NCBI RefSeq assembly: GCF_018598185.1
Contig: NZ_JAHESC010000008.1
Coordinates: 1-64,000 of the forward strand
Length of the DNA stretch: 64,000 nucleotides
From: Dawidia soli
GTDB lineage: Bacteria > Bacteroidota > Bacteroidia > Cytophagales > Cyclobacteriaceae
Direction of reading: 5' to 3'
The notes beneath the pieces are model-generated. The model ran no database searches. It was given only the letters and a program-made list of their open reading frames with translations, and was not told the DNA's origin. Made by a program: the position numbers and the translations under genes. Below, piece by piece: positions 1 to 64,000 of this stretch (positions are counted from its first letter, which is position 1; each line of letters starts with the position of its first letter).

Positions 1-1739
1 GCGCGCACGGTCTTCGACGATATTTCGGTGATCTCCGCGGCGGCCTTCTGGCTGCGCTCGGCAAGCTTGCGCACCTCGGCAGCCACGACGGCAAATCCTT
101 TGCCATGTTCGCCGGCACGGGCGGCTTCTACGGCCGCGTTAAGCGCCAGCAGGTCGGTCTTCGACGCAATCTCCTCGATGATGGCGATCTTCTCGGCAAT
201 GTTGGTGATCGCTTCCACGGTCTCTGACACGGCGTCGCCGCTGATCTGTATATCTTTGGTCGCCTTGTTGGCGATCTTTTCGGTCTCGCGTGAATTGTCG
301 GTGTTCTGCTGGATGTTGGCTACCATCTGCTCCATCGAAGAAGATACTTCTTCCGATGCGCTGGCTTGCTCTTGCGCACCCTGCGACATCTGCTGGGAGG
401 CCGACGCCACCTGCTGGCTGGCCGCCGACACGTTTTCGGCGCCGTTGTAGATCGTCGTGGCGATCTCGCGCAGGTTGGTCACCATGGTTTCCAATGCGTC
501 GTCCAGGTCACCGCCTTTGTTGCGAATGGTGCTGAAGTCAATGGTCAGATCTCCTTTGGATACCAGCTTGGCCACTTCCACGCTGTTGCGCAGCTTCTCC
601 ACCATCAGTTGAAGCTCCTGCAGCATATCGCCGATCTCGTCCTGCTTCTCGATGCGCACATCGGCACCGAAGTCGCCTTTGCCGACCTTACGGATCGTAT
701 CTTTTGCTACGTTCAACGACGAGGTGATGTCACGTAACAACCAGATCGCTACCAGTGAACCGATGACGATGGCCAGGATGATGATGATCATCATCGTGCG
801 GATCGTACTGGCGTACATTTCGTCGACCGTAATACGGTCTTGCGCCAGCTTGCCTTCGATATCGGCCTCGATCTCGCTCAGCACCGCGTCGGATGCGTCG
901 TCGAGCTTCTCCACTTCGCCTTCCGATAAAGCCTCGGCGCGAGTGTTCGAGTTCTTCTGCGCCAGGTCGCGCACACGCAGGTGCAGGTTATAGAAGTTGC
1001 TATACTGCATCTGGTATTTGTCGAAGAGCGCTTTGTTTTCGCCCACCAGGCTGCCGCCGATGGCCGTACCCAGGATCTCGATCTTGTTCTCAATCTCCCC
1101 TGTCTTCTGGATAACGGCCTTGTTTGCTTCTTCGGTCTCGGCGGCGATGAGGGTCTTCTCCGAATTCTTTAACTCCACCAGGTAGCCCCGGATCTGGTAT
1201 ACTCTGTCGAGCTGTGCTTTGTCGCCCCCAGCGTTCAGGCGTGCGATCAACTCTTCCAATGTCGATTTTACCTTTGCATATTCTACATACGCTTCGTTGT
1301 CAGATAACAACGCCGCCTGGATCTCTGAATTTTCCATGGCCAGCTGTATCACATTCGAACCCGCATTCAAAAAGTCGTTCACGCGGGCCCGCAGATTTTT
1401 AATCTTCACTACCGTCTCTTCCCCGCTGATGCTTTCCAGCTCTGCCATTGTGCCGGTAAGCTCTTGCGTAAATCCATCGATGGAACGTTTGATGGCGTTC
1501 ATGCTCTCGAGGTCTTCGGCCTGGATCAGCTTCTTCTGGTCGCGGCTGATCTCTGTTAAATTTACTTCAATGTCGCCGATCAATTGCAGCTGCACGGCGG
1601 TCTTGTCGGTGATTTCGTTCAGCTTGTCGTTAATGTCGCTGATACTGGAATACGAGATTGCAAAGATCACGCCCATCAGGATCAGCAGGGTGGTGAACGC
1701 TGCTATCAGTTTGGTGCGGATCGTCAAATTATTCATCAT
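1..1739 (-). CDS. Methyl-accepting chemotaxis protein, C-terminus cut by window edge
   Basis: This is a membrane chemoreceptor that would control the CheA kinase encoded just upstream. Reading leftward from the ATG at 1739-1737 (a second ATG follows directly) gives about 579 codons with no stop before position 1. A first membrane segment lies near residues 12-32. A helical, coiled-coil-like sensory region follows, then a second membrane segment near 308-330, a HAMP region, and the cytoplasmic signalling helices. The hairpin-tip motif [18 protein letters not shown] lies near residues 523-540, so about 80-100 residues of the descending helix are missing at the left edge. The sensory part looks like a four-helix bundle rather than a PAS or Cache domain. 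The ligand cannot be told. It lies 28 bp downstream of cheW on the same strand and is probably the last gene of the che operon. Confidence 0.93.
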
Positions 1740-1767
1740 AGATAATAAAGATTAAAGCCGTGGTATA

Positions 1768-2247
1768 TTAGTTAAGTGTATTGAGCTGTACGATGTCTGC
1801 CGTGGAGAAGATCCGGGCAATGTCCATGATCATGGTAATGTCGCCGCGGTTGTTTACGACGCCGGTAATCGGCGCGTGTGTTTTATAGTTCTCGAAGTCG
1901 GGCGCCTCTTGTATATCGTCTGCCGTCAGCTCGATGACTTCCTTGGCAATATCTACCAAGGCGCCTACCTGCAAGCTCTTGTCTTCTTCCGTCGTCAGGT
2001 CCAGGATCATGATGCGGCTCTTTTTTGTGATCTCCGTTCGCTGCAGGCCGAGCTTCATGCGTGTGTCGAGGAGCGGCAGCACCCTGCCCCGCAGGTTGAT
2101 GATGCCCAGCATATAGTCGGGGGCATTCGGCACCTTGGTGACCTGCTCCAGCTCCACGACTTCCTGGACGTTCTCCACGCTGATGGCAAATTTCTCTTCG
2201 CCCAACGAGAAGGTCAGGTATGCGTGTGATTCGTAATGTTTACTCAT
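1768..2247 (-). CDS. cheW: Chemotaxis scaffold protein CheW
   Basis: CheW couples chemoreceptors to CheA. The 159-residue protein is a single CheW-like SH3-fold domain of usual length. It contains the typical segments LTFSLGEEKFAISVENVQEV, a MLGIINLRGRVLPLLD core near residues 46-61, and VVNNRGDITMIMDIARIF near the C-terminus. Its start lies 5 bp downstream of the cheA stop, which indicates one transcript, and the receptor gene follows. The stop codon lies immediately before the short gap to the receptor. There is no sign of truncation. Confidence 0.95.
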   Translation of the reverse strand: MSKHYESHAYLTFSLGEEKFAISVENVQEVVELEQVTKVPNAPDYMLGIINLRGRVLPLLDTRMKLGLQRTEITKKSRIMILDLTTEEDKSLQVGALVDIAKEVIELTADDIQEAPDFENYKTHAPITGVVNNRGDITMIMDIARIFSTADIVQLNTLN

Positions 2248-2252
2248 TATAG

Positions 2253-4268
2253 TTAGACAGTGATTGTATTCACGCTCATGGAAAACAAACGCGCCGGATC
2301 GAGTACCAGGGCGAGGTTCCCATTACCGAGGATCGTACTCCCCGAAATAAAGTCCTGGTGCTTATAGACGTCCCCCAGGGGCTTCATGACGGTCTGCATC
2401 TTGCCTTCGATCTTGTCGACGGCAATACCCTTGCGCGCACCGTTTACCTGCACCGAAATTATATCGGTCGTTCGCGGCGGGGGCAGCCCCGCATGGAACT
2501 GCTCGCGCAGGGAGAGCACAAACAAGGGCTCTTCATTGACGACGACTGTTTTGTTGACCTTGTTATCGCGGCAAAGCTCCGCGTACGGTATCCGGTCGAT
2601 ACGCTCGACGACATTCATCGGTACCACATAACGTGTTTCCGCTACGTTTACCAGCAGGCCTTCGATGATCGATCGCGACAACGGCAGTTTGATGTGGATG
2701 ACGGTTCCGTGTCCCGGCTGGCTCTTTACCGAGACACTTCCCCGCAGCTCTACTATCTTTTGTTTGACCACATCCATCCCCACACCACGACCCGATACAT
2801 CGGAGATCTGTGATGCTGTAGACAATCCGGGATGGAAAATGAGATCGTATATCTCGTCGTCCGTCAGGTTGGCGTCGGCGGCCACCAGGCCTTTCTCCTG
2901 CGCCTTCTTCAGAACGTTCTCTTTGCAGATTCCTTTTCCGTCATCGCTGATGACGATGTTTACATAGGCACTCGAGTTGAATGCTTTCAGCTTGACGGCA
3001 CCGTGCTCGGACTTACCGGCCGCTTTGCGCACTTCGGGTGTTTCGATACCGTGGTCGATGGCGTTCCGGATGATGTGGATCATCGGGTCGGCCATCAGCT
3101 CGATCACGTCTTTATCCATTTCCGTCTCGGCGCCCTCGCTCAGGAAGTTTACCTTCTTGCCCAGCTGCCGCGAAAGATCGCGCACCAGGCGCTTGAATTT
3201 TGTCACCAATGTTTCCACCGGCACAAGGCCTATCTCCAGCGAGGTATCGCGCAGGCGGCCCGTGATCATTTCCAGTTGCTCGGTCACGTTCGTCAGCGCC
3301 GGATGCTGCAGGGACAAAGCGGTGTTCGACAGCTGCGCCTGCAGGATGATCAGCTCGCTGATCCAGTTCAGCAGGTCGTCGACTTTGCGTTTGCTTACTT
3401 TTATAAAGCTGTCGGAAGCGACACGTTTACGCCCGGCAGCGGCATCACCTTCGCCTTCTTCCTCCAGCGGCGCCGTATAGGTGGTCTGACGCCGGTCCAG
3501 GATCGGTTGGAGCTGTTCCAGCGCGACAGGCTGTCCTTGCAGCGCGTCCAGGTATTCGGTGAACGCCGCATCTTCAAACAGGTCGCCGGGAGCCAGGCGG
3601 ATGTATTCAACCGCGCATTCGTTCTCGACGAACATGAAATAACTCTCGAGCTCCGCCTGGGATGTGGTCGTGGCGATGATCACCTCCCACAGCGCTACTT
3701 CTCCCGACGGATGTTTATGCACCAGCACACGGCAGTTGCCCAGGATCGCTATATCTTGTAAGATGAAGATAAGCGGATGGTTGCCATCTTCCGTCAGTGC
3801 GACAGACGGCGACACGCGCAGAAAGAAGGTAGCCAGTTCGTCCTTCGAAACCGTAGTGCCCGAGAGGTCGGCAAGGTCACCGGTGGCTTCAGCAGCCTTC
3901 AGGAACTCCATGGCTACCTGTAAATGCTCTTTCAGCGCGTCGCTATTGTTGATGCGAGTAGCATCTTTTTCTTTCAGCAGGTCCCGCACTTTGTCGAATG
4001 CGTGCAGGGTGATGCTGATCAATCCATCGGACACCTGCATTTTTCCCTGCCGCACGTAGTCGTACAAGGTCTCCAGCTGGTGGGCCAGGCTCCCGATGTT
4101 TTCAAACCCGAACATGTTGGCGCCGCCCTTGATGGTATGCATGGTGCGGAACACCTGCTCCAGGGGGGCACTGGCATGTGGGTTTGCTTCGAGCTGTAAT
4201 AATCCTTCGTCGAGCTCGTTCAGCAGATCCAGCGCGTCCTCAATGAACCGCTTCTGGTTAATGTCCAT
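2253..4268 (-). CDS. cheA: Chemotaxis sensor histidine kinase CheA
   Basis: CheA autophosphorylates in response to receptor state and passes the phosphate to CheY. The 671-residue protein begins with an Hpt (P1) domain whose phospho-acceptor is His44 in MHTIKGG. The region near 150-270 resembles the P2-like module seen in some CheA proteins (it contains LGNCRVLVHKHPSGEVALWE). Next come a P3 dimerisation helix pair near 285-340 and a P4 ATPase with N-box IIRNAIDHG, G1 VISDDGKGI and G2 GRGVGMDVV. A C-terminal P5 CheW-like domain closes it. Its start overlaps the end of cheY by 11 bases, which implies translational coupling. All catalytic motifs are present. No cheB or cheR is visible in the window. 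Confidence 0.96.
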   Translation of the reverse strand: MDINQKRFIEDALDLLNELDEGLLQLEANPHASAPLEQVFRTMHTIKGGANMFGFENIGSLAHQLETLYDYVRQGKMQVSDGLISITLHAFDKVRDLLKEKDATRINNSDALKEHLQVAMEFLKAAEATGDLADLSGTTVSKDELATFFLRVSPSVALTEDGNHPLIFILQDIAILGNCRVLVHKHPSGEVALWEVIIATTTSQAELESYFMFVENECAVEYIRLAPGDLFEDAAFTEYLDALQGQPVALEQLQPILDRRQTTYTAPLEEEGEGDAAAGRKRVASDSFIKVSKRKVDDLLNWISELIILQAQLSNTALSLQHPALTNVTEQLEMITGRLRDTSLEIGLVPVETLVTKFKRLVRDLSRQLGKKVNFLSEGAETEMDKDVIELMADPMIHIIRNAIDHGIETPEVRKAAGKSEHGAVKLKAFNSSAYVNIVISDDGKGICKENVLKKAQEKGLVAADANLTDDEIYDLIFHPGLSTASQISDVSGRGVGMDVVKQKIVELRGSVSVKSQPGHGTVIHIKLPLSRSIIEGLLVNVAETRYVVPMNVVERIDRIPYAELCRDNKVNKTVVVNEEPLFVLSLREQFHAGLPPPRTTDIISVQVNGARKGIAVDKIEGKMQTVMKPLGDVYKHQDFISGSTILGNGNLALVLDPARLFSMSVNTITV

Positions 4269-4635
4269 TGGACAGCGCGTTTTCTATCTGTGCAAAGAAC
4301 GTTTCCGAGCGGTATGGTTTTTTAATCCACGCCGTCAGTCCCGCCTCCTTGGCGCTACGCATCTTGTCCGGGTTCGATTCGGTCGTTAAAAAAATGACGG
4401 GTACTTTCGACACCGTCGGGTTATCTTTGATCTTTTTGAGCAGTTCATAGCCCGTGCAGTCGGGCATGTTGTAGTCGGTCAGGACCAGGTTTACTTCCTC
4501 TGTTTCGGTCAGGACCTTGTATGCTTCGTTGCCGTTGGCCGCGCCCAGTGTCTGGTACCCTTTGCGCTGGAGCGTTTCACATACAAAATCGCGGATGCTG
4601 GCAAAGTCGTCTACTACTAGAATGGTTTGTTTCAT
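4258..4635 (-). CDS. cheY: Chemotaxis response regulator CheY
   Basis: This is a stand-alone receiver domain of 125 residues, the usual CheY length. It has acidic residues Asp9 and Asp10, the predicted phospho-acceptor Asp54 in LVLTDYNMPD, a Thr in the FLTTES strand and the conserved Lys in KKPY near residue 107. It is the first gene of a cheY-cheA-cheW-receptor string and overlaps cheA by 11 bases. In gliding Bacteroidota such a cluster may steer surface movement rather than a flagellum. That is an inference, because no motility structural genes lie in the window. Confidence 0.95.
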   Translation of the reverse strand: MKQTILVVDDFASIRDFVCETLQRKGYQTLGAANGNEAYKVLTETEEVNLVLTDYNMPDCTGYELLKKIKDNPTVSKVPVIFLTTESNPDKMRSAKEAGLTAWIKKPYRSETFFAQIENALSNGH

Positions 4636-5023
4636 ACGGGGGAGTATTGAAATATGTTCGAATTAACGTTGAAACCCCGGATGGGAACAGCGCGCGCGAT
4701 TAGGTGGGCGGACTGAGTTATTAAGTGGGGAGTTCTGTCGATCAACGTACGGGTTCCGACGATAAGCGGCTGGAAACGGGGGAGTAAGTGTCTGACGCGG
4801 TTTAACCGTCGTACGCCCGAATGGCACGGCCCTGAAAGCAGAAAAGCCCCGTGGCCGTCTGCCAGCGGGGCTTTCTAATTCCTGTAACCCTTAAACCCAA
4901 AACCTATGATACAGGAGAATTTTACTGTGTATGTGCTACAAATATACGGCGGCCCCGAGGCGACCGATAGAGGAAATGAGCAGGTGGGAGAAGCAAATGA
5001 GCAGGCGGAAGAAGTCGCCGGGT
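4636..5023. other. 388-bp intergenic region upstream of cheY
   Basis: No convincing gene is seen here. The part next to cheY should carry the cheY operon promoter, but I find no clear TTG/TAnnTTTG pair. The middle holds a strong GC hairpin (4843-4874), and further right is a TATATTTG element on the minus strand (4946-4939). Together these could make a short RNA, annotated separately. A 62-codon reading frame on the plus strand at 4906 has no supporting features and looks accidental. Confidence 0.5.
4843..4934 (-). ncRNA. Candidate small RNA ending in an intrinsic terminator
   Basis: On the minus strand a TATATTTG box (4946-4939) matches the Bacteroidota -7 consensus TAnnTTTG. It would start a transcript near 4934. 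About 60 nt further is a 9-bp perfect stem (AAAGCCCCG paired with CGGGGCTTT, arms 4866-4874 and 4843-4851) followed by a short T run, so the product would be roughly 90-100 nt. No good -33 TTG is found. The alternative is that the hairpin is only a leader attenuator or an upstream terminator before cheY. I cannot assign a family. Confidence 0.35.
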
Positions 5024-5725
5024 CTACGGCTGCGTCGCCGGGTGGATGGGTAACGGCTGCTGATGGCCGAAATCTGCCTGGTACAGCAGTTTGATGAGGC
5101 GGTCATCCAGTTGCGTGGCGCTGGCCTCCAGCATATCGGCCAGCAGCCCCAGCTCCGTATCGTCGGGGCGATTCTTGAGCAGGCGGATCAGCCCCCGGAT
5201 GTTCGCCACCGGCCCGCGCAGGTCGTGCGACGTGCGATAAACGAAATCCTCCAATGCTCTGCGGTTTTCCGCCAGTTGCTGGTGGAGCTGACGGACGATG
5301 TCGAGGTTCTTTAGCTTCAGAACAATGTAGCCATTGTAATCGCTGATCAGTCCCAGGTAAAACCCGGACAAGCCAAAGACAACGGCCTGGCCGTTGCTGG
5401 TCTGCAGCGAAACGACGATCTCCTTAAAAAAACCCGCGCCCAACGCTGCCTGTAACATCGGCTGCAGGTCTTCGTCCGCGCCGCCCAGGTAGTTGATGCT
5501 TTGCCCTTCGAGCGCCCCGGCGGTGTACCCCAGCGTACGCAGGATGGGGTGGCTGACCATCGCGATCCGGAAGCGGCCGTCGAGTATGACCGAGTCTTCG
5601 AAGATCGTCGCCAGGTTGCGCACAATATCACTCTCGGCAATCAACGCCGGCGGGAGCGTCTGCTCCGGAATGTTCCATTCATAGTCCTGCATCACCTTTC
5701 GTTCCCTGTCATCACTCCGTTGCAT
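5024..5725 (-). CDS. PAS-DHp protein: histidine kinase fragment without ATPase domain
   Basis: The 233-residue protein has a PAS-like domain (about residues 30-145) and then a HisKA-type dimerisation/phosphotransfer helix with H-box FVYRTSHDLRGPVANIRG. It stops about 60 residues after the H-box. The N, G1, F and G2 boxes of the ATPase domain are absent, and no frameshifted ATPase remnant lies downstream. It therefore cannot autophosphorylate by itself. It could be phosphorylated in trans or act as a phosphotransfer or dimerisation partner. Its ATG overlaps the stop of the upstream GAF/PAS gene by one base (TGATG), so the two products are probably made together. Confidence 0.85.
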   Translation of the reverse strand: MQRSDDRERKVMQDYEWNIPEQTLPPALIAESDIVRNLATIFEDSVILDGRFRIAMVSHPILRTLGYTAGALEGQSINYLGGADEDLQPMLQAALGAGFFKEIVVSLQTSNGQAVVFGLSGFYLGLISDYNGYIVLKLKNLDIVRQLHQQLAENRRALEDFVYRTSHDLRGPVANIRGLIRLLKNRPDDTELGLLADMLEASATQLDDRLIKLLYQADFGHQQPLPIHPATQP

Positions 5726-8226
5726 CAGAAAAGTTTGGGAAGCTTTAACGCCTCCGCCTGCCTGTTATACAGGGTCAGCGCGAGGGTATCGTCCGTAATA
5801 TGATACCGCGCTCCGATGTATTGCACGATCTTGCCGGTGTCGTCTTTTACCGGTACGATCGTGGCGTCCACCCAATAGTGGGTGCCGTCCTTGGCGCGGT
5901 TCTTAATAATCCCTTTAAACACCTGTCCGGCTTTGATCGTTTGCCAGAAGAGGCTGAACAATTCCTTCGGCATATCGGGGTGCCGGAAGACGCTGTGCGG
6001 CTTGCCGATCAGCTCTTCGCGTTTGTATTTGGACACCTCACAGAGCTTGTCGTTCACCAGCGTAATGACGCCGCGTTCATCTGCTTCCGACAGGATCGTG
6101 GTCAGCCCCAGTACGCTCTCCCGCTTTTCCGCCTGCTTTTGCAGGTTTACACGCTCGGTGATGTCTTTGGCAAAGCCGGCGATCGCAAATACCTCGCCTG
6201 CCTCGTTGCGCAGCGGCGCAAAGCTATTGGCATAATATGACGTCTCGCCGTTGGAGCTATAGGTCGAGATCTCCTCGAAGGACTCTCCTTTCAAGGCGCG
6301 TTCATACAACGCCCGCTGTTTATCCTGTTCCGCCTTGTCGGGGAACAGCGACAGGATCTCAAACCCCTTCTTCAACGGTATGCCCATACTTTCCAGGGCA
6401 TCACCGAAGACTCGGTTGAAGCTGATCAGGCGGAAGCTCTTATCCAGGGTGTAGATCGAGTCCGTCGCCGCATTTATCAGCTCGTTCAGGTATCGCTCGT
6501 TTTCCTGCGTCTGCCGTTGCATCTCCACCTGTTGCGTCACCTCGTGTGAATAGGACGCCAACGCAAAGATTTCGCCGGCATCGTTGTACAGCGGCGCGTT
6601 GATGCTGGTGTGGTAGGACGTAACACCGTTGGCCGTATAGTCGGTGGTCACTTCAAAGGTCTCTCCTTTCAGCGCCCGCAGGTATAGCGCGCGTTGCTTT
6701 TCGCGCTCCTCGCCTTCGGGGAAAAGCGACAGCATCTCAAAGCCTTTCTGCAACGGTACGCCCATGCCTTCGAGGGCCGCGCCAAAGGCTTTGTTGTAGC
6801 TAATCAGCTTCAGGTCCTTATCCAGGGTGTAAATGGAATCCGTCGACGCGTTGAGCAGCTCGTTCAGGTACCGTTCCTGCGCTTGTACGGATTGAAGGAT
6901 CCGCTGCATTTCCTCCTGGGTGGCGGAAAGCTCTTCCATGTTCTGGCGCAGCTCTTCTTCCTGCGCCTTCAGCTCTTCCGACTGATGCTGGGCATCGTTC
7001 TTGGCTTTTATTATTTGCGTTACGTCCTTGGCGAAGACCGCGGCGGCCATGACGTCGCCGGCATCGTTGCGGATAGGGCTGTACGACAGCTGATAATACA
7101 TATCCGTACCGTTGACACGCACGTGGTCTGTCATTTCGAAGGATTCGCCTTCGAACACACGCTGGTAAAGGCCCCGGTAACGCTCTTTTTCTTCGGCGGT
7201 AGCGAAAATACGCGTGAGGTCAAAGCCTTTGCCGATATCCATGCCGGCGTAGGTGGACCGGAACTGGGTATTGCAGTTGATGATCTGCATGTTTTTGTCC
7301 ACCGTCAGGATCGAATCGGTCGAAGCATCGATGAGGTCGATCATGTAACGCTCCTTGCCCTGCACTTCGGTCAGCACGCGGTGCATCTCTTCCTGCGTGG
7401 CGGCCAGCTCCTCCATGTTCTGCCGCATCTCCTCTTCCTGCGAGCGCATCTGCTCGGCCTGCTGTTGGGTCTCCTCCAGCAGCTTGCGGGTGCGGTCGTT
7501 GGTCTTTACCGCCAGCACCGTGGCGGCAATGCTCTCGGCCAGTTTTTCCACAAAGTCGATCTTGTACCGCTTGATCTCGGTGAACGAGGCGATCTCGATC
7601 ACCCCGAGCACCTGCTCTTCGATCTTCAACGGCACGATCAGCAGCGCCTTGGGCGAGGCCTCGCCCAGGCCGGAGGTTATGCGAATGAAGTCTTTGGGAA
7701 TAACCGTCAGGTAGGTGGTGCGTTTTTCCAACACCACCTGGCCGGTCACCCCCTCGCCGATCTCGATGCGCTGGGTGAGGTGTTTCTTGCGGTCGTAGGC
7801 ATAGCAAGCCAGCATTTCCAGGTACATGTCGTCGTGGCGGTCGTCGTTGACCACGTACAACGCCCCCTGGTTGGCACCCATGTATTTTATGAGGTTGCTG
7901 ATGATGTCTTCGGCCAGCACCTTGATGTCGTCGTTCTTCGAACGCAGGATGTCCACAAACTTGGCCAGGCCTTCTGTCACCCAGTTGCGCTGACGCTCCT
8001 CCTGCGAGAACCGCTTCATTTGATCGCGCATGCTGATCAGGGACGACGCCAGCAGGTTTCCGTTGTCGACCTTATCGTCGCCGTTGTACTGCACTTCGAG
8101 GTTACCCTGTTCGATCTCCTTGACAAAGCGTGTGGCCCCCGCCACCTCCTGCTGCCCGGAGGCTATCCGTTGGTTAAGGGTGTCGAGGTAGTTTTTCTTG
8201 ATCAGGGCGTACGAGAGGAATTTCAT
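5725..8226 (-). CDS. GAF and multi-PAS sensory protein without output domain
   Basis: The 833-residue cytoplasmic protein opens with a HAMP-like helical stretch (about 25-100). A GAF domain follows (about 105-255, containing IGEGVTGQVVLEKRTTYL), then a coiled coil rich in Gln/Glu. Three PAS domains (about 300-415, 455-575, 585-700) precede a final Aer-type PAS (about 705-815, with DEGKGV-like turn motifs and FRHPDMP). PAS 2 and 3 are near-duplicates: both carry ATDSIYTLDK or STDSIYTLDK and similar SLFP segments. No kinase, cyclase or receiver domain is present. The next gene, coupled by a TGATG overlap, supplies a PAS-DHp part, so the two may form a split sensor. Signal unknown; redox or aromatic ligands are typical of such domains. 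Confidence 0.88.
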   Translation of the reverse strand: MKFLSYALIKKNYLDTLNQRIASGQQEVAGATRFVKEIEQGNLEVQYNGDDKVDNGNLLASSLISMRDQMKRFSQEERQRNWVTEGLAKFVDILRSKNDDIKVLAEDIISNLIKYMGANQGALYVVNDDRHDDMYLEMLACYAYDRKKHLTQRIEIGEGVTGQVVLEKRTTYLTVIPKDFIRITSGLGEASPKALLIVPLKIEEQVLGVIEIASFTEIKRYKIDFVEKLAESIAATVLAVKTNDRTRKLLEETQQQAEQMRSQEEEMRQNMEELAATQEEMHRVLTEVQGKERYMIDLIDASTDSILTVDKNMQIINCNTQFRSTYAGMDIGKGFDLTRIFATAEEKERYRGLYQRVFEGESFEMTDHVRVNGTDMYYQLSYSPIRNDAGDVMAAAVFAKDVTQIIKAKNDAQHQSEELKAQEEELRQNMEELSATQEEMQRILQSVQAQERYLNELLNASTDSIYTLDKDLKLISYNKAFGAALEGMGVPLQKGFEMLSLFPEGEEREKQRALYLRALKGETFEVTTDYTANGVTSYHTSINAPLYNDAGEIFALASYSHEVTQQVEMQRQTQENERYLNELINAATDSIYTLDKSFRLISFNRVFGDALESMGIPLKKGFEILSLFPDKAEQDKQRALYERALKGESFEEISTYSSNGETSYYANSFAPLRNEAGEVFAIAGFAKDITERVNLQKQAEKRESVLGLTTILSEADERGVITLVNDKLCEVSKYKREELIGKPHSVFRHPDMPKELFSLFWQTIKAGQVFKGIIKNRAKDGTHYWVDATIVPVKDDTGKIVQYIGARYHITDDTLALTLYNRQAEALKLPKLF

Positions 8227-8366
8227 GCGGTGTGGTGTTAAGGAGTAGATGAAATCAAAAAGTAATGACGGCGGAAGACAATTGCCAATACAATGTTACC
8301 CGGGCACCGGGTATCCAGGAATGGGTATTGAGCAAGTGGCCGTCGTGAATGAGCGGATGGTCCCGA

Positions 8367-9116
8367 TCAGAGTTTTGTGCCGATGCGAGACAAAAAGCCC
8401 TCTTTTTTTCGTTTGGAGACGTCCAGGGATTTGTCATTGTTCATGATGACATAGCCCCCCTCTCCCCGCACATATTTTTTGATGGCGTTCAGGTTGATCA
8501 GGTAGGAATTATGAATGCGATAAAAGTTATGGTCTGCCAGCAGGTCTTCGTACTCTTTCAGTGTCCGGCTTACAATACACTTCTTGCCATCGGCAAAGGT
8601 GATCTCGGTGTAGTTGCTGGACGCTTCGCAGTACAGGATGTCCTGGATCTTTACAAAGAGCAATCCATCGGACGTCGGCAAGGTCAGCTTATAGTTGTCG
8701 GTAGAACCGGTGCGCAGATTTTGCATGAGCTGCTGCAACCGGGTGGCAATCGTGTCACCCTTGCGCTTCTCGACCTTGGTCAGCGCGCGCTTGAGCTCCT
8801 CTATATCGATGGGCTTGAGCAAGTAGTCGATGGCCGAGAACCGGAAGGCCTTGATGGCGTATTCCGAATAGGCCGTGGTGAAGATGACTTCAAAGTCGAT
8901 TTCCGGCAGCCGCGTCAACAGGTCAAACCCCGTTTCCCGCTGGAGTTGAATGTCAAGAAACACCACGTCGGGCTTGTTCTCCTGGATCGCTTCGATCGCC
9001 TCGGCAATATTCTGGCAAAGGGCCTTAACGGTCACGTTTTCGCAGAAGTCTTCCAGCAGAATTTTGAGGCTCTCCCTGCTTTTGAGCTCGTCGTCGACAA
9101 TTATACTTGTGATCAT
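8367..9116 (-). CDS. LytTR-family response regulator
   Basis: This is a 249-residue DNA-binding response regulator of the LytR/AlgR class. The receiver domain (1-120) has Asp8 and Asp9, the phospho-acceptor in VVFLDIQL near residue 55 and Lys in LLKPIDI near 104. The LytTR domain (about 145-240) contains the hallmark pattern ILYCEASSNYTEI and later FYRIHNSYLINL. It lies 55 bp downstream of the six-PAS LytS-type kinase on the same strand, so the pair is most likely a cognate two-component system. Downstream of it is a 140-bp gap before the GAF/PAS gene. Confidence 0.94.
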   Translation of the reverse strand: MITSIIVDDELKSRESLKILLEDFCENVTVKALCQNIAEAIEAIQENKPDVVFLDIQLQRETGFDLLTRLPEIDFEVIFTTAYSEYAIKAFRFSAIDYLLKPIDIEELKRALTKVEKRKGDTIATRLQQLMQNLRTGSTDNYKLTLPTSDGLLFVKIQDILYCEASSNYTEITFADGKKCIVSRTLKEYEDLLADHNFYRIHNSYLINLNAIKKYVRGEGGYVIMNNDKSLDVSKRKKEGFLSRIGTKL

Positions 9117-9171
9117 AGAGAAGGTCAGACCTAATTTACCAAAAGTATCCTGAAATCCAGTACCGGCAAAT

Positions 9172-12100
9172 TTAAAATCTTACCCAGATACTTATTCTTG
9201 TACCAGCGGCGCTTCCATCGGGATGAACCAGGTCGTCTATTCCCAACGAAACATTGCTCAGCTCGTTGATAAGTCGCAACCGTTCTTCTGTCAGCACCGT
9301 GCCCATGGACGTATGTTTTGGGAAGTTCTTTTCACGCAACTGGCGGGCTGCCTCCCGGCCGATGCCGTCGTCTTCGACAATGAACAGCACGCGCTCGGCA
9401 TCATACCGCACACAGATCTTCAGCAGCCCCTTGCCGGGCTTGTTATACAACCCGTGCAGAATGGCATTTTCTACGTAGGGCTGTATCAGCAGCGAGGGAA
9501 TCTCGATGTTTTCACTATCCAGCTCAGGGTCGACCTCCAGCACAAATTCGAATTTGCTTTCGAATCGCACCATCTCCAGGTTGATGTAGTGTTTTAACAG
9601 GTCCAGCTCGTCGGCAATGCTGATCTTGTCGTTGACCGAGTGGTTCAACACGCCGCGGATCAGCTTGGAGAATGTCGACAGGTAGTTGATCGCGTTTTGC
9701 CGGTCGTTCTTGGCAATGAAGAACTGTATGGAGTTCAGTGCGTTAAAAATAAAATGCGGGTTCATGACCGACCGCAGCGCCATCAGCCGGAGGCCCCCGA
9801 TCTTTTTGTTGGCTTCGGCCAGCTCGAGGTTCTTGCGGTTTAGCTCCTCCTCCTTCTGCTTGCGCTCGGTAATATCCTGGGCGTAGACCGATGCCCCGAT
9901 GATGCGGTTGTTTTCAATGATCGGATGCAACGAGGCAAGAATAGCCCGGCCGTTGAGGTCGGATTCCTCGAGCACCGACTCCCCGGCAAAGGCACGGTTG
10001 TACAACATCTTCCAGTATTGCACGTACTCCTCCGGCAGAAATTGCCGCGAGATATCCAGCACGTTCTGCCCCACCCCGAACTGTACCTGATCGGTATTGT
10101 ACTGTACCATTTCGTGAAACGACCGGTTCAGCGCCGTGATCTTATAGTGCAGGTCCAGCGACCAGATGCTCATGTCGGTGTTGTTGATGATGGCATCCAG
10201 CTTGGCTTCGTTCTCGATGATCTTTTCCTCCGCCTTTTTCCGCTCGGTCATGTCGCGCACCACCACCAGCATGTGATTTTCACCCGATAGCTGAATGCGT
10301 TTGGTCGTGACCGAACCAAAGAACTGACGGCCGTCCTTGCCGTGGAACTGCGTTTCCAGCGTCACCCCGCCTTCCTGGAAGTAGGACTCGAAGTACTTTT
10401 GCTTCATATCCTTGTCCACCCAGATCTCGAAGTCGGTGGACGACCGGCCGATCACTTCCTCGCGCGTATAGCCCGAGATCATTTCGATCTTACTGTTCAC
10501 ATCGATCAACACGAGGTCGTGCTCGCGGAAGATCATCATCAGGTCGGGGCTCAGATCGAAAGCCTTGCGGAAACGTTCTTCAGCAGCCTTGGACTCGGAT
10601 ATATCTTTGACCACGCTCAGCAGGTGGCCCTCTCCTTCGATCTCGATGCGGTTGCTGGTCACCAGGACATCGATCAGGCTCCCGTCCTTGCGCCGCCACT
10701 GCGTCTCCACCTGCGCATGACCGTTTCTGAAATACGTGTCGTAGAACTTCTCGCGGACCGACGGATGGATAAACAGCGCCAATTCCTGTACGGGCCTGCC
10801 GACAATTTCTTCCTTGCGAAATCCCAGTACCGTATACGCGTTGTCGTTCACATCTACCAGCACACCGTCGCGCTCGCGGTGTATGGACATGAGGTCGGGA
10901 CTAAAGCGAAAAGCCTTGGAAAATTTCTCTTCGCTGGAGCGCAGCCGTTCCTCGGCTTCTTTAAAATACGTTATGTCGTACGTCAGCCCCAGGATGCGGC
11001 GCACGCCGTAGTCTTCGAGCAACGGGTGCGCGGTGATCCGCACCCACTTATGATAACCCAGGGGCGTTTTAAGCTGTACAGTGATGTCGGACGGCCGGTG
11101 ATCCTTCAACAGCGTCGTGAACGACTGGCTCACCACGGCCTCGCTACCATCTTCGTAGAGCCGGTTCACCTCTTCGAAGTCGCTGCAATTAAAGGAAGGA
11201 TCGACACCGTAGATATTATACATCTCCGCCGACCAGAACATGGTCTTATGCTCGGCGTCGTACTCCCAGCTGCCGATCTTGGCAAGCTTTTGTGATTGAT
11301 TGAGGATAAACTCGCGCTCGGACAGCTGTCGGATGTTGATGTGCAGCTGGTCGTTGATCTGGCGCAGCTCCTCTTCCGTCGACGCGAGCTCTTCCTCGCG
11401 CACCTGCAGCGAATAGTTCAGGCTGCGCTGGTGTTGCAAGGTATCTTCCAGCAGGAGCTCGCGCAGGCGTTCGCGGGTTATATCGACCCAGCTGCCCACG
11501 GCTTTATAGGCCTTGCCAAACGGATCGCGCAAAAACGTGCCCTGGTCGATGACGTAGGCGATCTTTCCGTCGGCCTTTTTAAACCGGTAGGTATCAAAGA
11601 AGCTTTCTTCCGTCGCCATGGCGCGGTCGAAGTTCTGCTCGACGCGCTCGCGATCTTCTTCATGGATCCCTTCCACCCAGTCTTGCAGCCTGTAGGAAGG
11701 TTTGTTAAAACCAAACTCTTCCAGGGTCGAGCTGCCGGACATCCACGACAAGCGGTTGTTGGGTATATCGTATTCCCACATGGCCGCGCTCGAGAGCTCG
11801 GCGATCAGTTTAAAGCGGTTGCGTTCGTCTTCCAGTGTGCTCAGGACCTGCTCGAGCTTCTGCTCGCGCATCCGCTCTTCGCTCACGTCGCGCCAGCTGC
11901 CGATCACACGCTGCGCGATGCCGTGCTCGTTTCGCAGAAAGCGCATGGTATCGTGAATGACGTAATAGTTATTACCGGCACCGCAAAAGCGATACTCATG
12001 TACAAAATTGCTGCAGGCCGGGTCCTGCAGTGCCTGCTCGAATCCTTTTACTGCACGCTCGGCGTCGTCGGGATGTACGTTGTCACGCCAGAAGTTGGGT

Positions 12101-12315
12101 GAGATCGGATCTTGCGGAACGGCATATTTCCGCTTGTTGGCGGACGAAGCAAACCAATACGGATGCGACTTGTTAAAGTCGATCACCCAGATCGCCTCGT
12201 TAATGCTATCCAGGATGCTCGAGAACAACGTTGCATCCAGTAACGAGCTGAATTCCTTATCACTGATAGTCCCCAAGAGCCCACACTTTGTAACGAAGTT
12301 ACGGGCTAATTGCAA
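9172..12315 (-). CDS. Six-PAS LytS-type sensor histidine kinase
   Basis: The 1047-residue cytoplasmic kinase has no membrane segment. Six PAS domains can be read in order (about 20-140, 150-275, 335-450, 455-570, 575-690, 700-815), with a coiled coil between the second and third. The fourth and fifth are close tandem copies (SPDLMSIHRE versus SPDLMMIFRE). The C-terminal part (about 830-1047) is a His_kinase/HATPase pair of the LytS class with the phospho-acceptor segment SVMNPHFIFNALNSIQFFIA, N-box QPYVENAILHGL and VEDDGIGRE. The cognate regulator follows after 55 bp. Many linked PAS domains suggest integration of several cues; none can be named from sequence. Confidence 0.93.
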   Translation of the reverse strand: MQLARNFVTKCGLLGTISDKEFSSLLDATLFSSILDSINEAIWVIDFNKSHPYWFASSANKRKYAVPQDPISPNFWRDNVHPDDAERAVKGFEQALQDPACSNFVHEYRFCGAGNNYYVIHDTMRFLRNEHGIAQRVIGSWRDVSEERMREQKLEQVLSTLEDERNRFKLIAELSSAAMWEYDIPNNRLSWMSGSSTLEEFGFNKPSYRLQDWVEGIHEEDRERVEQNFDRAMATEESFFDTYRFKKADGKIAYVIDQGTFLRDPFGKAYKAVGSWVDITRERLRELLLEDTLQHQRSLNYSLQVREEELASTEEELRQINDQLHINIRQLSEREFILNQSQKLAKIGSWEYDAEHKTMFWSAEMYNIYGVDPSFNCSDFEEVNRLYEDGSEAVVSQSFTTLLKDHRPSDITVQLKTPLGYHKWVRITAHPLLEDYGVRRILGLTYDITYFKEAEERLRSSEEKFSKAFRFSPDLMSIHRERDGVLVDVNDNAYTVLGFRKEEIVGRPVQELALFIHPSVREKFYDTYFRNGHAQVETQWRRKDGSLIDVLVTSNRIEIEGEGHLLSVVKDISESKAAEERFRKAFDLSPDLMMIFREHDLVLIDVNSKIEMISGYTREEVIGRSSTDFEIWVDKDMKQKYFESYFQEGGVTLETQFHGKDGRQFFGSVTTKRIQLSGENHMLVVVRDMTERKKAEEKIIENEAKLDAIINNTDMSIWSLDLHYKITALNRSFHEMVQYNTDQVQFGVGQNVLDISRQFLPEEYVQYWKMLYNRAFAGESVLEESDLNGRAILASLHPIIENNRIIGASVYAQDITERKQKEEELNRKNLELAEANKKIGGLRLMALRSVMNPHFIFNALNSIQFFIAKNDRQNAINYLSTFSKLIRGVLNHSVNDKISIADELDLLKHYINLEMVRFESKFEFVLEVDPELDSENIEIPSLLIQPYVENAILHGLYNKPGKGLLKICVRYDAERVLFIVEDDGIGREAARQLREKNFPKHTSMGTVLTEERLRLINELSNVSLGIDDLVHPDGSAAGTRISIWVRF

Positions 12316-12357
12316 TTTTCCAATAGTCAGCCGCCGGTCTCCTTTCGGGAGGGACGA

Positions 12358-13110
12358 CTAAGCCTGGAGACGGGCCTGGCCCAGGTGGTTGGGAATTTCC
12401 ACGATGAACGTCGTGCCCTTGCCGGTGGCCGATTGCACGCTGATGGTGCCCTGCAACCTGGCAACAGCATCTTTAACGATGTACAGGCCCAGGCCCGACC
12501 CCTGCCCTTCGCTGCTGACGCGGAAAAACATATCGAAGATCGATTCCTGGTGCTCCTGCGCAATGCCGATCCCGTTGTCGGAAAAGCGGATCAGTGCCCG
12601 CTCGGTATCAACGCTGATATGCACGTCGAGGAACGAATCCTGGCGTGTGCTGTTGCGGTAGCGTACGGCGTTGGAGATAATATTGTTAAAGACCATGAAC
12701 ATGCGGCTGGCGTCTGAATAGAACGGCGCGCGGATGTCGATGTAGTGCGTGCTCCGTACGTGCTCGGCGCCCTCCATAAACCGCAAGGCTTCCAAGGACT
12801 CCTGCAGCAGGGCCGCGAGGTCTACTTCCTTTTCTTCCACATCGGTGCGCGTGTTGCGCGAGTATTGGATGATATCGGTGATGAAGTCATCCAGCCGGCC
12901 TACGCTCTTCTCGATCAGCGCCAGGTACAGATCGGTGTGCTTCTTTTCTGTATCAAGCTTGATCATGTTCAGCAAGCCCTTGACACTCATCAGGGGAGCG
13001 CGCAGATCGTGCGAGGCGCTGTACACAAAGCGATCGAGCTCGGCATTGACCCTTCGCAACTCCTCGTTCTGACGTTCCATTACATTTCCATTCTCCACGG
13101 TCCGATACAT
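12358..13110 (-). CDS. Sensor-less HisKA histidine kinase
   Basis: The 250-residue protein is almost only a kinase core. A short coiled coil (ERQNEELRRVNAELDRF) runs into the H-box FVYSASHDLRAPLMSVKG. The ATPase domain follows with N-box NNIISNAVRYRN, G1 FSDNGIGIA and G2 GSGLGLYIVKDA. No membrane segment or PAS domain is present, so it must receive its signal from a partner. The start used is the ATG at 13110; an ATG eleven codons inside is also possible. It lies 42 bp upstream of the six-PAS kinase on the same strand and could be co-transcribed with it. No receiver gene lies directly beside it. Confidence 0.9.
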   Translation of the reverse strand: MYRTVENGNVMERQNEELRRVNAELDRFVYSASHDLRAPLMSVKGLLNMIKLDTEKKHTDLYLALIEKSVGRLDDFITDIIQYSRNTRTDVEEKEVDLAALLQESLEALRFMEGAEHVRSTHYIDIRAPFYSDASRMFMVFNNIISNAVRYRNSTRQDSFLDVHISVDTERALIRFSDNGIGIAQEHQESIFDMFFRVSSEGQGSGLGLYIVKDAVARLQGTISVQSATGKGTTFIVEIPNHLGQARLQA

Positions 13111-13174
13111 TAGTTTAGTGGTTATAAGACTTGAGGGGTCTTTTGTGCTCCGGACATTCCATCCATCAGTATAT

Positions 13175-13203
13175 CAAAATATCTGCCAGGTATTAAGACC
13201 AAA
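13175..13203 (-). promoter_or_regulatory. Putative promoter of the sensor-less kinase gene
   Basis: On the minus strand TTTG (13203-13200) is followed after 18 nt by TATTTTG (13181-13175). This is close to the Bacteroidota primary-sigma pattern TTTG-N19-TAnnTTTG but one base short in the -7 box. The predicted leader to the ATG at 13110 is about 60 nt. Confidence 0.35.
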
Positions 13204-13419
13204 TTTTCAATGGTATAACCCGTTTTTCACAGAATGTTTTTATAACGCTGTGGCTGGCGTAATATTTTCTTCTGTCGTCAGGGATTATAATAGCTTCGAT
13301 ATAAGGTTGCTATGAGCTGTGGATCGCGTTGGAATAGGTATGCTCGCTTGCTGGCGCATACTCCGGCATTCCACCATGCCAATAATCTACTCATCAAGTA
13401 GGAAATAACTCCTTTTTAT

Positions 13420-13427
13420 TACTTTTG
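13420..13427 (+). promoter_or_regulatory. -7 promoter element (TACTTTTG) of the symporter gene
   Basis: The sequence is an exact TAnnTTTG match. It lies 20 bp upstream of the TTG codon at 13448 and would give a leader of roughly 14 nt, which supports that TTG as the start. No clear -33 TTG was seen. Confidence 0.45.
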
Positions 13428-13447
13428 AGCCTCTAAAGTAGATTCAG

Positions 13448-14857
13448 TTGCGTTCTTGTTCTCTATTCGCCCTTTTCTCCCTGCAGTCCTTTTTGGACGA
13501 TCTATCCGGCTACATCTGGTGGCCGGTACTGTTCCTGATCATGGGGGGTGGTTTGTTCTTTTTGCTCTATTCCCGGTTTATCCACTTCCGGCATATCAAA
13601 CACGCCATCGATGTGCTGCGCGGAAAATATGACGATCCGGACGCTCCCGGGCAGATCAGTGCGTACAAAGCGCTCTCTACGGCATTGGCTTCCACCGTGG
13701 GCATTGGCAATCTTTCCGGGGTGGCGACGGCCATCGCCCTGGGCGGCCCGGGTGCCCTCTTTTGGATGTGGGTCACGGCGATCGTCGGGATGTCGACAAA
13801 CTTCTTTACCAGCACGCTGGCCAGCCTCTACCGCGGCAAGGACAGCAACGGCGAATTGCAAGGCGGCCCCATGTATGTCATTCGCGAGGCCCTGGGCAAG
13901 CGCTGGCAGCCCTGGGCCGTGATGTTCTGTCTCTGTTGCATGGTAGGCGCTTTGCCGATCTATCAGGCCAACCAGCTTACACAAGCCATCTTCGATATCG
14001 GGTTCAACGCCCAGCCTGTGGGCGGTGTATCGGCCGGTACGAATAAGCTCTTCATCGGCATCGTGCTTTGCGCCATTGCATCGACGGTTATCGTCGGCGG
14101 TATCCAACGCATCGGCAACTGGGCGGGTCGGCTGGTGCCGGTGATGATCGTGCTGCACTTTGCTTCGGTGATGATCATCCTGGTGGCGTATGCCGACCGC
14201 GTGCCGCGGTACCTGGCCATGATCTTTGAGGATGCCTTTGCTGCGCATCATTATCACGGGCAACCGTTCCTCGGGGGGATGCTGGGCGGTATCATTATGC
14301 TGGGGGTGCGTCGCGCTACGTTCTCCAACGAGGCGGGCATCGGCACGGCGCCGATGGCGATGGGCGCGTCCAAAAGCTCGGCTCCCGTACAGGAAGGGCT
14401 GGCATCGATGCTCAGCCCCGTGATCGATACGATCGTGTCGTGCACATTGACCGCGCTGGCGATCCTGGTGACGGACGTCTGGCAGACCAGCCGATCATCG
14501 GGTATCACGTTAACCGCCGAAGCGTATGGAAAAGCCATGCCCCTGGGCGGACACTATGTGCTGCTGGTGTGTACACTGGTGTTTGGTATCAGTGCGTTGT
14601 TCTCGTATAGTTACTACGGACGAAAAGCATTGGCCTTTCTGATCGACGAGCGTTATAGCGCCGGCTATGATTACGTCTACCTGGCGATGATCGTGGTGGG
14701 CGCCGTGGCGTCTATGGAGACCATGCTCTACGTCATCGACATTGCCTTTGCGCTCATGGCCGTACCGACCATGATCACGAGCATGGTACTGGCACCGAAA
14801 GTCATGGCCGAAGCGCGGCGTTACTTCCAGGACGGGCGCCATAAACAAAAACGCTAA
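13448..14857 (+). CDS. Sodium:alanine/amino-acid symporter, AGCS family
   Basis: This is an inner-membrane transporter that takes up a small amino acid (alanine or glycine in characterised relatives) with sodium. The 469-residue protein is hydrophobic throughout, with about ten membrane helices. It carries the family signature STVGIGNLSGVATAIALGGPGALFWMW near residues 82-108, then GGPMYVIREALG, and later RATFSNEAGIGTAPMA. An in-frame stop lies three codons upstream of the chosen start, and the first usable codon is TTG at 13448, 20 bp after a good -7 box. The stop overlaps the stop of the convergent 481-residue gene by 4 bp, with no terminator between them. Confidence 0.93.
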   Translation: MRSCSLFALFSLQSFLDDLSGYIWWPVLFLIMGGGLFFLLYSRFIHFRHIKHAIDVLRGKYDDPDAPGQISAYKALSTALASTVGIGNLSGVATAIALGGPGALFWMWVTAIVGMSTNFFTSTLASLYRGKDSNGELQGGPMYVIREALGKRWQPWAVMFCLCCMVGALPIYQANQLTQAIFDIGFNAQPVGGVSAGTNKLFIGIVLCAIASTVIVGGIQRIGNWAGRLVPVMIVLHFASVMIILVAYADRVPRYLAMIFEDAFAAHHYHGQPFLGGMLGGIIMLGVRRATFSNEAGIGTAPMAMGASKSSAPVQEGLASMLSPVIDTIVSCTLTALAILVTDVWQTSRSSGITLTAEAYGKAMPLGGHYVLLVCTLVFGISALFSYSYYGRKALAFLIDERYSAGYDYVYLAMIVVGAVASMETMLYVIDIAFALMAVPTMITSMVLAPKVMAEARRYFQDGRHKQKR

Positions 14858-16299
14858 GGCTGTGCTTCGGGCACGATGGTAACATCGGCCGTATCGCCGG
14901 AAGGCAGATCGAACAGGTGCTGGTCGCGGATCGCTTCTTCTACCTTGTGCGGCACAAACTTCTCCCATCCCGGCTCGCCCTTGCGGATCATCGCCAGCAC
15001 ATTGTCGGAGATGATGTGCAGCTTGCGGGTGTCGGCATCGCTCACGTCCTCGAGCTTGTTGTTGTCCATGAGGTACCGGAACAGGTTCTTGAGGTTGGCG
15101 GGGAGCCCGTCCTCAAAATTCTTCAGCGTAAAGAGCGATGCGTCCGGACGCAGGGCCGGATAGACATACAGTTTGACATTGGTGCCGAACAGCGAGGCAA
15201 AGCACTCGAGTATACCGCCGCGGATGTTCTCGTAGGTCTTTTCATCAAATACCTTTTGCAAGGCGAAGATGCCCATGATGATACCGATCTTTTTACCCCG
15301 TGTGATCTTGGAGAGGTATTCCACCAGGCGGTAATATTCGAAGTAGTTCGAGATCATAACGTTCTGCCCCAGCGAGCAGAGGATGTCGGCACGGTGCAGA
15401 AAGTCTTTTTCATCGACCGTACCTTCCGAGCTCAGATCGTTCAGCGTAAGCTCCGAAAGCAGTACGATGTTCGAGCGGGTAACGTCGGGTTCTTGTTTAA
15501 AATGGCGACGCGAAGTCAGCAACATGTCGACGTTGACGTGGGTCGGCGGACGGAAGCGGCCGCGCAGCACCAGCACATTCTTTTTATAGAGCTCGTCCGA
15601 GGGCTGCATCACGTTGCCGTCGGGGCCGAACATGGCGGCCTTGGTCAGGCCGTTCTTCACCATCTTCAGCGCCATGAGGCGGTTGTCTACGTGCTTGAAG
15701 TCGGGGCCCGATATACGGAACATGTCGATCTCGATGCGGCGTGCCGTAAGCCCGTCGAGCAACGACATCAGCATTTCTTCCGGGTCACTCAGGAACATGC
15801 ACGAGTAGATCATGTTAACGCCCACGATGCCCAGCGAATATTGTTGCTGCAGCGGGTCGTTGTCGTGCATCTTGACGTGTATAACGCAGTCGTTGGGCTC
15901 GCTTTGCGGGTGCAGCTGAAACCGCAGTCCGATCCACCCGTGACCCTGGTTGGTACGCTCGTAGTTGAGCACCTCCACGGTGTCGGCAAAGGCAAAGAAG
16001 CGCGTGGTCTCGATGCGGTGCGGTAAACGCTCGGGCAGCAGCACGTACTCGTGGTCGAGCATGCGCATCAACCGGTCTTCACACACGTACCGGTCTCCTA
16101 CACCATAGATCGCGTCACTGAATTTCATGTCGTACGCCGACATGGTCTTGGCAACGGTGCCGGAAGCTCCTCCAACTTTGAAAAAATTGGCTGCTACTTC
16201 CTGTCCTGCCCCAATCTCTGCAAACGAGCCGTAGATCGCTTTGCTGAGATTGATACGCAATGCCTTCTCTTGCGTCGTTAATTTTCTGAATTCATCCAT
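14854..16299 (-). CDS. Conserved Bacteroidota protein of unknown function (often labelled nicotinate-nucleotide adenylyltransferase)
   Basis: The 481-residue soluble protein begins MDEFRKLTTQEKALRINLSK and contains YGSFAEIGAGQEVAANFF. From memory, this opening is strongly conserved in proteins of Bacteroidota and some other phyla. Databases sometimes name these proteins nicotinate-nucleotide adenylyltransferase or TonB-dependent receptor, neither of which fits. I see no nucleotidyltransferase HxGH motif, no signal peptide and no membrane segment. The N-terminal glycine-rich stretch is followed by MSAYDMKFSDAIYG. Function unknown. It stands alone, convergent with the symporter gene and divergent from the lipoprotein gene. 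Confidence 0.85.
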   Translation of the reverse strand: MDEFRKLTTQEKALRINLSKAIYGSFAEIGAGQEVAANFFKVGGASGTVAKTMSAYDMKFSDAIYGVGDRYVCEDRLMRMLDHEYVLLPERLPHRIETTRFFAFADTVEVLNYERTNQGHGWIGLRFQLHPQSEPNDCVIHVKMHDNDPLQQQYSLGIVGVNMIYSCMFLSDPEEMLMSLLDGLTARRIEIDMFRISGPDFKHVDNRLMALKMVKNGLTKAAMFGPDGNVMQPSDELYKKNVLVLRGRFRPPTHVNVDMLLTSRRHFKQEPDVTRSNIVLLSELTLNDLSSEGTVDEKDFLHRADILCSLGQNVMISNYFEYYRLVEYLSKITRGKKIGIIMGIFALQKVFDEKTYENIRGGILECFASLFGTNVKLYVYPALRPDASLFTLKNFEDGLPANLKNLFRYLMDNNKLEDVSDADTRKLHIISDNVLAMIRKGEPGWEKFVPHKVEEAIRDQHLFDLPSGDTADVTIVPEAQP

Positions 16300-16470
16300 A
16301 CGCTGGTCTCCACGCGGGCCTAAGTTACTTTTAATCGGCTACGGTTAAAACGAAAAGTGTAAAAAATAGCCGCCGTGATGCCGTCTGTATACTAACACGA
16401 ATTGTGCCCAAAAACGTTTCCAACCGTTCCTACGGTATTCGTGTCTATTACCACATAAACCTACTTACAT

Positions 16471-16863
16471 ATGGTAAAAATACCATTCATTCTTCGGCCG
16501 TTGACCGTTCTCCTGTTTTCTGCCGGAGTATTGGCCTGCGGCAGCGACGACGATACTGGATCCGCTTGTGACGACGGAAGTGACCGCGTTTGTGGTGTTT
16601 GTAATCCGGTAGAGAACCTGGCATGGCTTCGTGACAAAATTGCGGCGCTGGAAAATAGCGAAGAAGGTGATGAGATCACCCTTTACACCGGTACGTACGA
16701 GAATCGGATCGTTATTGTACAAGGCTCGTGCTGCGCGGCGTGCCTTTGGATGCCCGTGCTCTGGACATGCGATGGCCAGCGACTCGACGAGTCGACGTCG
16801 ATGCAAAACATTGCCGATCAGAAATTGATCTGGCACGGCAGCCACTGCCAGCGCTACGACTAA
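16471..16863 (+). CDS. Small cysteine-rich lipoprotein
   Basis: The 130-residue protein has an N-terminal signal with a lipobox ending VLAC, so Cys23 would be lipidated and the protein anchored in a membrane facing the periplasm or surface. An acidic linker (GSDDDTGSACDDGS) follows. Eight further cysteines sit in the mature part, in CGVC (41-44), GSCCAAC and later single sites. The pattern CGVCNPVENLAWLRDKIA resembles small Bacteroidota lipoproteins in which a CGV..P...L.WL segment starts a conserved domain of unknown function. The cysteines probably form disulfides. The stop directly abuts the stop of the convergent TerB-like gene. Confidence 0.8.
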   Translation: MVKIPFILRPLTVLLFSAGVLACGSDDDTGSACDDGSDRVCGVCNPVENLAWLRDKIAALENSEEGDEITLYTGTYENRIVIVQGSCCAACLWMPVLWTCDGQRLDESTSMQNIADQKLIWHGSHCQRYD

Positions 16864-17304
16864 TTATACCGGCTGTGCGAGGAATCGCTCCTTTGCCTGC
16901 TGTTTGATCTGATCCCAGTCGTCGGGCGGTGGCGGTGTGCCGCGATCGAATTCTTTCAACAACCATTGCACCAGCTCTTCTTTCATACCGAACTGGCGCA
17001 CGGCGTCTTGGCAGAACCGGATCTCATGCTCATCCACCACCTCGTCGGCATACACCATCAGCACAAGGTCGTACAGCAGGTTCATTTTATCATGGTGATT
17101 GTCGGGAACGTTGAGCACGTATTGCTCGTTGCTTTCCACGAGCTGTTGCACCTGGCGATCCTTCAAACCGTAGCGACGGCCGATCTTGTACAGCAACGCT
17201 TCTTCCTTCTCGTGCATATGCCCATCCACTTTCGCAAGCGCCAGCAGGTTCTTGATGTGATTCTTTTTGTACGAGAGGTACTGATGTTCAAAAAAGCCCA
17301 TCAT
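16864..17304 (-). CDS. TerB-like alpha-helical protein
   Basis: This is a 146-residue, all-helical, probably cytoplasmic protein. The core LLALAKVDGHMHEKEEALLYKIG and the second repeat-like LVLMVYADEVVDEHEIRFCQ give paired acidic loops typical of the TerB/TerB-like fold linked to tellurite-resistance and membrane-stress systems. Its real role is unknown. A second TerB-like gene lies at 43446. It sits between a convergent lipoprotein gene and the acyl-CoA synthetase gene, 38 bp downstream of the latter, and could be co-transcribed with it. Confidence 0.75.
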   Translation of the reverse strand: MMGFFEHQYLSYKKNHIKNLLALAKVDGHMHEKEEALLYKIGRRYGLKDRQVQQLVESNEQYVLNVPDNHHDKMNLLYDLVLMVYADEVVDEHEIRFCQDAVRQFGMKEELVQWLLKEFDRGTPPPPDDWDQIKQQAKERFLAQPV

Positions 17305-17342
17305 AGGCAGTGTCTTTTTGTTAGGTTCGTAAAAGCAGTATA

Positions 17343-19028
17343 CTAGGCCGCCGCGGCCTTTTCTTCCTTCAGCGCGCGACGCAGGATCTTCCCGACGTTG
17401 GTCTTCGGCAGCTCCGTGCGGAACTCCACCAGCTTCGGTACTTTATAATTCGTCAGATTTTCATGGCAGTAATCTTTCACCTCTTTTTCGGTCAGGCTCT
17501 GGTCTTTCTTTACAATAAAGACCTTGATCACCTCGCCCGACTTTTCGTCGGGCACACCGATGGCCGCGACCTCCAGTACTTTGGGATGTCCCGCCAGCAC
17601 GTTCTCGATCTCGTTGGGGTATACGTTGAATCCCGATACCTTGATCATGTCTTTTTTACGATCGACGATCTTGAAGAAGCCGTCTTTGTCCATGATGCCG
17701 ATGTCGCCCGTGCGGAACCATTCTTTTTGAAAGAATACACCTTCATTGTCTTTTTGCCAGTACCCCGACATCACCTGCGGCCCGCGGGCGCACAGCTCGC
17801 CGGTCTCGCCTTCCGCCAGCCGGTTGCCGTCGTCATCGAACACCGCCACCTCTGTGTTGGGCATCGGCAGACCGATGGTGCCCAGGCGATGTTTGCCGTC
17901 CAGGGGATTACAGCATAACACGGGCGAGGTCTCGCTCAGACCATAGCCTTCGATCAACGCCGAACGTGTCACCTGCTCCCACTTCTTGGCCACGGCGTCT
18001 TGCAACGCCATGCCGCCTGCCACAGAGCCTTTCAGGTGCGAGAAGTCGAGGTTCTTAAAGTCGGGGTTGTTGAGCAACCCGTTGAACAGGGTGTTCACCC
18101 CGGTGATGATCGTGAACCGGTGTTTGCCCAGCTCCTTCACGAAACCTTTCATATCGCGCGGGTTGGTAATCAGCACATTCTTTACCCCGGTGCTGAACAT
18201 CAGGAAACCGTTTACCGTCAGGGCGAAGATGTGATACATCGGGATGGCCGTGATGATCAGGTCGTCGCCGCCGCGTGTATCCTGTAAGTAGGGCTGGAAC
18301 CACTGGGTGATCATGGAGTTATGCGCCACGATGTTGCCGTGCGAAAGCTTTGCGCCTTTGGCAACGCCCGTCGTGCCGCCGGTGTATTGCAATACCGCCA
18401 GATCGTCGTTTGTCAGTTTGGGGGCATCGAGCTTTAACGACGCTCCCTTCTTCATGACTTCCTTAAACGAAAGCGCGGTCGGCAAGTGATAGGCCGGCAC
18501 CATCTTCTTGATGTGTTTCACCACCAGGTTTACGATCGTGCCTTTCAGACCGCCCAGCATGTCGCCGAGCTGGGTGACGATGATATGTTTGAGCGAGGGT
18601 ACGTTGTCTTTGATCTTTTCCAGGTGGCTGGCAAAGTTGGCCACGATGACGATGGCCGAGATGCCGGCGTCCTTGAACTGGTGTTCCATTTCGCGCGGCG
18701 TGTACAGCGGGTTGGTGTTCACCACGGTGAGGCCTGCACGCAAGGCGCCGAAGAATACGATCGGAAACTGCAGCAGGTTGGGCATCTGAATGGCGATGCG
18801 GTCTCCTTTCTTCAGGCCGAGATCTTTCTGCAGGTAGGCGGCAAAATGCCCCGACAGCTCGTCAACCTGTCCGAAGGTTAGCGTGACCCCCATATTTTCA
18901 AAAGCAACCCGGTCGCGGAAACGCTCCACACTCTTTTCGAAAAGCTCGATCAGCGAGTCGTACTCATAGAGCTTTATTTCATGTGCAACCTGAGGGGGAT
19001 AATGCTTAAACCACGGAAAATCTTTCAT
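17343..19028 (-). CDS. fadD: Long-chain fatty acid:CoA ligase
   Basis: This enzyme activates long-chain fatty acids with ATP and CoA for beta-oxidation or lipid synthesis. The 561-residue protein is full length for the ANL superfamily. It has the P-loop-like AMP-binding motif QYTGGTTGVAKGA near residue 210, the YGLSETSP motif near 350, GWFRTGDIG-like EWFRTGDIG near 440 and the C-terminal lysine in TNVGKILRRALKEE. A hydrophobic patch near residue 80 is normal for FadD. The nearest RNA genes upstream end in a strong terminator, so it has its own promoter. The TerB-like gene follows after 38 bp. Confidence 0.92.
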   Translation of the reverse strand: MKDFPWFKHYPPQVAHEIKLYEYDSLIELFEKSVERFRDRVAFENMGVTLTFGQVDELSGHFAAYLQKDLGLKKGDRIAIQMPNLLQFPIVFFGALRAGLTVVNTNPLYTPREMEHQFKDAGISAIVIVANFASHLEKIKDNVPSLKHIIVTQLGDMLGGLKGTIVNLVVKHIKKMVPAYHLPTALSFKEVMKKGASLKLDAPKLTNDDLAVLQYTGGTTGVAKGAKLSHGNIVAHNSMITQWFQPYLQDTRGGDDLIITAIPMYHIFALTVNGFLMFSTGVKNVLITNPRDMKGFVKELGKHRFTIITGVNTLFNGLLNNPDFKNLDFSHLKGSVAGGMALQDAVAKKWEQVTRSALIEGYGLSETSPVLCCNPLDGKHRLGTIGLPMPNTEVAVFDDDGNRLAEGETGELCARGPQVMSGYWQKDNEGVFFQKEWFRTGDIGIMDKDGFFKIVDRKKDMIKVSGFNVYPNEIENVLAGHPKVLEVAAIGVPDEKSGEVIKVFIVKKDQSLTEKEVKDYCHENLTNYKVPKLVEFRTELPKTNVGKILRRALKEEKAAAA

Positions 19029-19150
19029 AGTTAATCAGACGCGTGTCGTATCAAATTTTAATAATCCAAAGCAAACGATTGTTCGCAGTAAATCAAACAG
19101 GAATGTAAGAATTTGGCCATGAACACGTGTTGGACGACGGGCAAAGTGCA

Positions 19151-19183
19151 TAAAAAAACCCGTTCCGGAAAACCGGAACGGGT
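19151..19183 (-). terminator. Intrinsic terminator of the tRNA-like RNA unit
   Basis: A perfect 11-bp stem (ACCCGTTCCGG / CCGGAACGGGT) with a 4-nt loop is followed on the minus strand by seven T residues. It lies about 35 nt after the 3' end of the second tRNA-like element and upstream of fadD, so it ends the transcript that carries both elements. Confidence 0.9.
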
Positions 19184-19218
19184 AGCTCTAGAATAACTCA
19201 TTAACCTAAACTGAGCTG

Positions 19219-19367
19219 CTGTAGGAGAAGGATTCGAACCTCCACGGAGCGGTTAGGCTTTGTACTGACCCTGTATTCCAGAAAATGACGGGATCAGCGC
19301 ATTGCTTTGTTCCTTTTCCTCCACCCTCGAGACCGGAGGGCATGTCTGCCAATTTCAACACCCTACA
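19219..19367 (-). ncRNA. tRNA-Leu-like RNA with odd anticodon loop, copy B (149 nt)
   Basis: Read on the minus strand it folds as a class II tRNA: a 7-bp acceptor stem TGTAGGG/TCCTACA (one G-U), T8 and G9, a 3-nt D-stem strand TTG facing CAT, and a Leu-type D-loop AAATTGGCAGA. The anticodon stem is 5 bp (CCCTC/GAGGG), the variable region is 80 nt, and the T-arm is GGAGG-TTCGAAT-CCTTC. The 7-nt anticodon loop is CGGTCTC, so position 33 is G instead of U and position 37 is T. A normal tRNA could not decode like this. The variable region is closed by GGAG/CTCC and holds an inner hairpin (CTGA-T-CCC with GGGTCAG). CCA is not encoded. The D-stem has one T-T mismatch. Confidence 0.6.
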
Positions 19368-19397
19368 ATGTGTATCTTTGTGTGTGCGTGTGCGCGG

Positions 19398-19514
19398 CTG
19401 TAGGAGAAGGACTCGAACCTCCACGGAGCGGTTAGGTCGCCAAAGGCTGGACTTTATTCCGTTACCTCCACCCTCGAGACCGGAGGGCTTGTCTGCCAGT
19501 TTCAACACCCTACA
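19398..19514 (-). ncRNA. tRNA-Leu-like RNA with odd anticodon loop, copy A (117 nt)
   Basis: This upstream copy of the pair has all stems intact: acceptor TGTAGGG/TCCTACA, D-stem TTG/CAA, anticodon stem CCCTC/GAGGG and T-arm GGAGG-TTCGAGT-CCTTC. The D-loop AAACTGGCAGA is of tRNA-Leu type. The anticodon loop is again CGGTCTC, identical to copy B and lacking U33. The variable region is 48 nt and keeps the GGAG/CTCC closing stem and a GCC-AAA-GGC hairpin (read on the plus strand), but otherwise differs from copy B. The flanks of both copies carry CA-repeat-rich spacers. It could be a decayed tRNA-Leu, but the shared loop and the terminator after the pair argue for a maintained RNA. Confidence 0.6.
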
Positions 19515-19685
19515 AGATGTTTATTTTTGTGTGAGCAAGCGTGTGTGTTTGTTTCTGTCTCGTTGTAAATTATGTAACAAAGTAACACATTAACTGGTAC
19601 CGGAATCAATAAATGATTCCAATAATTGTATACTTTTCAATATTATTTCATATTTTTGAATTAACACTAACAACCAATTTTACGC
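19515..19685. promoter_or_regulatory. Divergent promoter region of the tRNA-like RNAs and the AsnC gene
   Basis: On the plus strand TTG (19626-19628) and TATTTTTG (19651-19658), 22 nt apart, make a plausible promoter for the AsnC-family gene at 19686. On the minus strand the RNA pair must start here too. The best element there is TACTTTG, one base short of consensus, in the stretch around 19575-19590. Confidence 0.45.
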
Positions 19686-20171
19686 ATGGCAGAAAATTAT
19701 AAAGTTGACAATGTAGACCTGAAGATTCTGGAGATTTTAATGCAGGATGCCAAGAAGCCTTACACCGAAGTAGCCAAAAAAGCCTTCGTATCGGGTGGAA
19801 CGGTGCACGTACGGATGAATAAGATGGAGGAAGCGGGCATTGTCGAGAAAACGACATTGAAAGTGAACTACGCCAAGCTGGGCTACGACATCACCGCTTT
19901 CATTGGGATTTTCCTTCAGAAAAGCGCCTTGTACGACCAGGTGATCGCCAAGATCAAAGCCATCCCGGAGATCACCAGCATCCATTATACAACCGGCAAT
20001 TACAGCATGTTCTGTAAGATCCATTGTAAGGATACGAATCACCTCAAACTGGTATTGCACGACAAGATCCAGCAAGTGGAAGGCATTGAACGCACCGAGA
20101 CCATGATCTCCCTGGAAGAGAGCCTGGACCGCAGCCTGAACCTCGTCGATCAAACAATTTCAAATAAATAA
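19686..20171 (+). CDS. Lrp/AsnC-family transcriptional regulator
   Basis: The 161-residue regulator has an N-terminal winged helix-turn-helix (about 8-60; KILEILMQDAKKPYTEVAKK, then GTVHVRMNKMEEAGIV). A C-terminal RAM ligand-binding domain follows (about 70-150, with ITAFIGIFLQKS and the YTTGNYSMFCKIHCKD segment). The family usually senses amino acids as dimers or octamers. The helix-turn-helix begins very close to the N-terminus and is slightly shortened in the recognition region. It lies 85 bp upstream of the suf operon on the same strand and is divergent from the tRNA-like RNAs, so either could be its target. Neither link is proven. Confidence 0.9.
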   Translation: MAENYKVDNVDLKILEILMQDAKKPYTEVAKKAFVSGGTVHVRMNKMEEAGIVEKTTLKVNYAKLGYDITAFIGIFLQKSALYDQVIAKIKAIPEITSIHYTTGNYSMFCKIHCKDTNHLKLVLHDKIQQVEGIERTETMISLEESLDRSLNLVDQTISNK

Positions 20172-20207
20172 GAAGGCCCAGGAACCTTAAAATGCCTTTT
20201 TTGTTAG

Positions 20208-20246
20208 TAATTTTGTAGGTTGTTTAAAATTAGTCTAAATAGACTA
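20208..20246 (+). promoter_or_regulatory. suf operon promoter element with palindromic operator
   Basis: TAATTTTG (20208-20215) is an exact -7 box match. A perfect inverted repeat, TAGTCT-AAAT-AGACTA (20231-20246), lies 15 bp further, just after the expected start of transcription and 10 bp before the sufB ATG. Its place fits a repressor operator. An iron or Fe-S responsive regulator, or the adjacent AsnC protein, would be candidates. No -33 TTG at the right spacing was seen. Confidence 0.45.
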
Positions 20247-20256
20247 CTTGATCACT

Positions 20257-21702
20257 ATGAGTAAAGACAATCAGGTACTGGAAGAGCTCACGTCAAAGGA
20301 GTACGAGCACGGGTGGACGACAGACATCGAGACGGATTCCGCCCCGAAGGGATTAAATGAGGATATCATCCGGTTTATTTCCGCCAAGAAGAACGAGCCG
20401 GCGTGGTTGCTGGAGTGGCGTCTTAAAGCCTACCAGCAGTGGACCAAGATGAAAGAGCCCACATGGGCCAATGTGAAATTCCCGGAGATCAACTACCAGG
20501 ACGTGATCTACTATTCTGCCCCCAAGCAGAAGGTAACGCCCAAGAACCTGGAGGATGTCGATCCCGAGCTGATCAAGACCTTTGAAAAGCTGGGCATCTC
20601 GCTGACCGAGCAAAAGCGCCTTACCGGCATTGCCGTAGACGCGGTGATCGACAGCGTATCCGTTGCCACTACCTTTAAGGAAACGCTCGGCGAGCTGGGT
20701 ATCATCTTCTGCTCCTTTAGCGAAGCCGTGCAAAAGCACCCCGACCTGGTGAAGAAATACATGGGCTCGGTGGTTCCGGTGAACGATAACTATTTTTCTG
20801 CATTGAACTCCGCCGTCTTTACCGATGGCTCATTCTGTTATATACCCAAGGGCGTACGCTGCCCGATGGAGCTTTCCACGTACTTCCGTATCAACGCCGC
20901 CAACACGGGTCAGTTCGAGCGTACGCTTATCATTGCCGACGAAGGCTCGTATGTAAGCTACCTGGAAGGTTGTACAGCCCCGCAGCGTGACGAGAACCAA
21001 CTGCACGCGGCCGTCGTGGAGATCTATGCCATGAAGGACGCCCAGGTGAAGTACTCGACGGTGCAGAACTGGTACCCCGGCGATAAAGAAGGTAAAGGCG
21101 GGATCTACAACTTCGTAACGAAACGCGGCCTGTGCTACGGCGACAGCTCGAAGATCTCCTGGACGCAAGTAGAGACCGGCTCTGCTATTACCTGGAAATA
21201 TCCTTCGTGCATCCTGCGCGGCGATAATTCCATGGGCGAGTTCTATTCGGTCGCGGTAACCAACAACTACCAGCAGGCCGACACCGGCACGAAGATGATC
21301 CACATCGGCAAGAATACCAAGTCGCGGATCGTATCGAAAGGTATTTCGGCCGGTCACTCGCAAAACAGCTACCGGGGCCAGGTGCATATCATGAAACGCG
21401 CAGAAGGCGCCCGTAACTTTTCGCAGTGTGACTCGCTGCTGATGGGTGACAAATGCGGCGCGCACACGTTCCCCTACATCGACGTAGAGAACAGCACGGC
21501 GCGCATCGAGCACGAAGCCACCACCTCGAAGATCGGCGAAGACCAGATCTTCTACTGTCTGCAACGCGGTATCGACGAAGAGTCTGCCGTGGCGCTGATC
21601 GTAAACGGCTACGCCAAGGAAGTATTGAACCAGCTTCCGATGGAGTTTGCCGTAGAGGCACAAAAACTGCTGGCCCTGACGCTCGAAGGAAGCGTAGGCT
21701 AA
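20257..21702 (+). CDS. sufB: Fe-S cluster assembly scaffold SufB
   Basis: SufB is the main scaffold of the SufBC2D complex that builds Fe-S clusters in the cytoplasm. From the ATG at 20257 it has 481 residues. A TTG three codons upstream is in frame but less likely. Family landmarks include [20 protein letters not shown], the [19 protein letters not shown] segment, SYLEGCTAP and [16 protein letters not shown]. The conserved Cys of CxxP and the C-terminal region with [19 protein letters not shown] are present. It is the first gene of a tightly packed sufB-C-D-S-E-T operon. Confidence 0.97.
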
Positions 21703-21756
21703 CACGCCGGCATCATTACTTATAACAGAACGTAACGAAAGATTTGAGGTATAGCG

Positions 21757-22512
<756 letters not shown>

Positions 22513-22527
22513 AGCACGATCCCTGTC

Positions 22528-23841
22528 ATGAGCGCCACTGTAACCGATAACAATACAACCTCGGAGCTAGCCGCATTGCTGGACAAGCAATTGGTGGCCA
22601 CCGCCGTGGATGCCGCCCTGCGCAAAGAAGCCGCGATAGCCTTCCGCACGGCCGGTCTGCCGGCCGCCAAAGCCGAAGAATACCGGTTCACGCCGGTCAC
22701 CCGCATCCTGGAAAAACAGTTCACCCTGTCGCAGCCTACCCCGGCCGGACAGGCAAGCCGGATCAACGACTACACCCTTGCCGGCCTGGAAGCCGACACG
22801 CTGGTGTTTATCAACGGCGTATTTTCCCCGGCAGATTCCAGCATTCAGAAGACGACCGACCTGACCATCCTGCCCTTGCAGGAGGCCCTGGTTTCGCATA
22901 CGGCCCTGGTGCTAAAACACCTCGGTCAATATGCCGATACGGCCGCCGATGCGTTCACCGCCTGGAATACCGCGGCGTGGACGAACGGTTTGTTTGTACA
23001 CGTTCCCGATAACAAGATCATCGAGCGTCCCATCATTCTGTACCACCTGCACGACACCAGCGAAGGCCAGGTCGTCACCGCGACGCGTAACCTGATCGTG
23101 GTGGGCCGGAACGCCGAGGTCACCATCCTGGAGAAATACGACTCCGCCGGGGCCTCGCCGTCGTTCTCCAACCAGGTAACGGAAGCGGTCGTTGCCGAAA
23201 ATGCAGGCCTGAACCTCTACAGCATTCAACACGATGCCGGCCAGCGTCACCAGGTCGGCATGACACGCATCCAGCAGGCCAACTACAGCCGTGTCAATAC
23301 CTTTACGTTCACGCTCAACGGTAAGCTTGTACGCAACAATTTACAATTGGTGCTGGACGGCGAAGGCATCGAGTCGCACATGTACGGCCTCTACCTGTTG
23401 ACCGGCGACACGCTGGCCGACAACCACACCGTGGTAGACCACCGCAAGCCGAACTCGTTTAGCAACGAGCTTTACAAAGGCGTGATGGACGGCAACGCAC
23501 GCGGCGTGTTCAACGGCAAGATCTATGTACGCCCGCAAGCCCAGAAGACAAACGCCTTCCAGGCGAACCGCAATATCCTGCTGAGCCCCACGGCGACGGT
23601 CAATACCAAACCGCAGCTGGAGATCTGGGCCGACGACGTGAAGTGCTCTCACGGCTGCACCTCGGGGCAGCTGGACGAGGAAGCACTGTTCTACCTGCGC
23701 GCCCGCGGCATCGACAAGCTGTCGGCACAGGCGATGATGCTGTACGCCTTTGCAGGCGAAGTCCTGACCAACGTAAAGAACCCGGTGGTGAAGGAATACC
23801 TCGACAACCTGATCAGCCAACGGCTCCACAAAAACTTTTGA
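22528..23841 (+). CDS. sufD: Fe-S cluster assembly protein SufD
   Basis: SufD is the non-catalytic paralogue of SufB in the SufBC2D complex and helps iron entry. The 437-residue protein has a variable helical N-terminus and the conserved beta-helix core. The C-terminal block contains DDVKCSHGCTSGQLDEEALFYLRARGI, with the invariant His of KCSHG. It is somewhat diverged from SufB in its central part, as usual. It starts 15 bp after sufC and ends 2 bp before the sufS start. Confidence 0.95.
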   Translation: MSATVTDNNTTSELAALLDKQLVATAVDAALRKEAAIAFRTAGLPAAKAEEYRFTPVTRILEKQFTLSQPTPAGQASRINDYTLAGLEADTLVFINGVFSPADSSIQKTTDLTILPLQEALVSHTALVLKHLGQYADTAADAFTAWNTAAWTNGLFVHVPDNKIIERPIILYHLHDTSEGQVVTATRNLIVVGRNAEVTILEKYDSAGASPSFSNQVTEAVVAENAGLNLYSIQHDAGQRHQVGMTRIQQANYSRVNTFTFTLNGKLVRNNLQLVLDGEGIESHMYGLYLLTGDTLADNHTVVDHRKPNSFSNELYKGVMDGNARGVFNGKIYVRPQAQKTNAFQANRNILLSPTATVNTKPQLEIWADDVKCSHGCTSGQLDEEALFYLRARGIDKLSAQAMMLYAFAGEVLTNVKNPVVKEYLDNLISQRLHKNF

Positions 23842-23843
23842 GT

Positions 23844-25088
23844 ATGACCTCCTCTCCCGCCGTCAGCCGTGTGCTGGATGTTGAAGCGATCCGGAAAGAG
23901 TTCCCGATCCTGCACCAGCAAGTAAACGGACGTGACCTGGTATATTTCGACAACGCGGCCACCTCGCAAAAGCCGCTTGTCGTGATCAACGCCCTGATGG
24001 ATTATTACACGGGGTATAACGCCAACATCCATCGCGGCATTCATACACTGGCGGAGAAGGCCACCAAGGCGTACGAAGACACCCGCCACACGGCGCGCGC
24101 GTTTATCAACGCCCGTTCTGAACAGGAAATTATCTTTACCCGTGGCGTGACGGAGAGCCTCAACCTGGTGGCATCTTCCTATGGCCGCGCGTTCCTGAAA
24201 GCCGGTGACGAGATCGTCATCAGCGGACTGGAGCACCACTCCAACATCGTACCCTGGCAGATCGTCTGCGAAGCGACGGGCGCCACGCTGCGCGTCATTC
24301 CCATACTGGAGAACGGCGAGCTGGACATGGAGGCCTATAAGAAGCTGCTGTCGCCGCGTACCAAAGTGGTGTCGGTCAACCATGCCTCCAATAGCCTGGG
24401 CACGATCAATCCTGTAAAAGAGATCATCGCCCTGGCACATGCCGCCGGCGCAGTAGCCGTGATCGACGGCGCGCAGACCGGTGCGCACGTCGCCATCGAC
24501 GTACAGGACCTGGACTGCGACTTCTATTGTCTCTCTTCGCATAAGATGTACGGCCCTACCGGCACCGGCCTGCTGTACGGCAAGCGCGAGTTGCTGGAAA
24601 AGATGCCGCCCTATCAAGCCGGCGGCGAGATGATCAAGGACGTAACGTTTCCCAAGACCACCTACAACGACCTGCCCTATAAGTTCGAGGCGGGTACGCC
24701 CAACATCGCCGATGTGGTGGCGTACAAATACGCCATGGACTTTATTCTCGGATTGGGCCGCGAGAACATCGCTGCCCACGAGCATGCCTTGCTGACGTAT
24801 GCCACCGAGCGGGTTTCGGCCCTGAAGGGTGTACGGCTGATCGGCACCGCCGCGCAAAAAGTGGGCGTGGTATCGTTCGGCGTGGAGGGCATCCACCATT
24901 TCGACATCGGCCAGATGCTGGACTCGCGTGGCATTGCCGTCCGTACAGGGCACCATTGCACGCAGCCGTTGATGGATTGCTTTAAAATAGAAGGAACCGT
25001 ACGCGCCTCGTTCGCTGTTTATAACACGAAAAAGGAGATCGACCAACTGGTGGAAGGTCTCGAGCGGATCATCAACTTCATGAAATGA
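23844..25088 (+). CDS. sufS: Cysteine desulfurase SufS
   Basis: SufS is a PLP enzyme that removes sulfur from cysteine as a persulfide for cluster assembly. I use the ATG at 23844, 2 bp after the sufD stop, giving 414 residues. Longer in-frame starts would run inside sufD. It has the motif VNGRDLVYFDNAATSQKP near the N-terminus, the PLP-lysine motif SSHKMYGPTGTGLLYG (Lys near residue 233) and the catalytic loop RTGHHCTQPLMD, whose Cys forms the persulfide. It belongs to group II desulfurases, which need SufE. sufE follows with a 4-bp ATGA overlap. Confidence 0.97.
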   Translation: MTSSPAVSRVLDVEAIRKEFPILHQQVNGRDLVYFDNAATSQKPLVVINALMDYYTGYNANIHRGIHTLAEKATKAYEDTRHTARAFINARSEQEIIFTRGVTESLNLVASSYGRAFLKAGDEIVISGLEHHSNIVPWQIVCEATGATLRVIPILENGELDMEAYKKLLSPRTKVVSVNHASNSLGTINPVKEIIALAHAAGAVAVIDGAQTGAHVAIDVQDLDCDFYCLSSHKMYGPTGTGLLYGKRELLEKMPPYQAGGEMIKDVTFPKTTYNDLPYKFEAGTPNIADVVAYKYAMDFILGLGRENIAAHEHALLTYATERVSALKGVRLIGTAAQKVGVVSFGVEGIHHFDIGQMLDSRGIAVRTGHHCTQPLMDCFKIEGTVRASFAVYNTKKEIDQLVEGLERIINFMK

Positions 25089-25519
25089 ACATCGAGGAAA
25101 CTCAGGACGCAATAACCGAAGAATTCTCTCTCCTGGACGGCGACCGCGAAATGGCCGTGTTCTACCTGATGGAACTCGGCCAGAAGCTCCCCGAGATGCC
25201 GGAAGCCGACAAGACCGAGGAAAATGTCGTCAAGGGATGCCAGTCCAAAGTGTGGCTTTCGGGCCAGACCGAAGACGGCAAAGTTTACTTTACGGCCGAT
25301 AGCAACACGGCCATTACCAAAGGGCTTGTCAGCTTGCTGGTACGGATCTTTAACGGGCAGACGCCGGACGCGATCTTGCATGCGGATCTTACATTCATGA
25401 ACCGCATCGGCATGGAACGCTTTATCGGCACCCAGCGTTCTAATGGCTTTGGAGCCATGATCAAACAGATGAAACTGTATGCCCTGGCGTTTAAGACAAA
25501 AATGCAAGTAAAGTCATGA
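25085..25519 (+). CDS. sufE: Sulfur acceptor protein SufE
   Basis: SufE takes the persulfide from SufS and passes sulfur to SufBCD. The 144-residue protein contains the active-site segment VVKGCQSKVWLSG (Cys near residue 51) and the conserved C-terminal MERFIGTQRSNGFGAMI. It overlaps sufS by 4 bp at its start and the next gene by 4 bp at its end, so the three are translationally coupled. Full length, no anomalies. Confidence 0.95.
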   Translation: MNIEETQDAITEEFSLLDGDREMAVFYLMELGQKLPEMPEADKTEENVVKGCQSKVWLSGQTEDGKVYFTADSNTAITKGLVSLLVRIFNGQTPDAILHADLTFMNRIGMERFIGTQRSNGFGAMIKQMKLYALAFKTKMQVKS

Positions 25520-25869
25520 GCGAAACTGCCGGTCCTACCGAACAACATATCTCCACGACAGCCATTCCGGACTTACAGGAAAAGGTCCTCCAGGCCATCA
25601 AGACCGTTTACGACCCCGAAATTCCGGTGGACATCTATGAGCTGGGGCTGATCTACGAGATCAATGTGTACCCCGTCAACAATGTGTATGTACAGATGAC
25701 GCTCACATCGCCCTCGTGCCCGTCTGCCGAATCCATCCCCGGCGAAGTGGAGCAGAAACTGAAGGCCATCGAAGGTGTAAACGACGTGAAGGTGGAGCTG
25801 ACCTTTGACCCACCCTACTCGCAGGACATGATGAGCGAGGCGGCCAAGCTTGAACTAGGATTTTTATAA
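25516..25869 (+). CDS. sufT: SufT-type DUF59 (MIP18-like) Fe-S maturation protein
   Basis: This 117-residue protein of the MIP18/DUF59 family helps Fe-S cluster maturation or delivery. The core contains the family motif YDPEIPVDIYELGLIYEI, then MTLTSPSCPSAESIPG with the conserved Cys, and VKVELTFDPPYSQDMMSE. A variable N-terminal extension of about 20 residues is present. It overlaps sufE by 4 bp, making it the last gene of the suf operon, 47 bp before the bacilliredoxin gene. Confidence 0.92.
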   Translation: MSETAGPTEQHISTTAIPDLQEKVLQAIKTVYDPEIPVDIYELGLIYEINVYPVNNVYVQMTLTSPSCPSAESIPGEVEQKLKAIEGVNDVKVELTFDPPYSQDMMSEAAKLELGFL

Positions 25870-25905
25870 TTTGTTATAATAACAGTACGATCCGATTTAA
25901 CTTTG
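25870..25905 (+). promoter_or_regulatory. Putative promoter of the bacilliredoxin gene
   Basis: TTTG (25870-25873) and TAACTTTG (25898-25905) are separated by 24 nt. The -7 box is an exact match; the spacing is slightly long. It lies 11 bp upstream of the ATG, so the gene can be expressed apart from the suf operon with almost no leader. Confidence 0.45.
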
Positions 25906-25916
25906 TAAAAAACAAT

Positions 25917-26333
25917 ATGTATCCCGAACAACTAGTGGCGCCCATGCGCACCGATCTGACCAGCGCTGGCTTCTCTGAACTGAAGACTTCTGAAGAAGTT
26001 GATAATTGTCTGAAGAACCAGAAAGGTACAACCCTGCTGGTGATCAACTCTGTATGCGGTTGTGCTGCCGGCGCAGCGCGCCCGGGTGTAAAATGGGCCG
26101 TAGCGCATGCAGGCAAAAAGCCTCAGCAATTAACGACGGTATTTGCCGGTGTTGATAAAGAAGCGGTTTCGAAAGCACGGGAATATACCCTGCCCTATCC
26201 GCCGTCATCACCCTCCATCGCCCTGTTCAAAGACGGCGAGCTGGTTCATTTTGTTGAACGTCACCACATTGAGGGCCGCAATGCCCAAATGATCGGCCAG
26301 CACCTGGTCGAAGTGTTTGAAGAGTTTTGCTAG
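25917..26333 (+). CDS. Bacilliredoxin, BrxA/BrxB (YphP/YqiW) family
   Basis: This is a 138-residue thioredoxin-fold protein. It carries the CGC active site (Cys47-Gly-Cys49) in INSVCGCAAGAARPGVKWA, characteristic of bacilliredoxins that remove bacillithiol from oxidised proteins. Other landmarks are FAGVDKEAVSKAREY and PPSSPSIALFKDGELVHFVERH. Bacteroidota of this type often make bacillithiol, so a role in thiol redox repair fits. Its place after the suf operon suggests protection of Fe-S assembly during oxidative stress, which is an inference. Confidence 0.92.
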   Translation: MYPEQLVAPMRTDLTSAGFSELKTSEEVDNCLKNQKGTTLLVINSVCGCAAGAARPGVKWAVAHAGKKPQQLTTVFAGVDKEAVSKAREYTLPYPPSSPSIALFKDGELVHFVERHHIEGRNAQMIGQHLVEVFEEFC

Positions 26334-26350
26334 TCGTATAGACGAATCCG

Positions 26351-26399
26351 AACTAAAAGCTTTCCGGGAGCACTAAACTTTCGGAAAGTTTTTAGTTTT
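26351..26399 (+). terminator. Intrinsic terminator after the bacilliredoxin gene
   Basis: A 15-bp stem (26351-26365 with 26383-26397, one G-T pair) ends in a short T run. It lies 18 bp after the stop codon and just before dapB. Confidence 0.75.
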
Positions 26400-26422
26400 A
26401 CGGCGAACTCACAAACCCTTAC

Positions 26423-27130
26423 ATGAACATCATCCTTCTCGGCTACGGAAAAATGGGGAAAATCATTGAGCGCGTAGCCCTCGAGCGCGGTCACACCATC
26501 TCCGCCCGCATCGACCTTCACAACCAACACGAATTTGAAACCGCCTCGGGCGACGTTGCCATCGAATTCTCTCATCCCGATGCTGCCTTTGAAAATGTAA
26601 GACGGACCTTACTGAAAGACATTCCCGTGGTGTGCGGCACGACCGGCTGGCTGACACGCAAGCCCGAGATCGAAGCGCTTTGCCGCGAACGTCAGGGCGC
26701 GTTCTTTTACGCGTCCAACTACAGCGTCGGCGTGAACATCTTCTTTAAGCTGAACGAGTACCTGGCCAAAATGGTCCAGCATATAGCGGAGTACGACGTG
26801 GAGATGGACGAGATCCACCACGCCGAAAAAAGAGACGCCCCCAGCGGTACCGCCATTACCCTGGCGGAAGGTACCCTGAAACACTTGTCGCGCAAAAAAG
26901 GCTGGGTGAACCAGGATACCGGCAATCCCGAGGACCTGGTGATCAAATCTTTCCGCATCGACCAGGTGCCCGGCACACACGTCGTGAAATACGCCTCTCC
27001 CATTGACGATATCGAGATCAAACACATTGCGCATTCCCGCGAGGGCTTTGCCAAGGGGGCTGTCATGGTGGCCGAGTGGATCAAGGATAAAAAAGGCGTG
27101 CTCTCGATGGACGATTACTTGAAATTTTGA
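26423..27130 (+). CDS. dapB: 4-hydroxy-tetrahydrodipicolinate reductase
   Basis: DapB carries out the second step of the diaminopimelate branch and so feeds lysine and peptidoglycan synthesis. The 235-residue protein is a short-form DapB with an N-terminal Rossmann motif GYGKMGKIIE and the catalytic segment EIHHAEKRDAPSGTA (His and Lys). Conserved GTTGW and SNYSVGVNIFF blocks are also present. It stands alone between a terminator and lepB, 69 bp ahead of the latter. No other dap gene is in the window. Confidence 0.95.
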   Translation: MNIILLGYGKMGKIIERVALERGHTISARIDLHNQHEFETASGDVAIEFSHPDAAFENVRRTLLKDIPVVCGTTGWLTRKPEIEALCRERQGAFFYASNYSVGVNIFFKLNEYLAKMVQHIAEYDVEMDEIHHAEKRDAPSGTAITLAEGTLKHLSRKKGWVNQDTGNPEDLVIKSFRIDQVPGTHVVKYASPIDDIEIKHIAHSREGFAKGAVMVAEWIKDKKGVLSMDDYLKF

Positions 27131-27199
27131 GGCTGCGTCAGCGACTAACCGTCTAAATCGATTATTTATTCTATTTTGCACGTTTTTCAATAGCATCTT

Positions 27200-28675
27200 A
27201 TGGAAGGTTACGAATTTATAGTAATGCTTGCGCTCCTGCCGCTTCTGATTCCCTACTATGTGGGACTCTGGAAGTTATTCGAAAAAGCAGGCCAGCCGGG
27301 TTGGAAGGCGCTTATTCCAATCTACAACCTGGTCGTCATTCTGAAGATCGTCGGACGGCCCTGGTCCTGGGTCTTTTATCTCCTCATTCCCGTCATCGGT
27401 CAGCTTATCGCCATTGGTGTCGTGGCCGATCTGATGAAGTCGTTCGGCAAAGAGAAGTTCTACCAGATCGCTGCCGCCGTACTGGTGCCGTTCTTTTATT
27501 TCCCCTACCTGGGATTTAAAAAAGATGTAAAGTATAAAGGCCCTGCCACCCAGATCCACGGCGAAAAATCTACCCGCCAGGAATGGACCGAGGCGATCGG
27601 TTTTGCCGTGATCGCCGCCACCCTGATCCGCTGGTTGATCATGGAAGCGTATACCATTCCCACGCCTTCGATGGAAAACTCCCTGCTGGTGGGCGACTTC
27701 CTGTTTGTGAGCAAATTCCACTATGGTACACGCACCACGACCACGCCGCTGCAGATCCCGCTCACACACCAGAAGATCTGGTTCACCAACATTCCCTCTT
27801 ACGTCGAGTGGATCAAATTGCCCCAGTATCGCCTGCCGGGCATCAGCCATGTAAAACGCGAAGACGTGGTGGTCTTCAACGTGCCGCCCAAAGGGCTGAA
27901 CGACGGCATCGACTACCCGGTAGACCTGAAGACCAACTATATTAAACGCTGTGTGGCCGTCGCCGGCGACACGCTGTCCATCAAAGACCAGCAGGTATAT
28001 ATCAACGGCGTGGCGTCACCCGTGCCGCCCGAGATCCAGTTCAGCTACCTGATCCTGTCGGACGGCCCGATCAGCGAGCGCAACCTGTCGAACCTGGGCC
28101 TGGGCACCGAAGACTATCAGGAGCACGGCCGCCAGGCCGACGGTAAGTTTGCCTACCAGATGTGGCTGACCAAGGCCCGCGCCGACGAAATGAAGACGCT
28201 GCCCTACATCCGCGCCATCGAGCTTCAGAAACGTATACACGACGAGGGCACCATCCCCTACTCGAGCTACTACGACTGGTACGGCGGCCCCGACTCGACG
28301 CGGTTGTTCCGCTGGTCGACCGATAACTTCGGTCCGCTGTGGATCCCCAAGAAAGGCGCAACCATCACCATCGACAAATCAACGCTCGCCCTGTACGGCA
28401 CCACCATCAAGCTGTACGACCACAACAAGAATGTAAAGATCGAAGGCGACAAGCTCTTCATCGACGGCCAGCCGGTGACCCAATATACCTTCCAGCAAGA
28501 CTATTACTTCATGATGGGTGACAACCGGCACAACTCCCTCGATTCACGCTTCTGGGGTTTTGTACCCGAAGACCACATTGTCGGAAAAGCATTCTTCATC
28601 TGGCTGTCGGTAGACAGAGGCTCTGGCATCGCCAACCGCATCCGCTGGAACCGCTTCTTTAAGCTGATCAAATAG
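27200..28675 (+). CDS. lepB: Signal peptidase I with N-terminal DUF5684-like membrane region
   Basis: LepB cleaves signal peptides from exported proteins at the outer face of the inner membrane. The 491-residue protein is longer than typical. The first 115 residues form several membrane segments of the DUF5684 type (LWKLFEKAGQPGWKALIPIY, then a chain of hydrophobic helices). A further membrane helix precedes the catalytic part. The Ser motif TPSMENSLLVGDFLFVSKF (near residue 155), the Lys region IKRCVAVAGDTLSI and the C-terminal MMGDNRHNSLDSRFWGFV are intact. An insert of about 130 residues separates the Lys and the C-terminal block, common in Bacteroidota. A bidirectional terminator follows. 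Confidence 0.95.
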   Translation: MEGYEFIVMLALLPLLIPYYVGLWKLFEKAGQPGWKALIPIYNLVVILKIVGRPWSWVFYLLIPVIGQLIAIGVVADLMKSFGKEKFYQIAAAVLVPFFYFPYLGFKKDVKYKGPATQIHGEKSTRQEWTEAIGFAVIAATLIRWLIMEAYTIPTPSMENSLLVGDFLFVSKFHYGTRTTTTPLQIPLTHQKIWFTNIPSYVEWIKLPQYRLPGISHVKREDVVVFNVPPKGLNDGIDYPVDLKTNYIKRCVAVAGDTLSIKDQQVYINGVASPVPPEIQFSYLILSDGPISERNLSNLGLGTEDYQEHGRQADGKFAYQMWLTKARADEMKTLPYIRAIELQKRIHDEGTIPYSSYYDWYGGPDSTRLFRWSTDNFGPLWIPKKGATITIDKSTLALYGTTIKLYDHNKNVKIEGDKLFIDGQPVTQYTFQQDYYFMMGDNRHNSLDSRFWGFVPEDHIVGKAFFIWLSVDRGSGIANRIRWNRFFKLIK

Positions 28676-28693
28676 TCTGAAAGGAGTGTTAGT

Positions 28694-28729
28694 AAAAAGC
28701 CCCCTTGCTTGTAGCAAGGGGGCTTTTTT
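28694..28729. terminator. Bidirectional terminator between lepB and ung
   Basis: A perfect 16-bp stem (AAAAAGCCCCCTTGCT and its complement) with a 3-nt loop has A and T runs on either side. It can end transcripts from lepB on the plus strand and ung on the minus strand. Confidence 0.9.
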
Positions 28730-28745
28730 ATGGCTGGCTTCGGCA

Positions 28746-29408
28746 TCACCACTCGATCGGCGTCAGCCCCTGCTTCACGAGATACTCATTCGTCTTACTA
28801 AAATGTTTGTTCCCAAAGAACCCCCGATCAGCCGAGAACGGCGACGGGTGTGGTGACATGAGTACGAGATGTTTATTCCGGTTTATAACTTCTCCTTTCT
28901 TCTGCGCGTACGATCCCCACAACAGGAAGACGATGTGCTCGCGTTCGTCTGAAATATGTTTGATGACGGCATCCGTAAAGGCTTCCCACCCCTTGTTCTG
29001 ATGTGATCCCGGGGAGGATGCGCGCACGGTAAGCGTGGCGTTTAGCAGCAGGACACCTTGTTTGGCCCAGCGCTCCAGGTTGCCCGTGGCCGGCAGGGGT
29101 TTGCCCAGGTCCGCCTGGATCTCTTTGAAGATATTGACCAGTGACGGCGGCATGCGGATCCCGTCGTGCACTGAGAAGCACAAGCCGTTGGCCTGGCCTG
29201 CGCCGTGGTAGGGATCCTGCCCCAGGATGACCACTTTCACCTGGCTGAAATCACACGCGTCAAAGGCTTTGAAGATCTCTTTGCCGGGCGGGTATACCGT
29301 CTGCGTTTGATACTCTTGTTTGACAAAACTGATGAGGTTTTCGAAGTACGGCTTGGTGAATTCCGCGGCCAGACGGTCCTTCCAGGAAGGCGCAATTTTA
29401 ACATCCAT
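28746..29408 (-). CDS. ung: Uracil-DNA glycosylase
   Basis: Ung removes uracil from DNA in base-excision repair. I choose the ATG at 29408 (MDVKIAPSWKDRLAAEF), giving 220 residues, the normal size of family 1. The longer in-frame start has no family similarity. Motifs are VVILGQDPYHGAGQANGLCF (catalytic Asp and the water-activating loop), VLLLNATLTV and the Leu-loop HPSPFSADRGFFG with the conserved His. It stands alone and convergent with lepB. Confidence 0.96.
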   Translation of the reverse strand: MDVKIAPSWKDRLAAEFTKPYFENLISFVKQEYQTQTVYPPGKEIFKAFDACDFSQVKVVILGQDPYHGAGQANGLCFSVHDGIRMPPSLVNIFKEIQADLGKPLPATGNLERWAKQGVLLLNATLTVRASSPGSHQNKGWEAFTDAVIKHISDEREHIVFLLWGSYAQKKGEVINRNKHLVLMSPHPSPFSADRGFFGNKHFSKTNEYLVKQGLTPIEW

Positions 29409-29523
29409 GCCTAAAACTAATCGGTGGCGGGAAACGATACAAGGGGAAGCATTTTCAGGGAATCGGAAAGCAAATAATATCACTGATTTTCAATCACTTA
29501 AACAAGTATTAACGCCCCCCACT

Positions 29524-29551
29524 TGGGAATTCTAAAATTTTGATATTTTTG
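29524..29551 (+). promoter_or_regulatory. Promoter of apaG, giving a nearly leaderless mRNA
   Basis: TTG (29524-29526) and TATTTTTG (29544-29551) are 17 nt apart, a good consensus match. The ATG at 29560 lies only 8 bases after the -7 box, so transcription should start at or within a few bases of the start codon. Confidence 0.6.
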
Positions 29552-29559
29552 ATGCTAAC

Positions 29560-29946
29560 ATGGTAACGGAAATCACCAAAGGGATCAAAGTAACAGTGGA
29601 GACGGAGTATCAACCGGCGTATTCCAGCCCGAGCCAGTACCATTATGTCTTCACCTACCGCATCACGATCGAGAACCAGAGTGATTACACCATCCAGCTG
29701 CTGCGCCGTCACTGGCACATTCACGACGCCGGCTTCAGCCCGCGCGAAGTAGAAGGTGAAGGCGTCGTAGGACAACAACCCGTACTCGAGCCCGGTCAGA
29801 CCCACCAGTATGTTTCCGGCTGTAACCTGAAGTCGGGTATCGGCAAGATGGTGGGTACCTACCTCATGGAACGCGTCGTGGACGGCGTGAAAGTAGAGGT
29901 TAACATTCCGTCGTTCACCATGGTCGCCCCCATCCGCCTGAACTAG
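29560..29946 (+). CDS. apaG: ApaG-domain protein
   Basis: The 128-residue protein is a single ApaG/DUF525 beta-sandwich. It begins MVTEITKGIKVTVETEYQPA and contains the signatures YRITIENQSDYTIQLLRRHW and EGVVGQQPVLEPGQTHQYVSG. ApaG is linked to cobalt/magnesium homeostasis in enterobacteria, but its biochemical role is unsettled. It is followed after 46 bp by a methyltransferase gene on the same strand. The predicted start of transcription lies at or just before the ATG. Confidence 0.95.
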   Translation: MVTEITKGIKVTVETEYQPAYSSPSQYHYVFTYRITIENQSDYTIQLLRRHWHIHDAGFSPREVEGEGVVGQQPVLEPGQTHQYVSGCNLKSGIGKMVGTYLMERVVDGVKVEVNIPSFTMVAPIRLN

Positions 29947-29992
29947 CGGCGCTGCACAAACGCCCGGTACCCGTTACCCGCCACCCCGCAGC

Positions 29993-30772
29993 ATGCCCAC
30001 GCGCTTTCAATTTCAAACGTACTTCACCTACTGGCTGGATGCCGTCAACAAGCACTCGCTGCATTCGCCCTTTTTTTTTGACTTTTATACCCGCGTGGTC
30101 GCCCCCACCCCGCGTCCACCACGCCTCCCGGCGCTGGAATCCATACGCGATACGCTGCTGCAGGACACCACGCGCCTGACGATCCAGGACCTTGGTGCCG
30201 GGCCACAATACGGTCAGACCACGTCGCGCACCGTGCAGTCCATTGCACGCACCAGCATTAGCCCTGAGCGCTTTGCGCATTTATACCATCGCATCGTTCG
30301 CCACTTCGGTTACACACACGTCGTGGAGCTCGGCACGTCGCTGGGCCTCAATACACTTTACCTCGCCACGGCCGGCGCGCAGGTCACCACCCTGGAGGGC
30401 GCCCCCGAAGTGGCCGGCGTCGCGCGCAACGTCTTCGCGCAGCAGCCGGCGGCGCGCATCCGCCTGATCGAAGGCGACATCACCCACACGCTGCCATCGT
30501 ACCTGGCGTCGTCGGGCAAAGTAGACCTGGCCTTTGTCGATGCCAACCACCGCTACGAGCCTACGCTACGGTACTTTCAGCAGCTGCTGCAGAAAGTACA
30601 CGCCCAAAGCATGCTCATCTTCGACGATATACACTACACCCCGGGCATGCAACAGGCCTGGGAGGAGATGCGTAAACATCCGCTGGTGTACGCCAGCGCC
30701 GACCTCTACCGCTGCGGTATTTTGTTTTTTGACCCCTCATTGAACAAACAGCACGTTGTATTGCAGTATTAA
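29993..30772 (+). CDS. Class I SAM-dependent methyltransferase (O-methyltransferase-like)
   Basis: The 259-residue protein has a Rossmann-type methyltransferase core. Motif I is VVELGTSLGLNTLYLA (about residues 116-131), an acidic residue ends the next strand (TTLEGAPEVA), and LAFVDANHRYEPTLRYFQ resembles the metal/catalytic segment of class I O-methyltransferases. The N-terminus, FQTYFTYWLDAVNKHSLHSPFFFDFYT, is typical of a Bacteroidota group whose substrate is not known. It follows apaG by 46 bp and may share its transcript. A strong promoter for the next gene begins right at its stop. Confidence 0.85.
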   Translation: MPTRFQFQTYFTYWLDAVNKHSLHSPFFFDFYTRVVAPTPRPPRLPALESIRDTLLQDTTRLTIQDLGAGPQYGQTTSRTVQSIARTSISPERFAHLYHRIVRHFGYTHVVELGTSLGLNTLYLATAGAQVTTLEGAPEVAGVARNVFAQQPAARIRLIEGDITHTLPSYLASSGKVDLAFVDANHRYEPTLRYFQQLLQKVHAQSMLIFDDIHYTPGMQQAWEEMRKHPLVYASADLYRCGILFFDPSLNKQHVVLQY

Positions 30773-30775
30773 TCA

Positions 30776-30806
30776 TTGAATTACAGCGGAAGAAATTTTA
30801 TTTTTG
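30776..30806 (+). promoter_or_regulatory. Promoter of the coiled-coil membrane protein gene
   Basis: TTG (30776-30778) and TATTTTTG (30799-30806) are 20 nt apart, matching the Bacteroidota consensus. The start of transcription near 30813 excludes the in-frame TTG at 30804 and supports the ATG at 30828. Confidence 0.55.
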
Positions 30807-30827
30807 CGTTTTTACAAAAAGCCCACT

Positions 30828-31757
30828 ATGAGCGAACCGACAAACATCTCTCCTGTAGAGCAGGCCCCGAAGAAGTCGAACAAGAACGCCATTATCATTG
30901 CCCTGATGGCGGTCATCATTGTTATACAGGGAGTAAAGATATTTCTCGACAGCCGCGAGCACCAGACCCTCGTCGCCGAAAAGACCTCGACCGAGCAAGA
31001 ATTGGCCACGACCATGCAGCGCATGACCGAGATCCGCGACGAGCTGGACGCCAAGATCGCCGAGGTTCAAAAGCTGGGGGGCAACGTCTCCGACCTGGAA
31101 AAGGCCAAGGCCGAGGTCGAAGCTGAGCTGAAGCGCTCCAAGCGCGCCACCGGCAAGGAGATCAAGGCCCTCAAGGACAAAGTGGAAGGCTACGAGCTGC
31201 TGCTGAAGACCAAGGACGAAGAGATCGAAAAGCTGCAGCACGTCAACAAGGCCCTGCTCAGCGAAAATACCTCGCTGAAAACCCAGAAGAATCAACTTGG
31301 CGACTCGATCAACCGCCTGAGCCAAAGCAAGGACGAGCTGGCCACCAAGGTGGCGATCGCCTCTGAGCTCAAAGCCGAGAACGTACGCATCGTGGCCCTG
31401 AGCGACCGCGGCAAGGAGCGCGAGTCGCCCTTCAAGAGCCGCCAGATCAGCAAGCTGAAAGCGGAATTCAACATTGCCGAAAACAACGTCGCCCCGATCG
31501 AAGGCAAAAAGATCATGATCCGCATCGTAGACGAGAACGGCCAGGTGATCTTCGACGTAGCCCGCGGCTCCGGCACCTTTATCTACAACGGCAAGGAAGA
31601 GTTCTATACCGCCTCGCAGGAGATCCTGTTCGACAACACCAAGCAGAAGCTGGTCTACACCTACGAAAAAGGCTCGGACTACGCCTCCGGCACGTACACC
31701 CTGGAGATCTATTGCAACGACTACAAAATGGGCTCCGGCCAGTTTGTCGTGAAATAA
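30828..31757 (+). CDS. Membrane-anchored coiled-coil protein with C-terminal beta domain
   Basis: The 309-residue protein has one membrane segment near residues 22-38 (AIIIALMAVIIVIQGVKIFL), so most of it should lie outside the inner membrane. A long coiled coil follows (about 45-185, rich in Glu, Lys and Leu). The C-terminal globular part (about 195-309) contains KIMIRIVDENGQVIFDVARGSG and ends YKMGSGQFVVK. It resembles proteins loosely annotated as SMC-like or hypothetical in Bacteroidota. The C-terminal domain looks like a beta-sandwich similar to chaperone or outer-membrane stabilising modules, which is uncertain. The gene has its own promoter and is followed by a repeat region. Confidence 0.75.
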   Translation: MSEPTNISPVEQAPKKSNKNAIIIALMAVIIVIQGVKIFLDSREHQTLVAEKTSTEQELATTMQRMTEIRDELDAKIAEVQKLGGNVSDLEKAKAEVEAELKRSKRATGKEIKALKDKVEGYELLLKTKDEEIEKLQHVNKALLSENTSLKTQKNQLGDSINRLSQSKDELATKVAIASELKAENVRIVALSDRGKERESPFKSRQISKLKAEFNIAENNVAPIEGKKIMIRIVDENGQVIFDVARGSGTFIYNGKEEFYTASQEILFDNTKQKLVYTYEKGSDYASGTYTLEIYCNDYKMGSGQFVVK

Positions 31758-31800
31758 TGACGCCGTAACACCGGGGCAAAGCCACCCCTGTGGCAGGCCC

Positions 31801-31914
31801 AAAGCTGAGTTAAAGCATAGTTAAAGCACTGATAAAGCACTATCCTATAATGTGCCTTATCAGTGCTTTAACTTTGTTTTGACTATGCTTTATCTATGCT
31901 TTAACCCTGGCTTT
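31801..31914. repeat. TAAAGCA-rich long imperfect inverted repeat
   Basis: The left arm repeats the unit (A/T)TAAAGCA three times (in GTTAAAGCATAG, GTTAAAGCACTG and GATAAAGCAC). The right arm carries the complementary units (CTTATCAGTGCTTTAAC, ATGCTTTAT and ATGCTTTAACC). The inner part, AAAGCACTGATAAAGCAC (31825-31840) facing GTGCCTTATCAGTGCTTT (31852-31869), forms a 17- to 18-bp hairpin with one G-T pair. It lies in the gap between the coiled-coil gene and rpsF and could act as a terminator or be a small mobile palindromic element. Confidence 0.7.
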
Positions 31915-31963
31915 GCCCTGAGAAAGCTTCGAAAAAACCACAATTACCGGACTTTTTTGGGCA

Positions 31964-31998
31964 TTTGTTTCGTGATCCGGTGAATTTGCCTACCTTTG
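31964..31998 (+). promoter_or_regulatory. Promoter of the rpsF-rpsR-rplI operon
   Basis: TTTG (31964-31967) and TACCTTTG (31991-31998) are 23 nt apart; the -7 box is an exact match. The leader before the rpsF ATG at 32021 would be about 16 nt, too short for a structured ribosomal-protein operator. Confidence 0.6.
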
Positions 31999-32020
31999 CA
32001 GGCTCAAATAAAAAACTATC

Positions 32021-32398
32021 ATGAGAAACTACGAGACGGTATTCATTTTAAATCCCGTTTTGTCTGAAGATCAGGCAAAGGATACTGTCGATAAGTTCGT
32101 GAAAGTGTTGAAGAAGGCCAATGCCGATGTATTGAACATCGAGAATTGGGGCTTGAAGAAGATGGCTTACCCCATCAACAAAAAGTCAACCGGCTTCTAT
32201 AACCTGATCGAATTCACGGCCGACGCGCCCGTTATCGACACCCTGGAGACTGAGTACAGACGGGATGAGTCCATTATGCGCTTCCTGACGACCGTGCTGG
32301 ACAAGCACGCGATCGTGTACAACGAACGCAGACGCAAAGGCGAATTCAAGAACAAGAAACAAGGTGTTAAAAAAACTGAGGAGGAGCGCGAAAAATGA
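32021..32398 (+). CDS. rpsF: 30S ribosomal protein S6
   Basis: S6 binds 16S rRNA with S18 in the platform of the small subunit. The 125-residue protein has the N-terminal [18 protein letters not shown], the central [20 protein letters not shown] and the charged C-terminal tail typical of Bacteroidota. The stop overlaps the rpsR start by 4 bp (ATGA). It is the first gene of the conserved rpsF-rpsR-rplI operon. Confidence 0.97.
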
Positions 32399-32646
32399 CA
32401 TTAATGAACGAACCTATTAAGCGCGCAGAGGTTAAGCCGAAGTACTGCCGCTTCAAGAAGAACGGTATCAAGTACATCGACTACAAAGATCCCGACTTCC
32501 TGCTGAAGTTCATCAACGAGCAAGGCAAGATCCTGCCCCGCCGTTTGACTGGCACCAGCCTGAAATTCCAGAAGAAAGTAGCGCAGGCTGTAAAGCGTGC
32601 CCGCCACCTGGCCATTCTTCCATACACAGGCGATTCTTTGAAATAA
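32395..32646 (+). CDS. rpsR: 30S ribosomal protein S18
   Basis: S18 is the partner of S6 on the 30S platform. The 83-residue protein contains [20 protein letters not shown] and the signature [32 protein letters not shown]. The start used overlaps rpsF by 4 bp; an ATG three codons inside is the other choice. rplI follows after 31 bp. Confidence 0.97.
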
Positions 32647-32677
32647 TCAATTCCAGGACCCTTAACGATATACGAAC

Positions 32678-33121
32678 ATGGAAGTAATTTTGAAACAGGA
32701 CGTATTGGGCCTTGGCTATAAGAACGACATCGTGAAGGTGAAAGCCGGGTACGGTAACAACTACCTGATCCCCAACGGCTACGCCCTCATCGCCAACGAC
32801 TCGAACAAAAGACTGGTAAACGAAAACGTACGCCAGGCTGCTCACAAAGCGGCAAAGGTAAAGCAAGACGCAGAAGCGCTGGCCGGCCGCCTCGGCGAGC
32901 TGACCATAGAGATCCGCACCAAAGCGGGTGAGACCGGTAAGATTTTCGGCGCCGTTACGGCCCTGCAGATCGCCGACGCGCTGAAAGCAAAAGGCTTTGA
33001 CATCGACCGTAAGAAAGTGCACCTGAAGGAAGCTCCCAAGCAGATCGGTACATACACCGTAGGCCTGGACCTCCACAAGGAAGTAAAGCACGAGATTAAG
33101 GTTAACGTCGTAGCCGAATAA
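32678..33121 (+). CDS. rplI: 50S ribosomal protein L9
   Basis: L9 is a two-domain protein at the base of the L1 stalk. The 147-residue protein begins MEVILKQDVLGLGYKNDIVKVK and contains GYGNNYLIPNGYALIA, the rRNA-binding N-terminal motif. A central helix and a C-terminal domain (GKIFGAVTALQIADALKAKG) follow. It is full length and the last gene of the ribosomal operon, followed by a perfect-palindrome terminator. Confidence 0.97.
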   Translation: MEVILKQDVLGLGYKNDIVKVKAGYGNNYLIPNGYALIANDSNKRLVNENVRQAAHKAAKVKQDAEALAGRLGELTIEIRTKAGETGKIFGAVTALQIADALKAKGFDIDRKKVHLKEAPKQIGTYTVGLDLHKEVKHEIKVNVVAE

Positions 33122-33146
33122 CAACGACTTCGTCCTTGTGACCATA

Positions 33147-33172
33147 CAAAGAGCCCCGATCGGGGCTCTTTG
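33147..33172 (+). terminator. Terminator of the ribosomal operon
   Basis: A perfect 26-nt palindrome (CAAAGAGCCCCGA and its complement) lies 26 bp after the rplI stop and runs into a T-rich stretch (TTTGCTTTTA). Confidence 0.85.
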
Positions 33173-33222
33173 CTTTTATAGCCTGTCACTGGCGCACGTC
33201 TGAGCCCTGTCTCAGGGCGGTG

Positions 33223-33320
33223 ACTTGTGCCTATACGGCCGGCAGTTTGTAACTGCCGTCGTTTCTTCCGCCACCTTCTCTGCCCGCCAGTTATAAACTG
33301 GCTACCGTGTAGGCACAAGT
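33223..33320. repeat. Branched palindrome (REP-like element)
   Basis: An outer 16-bp stem (ACTTGTGCCTATACGG at 33223-33238 with its complement at 33305-33320, one G-T pair) encloses two perfect hairpins. These are CGGCAGTT-TGT-AACTGCCG (33240-33258) and GCCAGTT-ATA-AACTGGC (33286-33302). The two inner hairpins resemble each other. Right after it, CAAGTT...AACTTG (33316-33341) forms another hairpin, and CCCTG-TCT-CAGGG lies just before. Such clusters are typical of REP or BIME-like elements moved by RAYT transposases, but no transposase is in the window. Confidence 0.7.
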
Positions 33321-33401
33321 TGCGCGCTGCGCGCTAAACTTGCGCCAGCAAGGCTCGCCCCCTGCCCCTGTGGACCGGGGCTTACTGGCCGACTTAAAAG
33401 C

Positions 33402-33429
33402 GAAAGGCCCGGTATACACCAGGCCCTTC
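33402..33429 (-). terminator. Terminator of the nagB gene
   Basis: On the minus strand a 12-bp stem with two G-T pairs (GAAGGGCCTGGT and ACCGGGCCTTTC) and a GTAT loop precedes GCTTTT. It lies 29 bp after the stop of the NagB/PIG-L gene. Confidence 0.65.
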
Positions 33430-33457
33430 AGTTATTTGAAATAAAGAGCTTCCGCTC

Positions 33458-35362
33458 TTAGAACTTATACCGCACGAACGCTTCCATCGCTTCGTATTCG
33501 GCCAGACCCAACGCGTTGTAGGCTTGTGCCGTGGCGTGGTTGCGGTCTTCGGCGCGCATCCAGAACTCGCGTTTGTCGCTGCCGGGGAACATGGCGCTGT
33601 CTTTCTGCGACTGGTGCTTGAACACGGCGCGACGCTTGCGCATCAGCTCGTCGGGGCTGAGCGGCACGGCCATTTCGATCTGGTCGATGTCCCACTCCTG
33701 CCAGGCACCGCGGTACAGCCACACCCAGCAGTCCTTCATCCAGTCTTTGTCCTTGAGGCGCTTCACGGCTTCCATCACGGCCGCGAGGCAAACACGGTGC
33801 GTGCCGTGCGGGTCGGAAAGGTCACCGGCCGCGTAGATCTGGTGGGGCTTGATCTTTTCGATCAGGTCCATCGTGATCTTGATATCTTCCTCGCCCAGGG
33901 GCTTTTTCTTGACGGCACCCGTTTCGTAGAACGGCATGTCGAGAAAGTGCATTTGCTCGTCGGGAATGCCCACGTAGCGGCCACCCGCTTTGGCTTCACC
34001 GCGGCGAATCAGGCCTTTGATCGACAACACTTCCGGGCTGTCGTTCTGACCCGGTCCTTTTTCCCGGATCGACTTTACAATCTGCTTGTAGAATTTCTCG
34101 CCGTCGCCTTTGCTCAGGCCGAACTGCTCGTTAAAGTCGCGAACGAAGTCGGCGAAGCGTACGGCGTCGTCGTCAAATACGGCGATGTTACCCGAGGTCT
34201 GGTAGCCTACGTGTACTTCGTGGCCCTGGTCCACCAGGCGGATGAAGGTACCGCCCATGGAGATCACGTCATCGTCGGGGTGCGGCGAAAAGATCAGGGC
34301 GCGTTTCGGGAACGGCTTGGCACGTTCGGGACGATAGGTATCGTCGGCGTTGGGCTTGCCGCCGGGCCAGCCGGTAATGGTATGCTGCAGGTAGTTGAAT
34401 ACTTTGATGTTCACCTGGTAGGCCGAGCCGTACTCGGTAATGATGTCGCCCATGCCGTGCTCCATGTAGTCGTGGTTGGTGAGCTTCAGCACCGACTTCT
34501 GCACGGTCTGGCACAGCCATACCACAGCCTTGCGGATCTTCACTTCGTCCCACTCGATGCTGTCCAGCACCCACGGAGTCTTGATGCGTACAAGCTCGGA
34601 AGAAGCGGCGTCGTCGAGCACGACCAGGCAGTTGGTGTGTTTTTGCAGGAACGACGAAGGGATCTGGTCGGTGATCGGGCCTTCTACGGCCTTTTTAATC
34701 ACTTTAGCCTTGCCTTCGCCCCAGGCCATCATGATCACCTGCTTTGCCTTGAGAATGGAACCTACCCCCATTGTAATCGCTTTGCGGGGCACGTTCTCTT
34801 CGCCGAAGAAGTCGCTGGCCGCGTCGATGCGCGTTACCTGGTCGAGTGTCACCAGGCGGGTAAAGGATTTTTCGGTCGAACCGGGCTCGTTAAAGCCGAT
34901 GTGGCCGGTACGGCCGATCCCCAGCAGCTGGATGTCGATACCGCCCAGGCTGTCGATCTTCTGCTCGTACTCGCGGCAAAAGTCCGCCACCTTATCCTTC
35001 GGCAGCGTGCCGTCGGGAATGTGCACCTGGTTCTTCGGTATATCGATGTGGTTGAACAGGTGCTCGTTCATAAAACGAACGTAGCTTTGCAGCGTGTCGG
35101 GCTGCATGGGATAATACTCGTCCAGGTTGAACGTATAGACATTCTTAAAGCTCAACCCCTCCTTCTGGTGCATCTTTACCAGCTCCGCATATACACGCGT
35201 CGGCGTAGAGCCGGTGGCAAGTCCCAGGACGGCGTGCTTGCCTTCCGCCTGGCGTTTTTTGATCAGAGTGGCTATCTCGCGGGCCGAAAAAAGAGAGGCC
35301 TCCTCCGAGCCCTTAAAGATGCTCACCGGGATCTTTTCAAATGCTGTGAGGTCGTTGTTCAT
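33458..35362 (-). CDS. nagB: Glucosamine-6-phosphate deaminase fused to a PIG-L deacetylase domain
   Basis: The N-terminal half (about 1-265) is a NagB deaminase that turns glucosamine-6-phosphate into fructose-6-phosphate and ammonia. It shows LGLATGSTPTRVYAELV, the catalytic FNLDEYYPM and GIGRTGHIGFNEPGS segments and the RKAITMGVGSILKAK stretch. The C-terminal half (about 345-600) is a PIG-L/LmbE zinc deacetylase with SPHPDDDVISMGGT and the AGDLSDPHGTHRVC histidine motif. At 634 residues it is the long form common in Bacteroidota, where both steps, deacetylation and deamination, may be coupled in amino-sugar breakdown. That coupling is an inference from the fusion. The gene stands alone. 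Confidence 0.95.
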   Translation of the reverse strand: MNNDLTAFEKIPVSIFKGSEEASLFSAREIATLIKKRQAEGKHAVLGLATGSTPTRVYAELVKMHQKEGLSFKNVYTFNLDEYYPMQPDTLQSYVRFMNEHLFNHIDIPKNQVHIPDGTLPKDKVADFCREYEQKIDSLGGIDIQLLGIGRTGHIGFNEPGSTEKSFTRLVTLDQVTRIDAASDFFGEENVPRKAITMGVGSILKAKQVIMMAWGEGKAKVIKKAVEGPITDQIPSSFLQKHTNCLVVLDDAASSELVRIKTPWVLDSIEWDEVKIRKAVVWLCQTVQKSVLKLTNHDYMEHGMGDIITEYGSAYQVNIKVFNYLQHTITGWPGGKPNADDTYRPERAKPFPKRALIFSPHPDDDVISMGGTFIRLVDQGHEVHVGYQTSGNIAVFDDDAVRFADFVRDFNEQFGLSKGDGEKFYKQIVKSIREKGPGQNDSPEVLSIKGLIRRGEAKAGGRYVGIPDEQMHFLDMPFYETGAVKKKPLGEEDIKITMDLIEKIKPHQIYAAGDLSDPHGTHRVCLAAVMEAVKRLKDKDWMKDCWVWLYRGAWQEWDIDQIEMAVPLSPDELMRKRRAVFKHQSQKDSAMFPGSDKREFWMRAEDRNHATAQAYNALGLAEYEAMEAFVRYKF

Positions 35363-35444
35363 CGATATAAATGGTTTATGATACGGTTCTTATCGAAGAT
35401 GGGCATTTCCTATTTTTATTCAGAATTATTGTCCACCTATGATT

Positions 35445-35476
35445 CAAAAATACTTCAAAGTATGCGAAATTTTCAA
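35445..35476 (-). promoter_or_regulatory. Putative promoter of nagB
   Basis: On the minus strand TTG (35476-35474) and TATTTTTG (35452-35445) are 21 nt apart, close to consensus. It would give a leader of about 75 nt before the ATG at 35362. Confidence 0.5.
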
Positions 35477-35497
35477 GTGTTTGCGGTAACATAATTT

Positions 35498-36478
35498 ATG
35501 AACACCTTCAGAACCACCCTAAATGCCGGTGTGTCGACACACACACTGGCCCTCACCTCGCGGATCCTCACCCTGGGTTCCTGCTTTGCGGATTCCATCG
35601 GCTCGCGGCTGGCCGCCCTCAAGCTCGCCACCCTGGCGAACCCCTTCGGCACGCTCTACAACCCCCTGTCCATGCACAAGGCGCTGGGTTACGCCGCCCT
35701 GGATGCGCCCATCCCGCCCCACACTTACCTGCGGCACGACGATGTGCACCTGAACTACGACTTTCACTCCGAGCTGTCGGCACTGACACACGAGGCCCTC
35801 ACCCACCGGCTTCAGCAGCAGGTCGCGACCGTCCATACGTTCCTGCAACACACCGACTACCTGCTGCTGACCTATGGCACCGCCTGGGCCTATACCCGCC
35901 GCGACACCGGCGAAGTGGTGGCCAACTGCCACAAACAGCCCGCGGTGCGGTTCGATAAGACCCTGCTTACGGCCGATGCGATCGTCGCCTCATTCGGGGA
36001 GGTACTCACCGCACTGCGCGCCCGCTATCCGGCCCTGCGTGTCATCCTGACGGTAAGCCCGGTGCGGCATATCAAAGATACCCTGGTGCTGAACAGCGTG
36101 AGCAAAAGTGTACTCCGCGTCGCATGCCACACCTTGCAGGAGCGTTTCGACTATGTGGAGTATTTTCCGGCTTTTGAGATCCTGCTCGACGATCTGCGCG
36201 ACTATCGTTTTTACAAAGCCGATATGCTTCATCCCACCGAAGAGGCCGAGGCCTATATCTGGCAGCAGTTCAAGGCACGTTATTTTGACGCGTCGCTGCA
36301 AAGCTTCGCCGATACGTGGGCCGGCATCCAGCAGGCACTGGCGCACCGGCCGTTCCACCCGGCGTCGCAGGCGCACCAGAAGTTCGTGCGCGACACCTTG
36401 CGCCGGCTGGAAGAACTAAAACCTGTTGTAGATGTTGAACAGGAGATCCATACATTGAAATTGCAGCTCACTTCGTGA
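35498..36478 (+). CDS. GSCFA-domain protein
   Basis: The 326-residue protein has the family signature [15 protein letters not shown] near residue 27, which gives the GSCFA domain its name. [16 protein letters not shown] and [15 protein letters not shown] follow. The GSC and later D..H ([17 protein letters not shown]) positions resemble an SGNH/GDSL hydrolase fold, so an esterase or acyltransferase activity is plausible. No substrate is known. There is no signal peptide. Its stop overlaps the GTG start of the next gene (GTGA), so the two are probably coupled. Confidence 0.85.
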
Positions 36479-38544
36479 ACCAAGACACCATGAAACATAC
36501 CAACCGTCTGATACACGCCTCCTCTCCTTACCTGCTTCAGCATGCACACAATCCCGTGGACTGGTACGAGTGGGGCGCGGAAGCCCTGAGCAGGGCCCAG
36601 CAGGAGGACAAACCCATTCTCGTCAGCATCGGGTATTCATCCTGCCATTGGTGCCATGTGATGGAACGCGAGTCGTTCGAGAATGAAGAGATCGCCCGGG
36701 TGATGAACGAGCACTTTGTCTGCATCAAGGTAGACCGCGAAGAGCGGCCCGATATCGATCACCTGTACATGGACGCGGTGCAGGCGCTGGGGGTCCATGG
36801 CGGCTGGCCCCTGAATGTATTCCTGACACCGGAGCAAAAGCCTTTCTTCGGCGGTACCTATTTCGCTCCGCCGTCGTGGACGCAGATCCTCACAAACCTG
36901 CACGCCGCCTTCCTGGCCAACCGCAAGCAAGTGGAGGACACGGCGGAACAATTACGCTTACACCTGCTCCGCTCGGATGTAGAGCGTTTCCGGCAAGCTC
37001 CCGTGGAAGCGGAGCTTGTCGCCACCGCCCGCGGCCTCTATGAAAAACTGGCCGCGAAGTTCGACCCCGTATGGGGCGGCATGAGCCGCGCGCCGAAATT
37101 CATCATGCCGGCGGTGTGGCAGTGGCTGCTGCGGTATCACATGCTGACGGGTGAGCAACCTGCTTTACAGCACACGCTTCTGACCCTGAAAAAGATCGCC
37201 ATGGGCGGGATCTACGACCAGATCGGCGGCGGCTTTGCGCGCTACTCGGTAGACGGCGAGTGGTTCGCGCCCCACTTTGAAAAGATGCTCTACGACAACG
37301 CGCAGCTGCTCAGCCTGTATGCCGAAGCATATGCCCTGACCCGCGACCCCGGGTTCCGTACGGTCATTACCGAGACGGTGGGCTGGCTGACCCGGGAGAT
37401 GACAAGCCCTGCCGGCGGCTTTTACTCCGCGCTCGACGCCGACAGCGAAGGCGAGGAAGGCAAGTACTACGTGTGGACGTACCGTGATCTGGAAGACGCC
37501 CTGGGCGAGCATGCGCCCCTGGTCGCCGAATATTATGCCGCCCAGCCCACCGGCAACTGGGAGCACGGCTGGAATATCCTCACGCGCCTGTTGCCCGACG
37601 AAGACTTCCTCAAACAGCAAGACCTGACCGCCGACGCCTGGCAGGAACTGCTGGCGCAAAGCAAGGCCCGCTTGCTTCAACAGCGGGCGCTCCGCCCCCG
37701 CCCCGGGCTGGACGATAAGATCATTACCGCCTGGAACGCCATGACGATTGCCGGACTGACGGATGCCTACCGCGCACTCGGGTCGCCCGACCTGCTGGCG
37801 CTGGCGGTGCAGAACATGCGCTTCCTGGAGAACGAGCTGCTGGACGGGCAGCAGGTATACCGGTCCTATAAAGACCGCCGCTCACATACCCGCGGCTTCC
37901 TGGACGACTATGCGTATCTCATCCAGGCTTACCGCAAGCTATACGAGGCAACCTTTGACGAATACTGGCTGCGCCGGGCGGCGTTCTTCCTGGAAGCAAC
38001 GCTCGCGCTATTCCTCGATCCTGCCGACCACTGTTTTTATTATACCGCACACGATGGCGACGCTTTGATCGCCCGGAAAAAAGAGATCTTCGACAACGTC
38101 ATCCCCTCGTCCAATGCGCTGATGGCGCAAAACTTATGGCACCTGGGCATGTTATTAGACCGTGACGACTGGAAAGAGAACGCCCGGGCGTTGGTATCGG
38201 GATTCAGCCGTCTGATCGCGGATGAACCGAATTATATGGCCTATTGGGCCACGGTGTACCTGGAAGTGGAAAAAGGAATGGCGGAGGTCGTGTTACTTGG
38301 CGCCGGCTTGGAGGATGTACGCAAGGAATTGCAGCGGGAATATCTGCCGTTTGCCGTGTTTATGGGGGCTGTCGCCGGCAGCGGGTTGCCCCTGGTGGCC
38401 GACAAGACCGTGATCGACGGAAAAACGACGGTATACGTCTGTTACAACAAGGCCTGTCGCCTTCCTGTATACACCGTGCCGGATGCCCTGCAGCAACTCC
38501 AACGCGATACGCCGGTCTTATCGTCGACTCAACTAAAATATTAG
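36475..38544 (+). CDS. YyaL/DUF255 thioredoxin-like and six-hairpin glycosidase-fold protein
   Basis: The 689-residue protein has a thioredoxin-like N-terminal domain (about 10-175) with [21 protein letters not shown] and the motif [14 protein letters not shown]. An alpha/alpha-barrel region resembling six-hairpin glycosidases follows ([31 protein letters not shown]). It belongs to the YyaL/SPATA20 family, conserved from bacteria to animals and of unknown biochemical role. The GTG at 36475 overlaps the upstream stop; the ATG five codons later is an equally good start. It forms a two-gene unit with the GSCFA gene. Confidence 0.9.
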
Positions 38545-38568
38545 TATTTTCGCCGCGGAATAAAGCAC

Positions 38569-39411
38569 ATGAGCCAGAAAAAGTTTCCCCTGTTATCGTT
38601 TTCCCCTAAAGCTCCCGGAACACCCGTACAAGACCCTGCCGTACGATTTAAACAGCTTCGGAAGTTCCTGCGACTGCTGAAGTACTTTATAATCAGCTCG
38701 GTCATTCTCACGCTCATGGAGATCGGTGTGGCCTATTGGCTCATCAGCTCGCGCTGGTACCTGCTGGTGCCGAAAGAGCAGATGACCGAATTCGCCAAGG
38801 AGATCGACGCCGCCCCGCCGATGCCCGCCAACTTTATGCGGATCTACGAAGCGCGTTTCCCCAACCACTATCACACAACGCTTGCCCAACAGGTCTTTAT
38901 CAACTACGGCGAGCGGTATGTTCTCCGCATCCACGACATCGACACCAAGGCGCATTGCTTCTGCGACCTGGTCTATGATTTCCAACGCATGGAAAACCCC
39001 GCGTTGGATTCCATCACCTGGGACGGCCGCTTACAAGATCTTGAATACGGGTTCGGCATGGAAAAATATTCCTCGCCCGAGAAGTGCTTCGACTATGTCA
39101 TGAACCATAAGATCGCCCGCCTGCGCACCTGGGCCGACCGTGGCCTCTTTGGATTCATCTATAAACCCATCGAGCAATTCACCGACGACGAGCTGGTGGA
39201 GATTATCATCATGCTGAAATCCAAGTCGAACATCAACCGGTACGACACGCCCGAGCTCTTCGCCCGGGAATTTCGCGAATACCAGGAAAAGCTCGGTCGA
39301 CCGGAGACCCTCATTCCGGTGTTGACCGACAGCCTGCGCGGCTTCTCGGTGGATAGCCTCGGCAATGCCCGGGTAGAGGCGCCAACGGATTCTGTGGCGC
39401 TCGACCTGTAG
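38569..39411 (+). CDS. Hypothetical protein with one membrane anchor
   Basis: I do not recognise a family. The 280-residue protein has a basic cytoplasmic N-terminus, one membrane helix near residues 44-64 (YFIISSVILTLMEIGVAYWL) and a large domain outside the inner membrane. That domain contains the pattern YEARFPNHYHTTLAQQVFINYGE and the Cys-rich AHCFCDLVYDF. The fold looks mixed, with some likeness to lysozyme- or transglycosylase-like helices (FTDDELVEIIIMLKSKSNINRYDTPELF). The last part calls to mind peptidoglycan glycosyltransferases, without their catalytic motifs. It lies 24 bp after the YyaL-like gene and may share its transcript. Confidence 0.6.
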   Translation: MSQKKFPLLSFSPKAPGTPVQDPAVRFKQLRKFLRLLKYFIISSVILTLMEIGVAYWLISSRWYLLVPKEQMTEFAKEIDAAPPMPANFMRIYEARFPNHYHTTLAQQVFINYGERYVLRIHDIDTKAHCFCDLVYDFQRMENPALDSITWDGRLQDLEYGFGMEKYSSPEKCFDYVMNHKIARLRTWADRGLFGFIYKPIEQFTDDELVEIIIMLKSKSNINRYDTPELFAREFREYQEKLGRPETLIPVLTDSLRGFSVDSLGNARVEAPTDSVALDL

Positions 39412-39554
39412 TCCTGCCCCACCTGGGGGGATCATCGCCTGCATTCGGCGTCCTCCCGTGCTAATTGCACGGACTTTACTGGTACATCCGCATGGAATGC
39501 AGTATATTCCCTGTGCCGCGTAGCGGATGTACTGTGAAGAGCGTGATCCCCCAT

Positions 39555-40043
39555 ATGGTTTTCCTCGCACGAAAGGCCGGTCTTTTACTGGCGGCCGGGC
39601 TGATGCTCGTGTCGCTGGCGGCGGCGCCGGTGGAGCAGGAATACCCCGACGGCTTATATTTCATCCTCCCGTGCTCGCGCTATTCCGACCGGCCCATGCC
39701 GGTCATGATCTCCCTGATCACGCAGTCGGTGTGCCTGGCGGACCAGCCGTTTATCGGTACCTCGGCCGTCGAGTCGGTCAGCACGCTGTTCGAAGCCGAT
39801 GAGGAAAATATCATCTTTTTTGATATCACCCTGAGTAACAAAGCCTTCGAAACGCTGCAAAAGATCACCGCGGCCAGCGACGTCCAAACCTTCGCGTTTG
39901 TGAGCGGCGGCAGCATCGTATGCCTGTTCTTCTGGAACGAAGACGACCCCAGCCGGATCCTGCGCATCGAAAGCAAGCAGGGCAGCCGCAAGGTGCAGCA
40001 AGCGCATAAGCAGCTGTCGGCCCGTTTTGCCCTGCCCGGGTAG
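39555..40043 (+). CDS. Hypothetical exported protein with SecD P1-head-like segment
   Basis: From the ATG at 39555 the product is about 162 residues. It has a signal peptide (MVFLARKAGLLLAAGLMLV, cleavage near SLAAAP). Upstream in-frame codons (ATG at 39492, TTG at 39465) would only add an odd tail. The later part (IIFFDITLSNKAFETLQKIT, then an alternating strand-helix region ending in QQAHKQLSARF) resembles the P1 head subdomain of SecD in spacing, but similarity is weak and no membrane helices follow. Function unknown. It lies 49 bp upstream of priA on the same strand. Confidence 0.55.
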   Translation: MVFLARKAGLLLAAGLMLVSLAAAPVEQEYPDGLYFILPCSRYSDRPMPVMISLITQSVCLADQPFIGTSAVESVSTLFEADEENIIFFDITLSNKAFETLQKITAASDVQTFAFVSGGSIVCLFFWNEDDPSRILRIESKQGSRKVQQAHKQLSARFALPG

Positions 40044-40092
40044 TAAATGGCCAGGCAGGCGTTGTCTATCGGCTAAAAAATGTGCTTTTTTG

Positions 40093-42600
40093 ATGGTGGA
40101 AATCTTTGAACAGCACGACGACATCCGGACTTTTTTTGCCGAGCTTCTTCTACCCGTCCCCATCCCCCGGCTGTTCACCTACCGCGTACCCCGGGTCTTC
40201 CAGGAAAGCATCCGCACCGGGCAGCGCGCCATTGTACCCTTTGGCGAGCGCAAGGTCGTAACCGGTGTGATCACCGCCATACACGAGCAGGCACCGCGTG
40301 AATATGAGGCCAAGTATATCCTCGAGCTGCTCGACACCTTTCCGGTGGTGAGCGATGTACAGCTGCGGCTGTTCCATTGGATCGCCTCGTATTACCTCTG
40401 CACCGCGGGTGAAGTACTGAACGCAGCCTTGCCCAGTGGCCTGAAGCTGTCCAGCGAAAGCATGGTGCAGCTGCACCCTGCCTTTTCGTTCGAAGAAACG
40501 CCGTATTCTTTTACCGAAAAGGAAGCCTTGCTGTTGCGCACCCTCGCCGGCGAATCGATGGACTATACCGCGATCGCTACGCTGCTGGGTGTCAAAAATC
40601 CCTACAACGTTCTCAAGTCACTGGCCGCGAAAGAAGCGATCATCCTCTTCGAGGAGCTGAAAGAGAAATACCGGCCGAAGACCGACCGCCGGATCCGGCT
40701 GACGACGGCCTATACAACGGCCAAGCCATTGGAAGACCTGTTCCAGACGCTGGCAACAAAGCCGCTGCAGGAAGCCGTGCTGCTGCGTTACCTGCAGCTT
40801 GTACACGTCATGCAGGACCCCGGATCGAATGCCGCAGGGCTTTCGCGTAAGATCCTGACCGACGACCCGGAGCTTTCCGATTCGTCGATCAAGACGCTGG
40901 TCAAGCATCACATCTTTGAAGAGTTCGACGTCATCGTGTCGCGCTTTCCCGACGAGGACATCCACGATACCCCCGTCATCCCCCTGAGCCCCTTACAACA
41001 ACAGGCACATCAGGACATCCTGAAATCTTTTACCACGCACGACTATACGCTGCTGCACGGCGTGACGGGCAGCGGCAAGACCGAGATCTATATCAACCTG
41101 ATCCGCCAGGCGCTCGAAGGCGGATCACAGGTATTGTACCTGCTGCCGGAGATCGCCCTCACGACGCAGATCGTACACCGCCTGAAGAAGGTCTTTGGTA
41201 CGACCATGGGCGTATACCACTCCCGCTTCTCCGACGCCGAGCGCGTAGAGGTATGGAACGGTGTATTATCCGGGCGCTTCAAGTTTGTGGTGGGCGTGCG
41301 GTCTTCGGTGTTGCTGCCCTTCGACAATCTCGGGCTCGTCATCGTCGACGAAGAGCACGATTCATCCTATAAACAACAAGAGCCCGCCCCGCGGTATCAT
41401 GCGCGCGACGTGGCGATGATGATGGCGCATATGCACCACGCCAAAGTATTGCTCGGCTCGGCTACCCCGTCCGTTGAGTCGTACTACCAGGCACAGCAAG
41501 GCAAATACGGGCTGGTCACGCTCGACAAACGCTATGGTGACGCGCAACTGCCCCAGGTGGTGCTGGCGGACATCGGCCTCGAACGGCGTCAGAAGACGCT
41601 CAAGGGCGATTTCACGGGTCTCCTGCTGCGCAAGATCGACGAGACCTTGCAACAGCAGGAACAGGTCATCATCTTTCAGAACCGCCGCGGGTACTCGCCC
41701 ATGGTAAACTGCGAAGATTGCGGCTGGGTACCCAAGTGTGTGAACTGCGCCGTGAGCCTGACTTACCACCAGTATCGCCACGCGCTGGTGTGTCACTACT
41801 GCGGGTATAAAGAGAACTTACCACAGCAATGCCCTAGCTGTACATCCGCCCGGCTCAAGACCGTGGGATATGGTACCGAAAAATTAGAGGAAGAGCTCAA
41901 CCTGCATTTTCCCAACGCCCAGGTGCAGCGCATGGACCTGGATACTACCCGCTCCAGGACTGGGTACGAAACGATCATAGACGCGTTTGAGCGCGGCGAG
42001 ACCAACATCCTGGTGGGGACACAGATGGTGACCAAGGGACTTGACTTTGACCGCGTCAGCCTGGTGGGCATCTTTCACGCCGACCGCATGATCCACTTTC
42101 CGGACTTCCGTTCCTATGAACGGGCGTTTCAGCTCATCACGCAAGTGAGTGGCCGCGCCGGACGAAGAGATAAACGCGGCACGGTGATCGTGCAGACCTC
42201 CGACCCGGAGCATCCGCTGCTGCAGCTGATCCTGCGACACGACTACCGCGGGTTTTACGAGGTGCAGCTGGCCGACCGACAACAGCATCATTACCCGCCG
42301 TTCTCCCGCCTGATCGAGATCACGCTGAAACACGCCGACAAACGCGTGTGCCGGCAGGCGGCCGAGACGCTGGCAGAGTCCTGCCGCACGAACCTGCCCT
42401 CGGTCTATATCCTGGGTCCGGGCGAGCCGGCCATTTCGAAGATACGAAACCAGTTCCTGATGAATATCCTGATCAAGGTGCCACGGGCCGCGCCCAACCT
42501 GGCGCAGATCAAGAGTACGTTGTTGTCGCTTACCGAGTCGCTGACACAACAAAAGGAATTCCGCAGCACCCGGGTCATCCTGGACGCCGATCCGATGTAA
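40093..42600 (+). CDS. priA: Primosomal replication restart helicase PriA
   Basis: PriA recognises stalled forks and reloads the replicative helicase. The start used is the ATG at 40093 (MVEIFEQHDDIRTFFAELLL), giving 835 residues; a longer frame begins at a TTG inside the previous gene. It has the 3'-DNA-binding domain with RLFTYRVP and VPFGERKVV, Walker A LLHGVTGSGKTEIYINLI, a DEEH box in IVDEEHDSSYKQQEPAPRY and a zinc-binding region (CEDCGWVPKCVNC, CHYCGY, CPSC). The helicase motifs GTEKLEEEL, MVTKGLDFD and QVSGRAGR are also present. No gap or frameshift is seen. Confidence 0.96.
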   Translation: MVEIFEQHDDIRTFFAELLLPVPIPRLFTYRVPRVFQESIRTGQRAIVPFGERKVVTGVITAIHEQAPREYEAKYILELLDTFPVVSDVQLRLFHWIASYYLCTAGEVLNAALPSGLKLSSESMVQLHPAFSFEETPYSFTEKEALLLRTLAGESMDYTAIATLLGVKNPYNVLKSLAAKEAIILFEELKEKYRPKTDRRIRLTTAYTTAKPLEDLFQTLATKPLQEAVLLRYLQLVHVMQDPGSNAAGLSRKILTDDPELSDSSIKTLVKHHIFEEFDVIVSRFPDEDIHDTPVIPLSPLQQQAHQDILKSFTTHDYTLLHGVTGSGKTEIYINLIRQALEGGSQVLYLLPEIALTTQIVHRLKKVFGTTMGVYHSRFSDAERVEVWNGVLSGRFKFVVGVRSSVLLPFDNLGLVIVDEEHDSSYKQQEPAPRYHARDVAMMMAHMHHAKVLLGSATPSVESYYQAQQGKYGLVTLDKRYGDAQLPQVVLADIGLERRQKTLKGDFTGLLLRKIDETLQQQEQVIIFQNRRGYSPMVNCEDCGWVPKCVNCAVSLTYHQYRHALVCHYCGYKENLPQQCPSCTSARLKTVGYGTEKLEEELNLHFPNAQVQRMDLDTTRSRTGYETIIDAFERGETNILVGTQMVTKGLDFDRVSLVGIFHADRMIHFPDFRSYERAFQLITQVSGRAGRRDKRGTVIVQTSDPEHPLLQLILRHDYRGFYEVQLADRQQHHYPPFSRLIEITLKHADKRVCRQAAETLAESCRTNLPSVYILGPGEPAISKIRNQFLMNILIKVPRAAPNLAQIKSTLLSLTESLTQQKEFRSTRVILDADPM

Positions 42601-42603
42601 TGA

Positions 42604-43287
42604 TCAGTTCGATTTCTTAACGGACCCGCCGCTGCTCGAATCGGTGATCGATTTACTGGGGTTTCCGCGAAAGCGGATGCTGCCGCCGCTGCTGGCGTGC
42701 GCCACCAGCTCGCTGACCACCGATATCTTTACCGAACCGGCACTGCTGGCTTCGGCGGTCGCCTTTTGTGCTTCCAGCCCATAAGCGTCGATCTCGCCGG
42801 CACTGCTGGCCTCGATCGACAGGGCCCTGGCCTTGCCGGTGAGCTCGATATCGGCCGCGCTGGATGCATTCACTTCCACCGCCTCGGCATCGAGGGCGAC
42901 TTCGATCGTGCCCGCACTGGAAGCGCTGATTTCCAACTCTTTTGCGGCCACGGTGCCTTCGGAGAAGATGCTGCCGGCCGAGCTGGCCGAAAGCTTATCG
43001 AGGTTTACGAACGTGACATATACCTTCACATCTACATTGTTGCGAAAGTTGCCGTCGCGCATATGTACCTTCAGGTACGATCCCGACACTTCGGTCACGA
43101 CGTTTTCGGGTTTGGTGCCTGTCACCTCTACACGCACAGCCTCTTTATCACCCTTACGCAGGTACACATCGATGCCTTCGGCTACTTTTACCCCTGAAAA
43201 TGCCCCTACATTCCGTGTTTGGGATTCCTGCCCAAACACTTCTGCAACCCCGATCACCAGTAGCAGTATGCTGATTATGTTCTTCAT
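42604..43287 (-). CDS. Head GIN domain (DUF2807) surface protein
   Basis: I choose the ATG at 43287, which begins a signal peptide (MKNIISILLLVIGVAEVFG), giving 227 residues. The mature part is a DUF2807 "auto-transporter head GIN" beta-helix-like domain with the usual opening ETQTRNVGAF-like SQTRNVGAFSGVKVAEGIDV. Repeated SSAG-type turns follow (SASSAGSIFSEGTV, SASSAGTIEVALD, NASSAADIELTG, EASSAGEID). The repeats suggest a beta-solenoid, exposed in the periplasm or on the surface, of unknown role. It overlaps no neighbour and is convergent with priA, only 3 bp apart. Confidence 0.9.
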   Translation of the reverse strand: MKNIISILLLVIGVAEVFGQESQTRNVGAFSGVKVAEGIDVYLRKGDKEAVRVEVTGTKPENVVTEVSGSYLKVHMRDGNFRNNVDVKVYVTFVNLDKLSASSAGSIFSEGTVAAKELEISASSAGTIEVALDAEAVEVNASSAADIELTGKARALSIEASSAGEIDAYGLEAQKATAEASSAGSVKISVVSELVAHASSGGSIRFRGNPSKSITDSSSGGSVKKSN

Positions 43288-43445
43288 AGCGGTTTGAATA
43301 TTTGTCGTAAAGACCGGCGGCAAATATAAGGGTTGCATGTCCGGCGGCCATCGTTAATTATTTTGAGGATGTACGAAATCCTCGTATTTTACACTAAATT
43401 TCATAGCCGATTTTCTAACATTTGCATTTCAAACCAAGAGCATCT

Positions 43446-43850
43446 ATGATCTTTGACAAAAAAGCTGAACTTAATGTGTTGATCAACCTGGCTGCCAGCG
43501 ACCGGAAAGTAGCAGACCGGGAGTCAAAACTCATCCAGATCATTGCCAAAGCAAACGGCATTAGCAAGGAAGAGGTTGACACCATGTTAAACAACCCTCA
43601 ACCCATCGGCAATATTTCCAGCCTGACCAACGACGAAAAATTCGAGCACCTGTACCACCTCATCCAGCTGATGAAAATGGACGGCCAGGTATTCCGAAGC
43701 GAGATCGTGTTCTGCGAGCAGATCGCTGACAAACTCGGCTTCAAAAAGGCAGTCGTGGGCGAAATATCGCAGCACGTATACAGCGACCCTTCTATCACTG
43801 CCGACCGTGATATGGTAAAGCAAAAAGCCATTAAATACCTGAAAGCATAA
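43446..43850 (+). CDS. TerB-like protein
   Basis: The 134-residue helical protein starts at the ATG at 43446 (MIFDKKAELNVLINLAASDRK). The acidic helix-loop segment LAASDRKVADRESKLIQIIAK and the second one, QLMKMDGQVFRSEIVFCEQIADKLGF, are typical of TerB-like domains. It resembles the gene at 16864 only in general pattern. Function unknown; membrane or stress-related roles are known for the family. It stands alone and ends at a bidirectional terminator. Confidence 0.75.
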   Translation: MIFDKKAELNVLINLAASDRKVADRESKLIQIIAKANGISKEEVDTMLNNPQPIGNISSLTNDEKFEHLYHLIQLMKMDGQVFRSEIVFCEQIADKLGFKKAVVGEISQHVYSDPSITADRDMVKQKAIKYLKA

Positions 43851-43871
43851 GACATTTTACAGCGATGTCAT

Positions 43872-43906
43872 AAAAAAGCCCCCGGGTACTTCCCGGGGGC
43901 TTTTTT
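43872..43906. terminator. Bidirectional terminator
   Basis: A 15-bp perfect stem (AAAAAAGCCCCCGGG and its complement) with a 5-nt loop has A and T runs on both sides. It serves the TerB-like gene on the plus strand and the DUF1573 gene on the minus strand. Confidence 0.9.
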
Positions 43907-43936
43907 TATGATCCGCTATATCGTCCGGCCTATCGG

Positions 43937-45007
43937 CTAGTCGGCATATGCCGAAAATGTGATGCGTTGTACGGGGTTCTGCGGGTCGTTGGAATATACC
44001 GTGACGGCTTTCTGCAACGTGCCGGAGCGGTCCTGCGGCTGGAGTGTGATCCGGATCGAGCTGCTTTCGCCGGGCTTCAGCGTCGTCTTGTTAGCCTGTG
44101 CGGTAATGCAGGTACAGTTACCCTGCACCGCCTTTACCTGCAGGTCTTTTTTACCGGTGTTGGTAAACAGTAGCTCGCGTGTGGCGCCCGCCTGCGTCAC
44201 ACGACCATACTCAAAGGATGTGGTGTTGAGCTTCATCTGCGGGGCCTTGCTCAGCTCCTGCGGTCCGAGCGGCTCAAAGTAATCTTCCAACGTAGCGTAT
44301 ACTGAAAAAGACTTTACCGGTTGTTGCTCGTCGTCCGTCGTGATCTCTACGTTGTCGGATTGAAACCCGTATGAGTCTTTCAGCTTGCCGTTGTAGCTTA
44401 CCTTCACATTTCCTTTGGCGCCCGGCGCCAGCACTTTGGGAGTTACGTCAACTTTGATATACGTCGGTCCTACATACTTGCCTGTAAAAGTAATGGCCTT
44501 TGTGCCGGCATTGATCACCTGAAAGTCGCGGCTGGTGAATTCATCTTTCCGGTACACCTTGCCCAGATTAAACGAACCGGTCTTTAATTTCCAGTTACCG
44601 TTGGCAATGGGAAACTCGGCGGCCGACTGCGCCTGCGAGCTCACCTGGCCTTTGATCTGCAACACGATGGGCGTTGCATCGAGGTCTGTCGTAACGGTCA
44701 GCGTTTTATTAAAATACCCGGGTCTGCCCTTGGGGTTATAGCTGGCTTTGATAAAACCGGTCTTGCCCGACGGCACCGGGTCTTTTGACCAGCCCGGTGT
44801 CGTGCACCCGCAGGACGCCTGCACGTTCAGTATCTTCACGGGACGCCCGCTGGCGTTGGTAAACACAAATTCATGGTCTACCGGGCCACCCTCTTCTGCT
44901 ACCATGCCAAAGTCGAAAATCTCCTCGCGGAACTGCATCGGCTTGAGCTGCTGCGCCTCTAAACGGCCCACCACCACGAAAAACATCAGAAAGAACAACT
45001 TTTTCAT
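43937..45007 (-). CDS. DUF1573-domain exported protein
   Basis: The 356-residue protein has a signal peptide (MKKLFFLMFFVVVGRLEA) and three Ig-like beta-sandwich repeats. The first is a DUF1573 domain with FDFGMVAEEGGPVDHEFVFTN, the Cys motif VQASCGCTTPGW and YNPKGRPGYFNKTLTVTTD. The last repeats the pattern with TSFEYGRVTQAG and VQGNCTCITAQ. DUF1573 proteins are common in Bacteroidota and occur in periplasmic or surface proteins of unknown role. The paired CxC sites could bind metal or form disulfides. A -7 box lies upstream. Confidence 0.9.
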   Translation of the reverse strand: MKKLFFLMFFVVVGRLEAQQLKPMQFREEIFDFGMVAEEGGPVDHEFVFTNASGRPVKILNVQASCGCTTPGWSKDPVPSGKTGFIKASYNPKGRPGYFNKTLTVTTDLDATPIVLQIKGQVSSQAQSAAEFPIANGNWKLKTGSFNLGKVYRKDEFTSRDFQVINAGTKAITFTGKYVGPTYIKVDVTPKVLAPGAKGNVKVSYNGKLKDSYGFQSDNVEITTDDEQQPVKSFSVYATLEDYFEPLGPQELSKAPQMKLNTTSFEYGRVTQAGATRELLFTNTGKKDLQVKAVQGNCTCITAQANKTTLKPGESSSIRITLQPQDRSGTLQKAVTVYSNDPQNPVQRITFSAYAD

Positions 45008-45030
45008 TTACCCTTCATTTTTAAGCACTG

Positions 45031-45038
45031 CAAAGTTA
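45031..45038 (-). promoter_or_regulatory. -7 promoter element (TAACTTTG) of the DUF1573 gene
   Basis: This is an exact TAnnTTTG match on the minus strand, 23 bp upstream of the ATG at 45007. I see no well-spaced -33 TTG. The 74-bp gap here is shared with trpS, which reads the other way. Confidence 0.4.
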
Positions 45039-45081
45039 AAACTAATTCAATTCTGCTTTATTTTATTTTCTTTGCAGAATT

Positions 45082-46053
45082 ATGGCCAGAATTTTAACCG
45101 GTATACAAAGCAGCGGCCGACCGCACCTGGGTAACTTGCTGGGCGCGATCATGCCCGCCATCGAGCTCTCACAAAAGCCTGGCAATGAGTCTTTCTTCTT
45201 CATTGCCGACTTGCATTCCATGACCACCATTAAAGACGCCGAAACGCGGGTCAGCAACGTCCGCGCGGTGGCCGCGGCATGGCTCGCCTTTGGATTCGAC
45301 ATTGAAAAGAACTACCTGTATCGTCAGTCGCGCATCCCCGAAGTATGCGAGCTTACCTGGTATCTGAGCTGCATGACGCCCTTCCCGATGCTGCAAAACG
45401 CCGTGTCTTTTAAAGACAAGGCCGAACGGTTGTCGGACGTAAACGTCGGCCTGTTCACATACCCGGTGCTCATGACCGCCGACATCATCTTATATGATGC
45501 AAACTATATACCAGTAGGCAAAGATCAACTGCAACACGTCGAGATCGCGCGCGACATCGCGGCGGGCTTCAACCGCCAGTACGGCGAGACATTTGTCCTC
45601 CCCGAAGCCCGCATCGAAGAGCAGGTCAAGATCATCCCCGGCACCGACGGCTCGAAAATGAGTAAGTCGTATGGCAACACCATCGACATCTTCCTGCCCG
45701 AGAAGGACCTGCTCAAAAAAATAAAATCCATCGTCTCGGACAGCACGCCGATGGAAGCCCCCAAGAATCCTGACAAAGACAATACATTTATTTTGTATAG
45801 CCTCCTGGCAACGTCCGCGCAAAAACAAGCCTTGCGTGAGAAGTATGAAGCCGGCAATTTTGGTTACGGACATGCCAAGCAAGAACTGTACGAGCTCATC
45901 CTGGAGAAGTTCCGCAAAGAGCGTGAAGCCTTTAACTACTACATGAGCAACCTCGATGAGCTGGAGCGCAAGCTGGAAAGAGGAGAAGAAAAAGCGCGGG
46001 TCATTGCGCGTGAGGTCCTGGGCCGCGTACGACAGCGACTAGGGTACGCGTAA
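45082..46053 (+). CDS. trpS: Tryptophanyl-tRNA synthetase
   Basis: TrpRS charges tRNA-Trp. The 323-residue protein has the class I motifs: GIQSSGRPHLGNLLGA (HIGH-type) at the N-terminus and GTDGSKMSKSYGNTIDIF (KMSKS) near residue 190. The tryptophan-pocket segment YPVLMTADIILYDANYIPVGKDQ lies between them. Length is usual for bacteria. It begins divergently from the DUF1573 gene and ends at a terminator. Confidence 0.97.
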   Translation: MARILTGIQSSGRPHLGNLLGAIMPAIELSQKPGNESFFFIADLHSMTTIKDAETRVSNVRAVAAAWLAFGFDIEKNYLYRQSRIPEVCELTWYLSCMTPFPMLQNAVSFKDKAERLSDVNVGLFTYPVLMTADIILYDANYIPVGKDQLQHVEIARDIAAGFNRQYGETFVLPEARIEEQVKIIPGTDGSKMSKSYGNTIDIFLPEKDLLKKIKSIVSDSTPMEAPKNPDKDNTFILYSLLATSAQKQALREKYEAGNFGYGHAKQELYELILEKFRKEREAFNYYMSNLDELERKLERGEEKARVIAREVLGRVRQRLGYA

Positions 46054-46061
46054 AGCTATAA

Positions 46062-46087
46062 AAAGAGCCTCCTTGCGGAGGCTCTTT
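46062..46087. terminator. Bidirectional terminator after trpS
   Basis: A perfect 11-bp stem (AAAGAGCCTCC / GGAGGCTCTTT) with a TTGC loop has T-rich sequence downstream on the plus strand and A-rich sequence on the other side. It also lies just after the stop of the minus-strand gene at 46097. Confidence 0.85.
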
Positions 46088-46096
46088 CGTTTTATA

Positions 46097-46456
46097 TTAT
46101 TTTGCAGTCCAGACGACTTCCTGCTTGTCTTTACCCACCGTCAGTATCACGCGGGGCGGGTTGCTTTCCAATACAAGCTTCGTGTCTTTACCGGCGTATT
46201 TGTCTACTTCGACATACACTCCTTTGCCCAGGTAGGCAATCGGCATCAGCACGTCGTTGTCGGGGCAGAGCGTGTCGTGCACTTCCTGCAGCGCATCTTC
46301 CAGGTACTCGCCGTACTCGTCCTGAAACGCGTCTTCCAGGTCGTGCAGCTCTTCTTCCAGGTCGTCATACTTCGGGTTGTTGTAATCGATCTTTTCCAGT
46401 TCCTTACGCTTTGCGACGATCTCTTGCAGGGCCTTGTCAAGTGCCTTAATATCCAT
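46097..46456 (-). CDS. Small conserved hypothetical protein
   Basis: The start used is the ATG at 46456 (MDIKALDKALQEIVAKRKEL), giving 119 residues. The N-terminal half is an acidic helical coiled coil (LEEELHDLEDAFQDEYGEYLEDALQEV), and the C-terminal half is a small beta region with IAYLGKGVYVEVDKYAGKD. No signal peptide or membrane segment. I recall similar short proteins in Bacteroidota genomes but cannot name a function. It is convergent with trpS and preceded by a 245-bp gap in which I see no other gene. Confidence 0.75.
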   Translation of the reverse strand: MDIKALDKALQEIVAKRKELEKIDYNNPKYDDLEEELHDLEDAFQDEYGEYLEDALQEVHDTLCPDNDVLMPIAYLGKGVYVEVDKYAGKDTKLVLESNPPRVILTVGKDKQEVVWTAK

Positions 46457-46656
46457 GGCTATTATTTTCCCCAAAGATTAAAGAATTCATTGAATTTGAA
46501 AAGCACCAAAAAAAAATCGTCGGCACGCCATTATAAAATTCTGCCTCCCCGGCTGTTTCCCTAGGCCATTACCAATAAAAGACGCCAAAAAGCCATTTAA
46601 CGGAATCTCCTTTGCATTGCTTTACTCTCGGCGGGTGAACCTGTAATTTTACCTAA

Positions 46657-47796
<1,140 letters not shown>

Positions 47797-47823
47797 GGAA
47801 CTCGTCACTGTCTTTGATAAAAC

Positions 47824-47856
47824 AAAAAAGCCCCCGGAATTACCGGGGGCTTTTTT
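47824..47856. terminator. Bidirectional terminator between hppD and the giant esterase gene
   Basis: A 14-bp perfect stem (AAAAAAGCCCCCGG and its complement) with a 5-nt loop is flanked by A and T runs. It serves hppD on the plus strand and the 2356-residue gene on the minus strand. Confidence 0.9.
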
Positions 47857-47874
47857 AGTATTCGCTTGCGGCGA

Positions 47875-50800
47875 TTATTGTTTCACCACGCGGATCACTT
47901 TCCGTACGTTGGTGTTCGTCGTAATGTTAACGAAGTAGATACCCGCCGGAACATCGAGGTTACGCAGGGTGAAGCGCAAGTCTTCGTTGCCGGAATCCAG
48001 CTGATCCAGGCCCACCACTTCTTCGTGCATGCTCATGCCCAGTTGGTTGAGCAGCGACACTTTAAAGCTGCTGGCTTCGCCGATCGCATTAACCGAGATG
48101 CTCAGGTCAGACTGGAAGGGGTTCGGAGAGGCGCTGAACGCAACAGTCTCTTCGGTCACCACTTCCGTGCCCGCCGTTCTGGCATTGGCGCTGCCGCCGA
48201 TGATCGGTACTTCGGTGTATACTTCCAGTACGAGGGCGTTCAGGTAGCCGTATACGGAGCCCGGAGCCGATACCATGTCGAACGTTACCGTACCGTCGGC
48301 CGCCGGTTGGATCGCGTTGATCTGAACCGTGTTGCTCGTGTTGAATGCAGCGTTCAATGTTACCGTTGTGCCGTTGATCGTGTAGTTCGTGGCGCGGTTG
48401 CCGTCGCCGTCGCGGCTGGCGAAGAACACAAAGTTGTACTTGTAATTCTGCGACAGGCCACCAATCACCACGCGGGCTGTTTCGGTTGCTTCCGTGAAGA
48501 AGAACGTGCGCAATACATCGTCCGGGTAGATGCCCGAATTGTTACCAGTCATTTTACCGAAGGGGTTCGCACCGCCGAAGGTTGTTCCACTCGGGTGCTC
48601 TATCACTTTAAACGATACGGTTGTCGTAGCACCGGTATCATCCTTCAGGCTGGAGCGGGTCGAGCCCGGAACCGGAGGGCCAAAGCTCAGGTTGTTCCAG
48701 GGGGTACCGACGTTGTAACCGCTGTTGCAGTTCATGTATACGTAGTACAGGATCGTCGTTGCGCTCGCCATGTTGCTATAAGCCGAGGTCGAGCTGCCGT
48801 TCACGGCACGGACCTTATACTGATACGTCGTATTGCTTTGCAATCCGAGGTCGGTATACGTCGTCGCGTCGGCGCCGGCCGTGCCTACCAGTTGGAACGT
48901 AGGGTTGGCCAGTGTGGCACGGTAGATCTCAAAGCCTGTTTCGTTGTACGAACGGTCTACCCATTTCAGCTCGATGGCATCCTTGGTCTTGTGTTTCGCT
49001 TTCGCCGCTACATTGGTCGGTGCTTCGGGTACGGCCGTCTGACCGTATGAGCTGATCACGAGGGCATTCAGGTACGCAAAGCTCGACGCTGTGGTCTTTT
49101 GCACCTGGAAGGTGATCGTACCGCTCGGAGCGATGATACCGTTGATATCGGCTGTCTGCGTGGTATTGTTGGAGGCGTTCAGGGATACAGACTTCGCACC
49201 GATCGTGTAGACGGTGGTTCTGTCACCCGTACCCTCGCGGCTGCCGAAGAACGAGAAGTCGTATACTTTCTCAGGATCCAGGCCGCTTACCTGCACGTTC
49301 TTCACGTTGTTGGTAGACTCCCAGTACTGCGTCTTCATGACAGCATCCGGATAGACCCCTGAGTTGTTGCCCGTTACCGTACCGACGTTGTTCACACCAC
49401 CCCACGATTCGATAAACTTGATCGTGATGCCGCTGACGACACCTTGCGCATCTTTCAGGTTGCTGAAGGTGGCGTTAGCCAGCGGCGCCAGGTTGGTGTT
49501 GTTCCAGGGGGCGCTTGCAGGATCGGTAGTGTTAAAGTTCACATACACGATCTTCACCTGCTTCGGCGTCACCGCGATCTTCACCGTACGCGAGCTCGAG
49601 GCACCACCGGTGTTTTGCGTGGTGATCGTAGCGGTATAGTCGCCCAGGTCTTCTACGCCGGGCAGCAGCGTCAGCGTAGCGGTACCGGCACCCGTGGTAG
49701 CAAACTGCGCGAAGGCAGGCAGGCCCGTAGCCGAGATCGTCACGGCCTGGTTGGCCGCGTCGGTCGACGTAATGTCGATGACCACCGACTGCGTGGCTTC
49801 CATTGACACAGAGTCTGTGCTCAGGGTCAGTGAAGGGGCCAGTACGGGTGTGGTGATAGACGCTACATTGCTGAAGGCCGAGGTGCCGTAGGCATTCAAT
49901 GCCGACACCTTGTAGTAGTAGGTCGTATTTGACGTGATCGTTACATCTTCGTATGCCTGGCTGTTCACCGGCAGGGAGGCAACTTCTACATAGTCCGCTT
50001 CGGTTGTCGTTGGCGAGCGGAATACTTTGAAACCGGTTTCGGCCGGTGCGTTGTCTTTCCAGGTCAGCTCCACCGAGTTTTGCTGCTCGGAGATCGCCGC
50101 CACGGCGTTGGTCGGCGCGGCCGGCGGCAGACCGTCGTCAAAGGACGCAATGATCTGCATGGCGTTCACGTAGCTATAGATCGCACCGGGGCCGGTTTGT
50201 ACTTTCAGCCATACGTTACCGTTAACGTCCGGCGTGATGTCGCTGATCGTCACCACGTTCGCAGTGTTGTTCAGCGGGTTCAGCAGGGCCGTCTGCGTGC
50301 CGATCGTGTAGAGGGTTGATCCACCTACCGATGCGTTTGTCGTGCCCGCGTGCATTTTGAATGCGTACTTCAGGCTCGGGTTCAGACCGCCGATCTTGAT
50401 CGACTCTACCCGGTTATCCCAGATGTAGTAGAAGGTCTTCATGACAGCGTCGGGGTAGATACCCGTGTTGGCGCCGGTTACGGGGCCATTGGTGTTAACA
50501 CCCCAGCCTGTTTCCAGTGTCAGCGAGATCTCCGAGTTGGCACCGTCGTGGTCCAGCAGGTTGCTGATCACCTCGCCGGCGTTGGGGTAACGTTGCGTTC
50601 CGTTCCAGGGAGCGGGCGGTGCCGCATCCCACCGATCGTTGAAGTCTACCGACACCGTGTAACCGGTCTTCGCCTCTTTCACGACAATGTTAAAGCGCAG
50701 GCTGTTCGCACCACCCTGGCCGTCGTCCACCATGATCTGGATATCGTTGTACGTGCCGCGCTCGGCCAGCGGCGGCGCAATGGTCAGGTTGACCCGGCCG

Positions 50801-53800
50801 TTCGACACCGGCGTCATCGTCACGAACGACGGCAGGTTTTGCGAAGTGAGGGTCAGCACGTCGCCGACGTTGGCGTCGGTTGCCACGATCGGCAGCACCA
50901 CGGTCTTACCCGCGGTGATCGACTGATTCGCTACCGTCTGGAATACCGGCAGGTGGTTGCCGTTCACCACGATCTTAAAGGTATCGCGGGCAATGCCTCC
51001 AAAACCGTCGGTCACCGTCAGAATGATGTTGTTAAAGGTACCGGCGTTGGTCTCGCCCGGCGCGAGCGTCAGGTTGGCCTGGCCACCGCCGAAGTTTTCA
51101 AACGTGCCGAAAGAAGGCAGGTTCGTGAATGCATATTGCAGCTCGTCGCCATCGGCGTCCTGTGCATTGACCTCGATCACCGTGTTGGTCAGGATCAGCA
51201 GGTTCAGATCGGGGATCGCGTCCACGGTCGGTGCGGTGTTCGGTGTAGCCGCGTTCACCGCTGCCGTCTGACCCGATTCACCGCCGTCGTTAAAGGCGCT
51301 GAGCTTGTAGTAGTATGTCTTTCTGGACGATACTGTCGTGTCGCTGTAGGTCGTTACATCCTTCACCGACGCAATTTGTGCAAAGGTACCTCCCGACGTT
51401 TCCGAACGGTAGATCTTAACACCCTCCGTGGTGGCTGTCGGCGTCCATGACAGATCGATCTTCTTGGCACCACCCGCCGTGGCCGTCAGGGCGGTAGGCA
51501 AGCCGGGCGCAGCCGGGATGGCCTGCGTCGTGGCTACAATGTAGGTGAATTGCGACAGGACCGTATTCGGGATCAACTGTTTCGTGATGCCGGGGCCTGC
51601 ATACCGTACTTCCAGTGCGGAAGAACCGGAGTTCTGGCGGAACGTGACCCGGATCGGATAAACACCCGGCGTCAGTGTGATCGTGCCCGAGCGCTCGGTA
51701 GTACCATCGGTGAAATCGTCATTCACGACGGGCGTACCGTCGATATACAGCATACTGCCGTCATCTGCCTTGTCATAGAAGGTATAAACGCCAGCGGTCG
51801 GGATCGTGATGTTGCCTTCGAATGCAAAACCAAAGTTGGTGGTCTGTGTTTTCGGCGTCAGCGCATAGTTTGGCAATGTGCCGGTAGAGGTCGGTGCCAC
51901 GCCACCGAACAGCGGCTCGGCCAGCGTCGTGTAGTTGCCGACATAATACTTATAGGTCAGGCCTGCGCCCAGGTTGTTACCCTGGATCAGATCCGATTCA
52001 CCCGAGCCTCCGATCGCCTTGATCTTATAATAGTATTGCGTCAGCGGCGTGAGGTTGTTGGCGTCCGTATGCGTACGGGCAGCGCCGTCGGCTGTGCCGA
52101 CCAGCGTAAACGTACCGTTGCGGGTTGCACTGCGATAGATCTCAAAGCCGCTTGTCGCCGCACCACTATACTGCCAATCGAGCTTGATCGACTTGTGTGA
52201 CGCCGCCACGGCCGTAATCGCCGTTACGTTCGAAGGCTTCGCAGGCGGAGTAAATGTGCTGTTCATGGCAGCGTCCGGGATCAGTACCTTGGCGATACCA
52301 GGGCCTTCGTACCGAACCTCCAACTGGAGCGTACCCGAACCTCTCTTAAAATAATCCACACGAATGGGATAGGTACCGGGTGCCAGCATGATCTGGCCCG
52401 AACGCTCCTGAGAAGCATGCACCAGGTCGTTGTTGACGATCAGGTAGTCGGAGATGTACAGGTTGCTTCCATCGACCGATGTAGTGTAAAATGTATACAG
52501 GCCTTGTGTAGGTACTGTGATGTAACCGCGGTAAATAAAAGCAAAGTCCGCTGTTCTGTTGGCATTCTTCGGGCTAAAGGTAAAGTTCGGTACCACGCCG
52601 GTCTTGATCGGCGATACGTTGGCCAGGGCAGAAAGCGTGGTGACAGAGGTCTCGTAATACTCGTACGCCAGGCCCGTGTTGATGGTCGAAGCGGAAGCTT
52701 GCGACGTGTAGCCCGAGAGGTTACCGGAAGCATCGCGCGCGGCCAGGCTGAAGGTATACACCGACAGCGGGTTGAGGTTCTTCAACACCGCGCCGATATA
52801 GGCCTGGTCACCACCCGATACCTTGTTGCCGTATACATTCAGCTCGGCAATCCGCACGCGGTTGTTGTTACCACGGCGAAGGGTTGCCAGGACGCGTACG
52901 TAACGGCCGGTGCCTACCAGGTCTACAAAGTTGTTTACCACGGCAGCGTTGCCGGAAACTACTTTCAGGTCGTTCCAGGTAGCGGCGTCGTCGGAGATCT
53001 GGATCTTATACCCTACGGCATAGTCTGATGTCCAGCGAATGTTTACGGAGTTTACGTCGTACGCCTCGCCCAGGTCGACATACATCCAGTCTTGTTGCTC
53101 CAGCGTACCCGCGGCACTTGACCAGTATGAGTTCAGGTTGCCGTCTAACGCAGCCGTAGCCACCCGGTTCGAAGCCTCGTTGGTCGACTGGTTGCCTGTC
53201 TTACCTTGCGCCACGTTGTTGGGGAAGTGGATTGTATTCGCGTTGTTCATCACAAGCGACTGACCATTTATTTTCAGATCGTAAGTAAGGGAGCCTAAAC
53301 CGTCGATATTGTCGATCGAGGATTTCCACTTCAGCGTAACGCTGTTCTCGGAGGTGCTGGTAACCGCAAGCTCCGTGGGAACGGTAGGAGCCTCTACATC
53401 CTTAAAGGTGAAGGCATCGATGCCTGCGTAGGCCGAACCGCCGGCGTCGTTAATCGCGCGCACTTTGTAGAAATAGGCCGTGTTCGGCTCGAGCTCGTCA
53501 TCGAAATATTCGCGCTCCTCTTTCTCCACAAGAGCCAATAGCGTATACGGGCCTGCATCGGTGCCCGTCGAGCGATAAACCTCAAATTTCTTGTGGTTGG
53601 TCGCGCTGTAGAGCCAGCTTACGTGGATCTGTGTTTCGGAAGCCGAGCTCGCTACCAGGCCCGTCGGGGCTGCCGGTGAGCCGGCGCCATTGGTTGTGCT
53701 CACCACCACCGGCGCGGACGCGGCACTTTCGCAGCCGTTGAAGTCGGTAGCTTTCACGGTATAGCTGCCGGCAGCGTTCACCGTGATGCTTTGGGTAGTA

Positions 53801-54945
53801 GCACCGGTAGACCACAGGTAAACCTCTTTTCCTTCCGGCGCTGTCAGGGTCACAGACGTACGACCGTCGAGGGCCGGGAACGTGGTGCCGCTGGAAGCCT
53901 GAATAACCGGTGTAGGCGAAGGTGAGCCATATTGCAGCACAACAGGCTCTGACCACACTGTCCACGTGTTGCCACGCTTAAAGCGTACCTGGTAAGAACC
54001 TGCGCCGTTGTTTTGAATTTCATTGGAATTGGCACCGGCCATCAGCTGACCGTTCTTGCGCCACTCATAGCCGTCAAAGCCGGCCGTGATCCCCATGTTG
54101 ACGTTGATCGTCTGGCCATTGCAGAAGTTCGTTCTATCGCCGAATACGCGAATGGTCAACTTCGATTTGGATAATATCCAGGAGAAGAAGTCGGGTTTGC
54201 CATACATCGATGTCCAGGTGCCGTGGCCGAGGTACGGGAAGAACTCATACCGCACGTCACCGCCTACAGCACGAAACTGAGCCACCATGTACTCGGCGGC
54301 CGACGGCGGAGGAGCCTTGTCCAGGCCACCTTGCGCATACCACAGGGGCACGTGCTTGAATTTGGGCATATCGGGCACGGTCGTGGTCAGTGCGTTCGAC
54401 ATGGGAAGGCCCGCCGCGAAGACCTTGGAGTACTTCGCCAGCATCATCCACACGCCGGCACCACCGCCGGAAAGACCGTGAACATAGATCCGGTTGGGGT
54501 CTACGTTCTTGTCGCGGATGTACAGGTTGATGATCTCTACTACATAGTCGTTGAGCGAACCGCCCCACGAGCTGTAGTAGCTTTGCGGATACAGCAGGAA
54601 GCCTTCGAACTTACCCGACTGCACAGCATCGCGTTGCTCTTTGCCACTGTGTTTCAGCTGCAGGTTGTTGTCGTTGCCACCTTCGCCTGCGCCGTGCAGG
54701 AAGAGAATGAGGGGATACTTTTCAGCGCGGGCTGCGTTGAAGTTCAGGGGCTCCATCGCCCGAAAGGGAATACCCTTGTAAATGTAGGGCTTGTACGGGG
54801 ACGTATCCCAATTCGTACCATTGTTTGTGTGCCCCCACGGGCCAATCTGCCCCCATGCGGGCTGGGAACCTGGGAACGGCGTTGTTTGCGCAGCCGCCCA
54901 TAATGCTCCTACTAAGAACAGCGGGATTAAAGCCAGTCTTTTCAT
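47875..54945 (-). CDS. Giant secreted esterase with PA14, F5/8C, Fn3 and T9SS type A tail
   Basis: This is a 2356-residue protein, secreted and probably displayed on the cell surface. After a signal peptide (1-19) comes an alpha/beta-hydrolase esterase (about 40-270) with FLHGAGEGG and nucleophile Ser near 158 in VHGLSGGGAGVW. Next come Ig/Fn3-like domains, an F5/8 type C domain (about 578-705) inserted inside an Fn3, and PA14 domains (about 762-900 and 995-1130). More Fn3s, two cadherin-like repeats (about 1230-1420) and three copies of a 180-190-residue module (about 1428-1610, 1795-1975, 2068-2255) follow. The tail (SASPNPFQSDLSISV ... AGIYFVNITTN) is a Por-type T9SS sorting domain. The C-terminal VRKVIRVVKQ is typical. 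Likely role: attacking ester-linked plant or algal polysaccharide, an inference. Confidence 0.93.
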   Translation of the reverse strand: MKRLALIPLFLVGALWAAAQTTPFPGSQPAWGQIGPWGHTNNGTNWDTSPYKPYIYKGIPFRAMEPLNFNAARAEKYPLILFLHGAGEGGNDNNLQLKHSGKEQRDAVQSGKFEGFLLYPQSYYSSWGGSLNDYVVEIINLYIRDKNVDPNRIYVHGLSGGGAGVWMMLAKYSKVFAAGLPMSNALTTTVPDMPKFKHVPLWYAQGGLDKAPPPSAAEYMVAQFRAVGGDVRYEFFPYLGHGTWTSMYGKPDFFSWILSKSKLTIRVFGDRTNFCNGQTINVNMGITAGFDGYEWRKNGQLMAGANSNEIQNNGAGSYQVRFKRGNTWTVWSEPVVLQYGSPSPTPVIQASSGTTFPALDGRTSVTLTAPEGKEVYLWSTGATTQSITVNAAGSYTVKATDFNGCESAASAPVVVSTTNGAGSPAAPTGLVASSASETQIHVSWLYSATNHKKFEVYRSTGTDAGPYTLLALVEKEEREYFDDELEPNTAYFYKVRAINDAGGSAYAGIDAFTFKDVEAPTVPTELAVTSTSENSVTLKWKSSIDNIDGLGSLTYDLKINGQSLVMNNANTIHFPNNVAQGKTGNQSTNEASNRVATAALDGNLNSYWSSAAGTLEQQDWMYVDLGEAYDVNSVNIRWTSDYAVGYKIQISDDAATWNDLKVVSGNAAVVNNFVDLVGTGRYVRVLATLRRGNNNRVRIAELNVYGNKVSGGDQAYIGAVLKNLNPLSVYTFSLAARDASGNLSGYTSQASASTINTGLAYEYYETSVTTLSALANVSPIKTGVVPNFTFSPKNANRTADFAFIYRGYITVPTQGLYTFYTTSVDGSNLYISDYLIVNNDLVHASQERSGQIMLAPGTYPIRVDYFKRGSGTLQLEVRYEGPGIAKVLIPDAAMNSTFTPPAKPSNVTAITAVAASHKSIKLDWQYSGAATSGFEIYRSATRNGTFTLVGTADGAARTHTDANNLTPLTQYYYKIKAIGGSGESDLIQGNNLGAGLTYKYYVGNYTTLAEPLFGGVAPTSTGTLPNYALTPKTQTTNFGFAFEGNITIPTAGVYTFYDKADDGSMLYIDGTPVVNDDFTDGTTERSGTITLTPGVYPIRVTFRQNSGSSALEVRYAGPGITKQLIPNTVLSQFTYIVATTQAIPAAPGLPTALTATAGGAKKIDLSWTPTATTEGVKIYRSETSGGTFAQIASVKDVTTYSDTTVSSRKTYYYKLSAFNDGGESGQTAAVNAATPNTAPTVDAIPDLNLLILTNTVIEVNAQDADGDELQYAFTNLPSFGTFENFGGGQANLTLAPGETNAGTFNNIILTVTDGFGGIARDTFKIVVNGNHLPVFQTVANQSITAGKTVVLPIVATDANVGDVLTLTSQNLPSFVTMTPVSNGRVNLTIAPPLAERGTYNDIQIMVDDGQGGANSLRFNIVVKEAKTGYTVSVDFNDRWDAAPPAPWNGTQRYPNAGEVISNLLDHDGANSEISLTLETGWGVNTNGPVTGANTGIYPDAVMKTFYYIWDNRVESIKIGGLNPSLKYAFKMHAGTTNASVGGSTLYTIGTQTALLNPLNNTANVVTISDITPDVNGNVWLKVQTGPGAIYSYVNAMQIIASFDDGLPPAAPTNAVAAISEQQNSVELTWKDNAPAETGFKVFRSPTTTEADYVEVASLPVNSQAYEDVTITSNTTYYYKVSALNAYGTSAFSNVASITTPVLAPSLTLSTDSVSMEATQSVVIDITSTDAANQAVTISATGLPAFAQFATTGAGTATLTLLPGVEDLGDYTATITTQNTGGASSSRTVKIAVTPKQVKIVYVNFNTTDPASAPWNNTNLAPLANATFSNLKDAQGVVSGITIKFIESWGGVNNVGTVTGNNSGVYPDAVMKTQYWESTNNVKNVQVSGLDPEKVYDFSFFGSREGTGDRTTVYTIGAKSVSLNASNNTTQTADINGIIAPSGTITFQVQKTTASSFAYLNALVISSYGQTAVPEAPTNVAAKAKHKTKDAIELKWVDRSYNETGFEIYRATLANPTFQLVGTAGADATTYTDLGLQSNTTYQYKVRAVNGSSTSAYSNMASATTILYYVYMNCNSGYNVGTPWNNLSFGPPVPGSTRSSLKDDTGATTTVSFKVIEHPSGTTFGGANPFGKMTGNNSGIYPDDVLRTFFFTEATETARVVIGGLSQNYKYNFVFFASRDGDGNRATNYTINGTTVTLNAAFNTSNTVQINAIQPAADGTVTFDMVSAPGSVYGYLNALVLEVYTEVPIIGGSANARTAGTEVVTEETVAFSASPNPFQSDLSISVNAIGEASSFKVSLLNQLGMSMHEEVVGLDQLDSGNEDLRFTLRNLDVPAGIYFVNITTNTNVRKVIRVVKQ

Positions 54946-55031
54946 AAAAGGTTTAAGGGAAATTAACTATAGACACCAGACAGTAGACAAACCGTAAAAA
55001 TATTACATCAGCAATAAATACTACGGCTGAA

Positions 55032-55039
55032 CAAAAGTA
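55032..55039 (-). promoter_or_regulatory. -7 promoter element (TACTTTTG) of the giant esterase gene
   Basis: This is an exact TAnnTTTG match on the minus strand, 86 bp before the ATG at 54945. It lies between the terminator of the upstream gene and the coding region. A T-rich stretch precedes it, with no clear -33 TTG at the normal spacing. Confidence 0.4.
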
Positions 55040-55077
55040 ACCAAAAAACGAATAAAAAATTGTGGGAGCTATAAAAA

Positions 55078-55106
55078 AATAAAGCGCTGTTTATCAGCGC
55101 TTTATT
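55078..55106 (-). terminator. Terminator of the PorP/SprF-SPOR gene
   Basis: A perfect 12-bp stem (AATAAAGCGCTG and its complement) with a 5-nt loop is followed on the minus strand by a long T run. It separates this gene from the giant esterase gene downstream. Confidence 0.9.
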
Positions 55107-55132
55107 TGGTATAAGTTTCCGGGGGTTAATTT

Positions 55133-56605
55133 TTATTCGACCTCCATCACCCATGCTTTTCGGAAATCGAGTACCCTTAATTGTCGGATATGATCCCGCA
55201 TTTTCTTTGAACTTTCGAGATAATTTGACTGATAAACATACACATAGTACAAGCCTTTCTTCCCGATTCCCAACTGCGTCGGGAAGCCGGCCGCAAGGGC
55301 TTTACGCTGGTAATCCAGCGCGTTTTCGTGGCTTTTGAAGGCTCCCACCACCACGTAGATCCCCGGTGAGAGATGGTCGGGCGGCGTCAGTCTGATCGGT
55401 TCGTTTGTCTTTTTCTTTGTATCCTTACCCGAATTATCCGGAGTAACAGGCTCCACCGGCGTCACCGGCGGCGTTACCGGGCCATCCTTTTCACGGGCTT
55501 GCCGCTCTTTTTCCAGACGTTCACGCTCCTTACGCTCTTTTTCCAGGGCGGCTTCCGCTTCTTCCCGCTCAAGCCGTTCGTTTCGGGCCTTTATCTCAGC
55601 TTCCTGCTTGGCCGTCTTGATCGAGTCGAGCTGCGCCTTGACAGAATCCAGTTCAGCCGGCGTCAGCGCCGTACCCGTGGACTTAGCCTTAGGTCCTTTC
55701 GCCTTGCCCAGGCGTACCTGCAGCTGCACCTCGTGCGAGCCATAGGTCGAAATAGCCTTCTGCGAGGCCGGAACCTCGTAGGAATACCCTACCTTGATAA
55801 AGTCGCGTAACGCCAGCCCCACGGTCAACGTCGGACCGTAATCCAGACGGTATCCCCCTCCTACCCAGATCTGGTTGCGGTAGTATACCAGCACCGATGC
55901 CTCTTTCTGATCCTGCACCCCGTTCAGACAGCGGTATAGCACATAAGGCTCGACGGTGAATTTATCGCTCAACAGGGCTTTGTAGCTCAGCGTGAATAAC
56001 TGGTCGCTGAGCCGCGACACTTTCACATCGTTCACCTGCATCGTATCGTTCTCATGCGACTCGAAGATGTTGGGCAGCGCAAAACCCACGGTAAAGTTCT
56101 TGTACCGGTAATGCACGCCAAAGTTACCCCGCAGGTTGTACGTTGTACCGGCAGCGTTGGCCAGCGCGGGGTCAAGCCCGGTGTTGGTACCCGCTTCGTT
56201 GATCGCATTTATATCGAGTGACGATACCCCCAGCCCCCCCGACAAACCGAACTTCACATAGCTGTCGCTGGTTAGCGGCACTTTATACGCAAAGGTGAGC
56301 ATGCCCGAAGAAGACTTGAACACAACCGACTTCTCGGTATAGAAATTAAAGCCGAGTGCAATGTTGTTGTGCGTGGCATACTGCAACGCAAAGCCGTTCA
56401 CTTCAGGCGCATCTTCGATTCCCGACCACTGTTTCCGATACAGCAGGTTCAGCTCGCTATAGCCGTTGTTCGCCGCAAACGACGGATTATAGAAATACGG
56501 GTTTGCCAGGAACTGATTATACAGCGGATAGTTCTGCGCCTGCGCACCTGCACAGCACAACAGAAGCAAACCGCTTAGGCAAATGGTTCGGTAGAATTTT
56601 ATCAA
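55133..56605 (-). CDS. PorP/SprF-family outer-membrane protein fused to a SPOR domain
   Basis: The 490-residue protein has a signal peptide (1-23). A PorP/SprF-type beta-barrel (about 24-305) follows, with the family hallmark YPLYNQFLANPYFYNPSFA and LLYRKQWSGIEDAP. A charged coiled coil (about 320-385, ERLEREEAEAALEKERKER) and a Pro-rich linker precede a C-terminal SPOR domain (about 415-490, GIYVVVGAFKSHENALDYQ ... GLYYVYVYQSNY). SPOR domains bind denuded peptidoglycan, so the barrel may be tethered to the wall. It starts 13 bp after the stop of the 2103-residue CHU_C protein. PorP/SprF paralogues are known partners for type B T9SS substrates, so the two probably work together. Confidence 0.92.
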   Translation of the reverse strand: MIKFYRTICLSGLLLLCCAGAQAQNYPLYNQFLANPYFYNPSFAANNGYSELNLLYRKQWSGIEDAPEVNGFALQYATHNNIALGFNFYTEKSVVFKSSSGMLTFAYKVPLTSDSYVKFGLSGGLGVSSLDINAINEAGTNTGLDPALANAAGTTYNLRGNFGVHYRYKNFTVGFALPNIFESHENDTMQVNDVKVSRLSDQLFTLSYKALLSDKFTVEPYVLYRCLNGVQDQKEASVLVYYRNQIWVGGGYRLDYGPTLTVGLALRDFIKVGYSYEVPASQKAISTYGSHEVQLQVRLGKAKGPKAKSTGTALTPAELDSVKAQLDSIKTAKQEAEIKARNERLEREEAEAALEKERKERERLEKERQAREKDGPVTPPVTPVEPVTPDNSGKDTKKKTNEPIRLTPPDHLSPGIYVVVGAFKSHENALDYQRKALAAGFPTQLGIGKKGLYYVYVYQSNYLESSKKMRDHIRQLRVLDFRKAWVMEVE

Positions 56606-56618
56606 AGCAGGGTCTTTT

Positions 56619-59600
56619 TTATCGTATTAATCGAACACCACCTGTGAAGACATTCGCACCATCACATTTAAAGACGTAATAGTAAGGGCCAGGCTCCAGT
56701 TTACGTCCTTTATATTGTCCGTCCCAGTCGTTGCCATAACTGGTGGATTCATACACCTTGTTGCCCAGCTTGTCGTAGATGACAAGCGGACACCCGCTCA
56801 CGAGGCTTACATTCCTGACTTCCCAGACATCGTTCTGTCCGTCGCCATTGGGTGTAAAGACCTTCGGCGCGCCAAGCGACTCGGTCACGACCACAAAGAC
56901 ATCGTCTGACGCCGACTTACCCTGGTCGTCTGTTACCGTAAAGGTAAAGGTATACTCGCCGGGGTGCAGACCCGTCAGGTCAAGCTCCGGGGTTTCAAAA
57001 TTCTCTAACACCACATCCGGCCCGGATGTTTTGACCCAATTATATTCCGTGATCGATCCTTCCGTGACACTTCCAAAGCCCACCAGCTTCACGACGTCTA
57101 CCGGCATGCTGATAACGGTGTCGGCACCGGCAAATGCTTCCGGTCCTGTGCGTTCGGGCAATACGATCAGGGTCATGAGGGCAGTCGCTTTTTCACCGTC
57201 GTCGTCTGTAACCGTCAGCTCAAACGTAAAGCCACCGGCCACCAGGTTTGTTACGGTCAGGGTCGGTGAATCGGCATTGGTCAGGGTAACGCCCTCCCCG
57301 TCTATCAACGCCCATTGATAGGAGGCAATCTGACCGTCGGGATCTGTGCCGCTTCCTTCTATCACAACCTGCGCCAACGGCAGGCGTACACTGATGTCTT
57401 CGCCGGCGGTGGCCTGCGGTGCCTGATTCACGGTTTCCGGGAGGATGTTGATCGTCACCTCGTCTGTTGCGGTGGCGTTCTTGTCATCGGTTACGGTAAG
57501 CCGGAATAAGTATGTTCCTGCCACCAGGTTTTCGAGTACAAAGGGGCCCGGCGTGGCAGACGGCGGCGGTACGGGCAATGCGGATGACTGTATCGGGCCG
57601 GAAGCGTAGTACCAGGAATAATTGCTTACCGTACCATCGCTGTCAGAACCCGCGCTGTGCAGCGTTACCGTGGCGTTCGGCAGATATTGTGTCACATCGC
57701 TGCCGGCGTCGGCGATCGGCGGCAGGTTGGTCGCTGCCGTACCCACCGTAACGGTTACGTCGTCCGTACCCGTGGCGCCGTCGTCATCCGTTACCGTCAG
57801 ACGGAACGTATAGCTGCCCGCATCGAGGCCATCCACCACGACAACGTCGTTTTTGCCCGCTACCTTGGGAGTAATCGCTACCGGCACACCCGTCAACTGC
57901 GACCAGAGATAACTCACCACGGCGCCGTCCTGGTCACTACCCGAGCCGCTCAGTGTCACCGATGTAGTCGGCAGTTTAACGGCCTGGTTGCTGCCGGCGT
58001 TCGCGATCGGCGCGATGTTGATCACCTCCGGCAATACCGTGACCGCAACGTCGTCAAACGCCGATAGCGAATTCTCATCCCGCACCGTCAGGCGGAACAC
58101 ATAGCTGCCTTGTAGCAGGTTGGTCAACTGCAGCGTAGGCGTTGTACCATTGGCCATCGTAGCGTTCGGGCCGCTGCGTTTTGTCCATTGATACGTCAGC
58201 GTTGTCTCGCCGCTGGCCGTACCGACCAGTGTCGCTGTATTCGTAGGCAAAGAGATCTCCTGGTCGTTCCCCGCCGATACCACCGGCGGCTTGGGTGCGT
58301 CTGCCGCGTGTACCGTCACCAGCGCATCGGCAAAGGCCGTAGCGCCCAGGTTGTCGGTCACCGTCAGGCGGAAGGTATAGACACCGGCCACAAGGTCTGT
58401 TACCGCCAGGTTCGGTTGGTCCGTGGTCGCGAGCGTTATCGTCGTGGGCCCGCCTTGCTGGTTCCAGGCATATTTGGTGATCGTACCGTCGCCATCACTG
58501 CCGCTGCCATTCAATGTCAGGCTGTTGATCGGCAAGGTGATCTCACGGCTGCCTCCGGCATTGGCTACCGGCCCCTTGTTCACCACGGCCGGCTGTACGG
58601 TCAGGCTCGCCTCGGCAAAGGCCGTCGCGCCATCATCGTCCGTAACGGTCAGTCGGAACTTATAGATCCCCGCCACCAGGCCGCTGAATGTCGCACTGGC
58701 TTTGTCCAGGTTTGTACCGGTCGCCGCGGGGCCGCTCACTTTTGTCCAGGCATATTTCACAATGGTACCGTCCGCGTCGGAAGCAATACCTTTCAATACG
58801 ATCGTGTTGGTGGGCAGCGTAATGGTAGGATACGTACCTGCACTCACCACCGGAGGCTTATTGGCCGCCAGCGCCTTCACCGTCACCTTTACATCCGCAA
58901 ACGCGGAGGCATCCTCATTGTCTTTGACGGTCAGGCGGAAGACATATACACCTTCGATCAGCGAGCTCGCGGTGAGTGTTTTGGTCGTGACATTGGCCAG
59001 CTGCGCGTCGGTCGGTCCGGAGACCTGGATCCACGAGTAACTCGCGATGGTACCGTCCTGGTCGACGGCCGACGCCGTCAGCGTTGTCGAGTTCGTCGGC
59101 AAGGTCAGCGTTTGATTGGCCGGCATCGTAATGATCGGGATCTTGTTGGTCGATCCATCGCTCTGATATTCCGTCGCCCCGATGTCGTACTTCAGGCCCG
59201 CCGGACGCGTGAGCATGAAATGATCGAAATTGATATTGTACGCCGACACATCCCGGCCGATGTCGATCACCGGCGAGTTCGGCAGCAGGTGATAGTCGTG
59301 ATTGGTGGGGTTTACAAACTTGACCGATGCAATATTGCGGGCAAAGAAGAAGTTGGATGAGTCATAGTCCATACCGATCGAACAGCTGGAATAGAAGAAC
59401 GCGTCTTTGCCTTTCGCACAGAAGTCGGCGCGTTCATACGTATCATACGTGCCCGGGTTGATGACCAGGTTGTTATAGAACTTGCTGCCTTTCGCCACCG
59501 TGTTCTCATACCGGATCCCGTCCATCTTGGTATCCATAACGGTGTTGTTGATAAAATTAAAACCTCGTCCGGGAATGGTCGAACCTATCCCGAAGTATAC

Positions 59601-62600
59601 ACCGTGCGAGCCGGTTTCGGCAATGATGTTATTGAAGATGATGTTGCCTCCCAATCCGAAGACTGCCATCCCCACGCCGCTCCCTTTTCGGATATAGTTG
59701 TTATAGCAGAGCCCGGACGTACCGCCGCCGATGATGATACCGTTGTTCTGGTCGACCGAGAACGGGTTGAGTCCGTAGTTTTCAATCGAGTTGTTGTAGA
59801 TTTCGCAACCCTCCACCGCACAGGTGACCTGCAAGCCGTCGGCAGCCGTGTTGCGGATGATGTTGTTATAGATCTTGAGATTCTTGATGTCGTGAGGATA
59901 CACACGTCCGCAAGGCGACTTGTCGATCCCTCCGTAGGCATAATACCCCACGTAGTAGGCTTCACCGTTGGTATCGTGAATGTAGTTGTCGTGCAGCTTG
60001 ATGTTCTCCATCACAAAGTTGCCGCGATGATACTGCGGGTTGTCGCACGTCGGGTCGATCTTACACATGATGCCGGCATAACCGGAGTTGGCGATCTCGA
60101 TGTGGTCCACTTCAAAGTCGCTGTCCGACATAAACATCGCCGTGTTCTTCGTCGAAACCGCGATCTTGAATCCATAGAAGAAGTTGGGATCACCCGTACC
60201 CGTCACGCGGAAATATTTACAGCGCGTAAAGCTCAACGAGCCGTCCATGATCGGATTGTTGATCACGACCTGACCGCCGCAGTTGATAAAAGTGATCGGT
60301 TTGTCGGGCGTTCCCACAAAGTCCATAAACCGCAGGTAGCCGCGGTTACCGGCGCGTACGCACACCACGTCGCCCGGCTTCACCGGCTTGGGCATATCCA
60401 TCGCCTTGATGTATTCGCTCTTGGCTTCGATCACGTGATCGCAATTACACGTTTGCGTTCCCGAAGGGCGCACGTCTACCGTCACCTCGTCGGAGGCGCT
60501 GGCGCCGCCATCGTCCGTTACGGTAATGCGGAAGATATAGATGCCCTGCACAAGATCCGAAAGTGTGAGCGCCGAAGTCTCTGCGTTCTCCAGCGTACCC
60601 GCCGCCGGGCCGCTGACCTTGATCCATTCATAGGCCGAAATCGTACCGTCGGGATCGTTCGCCGCCGCCGTCAGTACTGTATTATTTACAGGGAGTGTAA
60701 GCGTTACGTTGGCACTGGCCGTCACCACGGGGGCCTTATTGATGGTAGGCGGCGACACGATCAGGTCAACTTCGTCAGAGGCCGTCGCACCGTCGTCGTC
60801 CGTAACCGTTACGCGAAAGCGGAACGTACCCGCGATCAGGTCCGTTACACCGATCTGGTTGGTCGTGGCCCCGGTAAAGGTAATGGCCCCGCCGCTTACC
60901 TTGATCCACTGATAACTTTGGATCGTACCGTCAGGATCGCTCGCCGTGGCCGTCAGGGCCACGGACGCCAGGGGCAGCACAACGTTTACGTTGTCGCCGG
61001 CGCTGACGACCGGAGGTTGATTGACACCGTCTGCCTGCACCGTCAGCGTCATCTCATCGACGGCCGAGGCGCCCTTGTCGTCGGTCACCGTCAGGCTAAA
61101 GACATATATACCTTCCACCAGGTTGTTCACCGTGGCGTGTGCTTGCGTCGCGTTGACGAGATCGGCAGCCGGGCCGCTCACCTTTGTCCACTCATATGTG
61201 ACAATGCCCCCATCGGGGTCGTTACCACTGCCCAACAGGCTGGCCGTATTGGTCGGCAGCACCACGGTCACATCCGCGCCGGCCGAGGCCGTCGGCGTTT
61301 GATTGACAGCGTCCAGTACGGTAACTTTTATTTCGTCATAACCCTCGTCGCCGATATTATCCCGCGCCGTCAGGCGAAAAACATAGATACCGGCCACCAG
61401 GTCGTTCGCGGTAAGCTCGGGTGTAGTTTCATTAACGGGCGTCCACGACGGGCCGCTGATCTTGGTCCACTGATAGGTTTCGATCGTGCCGTCGGTATCC
61501 GTGGCGTTGCCCGGTATAATTACCGTATTCTGGGGCAGCGTGATCGAAATGTCCGTCCCCAGCGTGACTACCGGTTTCTGGTTGACCGCGGCGCCATTGA
61601 CGGTGACCTGTATATCGTCTGACCCCTGGGCGCCCTTGTCGTCCGTTGCCGTGAGGCGGTATACATATACGCCCGGCGCTAAAAGGCCGCTTACCGTGAT
61701 CTGCGGCTTCTGCGTGTCGGAGATGGTTGACGCCGGCCCCGAAAGCTGGCTCCAGAGATACTGATTGATCGTACCGTCATCAGACGCGGTGCCCGTAATG
61801 ATGGTGCTGCTCTGCGGCAAGGTAATGATCTGGTCCGCGCCGGCGTTGACAACCGGAGGCGTATTGACAGCCGCAGGGTTTACCACCAACGACATCTGGT
61901 CACTGGCCATATTGCCCAGGTTGTCTGTTACCGTCAGGGTAAATACATACGTGCCCGCCACCAGCGCGCTGGCCGTCAGGCTGGCCGTGTTGGCATTGGT
62001 CAATGTGGCCGCGGGGCCGGTGGTCTTCGTCCAGGCATAGGTTAACGCGCCGCCTTCGGGATCGCTGGCCGTACCCGTAATAACGATCTGGTTGGTCGGC
62101 AACTGCAAGCTTTTGTCGGTGCCCGCATTTACAGCAGGCGGTGCGTTAGTGGCACCCGTTTTGGAATACGACAGCATCCAGGCATAGACGTCATACCCGG
62201 CGCTGCCATCATACGTCCTGGTCCAGGAATCATGTCCCACTCCGGGATACATTGTCAGCTTGGCCTGAGGATTAGCCACCGGATTGGTGCATTTATTTAT
62301 AGCGTTGACAGTATTGATAGAGCCGTATTTGTCAACGGTCTTGTCGGCGTCACCGTGAAAAGCCCACACCGGTACTTTGGCCAGCTGGCAGGGATCCTGC
62401 GCGTTACCATTACCGGCAATGGCCACGAGCGCGGCGATCTTGTCGGGGTATTTCGCGGTATATTCCCACGCCACGATACCCCCCATGCTCAACCCCGTGA
62501 GGTAAAAACGGTCGGTATCGATCCGATAAGTTTTCTTGATATACTCGACGAACTGGTCGATGGTGGGCACTCCCCACCAGTACAACGACTGCGGCGACAG

Positions 62601-62930
62601 TATGACCATGGGGAAGTTGCGACCTTTCTTGATCTCCTTGCCAGGACCGTTTACGATGGCCTTATATAGCTCCGTCGTACCGTTACCGAGTTCGCCCTGA
62701 CCATGCAAACAAAGCAACACGGGCCATTTCTTGGTGGCGTCCGTGTCATAGCCAATGGGTAAATACTCGTAATAGCCGTATGGCGCCGAAGTGGTGCCTT
62801 TACGTTTTTCGACTTGAACGCCCTGCCCCCATACACATGTAGTTAGGGAGGTCAACAGGAAGAGGACGGCAATACCAGACACACGGGTATACCACCAGGT
62901 AGGGACAGAATTCGTAGAGGGGCGAATCAT
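56619..62930 (-). CDS. Giant secreted esterase with PKD repeats, beta-helix and CHU_C T9SS type B tail
   Basis: I choose the ATG at 62930 (MIRPSTNSVPTWWYTRVSG), giving about 2103 residues; a longer frame only adds a poor N-terminus before the signal peptide. An esterase domain (about 45-260) has LLCLHGQGELGNG and nucleophile Ser near 147 in YLTGLSMGGIVAWEY. Six PKD-type repeats (about 265-825; e.g. NAGTDKSLQLPTNQIVITG) lead to a right-handed parallel beta-helix (about 830-1255) of pectate-lyase type, with repeats such as FNFINNTVMD. Eight more PKD-type repeats reach about 2025. The C-terminus is a CHU_C gliding-type sorting domain (KVFTPNGDGQNDVWEV ... GGVRLIR). Probably a surface polysaccharide-active enzyme. 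Confidence 0.93.
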   Translation of the reverse strand: MIRPSTNSVPTWWYTRVSGIAVLFLLTSLTTCVWGQGVQVEKRKGTTSAPYGYYEYLPIGYDTDATKKWPVLLCLHGQGELGNGTTELYKAIVNGPGKEIKKGRNFPMVILSPQSLYWWGVPTIDQFVEYIKKTYRIDTDRFYLTGLSMGGIVAWEYTAKYPDKIAALVAIAGNGNAQDPCQLAKVPVWAFHGDADKTVDKYGSINTVNAINKCTNPVANPQAKLTMYPGVGHDSWTRTYDGSAGYDVYAWMLSYSKTGATNAPPAVNAGTDKSLQLPTNQIVITGTASDPEGGALTYAWTKTTGPAATLTNANTASLTASALVAGTYVFTLTVTDNLGNMASDQMSLVVNPAAVNTPPVVNAGADQIITLPQSSTIITGTASDDGTINQYLWSQLSGPASTISDTQKPQITVSGLLAPGVYVYRLTATDDKGAQGSDDIQVTVNGAAVNQKPVVTLGTDISITLPQNTVIIPGNATDTDGTIETYQWTKISGPSWTPVNETTPELTANDLVAGIYVFRLTARDNIGDEGYDEIKVTVLDAVNQTPTASAGADVTVVLPTNTASLLGSGNDPDGGIVTYEWTKVSGPAADLVNATQAHATVNNLVEGIYVFSLTVTDDKGASAVDEMTLTVQADGVNQPPVVSAGDNVNVVLPLASVALTATASDPDGTIQSYQWIKVSGGAITFTGATTNQIGVTDLIAGTFRFRVTVTDDDGATASDEVDLIVSPPTINKAPVVTASANVTLTLPVNNTVLTAAANDPDGTISAYEWIKVSGPAAGTLENAETSALTLSDLVQGIYIFRITVTDDGGASASDEVTVDVRPSGTQTCNCDHVIEAKSEYIKAMDMPKPVKPGDVVCVRAGNRGYLRFMDFVGTPDKPITFINCGGQVVINNPIMDGSLSFTRCKYFRVTGTGDPNFFYGFKIAVSTKNTAMFMSDSDFEVDHIEIANSGYAGIMCKIDPTCDNPQYHRGNFVMENIKLHDNYIHDTNGEAYYVGYYAYGGIDKSPCGRVYPHDIKNLKIYNNIIRNTAADGLQVTCAVEGCEIYNNSIENYGLNPFSVDQNNGIIIGGGTSGLCYNNYIRKGSGVGMAVFGLGGNIIFNNIIAETGSHGVYFGIGSTIPGRGFNFINNTVMDTKMDGIRYENTVAKGSKFYNNLVINPGTYDTYERADFCAKGKDAFFYSSCSIGMDYDSSNFFFARNIASVKFVNPTNHDYHLLPNSPVIDIGRDVSAYNINFDHFMLTRPAGLKYDIGATEYQSDGSTNKIPIITMPANQTLTLPTNSTTLTASAVDQDGTIASYSWIQVSGPTDAQLANVTTKTLTASSLIEGVYVFRLTVKDNEDASAFADVKVTVKALAANKPPVVSAGTYPTITLPTNTIVLKGIASDADGTIVKYAWTKVSGPAATGTNLDKASATFSGLVAGIYKFRLTVTDDDGATAFAEASLTVQPAVVNKGPVANAGGSREITLPINSLTLNGSGSDGDGTITKYAWNQQGGPTTITLATTDQPNLAVTDLVAGVYTFRLTVTDNLGATAFADALVTVHAADAPKPPVVSAGNDQEISLPTNTATLVGTASGETTLTYQWTKRSGPNATMANGTTPTLQLTNLLQGSYVFRLTVRDENSLSAFDDVAVTVLPEVINIAPIANAGSNQAVKLPTTSVTLSGSGSDQDGAVVSYLWSQLTGVPVAITPKVAGKNDVVVVDGLDAGSYTFRLTVTDDDGATGTDDVTVTVGTAATNLPPIADAGSDVTQYLPNATVTLHSAGSDSDGTVSNYSWYYASGPIQSSALPVPPPSATPGPFVLENLVAGTYLFRLTVTDDKNATATDEVTINILPETVNQAPQATAGEDISVRLPLAQVVIEGSGTDPDGQIASYQWALIDGEGVTLTNADSPTLTVTNLVAGGFTFELTVTDDDGEKATALMTLIVLPERTGPEAFAGADTVISMPVDVVKLVGFGSVTEGSITEYNWVKTSGPDVVLENFETPELDLTGLHPGEYTFTFTVTDDQGKSASDDVFVVVTESLGAPKVFTPNGDGQNDVWEVRNVSLVSGCPLVIYDKLGNKVYESTSYGNDWDGQYKGRKLEPGPYYYVFKCDGANVFTGGVRLIR

Positions 62931-62949
62931 GTTTATTAAGTTGTGAATT

Positions 62950-62982
62950 AAATCTCCAGAAAGAAAGCACTCCGGGAGATTT
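62950..62982 (-). promoter_or_regulatory. Leader hairpin upstream of the CHU_C giant gene
   Basis: An 8-bp perfect inverted repeat (AAATCTCC/GGAGATTT) with a 17-nt loop lies 20 bp before the ATG. In the mRNA leader it could hold back translation or stabilise the long message. No T run follows, so it is not a terminator. Confidence 0.4.
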
Positions 62983-63018
62983 AGCATGCATACGCTTTAG
63001 ACAAGCCGATGCCGGTCT

Positions 63019-63049
63019 TAAAGGTATTACTTTAATCTCCGTTGTACAA
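63019..63049 (-). promoter_or_regulatory. Putative promoter of the CHU_C giant gene and PorP/SprF-SPOR gene
   Basis: On the minus strand TTG (63049-63047) is followed after 20 nt by TACCTTTA (63026-63019), one base off TAnnTTTG. It would give a leader of about 80 nt containing the hairpin. Confidence 0.35.
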
Positions 63050-63213
63050 TAAAATCCTACTATAATGTTTACTTAAAGCCTTGGGCGACTGGCTTTTAAT
63101 GGGTTGTTCGAGACGATATGCAAAGAGAAGTATATTTCAGCGTCGAAAGAACGCTCCATCGGTGAATGGTGCCTATCAATCGCCAAAAGTGCACTTATTG
63201 CACACAGGTATAG

Positions 63214-64000
63214 TTAACACCCGATCAGCATCCGGCTTCGTTTCCCGAATATTTTCTGCATTATCCAGATAAATACGGATGTTGTTACCATGACACCTAC
63301 AAACTGAATGGACCAGTACAAGACGATCTGCGGGATGTGAATGTGCAACACTTGTTCCTGCACGTAGCGCAGGCCGATGACAAAGTAGAAATGCAAAAAG
63401 AAGATCCCGAAGCTGATTTCCGCCAGGAAGGCCGTGACCTTCGGCACATAGGCGTCCCAGCGCCACAGCCAATAAATAAAGAACCAGCACAGCAGCATTT
63501 TCTGCACGTACATCATCTGGTCGTACAGCGGGATGTTAAACAGACTGACGACCACGACCACCACCGTCAGCGCCGTCAGCGGTCGCCACCAGCGCTTGGA
63601 GAACTCCAGCAACTCATTTTTGTAATGGCTGCAGAACATACCGAAGACGTACACCGACAGGAAGTGGATGAACATGCGGGGAATGTTTTCCAGTTCCTTG
63701 CGCGGCACCAGCAACGAAACAATGACCAGCAGGATCAGGATCCAATAGTACCGGGGCCGGCGGTCGATCGCCAGCAACAACGGTGCGCACAGGTAAAACA
63801 GCGTGATCATGGGCACGAACCACAGCGGCAGTAAATGCGCGCCCGTCATGAGCAGCCAGAAGCACCGGCGGGCGACAGACCAGTTGGCGTAGTCCGGTTC
63901 GATCTCCAGCAGGTATTCGGGCGTGCCGCTGTAAACGCGCAGCAACAGGATCGGCAGCGACACGATCAGGTACGGCAGCAACACATTGGTGACTTTCTTT
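63214..64000 (-). CDS. Acyltransferase-3 family membrane protein, N-terminus cut by window edge
   Basis: The frame stays open to the right edge, so at least 262 residues are seen and the N-terminal part with the catalytic His is missing. The visible portion has about seven membrane helices. It includes NVLLPYLIVSLPILLLRV, LLPLWFVPMITLFYLCAPLLL and the C-terminal SFGIFFLHFYFVIGL. These fit the acyltransferase 3 (OafA/NodX) family that O-acylates surface sugars at the inner membrane. Which sugar cannot be told. It ends 284 bp upstream of the giant CHU_C gene on the same strand. Confidence 0.85.
   Translation of the reverse strand, partial: KKVTNVLLPYLIVSLPILLLRVYSGTPEYLLEIEPDYANWSVARRCFWLLMTGAHLLPLWFVPMITLFYLCAPLLLAIDRRPRYYWILILLVIVSLLVPRKELENIPRMFIHFLSVYVFGMFCSHYKNELLEFSKRWWRPLTALTVVVVVVSLFNIPLYDQMMYVQKMLLCWFFIYWLWRWDAYVPKVTAFLAEISFGIFFLHFYFVIGLRYVQEQVLHIHIPQIVLYWSIQFVGVMVTTSVFIWIMQKIFGKRSRMLIGC

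Follow-up and report, generated by a model that had tools for sequence, protein, structure and literature searches.

Background

The staphylococcal tRNA-Gly that does not take part in protein synthesis is a tRNA of ordinary size that is set aside for a non-ribosomal job as a glycine donor for the cell wall. The acceptor branch of allo-tRNA and tRNA-Sec is longer than the usual 7/5 and takes the forms 8/4, 9/3 and 8/5. A decoding tRNA carries U33 and a purine at position 37 of its anticodon loop.

Like selC* tRNA-Cys, allo-tRNA and tRNA-Sec are non-canonical tRNAs whose variable arm is long (passages of PMC7609411). In Bdellovibrio and others, asparagine is made on tRNA-Asn by means of a non-discriminating AspRS, and a survey counts Bacteroidetes among the genera that have AsnRS, GlnRS and GatCAB but no asparagine synthetase (both according to parts of PMC4206432). 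A review (PMC9976931) names G73, G34, U35, C36 and C38 as the bases that chiefly determine aspartate identity. It further gives U1-A72 as the pair that confers amidation of Asp-tRNA, whereas G1-C72 and U20a prevent it. According to the same review, G1-C72 of bacterial tRNA-Asp helps the E. coli AspRS to position the acceptor end, and leucine identity requires A73.

Here we describe a family of tRNA-like RNAs, which we call TLS. It is represented by two elements in the window, i.e., the whole stretch of 64,000 nucleotides of Dawidia soli DNA that was analysed. As far as our searches of titles and abstracts in the open literature reach, the family has no earlier description.

Methods

A1 is an alignment of 44 TLS members; the covariance models R1 and R2 were built. 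A3 comprises 127 distinct TLS sequences that were not selected by loop pattern.

The co-occurrence of TLS with GatCAB was studied in 72 genomes (35 with and 37 without TLS), which were picked by TLS status and family before the search for GatB; 57 of the 72 belong to the window's class, presumably Bacteroidia. The presence of GatCAB was scored through GatB, without GatA and GatC. The prediction was set beforehand: if TLS is a substrate of GatCAB, genomes with TLS should need this enzyme even when they have both GlnRS and AsnRS and could otherwise do without it.

Results

TLS genes in the window

An earlier note on this DNA had placed two tRNA-like elements at 19219-19514. Both were confirmed, and both lie on the minus strand (Table 1). 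The lengths of 117 and 149 nt given there hold if the encoded C74 is left out, and not if it is counted. The acceptor stem, the Leu-type D-arm, the 5-bp anticodon stem, the CGGTCTC loop, the GGAG/CTCC pair and the TTCGA T-loop that it described are all present.

Table 1. Coordinates of the features of the TLS locus in the window
Feature	Position	Strand	Description
TLS copy 1	19397..19514	-	118-nt tRNA-like RNA; U1-A72, G2-C71, U3-A70, G73, encoded C74
TLS copy 2	19218..19367	-	150-nt tRNA-like RNA, longer variable arm than copy 1
Anticodon-like loop, TLS copy 1	19476..19482	-	CGGTCTC = C32 G33 G34 U35 C36 U37 C38
Anticodon-like loop, TLS copy 2	19329..19335	-	same seven bases, CGGTCTC
Terminator-like stem-loop 3' of copy 2	19158..19183	-	11-bp stem, T run
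Divergent intergenic region between TLS and AsnC-like gene	19515..19685	.	171 bp
AsnC-like regulator of the Lrp/AsnC family	19686..20171	+	head-to-head with TLS

Copy 1 scores 130.1 bits with R1 (E 1.2e-32) and 124.5 bits with R2; the scores of copy 2 are 125.5 and 128.3 bits. Over its full length copy 1 is 99% identical to the copy in genome G002 and 89-92% identical to those in G003-G006. ARAGORN called 0 tRNAs in the whole window. An Rfam scan, at the gathering cut-off and at E up to 10, gave weak non-tRNA chance matches only, some of them on the terminator. Both results support the view that the elements are of no known tRNA type. A tRNA-Leu with an error in the loop, the alternative under which the earlier claim would fall, is excluded because none of the five tRNA-Leu anticodons is missing from the genome.

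In single-sequence folding the copies did not rise above shuffles (z 0.30 and -1.03), and neither did pieces of the variable arm. The terminator scan behind copy 2 found one stem-loop versus a mean of 0.6 (sd 0.9) in shuffles. Among the genome's genuine tRNAs that were listed, a C follows base 73 as a rule, mostly without a full CCA, and TLS are alike in this.

Distribution of the family

TLS occurs in Cytophagales, in Saprospiraceae and in viral contigs. BLASTN detected copies, often tandem, in relatives; used alone, it gave no convincing TLS in six of 37 genomes of the same family (G014, G016, G020, G022, G033, G035). When a sample of 292 genomes of the order was searched with the model, all 54 same-family genomes, the window's own included, matched at 2.3e-25 or better. 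Matches were obtained in 286 of the 292 genomes with ordinary tRNA-Leu counted in; some 50-60, as judged by eye, have matches in the tRNA-Leu range or none. TLS is common in the order, not universal. A scan found at least 119 stretches, and the 80 listed include matches in Dyadobacter, Cyclobacterium, Algoriphagus, Runella, Spirosoma, Emticicia, Flammeovirga, Fulvivirga and Saprospiraceae. The nearest named relative with TLS among the matches listed is Parachryseolinea silvisoli (L077). Within the set of 72 genomes the best TLS of each positive genome scores at least 96.9 bits; among the matches listed none falls between 94.5 and 62.1 bits, and those below are of tRNA size.

Fold and covariation

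The acceptor stem of the family has 7 bp, and the anticodon stem and the T-stem have 5 bp each. The T-loop is canonical, and the D-arm is close to that of the genome's own tRNA-Leu GAG and CAG. The variable arm is closed by GGAG/CTCC together with a covarying 3-bp stem (88.7% of A3 cells paired); in A1 it encloses a conserved internal loop, G-N-A-N-A-A facing CTAAC. The distinct members of A3, broken ones included, span 109-194 nt.

Pairing was observed in 97.8% of A3 cells versus 90.7% in shuffled and 54.7-67.3% in slid alignments. Double changes occur at 16 of 27 pairs, which none of 500 shuffles reached; in alignment A2, part of which was pattern-selected, they occur at 18 of 27. The covariation supports the cloverleaf. 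The homologues in Cytophagales that the earlier note had called for were thus found, with covariation, and this comparative pairing speaks for the selection on tRNA shape that it had suggested.

The anticodon stem sequence CCTCC was considered as an anti-Shine-Dalgarno look-alike. This idea was dropped, as the stems vary among members in a way that preserves pairing but not CCTCC.

Many TLS carry a GGGTTGACCAC-like motif at the tip of the variable arm, and the window copies have no such motif. The conserved motif, GGGTTGACCAC / GGGGTAGACCACCA, is also present in phage TLS. Some copies are broken by inserted palindromic repeats (L214 1321-1453 and 1141-1273, L211 1671-1804, L006 1090-1258). The sequence TCCCGATAGCTATCGGGA is found in three repeat-broken copies and also within or near other TLS, with no match in the window. 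In contig G000:C28 (L248 247-326, 638-715), two extra tRNA-Met-like copies adjoin a normal tRNA-Met. Their anticodon-stem region differs and holds the palindromic repeat TCCGCC...GGCGGA, and they are probably broken by its insertion.

Conserved and variable bases

The pairs U1-A72, G2-C71 and U3-A70 and the bases G73-C74, U35, C36 and C38 are invariant in all 127 sequences of A3. Position 34 is G in 120 of them and A, U or C in the remaining seven. Position 32 is C or U, position 33 may be U, G, A or C, and position 37 is U or C. The homology search somewhat favours conserved loops; bases 32, 33, 34 and 37 vary nonetheless. The decoding bases thus drift while another set of bases stays frozen.

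The commonest loop is CTGTCTC with U33 (60 of 127). G33, pointed out in the earlier note, holds for the window copies and is a minority variant across the family, found in 31 of the 127 as a plain 7-base loop. The claim that the loop is ill-suited to decoding fared better: a pyrimidine occupies position 37 in 127 of 127 sequences, and the window copies have G33 and U37 where a decoding tRNA has U33 and a purine.

TLS has the bases of an AspRS substrate, G73, U35, C36, C38 and, in the 120 sequences, G34. The G1-C72 pair of bacterial tRNA-Asp is replaced by U1-A72 in all 127. The two features of a GatCAB substrate, U1-A72 and the absence of U20a, are both found. The latter follows from A1, where an invariant A comes after G18 G19 and one further base in 44 of 44 rows, so that there is no base 20a. 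Because its fixed bases match the reviewed determinants, TLS thus seems to combine aspartate identity with the amidation signal, though without G1-C72.

Two other chargings were considered and dropped. Charging by GluRS on the way to glutamine is hard to reconcile with G34 and U37, and it is AsnB that is absent from the genomes with TLS. Charging with leucine is at odds with G73 instead of A73 (127 of 127), and neither leucine nor serine identity explains U1-A72 and the loop bases.

A compact relative of 77 nt (L394 188-264; G048:C23:55337-55413) differs in its anticodon stem, and its variable region is short. Its loop is CTATCTC, with A34, and it keeps U1-A72, G73, U35, C36, U37 and C38. ARAGORN calls it tRNA-Asp(atc), unlike the window copies. 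Other genomes of the same genus, with E near 1e-14 in the order sample, may have the same compact form.

Co-occurrence with GatB

GatB is present in 35 of 35 genomes with TLS versus 15 of 37 without it. AsnRS scores over the cut-off in 70 of the 72 genomes, including all 35 with TLS, and GlnRS in 46. Among these 46, GatB was found in 22 of 22 genomes with TLS versus two of 24 without. If only genomes of the window's class with both GlnRS and AsnRS are considered, the counts are 22 of 22 versus 0 of 20 (Fisher 1.9e-12, a value that ignores relatedness and is inflated by shared ancestry). Two families, f22 and f23, hold both TLS states, and both agree with the link. The prediction that GatB is present wherever TLS is, in genomes of the class with GlnRS and AsnRS, held.

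All five genomes of the class that have GatB and no TLS (G057, G457, G038, G052, G099) lack GlnRS. The two exceptions with GatB and GlnRS and without TLS (G088, G235) lie outside the class. In both of them the open frame of GlnRS (1205 and 845 aa) continues into a second, partial GatB match, so that GlnRS has a GatB-type tail. The 13 genomes with TLS and without GlnRS, the window's own among them, carry no information for this test; the window genome needs GatCAB for Gln-tRNA anyway because GlnRS is absent there.

Asparagine synthetases and the type of AspRS

AsnB (NF006949) scores over the cut-off in none of the 35 genomes with TLS versus 17 of 37 without; two of the latter group (G111 and G153) have an AsnB match under the cut-off, that of G111 only just under. 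AsnA is over its cut-off in two of 35 (G218, G222) versus four of 37, and TLS-positive G045 is just below. Another AsnB-like protein passes the TIGR01536 cut-off in 31 of the 35 genomes with TLS, and such proteins might make asparagine. The window's genome is included and has two of them (633 and 630 aa), with NF006949 scores of 323 and 269 against a cut-off of 499. Four genomes with TLS (G304, G206, G324, G046) have neither AsnA nor a TIGR01536 protein over the cut-off. Three genomes of the class (G103, G075, G172) are without AsnA, the AsnB equivalog, GatB and TLS alike; G111 is a fourth, apart from its AsnB match just under the cut-off.

We compared AspRS at two sites that we take to be determinants of specificity, the histidine of the motif RD-His-G being, on this assumption, the signature of a non-discriminating enzyme. 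Histidine is present in G063 and G068, two genomes without AsnRS. The site holds K, L or F in all 28 TLS-positive enzymes and nine TLS-negative enzymes examined, with histidine in none of the 28, and it is Leu in the E. coli and T. thermophilus enzymes. The second site reads T-V-N in G063 and G068, K-N in 25 of 28 TLS-positive and nine of nine TLS-negative enzymes, and P-N or I-N in three TLS-positive enzymes of family f66. The difference in length at this site is not diagnostic, the E. coli AspRS being also two residues longer. Because the TLS-positive enzymes have K, L or F instead of histidine, charging of tRNA-Asn by them looks less likely. If these sites do decide specificity, these enzymes would need a GUC-like anticodon such as TLS offers.

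Gene neighbourhood

In 50 of 94 loci TLS has an AsnC-like gene at a distance of at most 4 kb, and in 49 the two are head-to-head; several of the loci come from one genus. The remaining 44 loci have no AsnC-like gene within the stretch covered. Among the seven NCBIfam families listed for the window's regulator, the best is NF008384 AsnC, with 169 bits, under the cut-off of 227; LrpA gives 81 and Lrp 45. The E. coli genes asnC and asnA face each other with a gap of 151 bp; the gap between TLS and the AsnC-like gene is 171 bp. The recurrent neighbours of TLS are the AsnC-like gene, SufB and an acyl-CoA-ligase-like gene, the last two named from sequence. In 17 genomes classed as TLS-negative, no hidden TLS turned up within 1.5 kb of the Lrp/AsnC homologues (30 loci). 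In one TLS-negative genome (L267, G392:C54:82134-84050) an Lrp/AsnC homologue adjoins asnS, the AsnRS gene, and converges on it.

Among 96 first copies of relatives, 61 have the motif TAnnTTTG, which we take to be the promoter consensus, no more than 80 nt upstream, versus 6.2 expected and eight on the opposite strand. The window has TTACTTTG at 19585-19578 (-), one mismatch from this motif.

Viral copies

The TLS pattern was found in 55 viral contigs of IMG/VR (L339-L393; e.g., L360 2552-2723). Among 42 distinct viral TLS that are readable, the loop itself having been selected, 39 have U1-A72, two have A-U and one is cut; G73 is present in 41 of 41 complete ends. At least some of these contigs are true phages, since L348 carries portal and terminase genes. 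tRNA genes are near TLS in seven of nine viral loci scanned; in L354, TLS (4948-5118) lies alongside 25 tRNAs and a tmRNA, and some viral TLS sit within arrays of about 25 tRNAs. Searches of a plasmid collection and an annotated phage collection gave no TLS match. Several phage TLS have an altered D-arm with an extra hairpin.

Discussion

Proposed role of TLS

Judging from identity bases and gene content, TLS is probably a dedicated non-decoding tRNA that is charged with aspartate by AspRS and converted to its asparagine form by GatCAB, and so supplies the cell with asparagine. The balance of the evidence also leans towards a broader statement: a tRNA would have left translation and become the scaffold for asparagine synthesis in a large part of a bacterial order and in its relatives, replacing the protein asparagine synthetase, standing beside an AsnC-like regulator and travelling with the tRNA arrays of phages. 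Of the three roles suggested in the earlier note, charging for a non-ribosomal use is therefore the one favoured, with Asp and then Asn via GatCAB; a regulator and a decoy gained no direct support.

In the mechanism that we infer, TLS would be transcribed from its own promoter, as the motifs suggest, and would be matured as tRNAs are. The ordinary AspRS would load aspartate by way of the GUC-type anticodon, C38 and G73. The U1-A72 pair, together with the co-occurrence with GatB, suggests that Asp-TLS is a substrate of GatCAB, which would turn Asp into Asn on the RNA. Asparagine would then leave by hydrolysis or transfer, and once free could be used by AsnRS on the normal tRNA-Asn. On the ribosome a GUC-type RNA bearing asparagine would misread Asp codons, so that TLS has to be excluded from it; we propose that it is kept away by the pyrimidine 37, the variable base 33 and the usually very long variable arm. 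Synteny points to the AsnC-like regulator as the factor that probably tunes TLS transcription to asparagine.

Several findings weigh against this reading. TLS lacks G1-C72, and seven of 127 sequences have a base other than G at position 34. Most TLS-positive genomes (31 of 35) keep another AsnB-like protein, and two have AsnA. G088 and G235 combine GatB and GlnRS without TLS, whereas G103, G075 and G172 do without TLS, GatB and both synthetases. The window's own genome would need GatCAB in any case, its regulator scores under the AsnC cut-off, and the family is not universal in the order.

Alternative explanations

The asparagine formed on TLS may instead be passed directly to a lipid, the cell wall, a peptide or a protein end. 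The evidence from identity bases and GatB applies equally to such a transfer, and 31 of 35 TLS-positive genomes keep other AsnB-like proteins. We nevertheless regard it as unlikely: the housekeeping AsnB is over the cut-off in none of the 35, the linked gene is an AsnC-like regulator, and no transferase is among the recurrent neighbours.

A charged and amidated TLS that acts as a sensor of Asn or Asp, or as a decoy, and in this way regulates AspRS, GatCAB or the neighbouring regulator, is quite improbable. Such a role would suit the head-to-head linkage to an amino-acid-responsive regulator family, the non-decoding loop and the multiple copies. However, the identity bases are still fixed though 44 of 94 loci have no such linkage in the stretch covered, the absence of AsnB and the strict link to GatB fit a metabolic role better, and phages carry TLS among tRNA genes (7 of 9 loci).

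We give very little credence to an unusual tRNA that decodes Asp codons, or to a class II tRNA that accepts Leu or Ser. U33 in most relatives and the GUC anticodon recall the former, the D-arm close to tRNA-Leu GAG and CAG the latter, and G73 with the long arm brings tRNA-Ser to mind. Against decoding stand the pyrimidine 37 and, in the window's lineage, G33; the genome also has ordinary tRNA-Asp (two) beside its tRNA-Leu set. TLS has neither A73 nor a Leu anticodon, and A73 is needed for leucine identity (PMC9976931) where TLS has G73 throughout. The link to GatB, as well as U1-A72 and the loop bases, would be left unexplained.

An origin of TLS as a mobile element or as junk left over from tRNA genes, at which tandem copies and the palindromic insert in three A3 copies might hint, is scarcely credible, because the covariation already contradicts it, and the promoter motifs, the presence in 54 of 54 same-family genomes and the plasmid and annotated phage collections free of matches all speak against it.

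Implications

If asparagine synthesis on TLS is true, these bacteria keep an RNA family solely for making an amino acid; we know of no other organism that does so. It would account for the retention of GatCAB, which many of them keep beside both GlnRS and AsnRS, and for the source of asparagine where the usual synthetase is absent. Many genomes would need a corrected annotation of their asparagine metabolism. The ways of keeping a tRNA off the ribosome and early RNA-bound amino-acid synthesis would become directly testable.

Comparison with known systems

The tRNA-Asn route of Bdellovibrio, Deinococcus, Thermus and S. aureus, with its non-discriminating AspRS and GatCAB, resembles the proposed TLS route in that AspRS loads Asp and GatCAB amidates it via U1-A72, and in that it occurs without AsnA or AsnB despite the presence of AsnRS and GlnRS (according to parts of PMC4206432). 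The carrier differs: instead of tRNA-Asn it is a tRNA-like RNA in its own right, with an anticodon of the Asp type. An AspRS that discriminates should therefore be enough, and TLS has to be kept from decoding.

With the aspartate tRNA (GUC) TLS shares G73, G34, U35, C36, C38 and G2-C71. It differs in having U1-A72 rather than G1-C72, a pyrimidine at 37, a Leu-type D-arm, no U20a and usually a very long variable arm. With leucine tRNA it shares the class II shape and a very similar D-arm, but it has G73 and a non-Leu anticodon, and its variable arm, which holds an additional conserved internal loop, exceeds that of tRNA-Leu several-fold in length. Like the staphylococcal tRNA-Gly, TLS is proposed to be a tRNA with a non-ribosomal job; unlike TLS, that tRNA is of ordinary size and donates its glycine to the cell wall. 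Finally, a long variable arm is common to TLS, allo-tRNA, selC* tRNA-Cys and tRNA-Sec, whereas TLS stands apart from them by its normal 7/5 acceptor branch.
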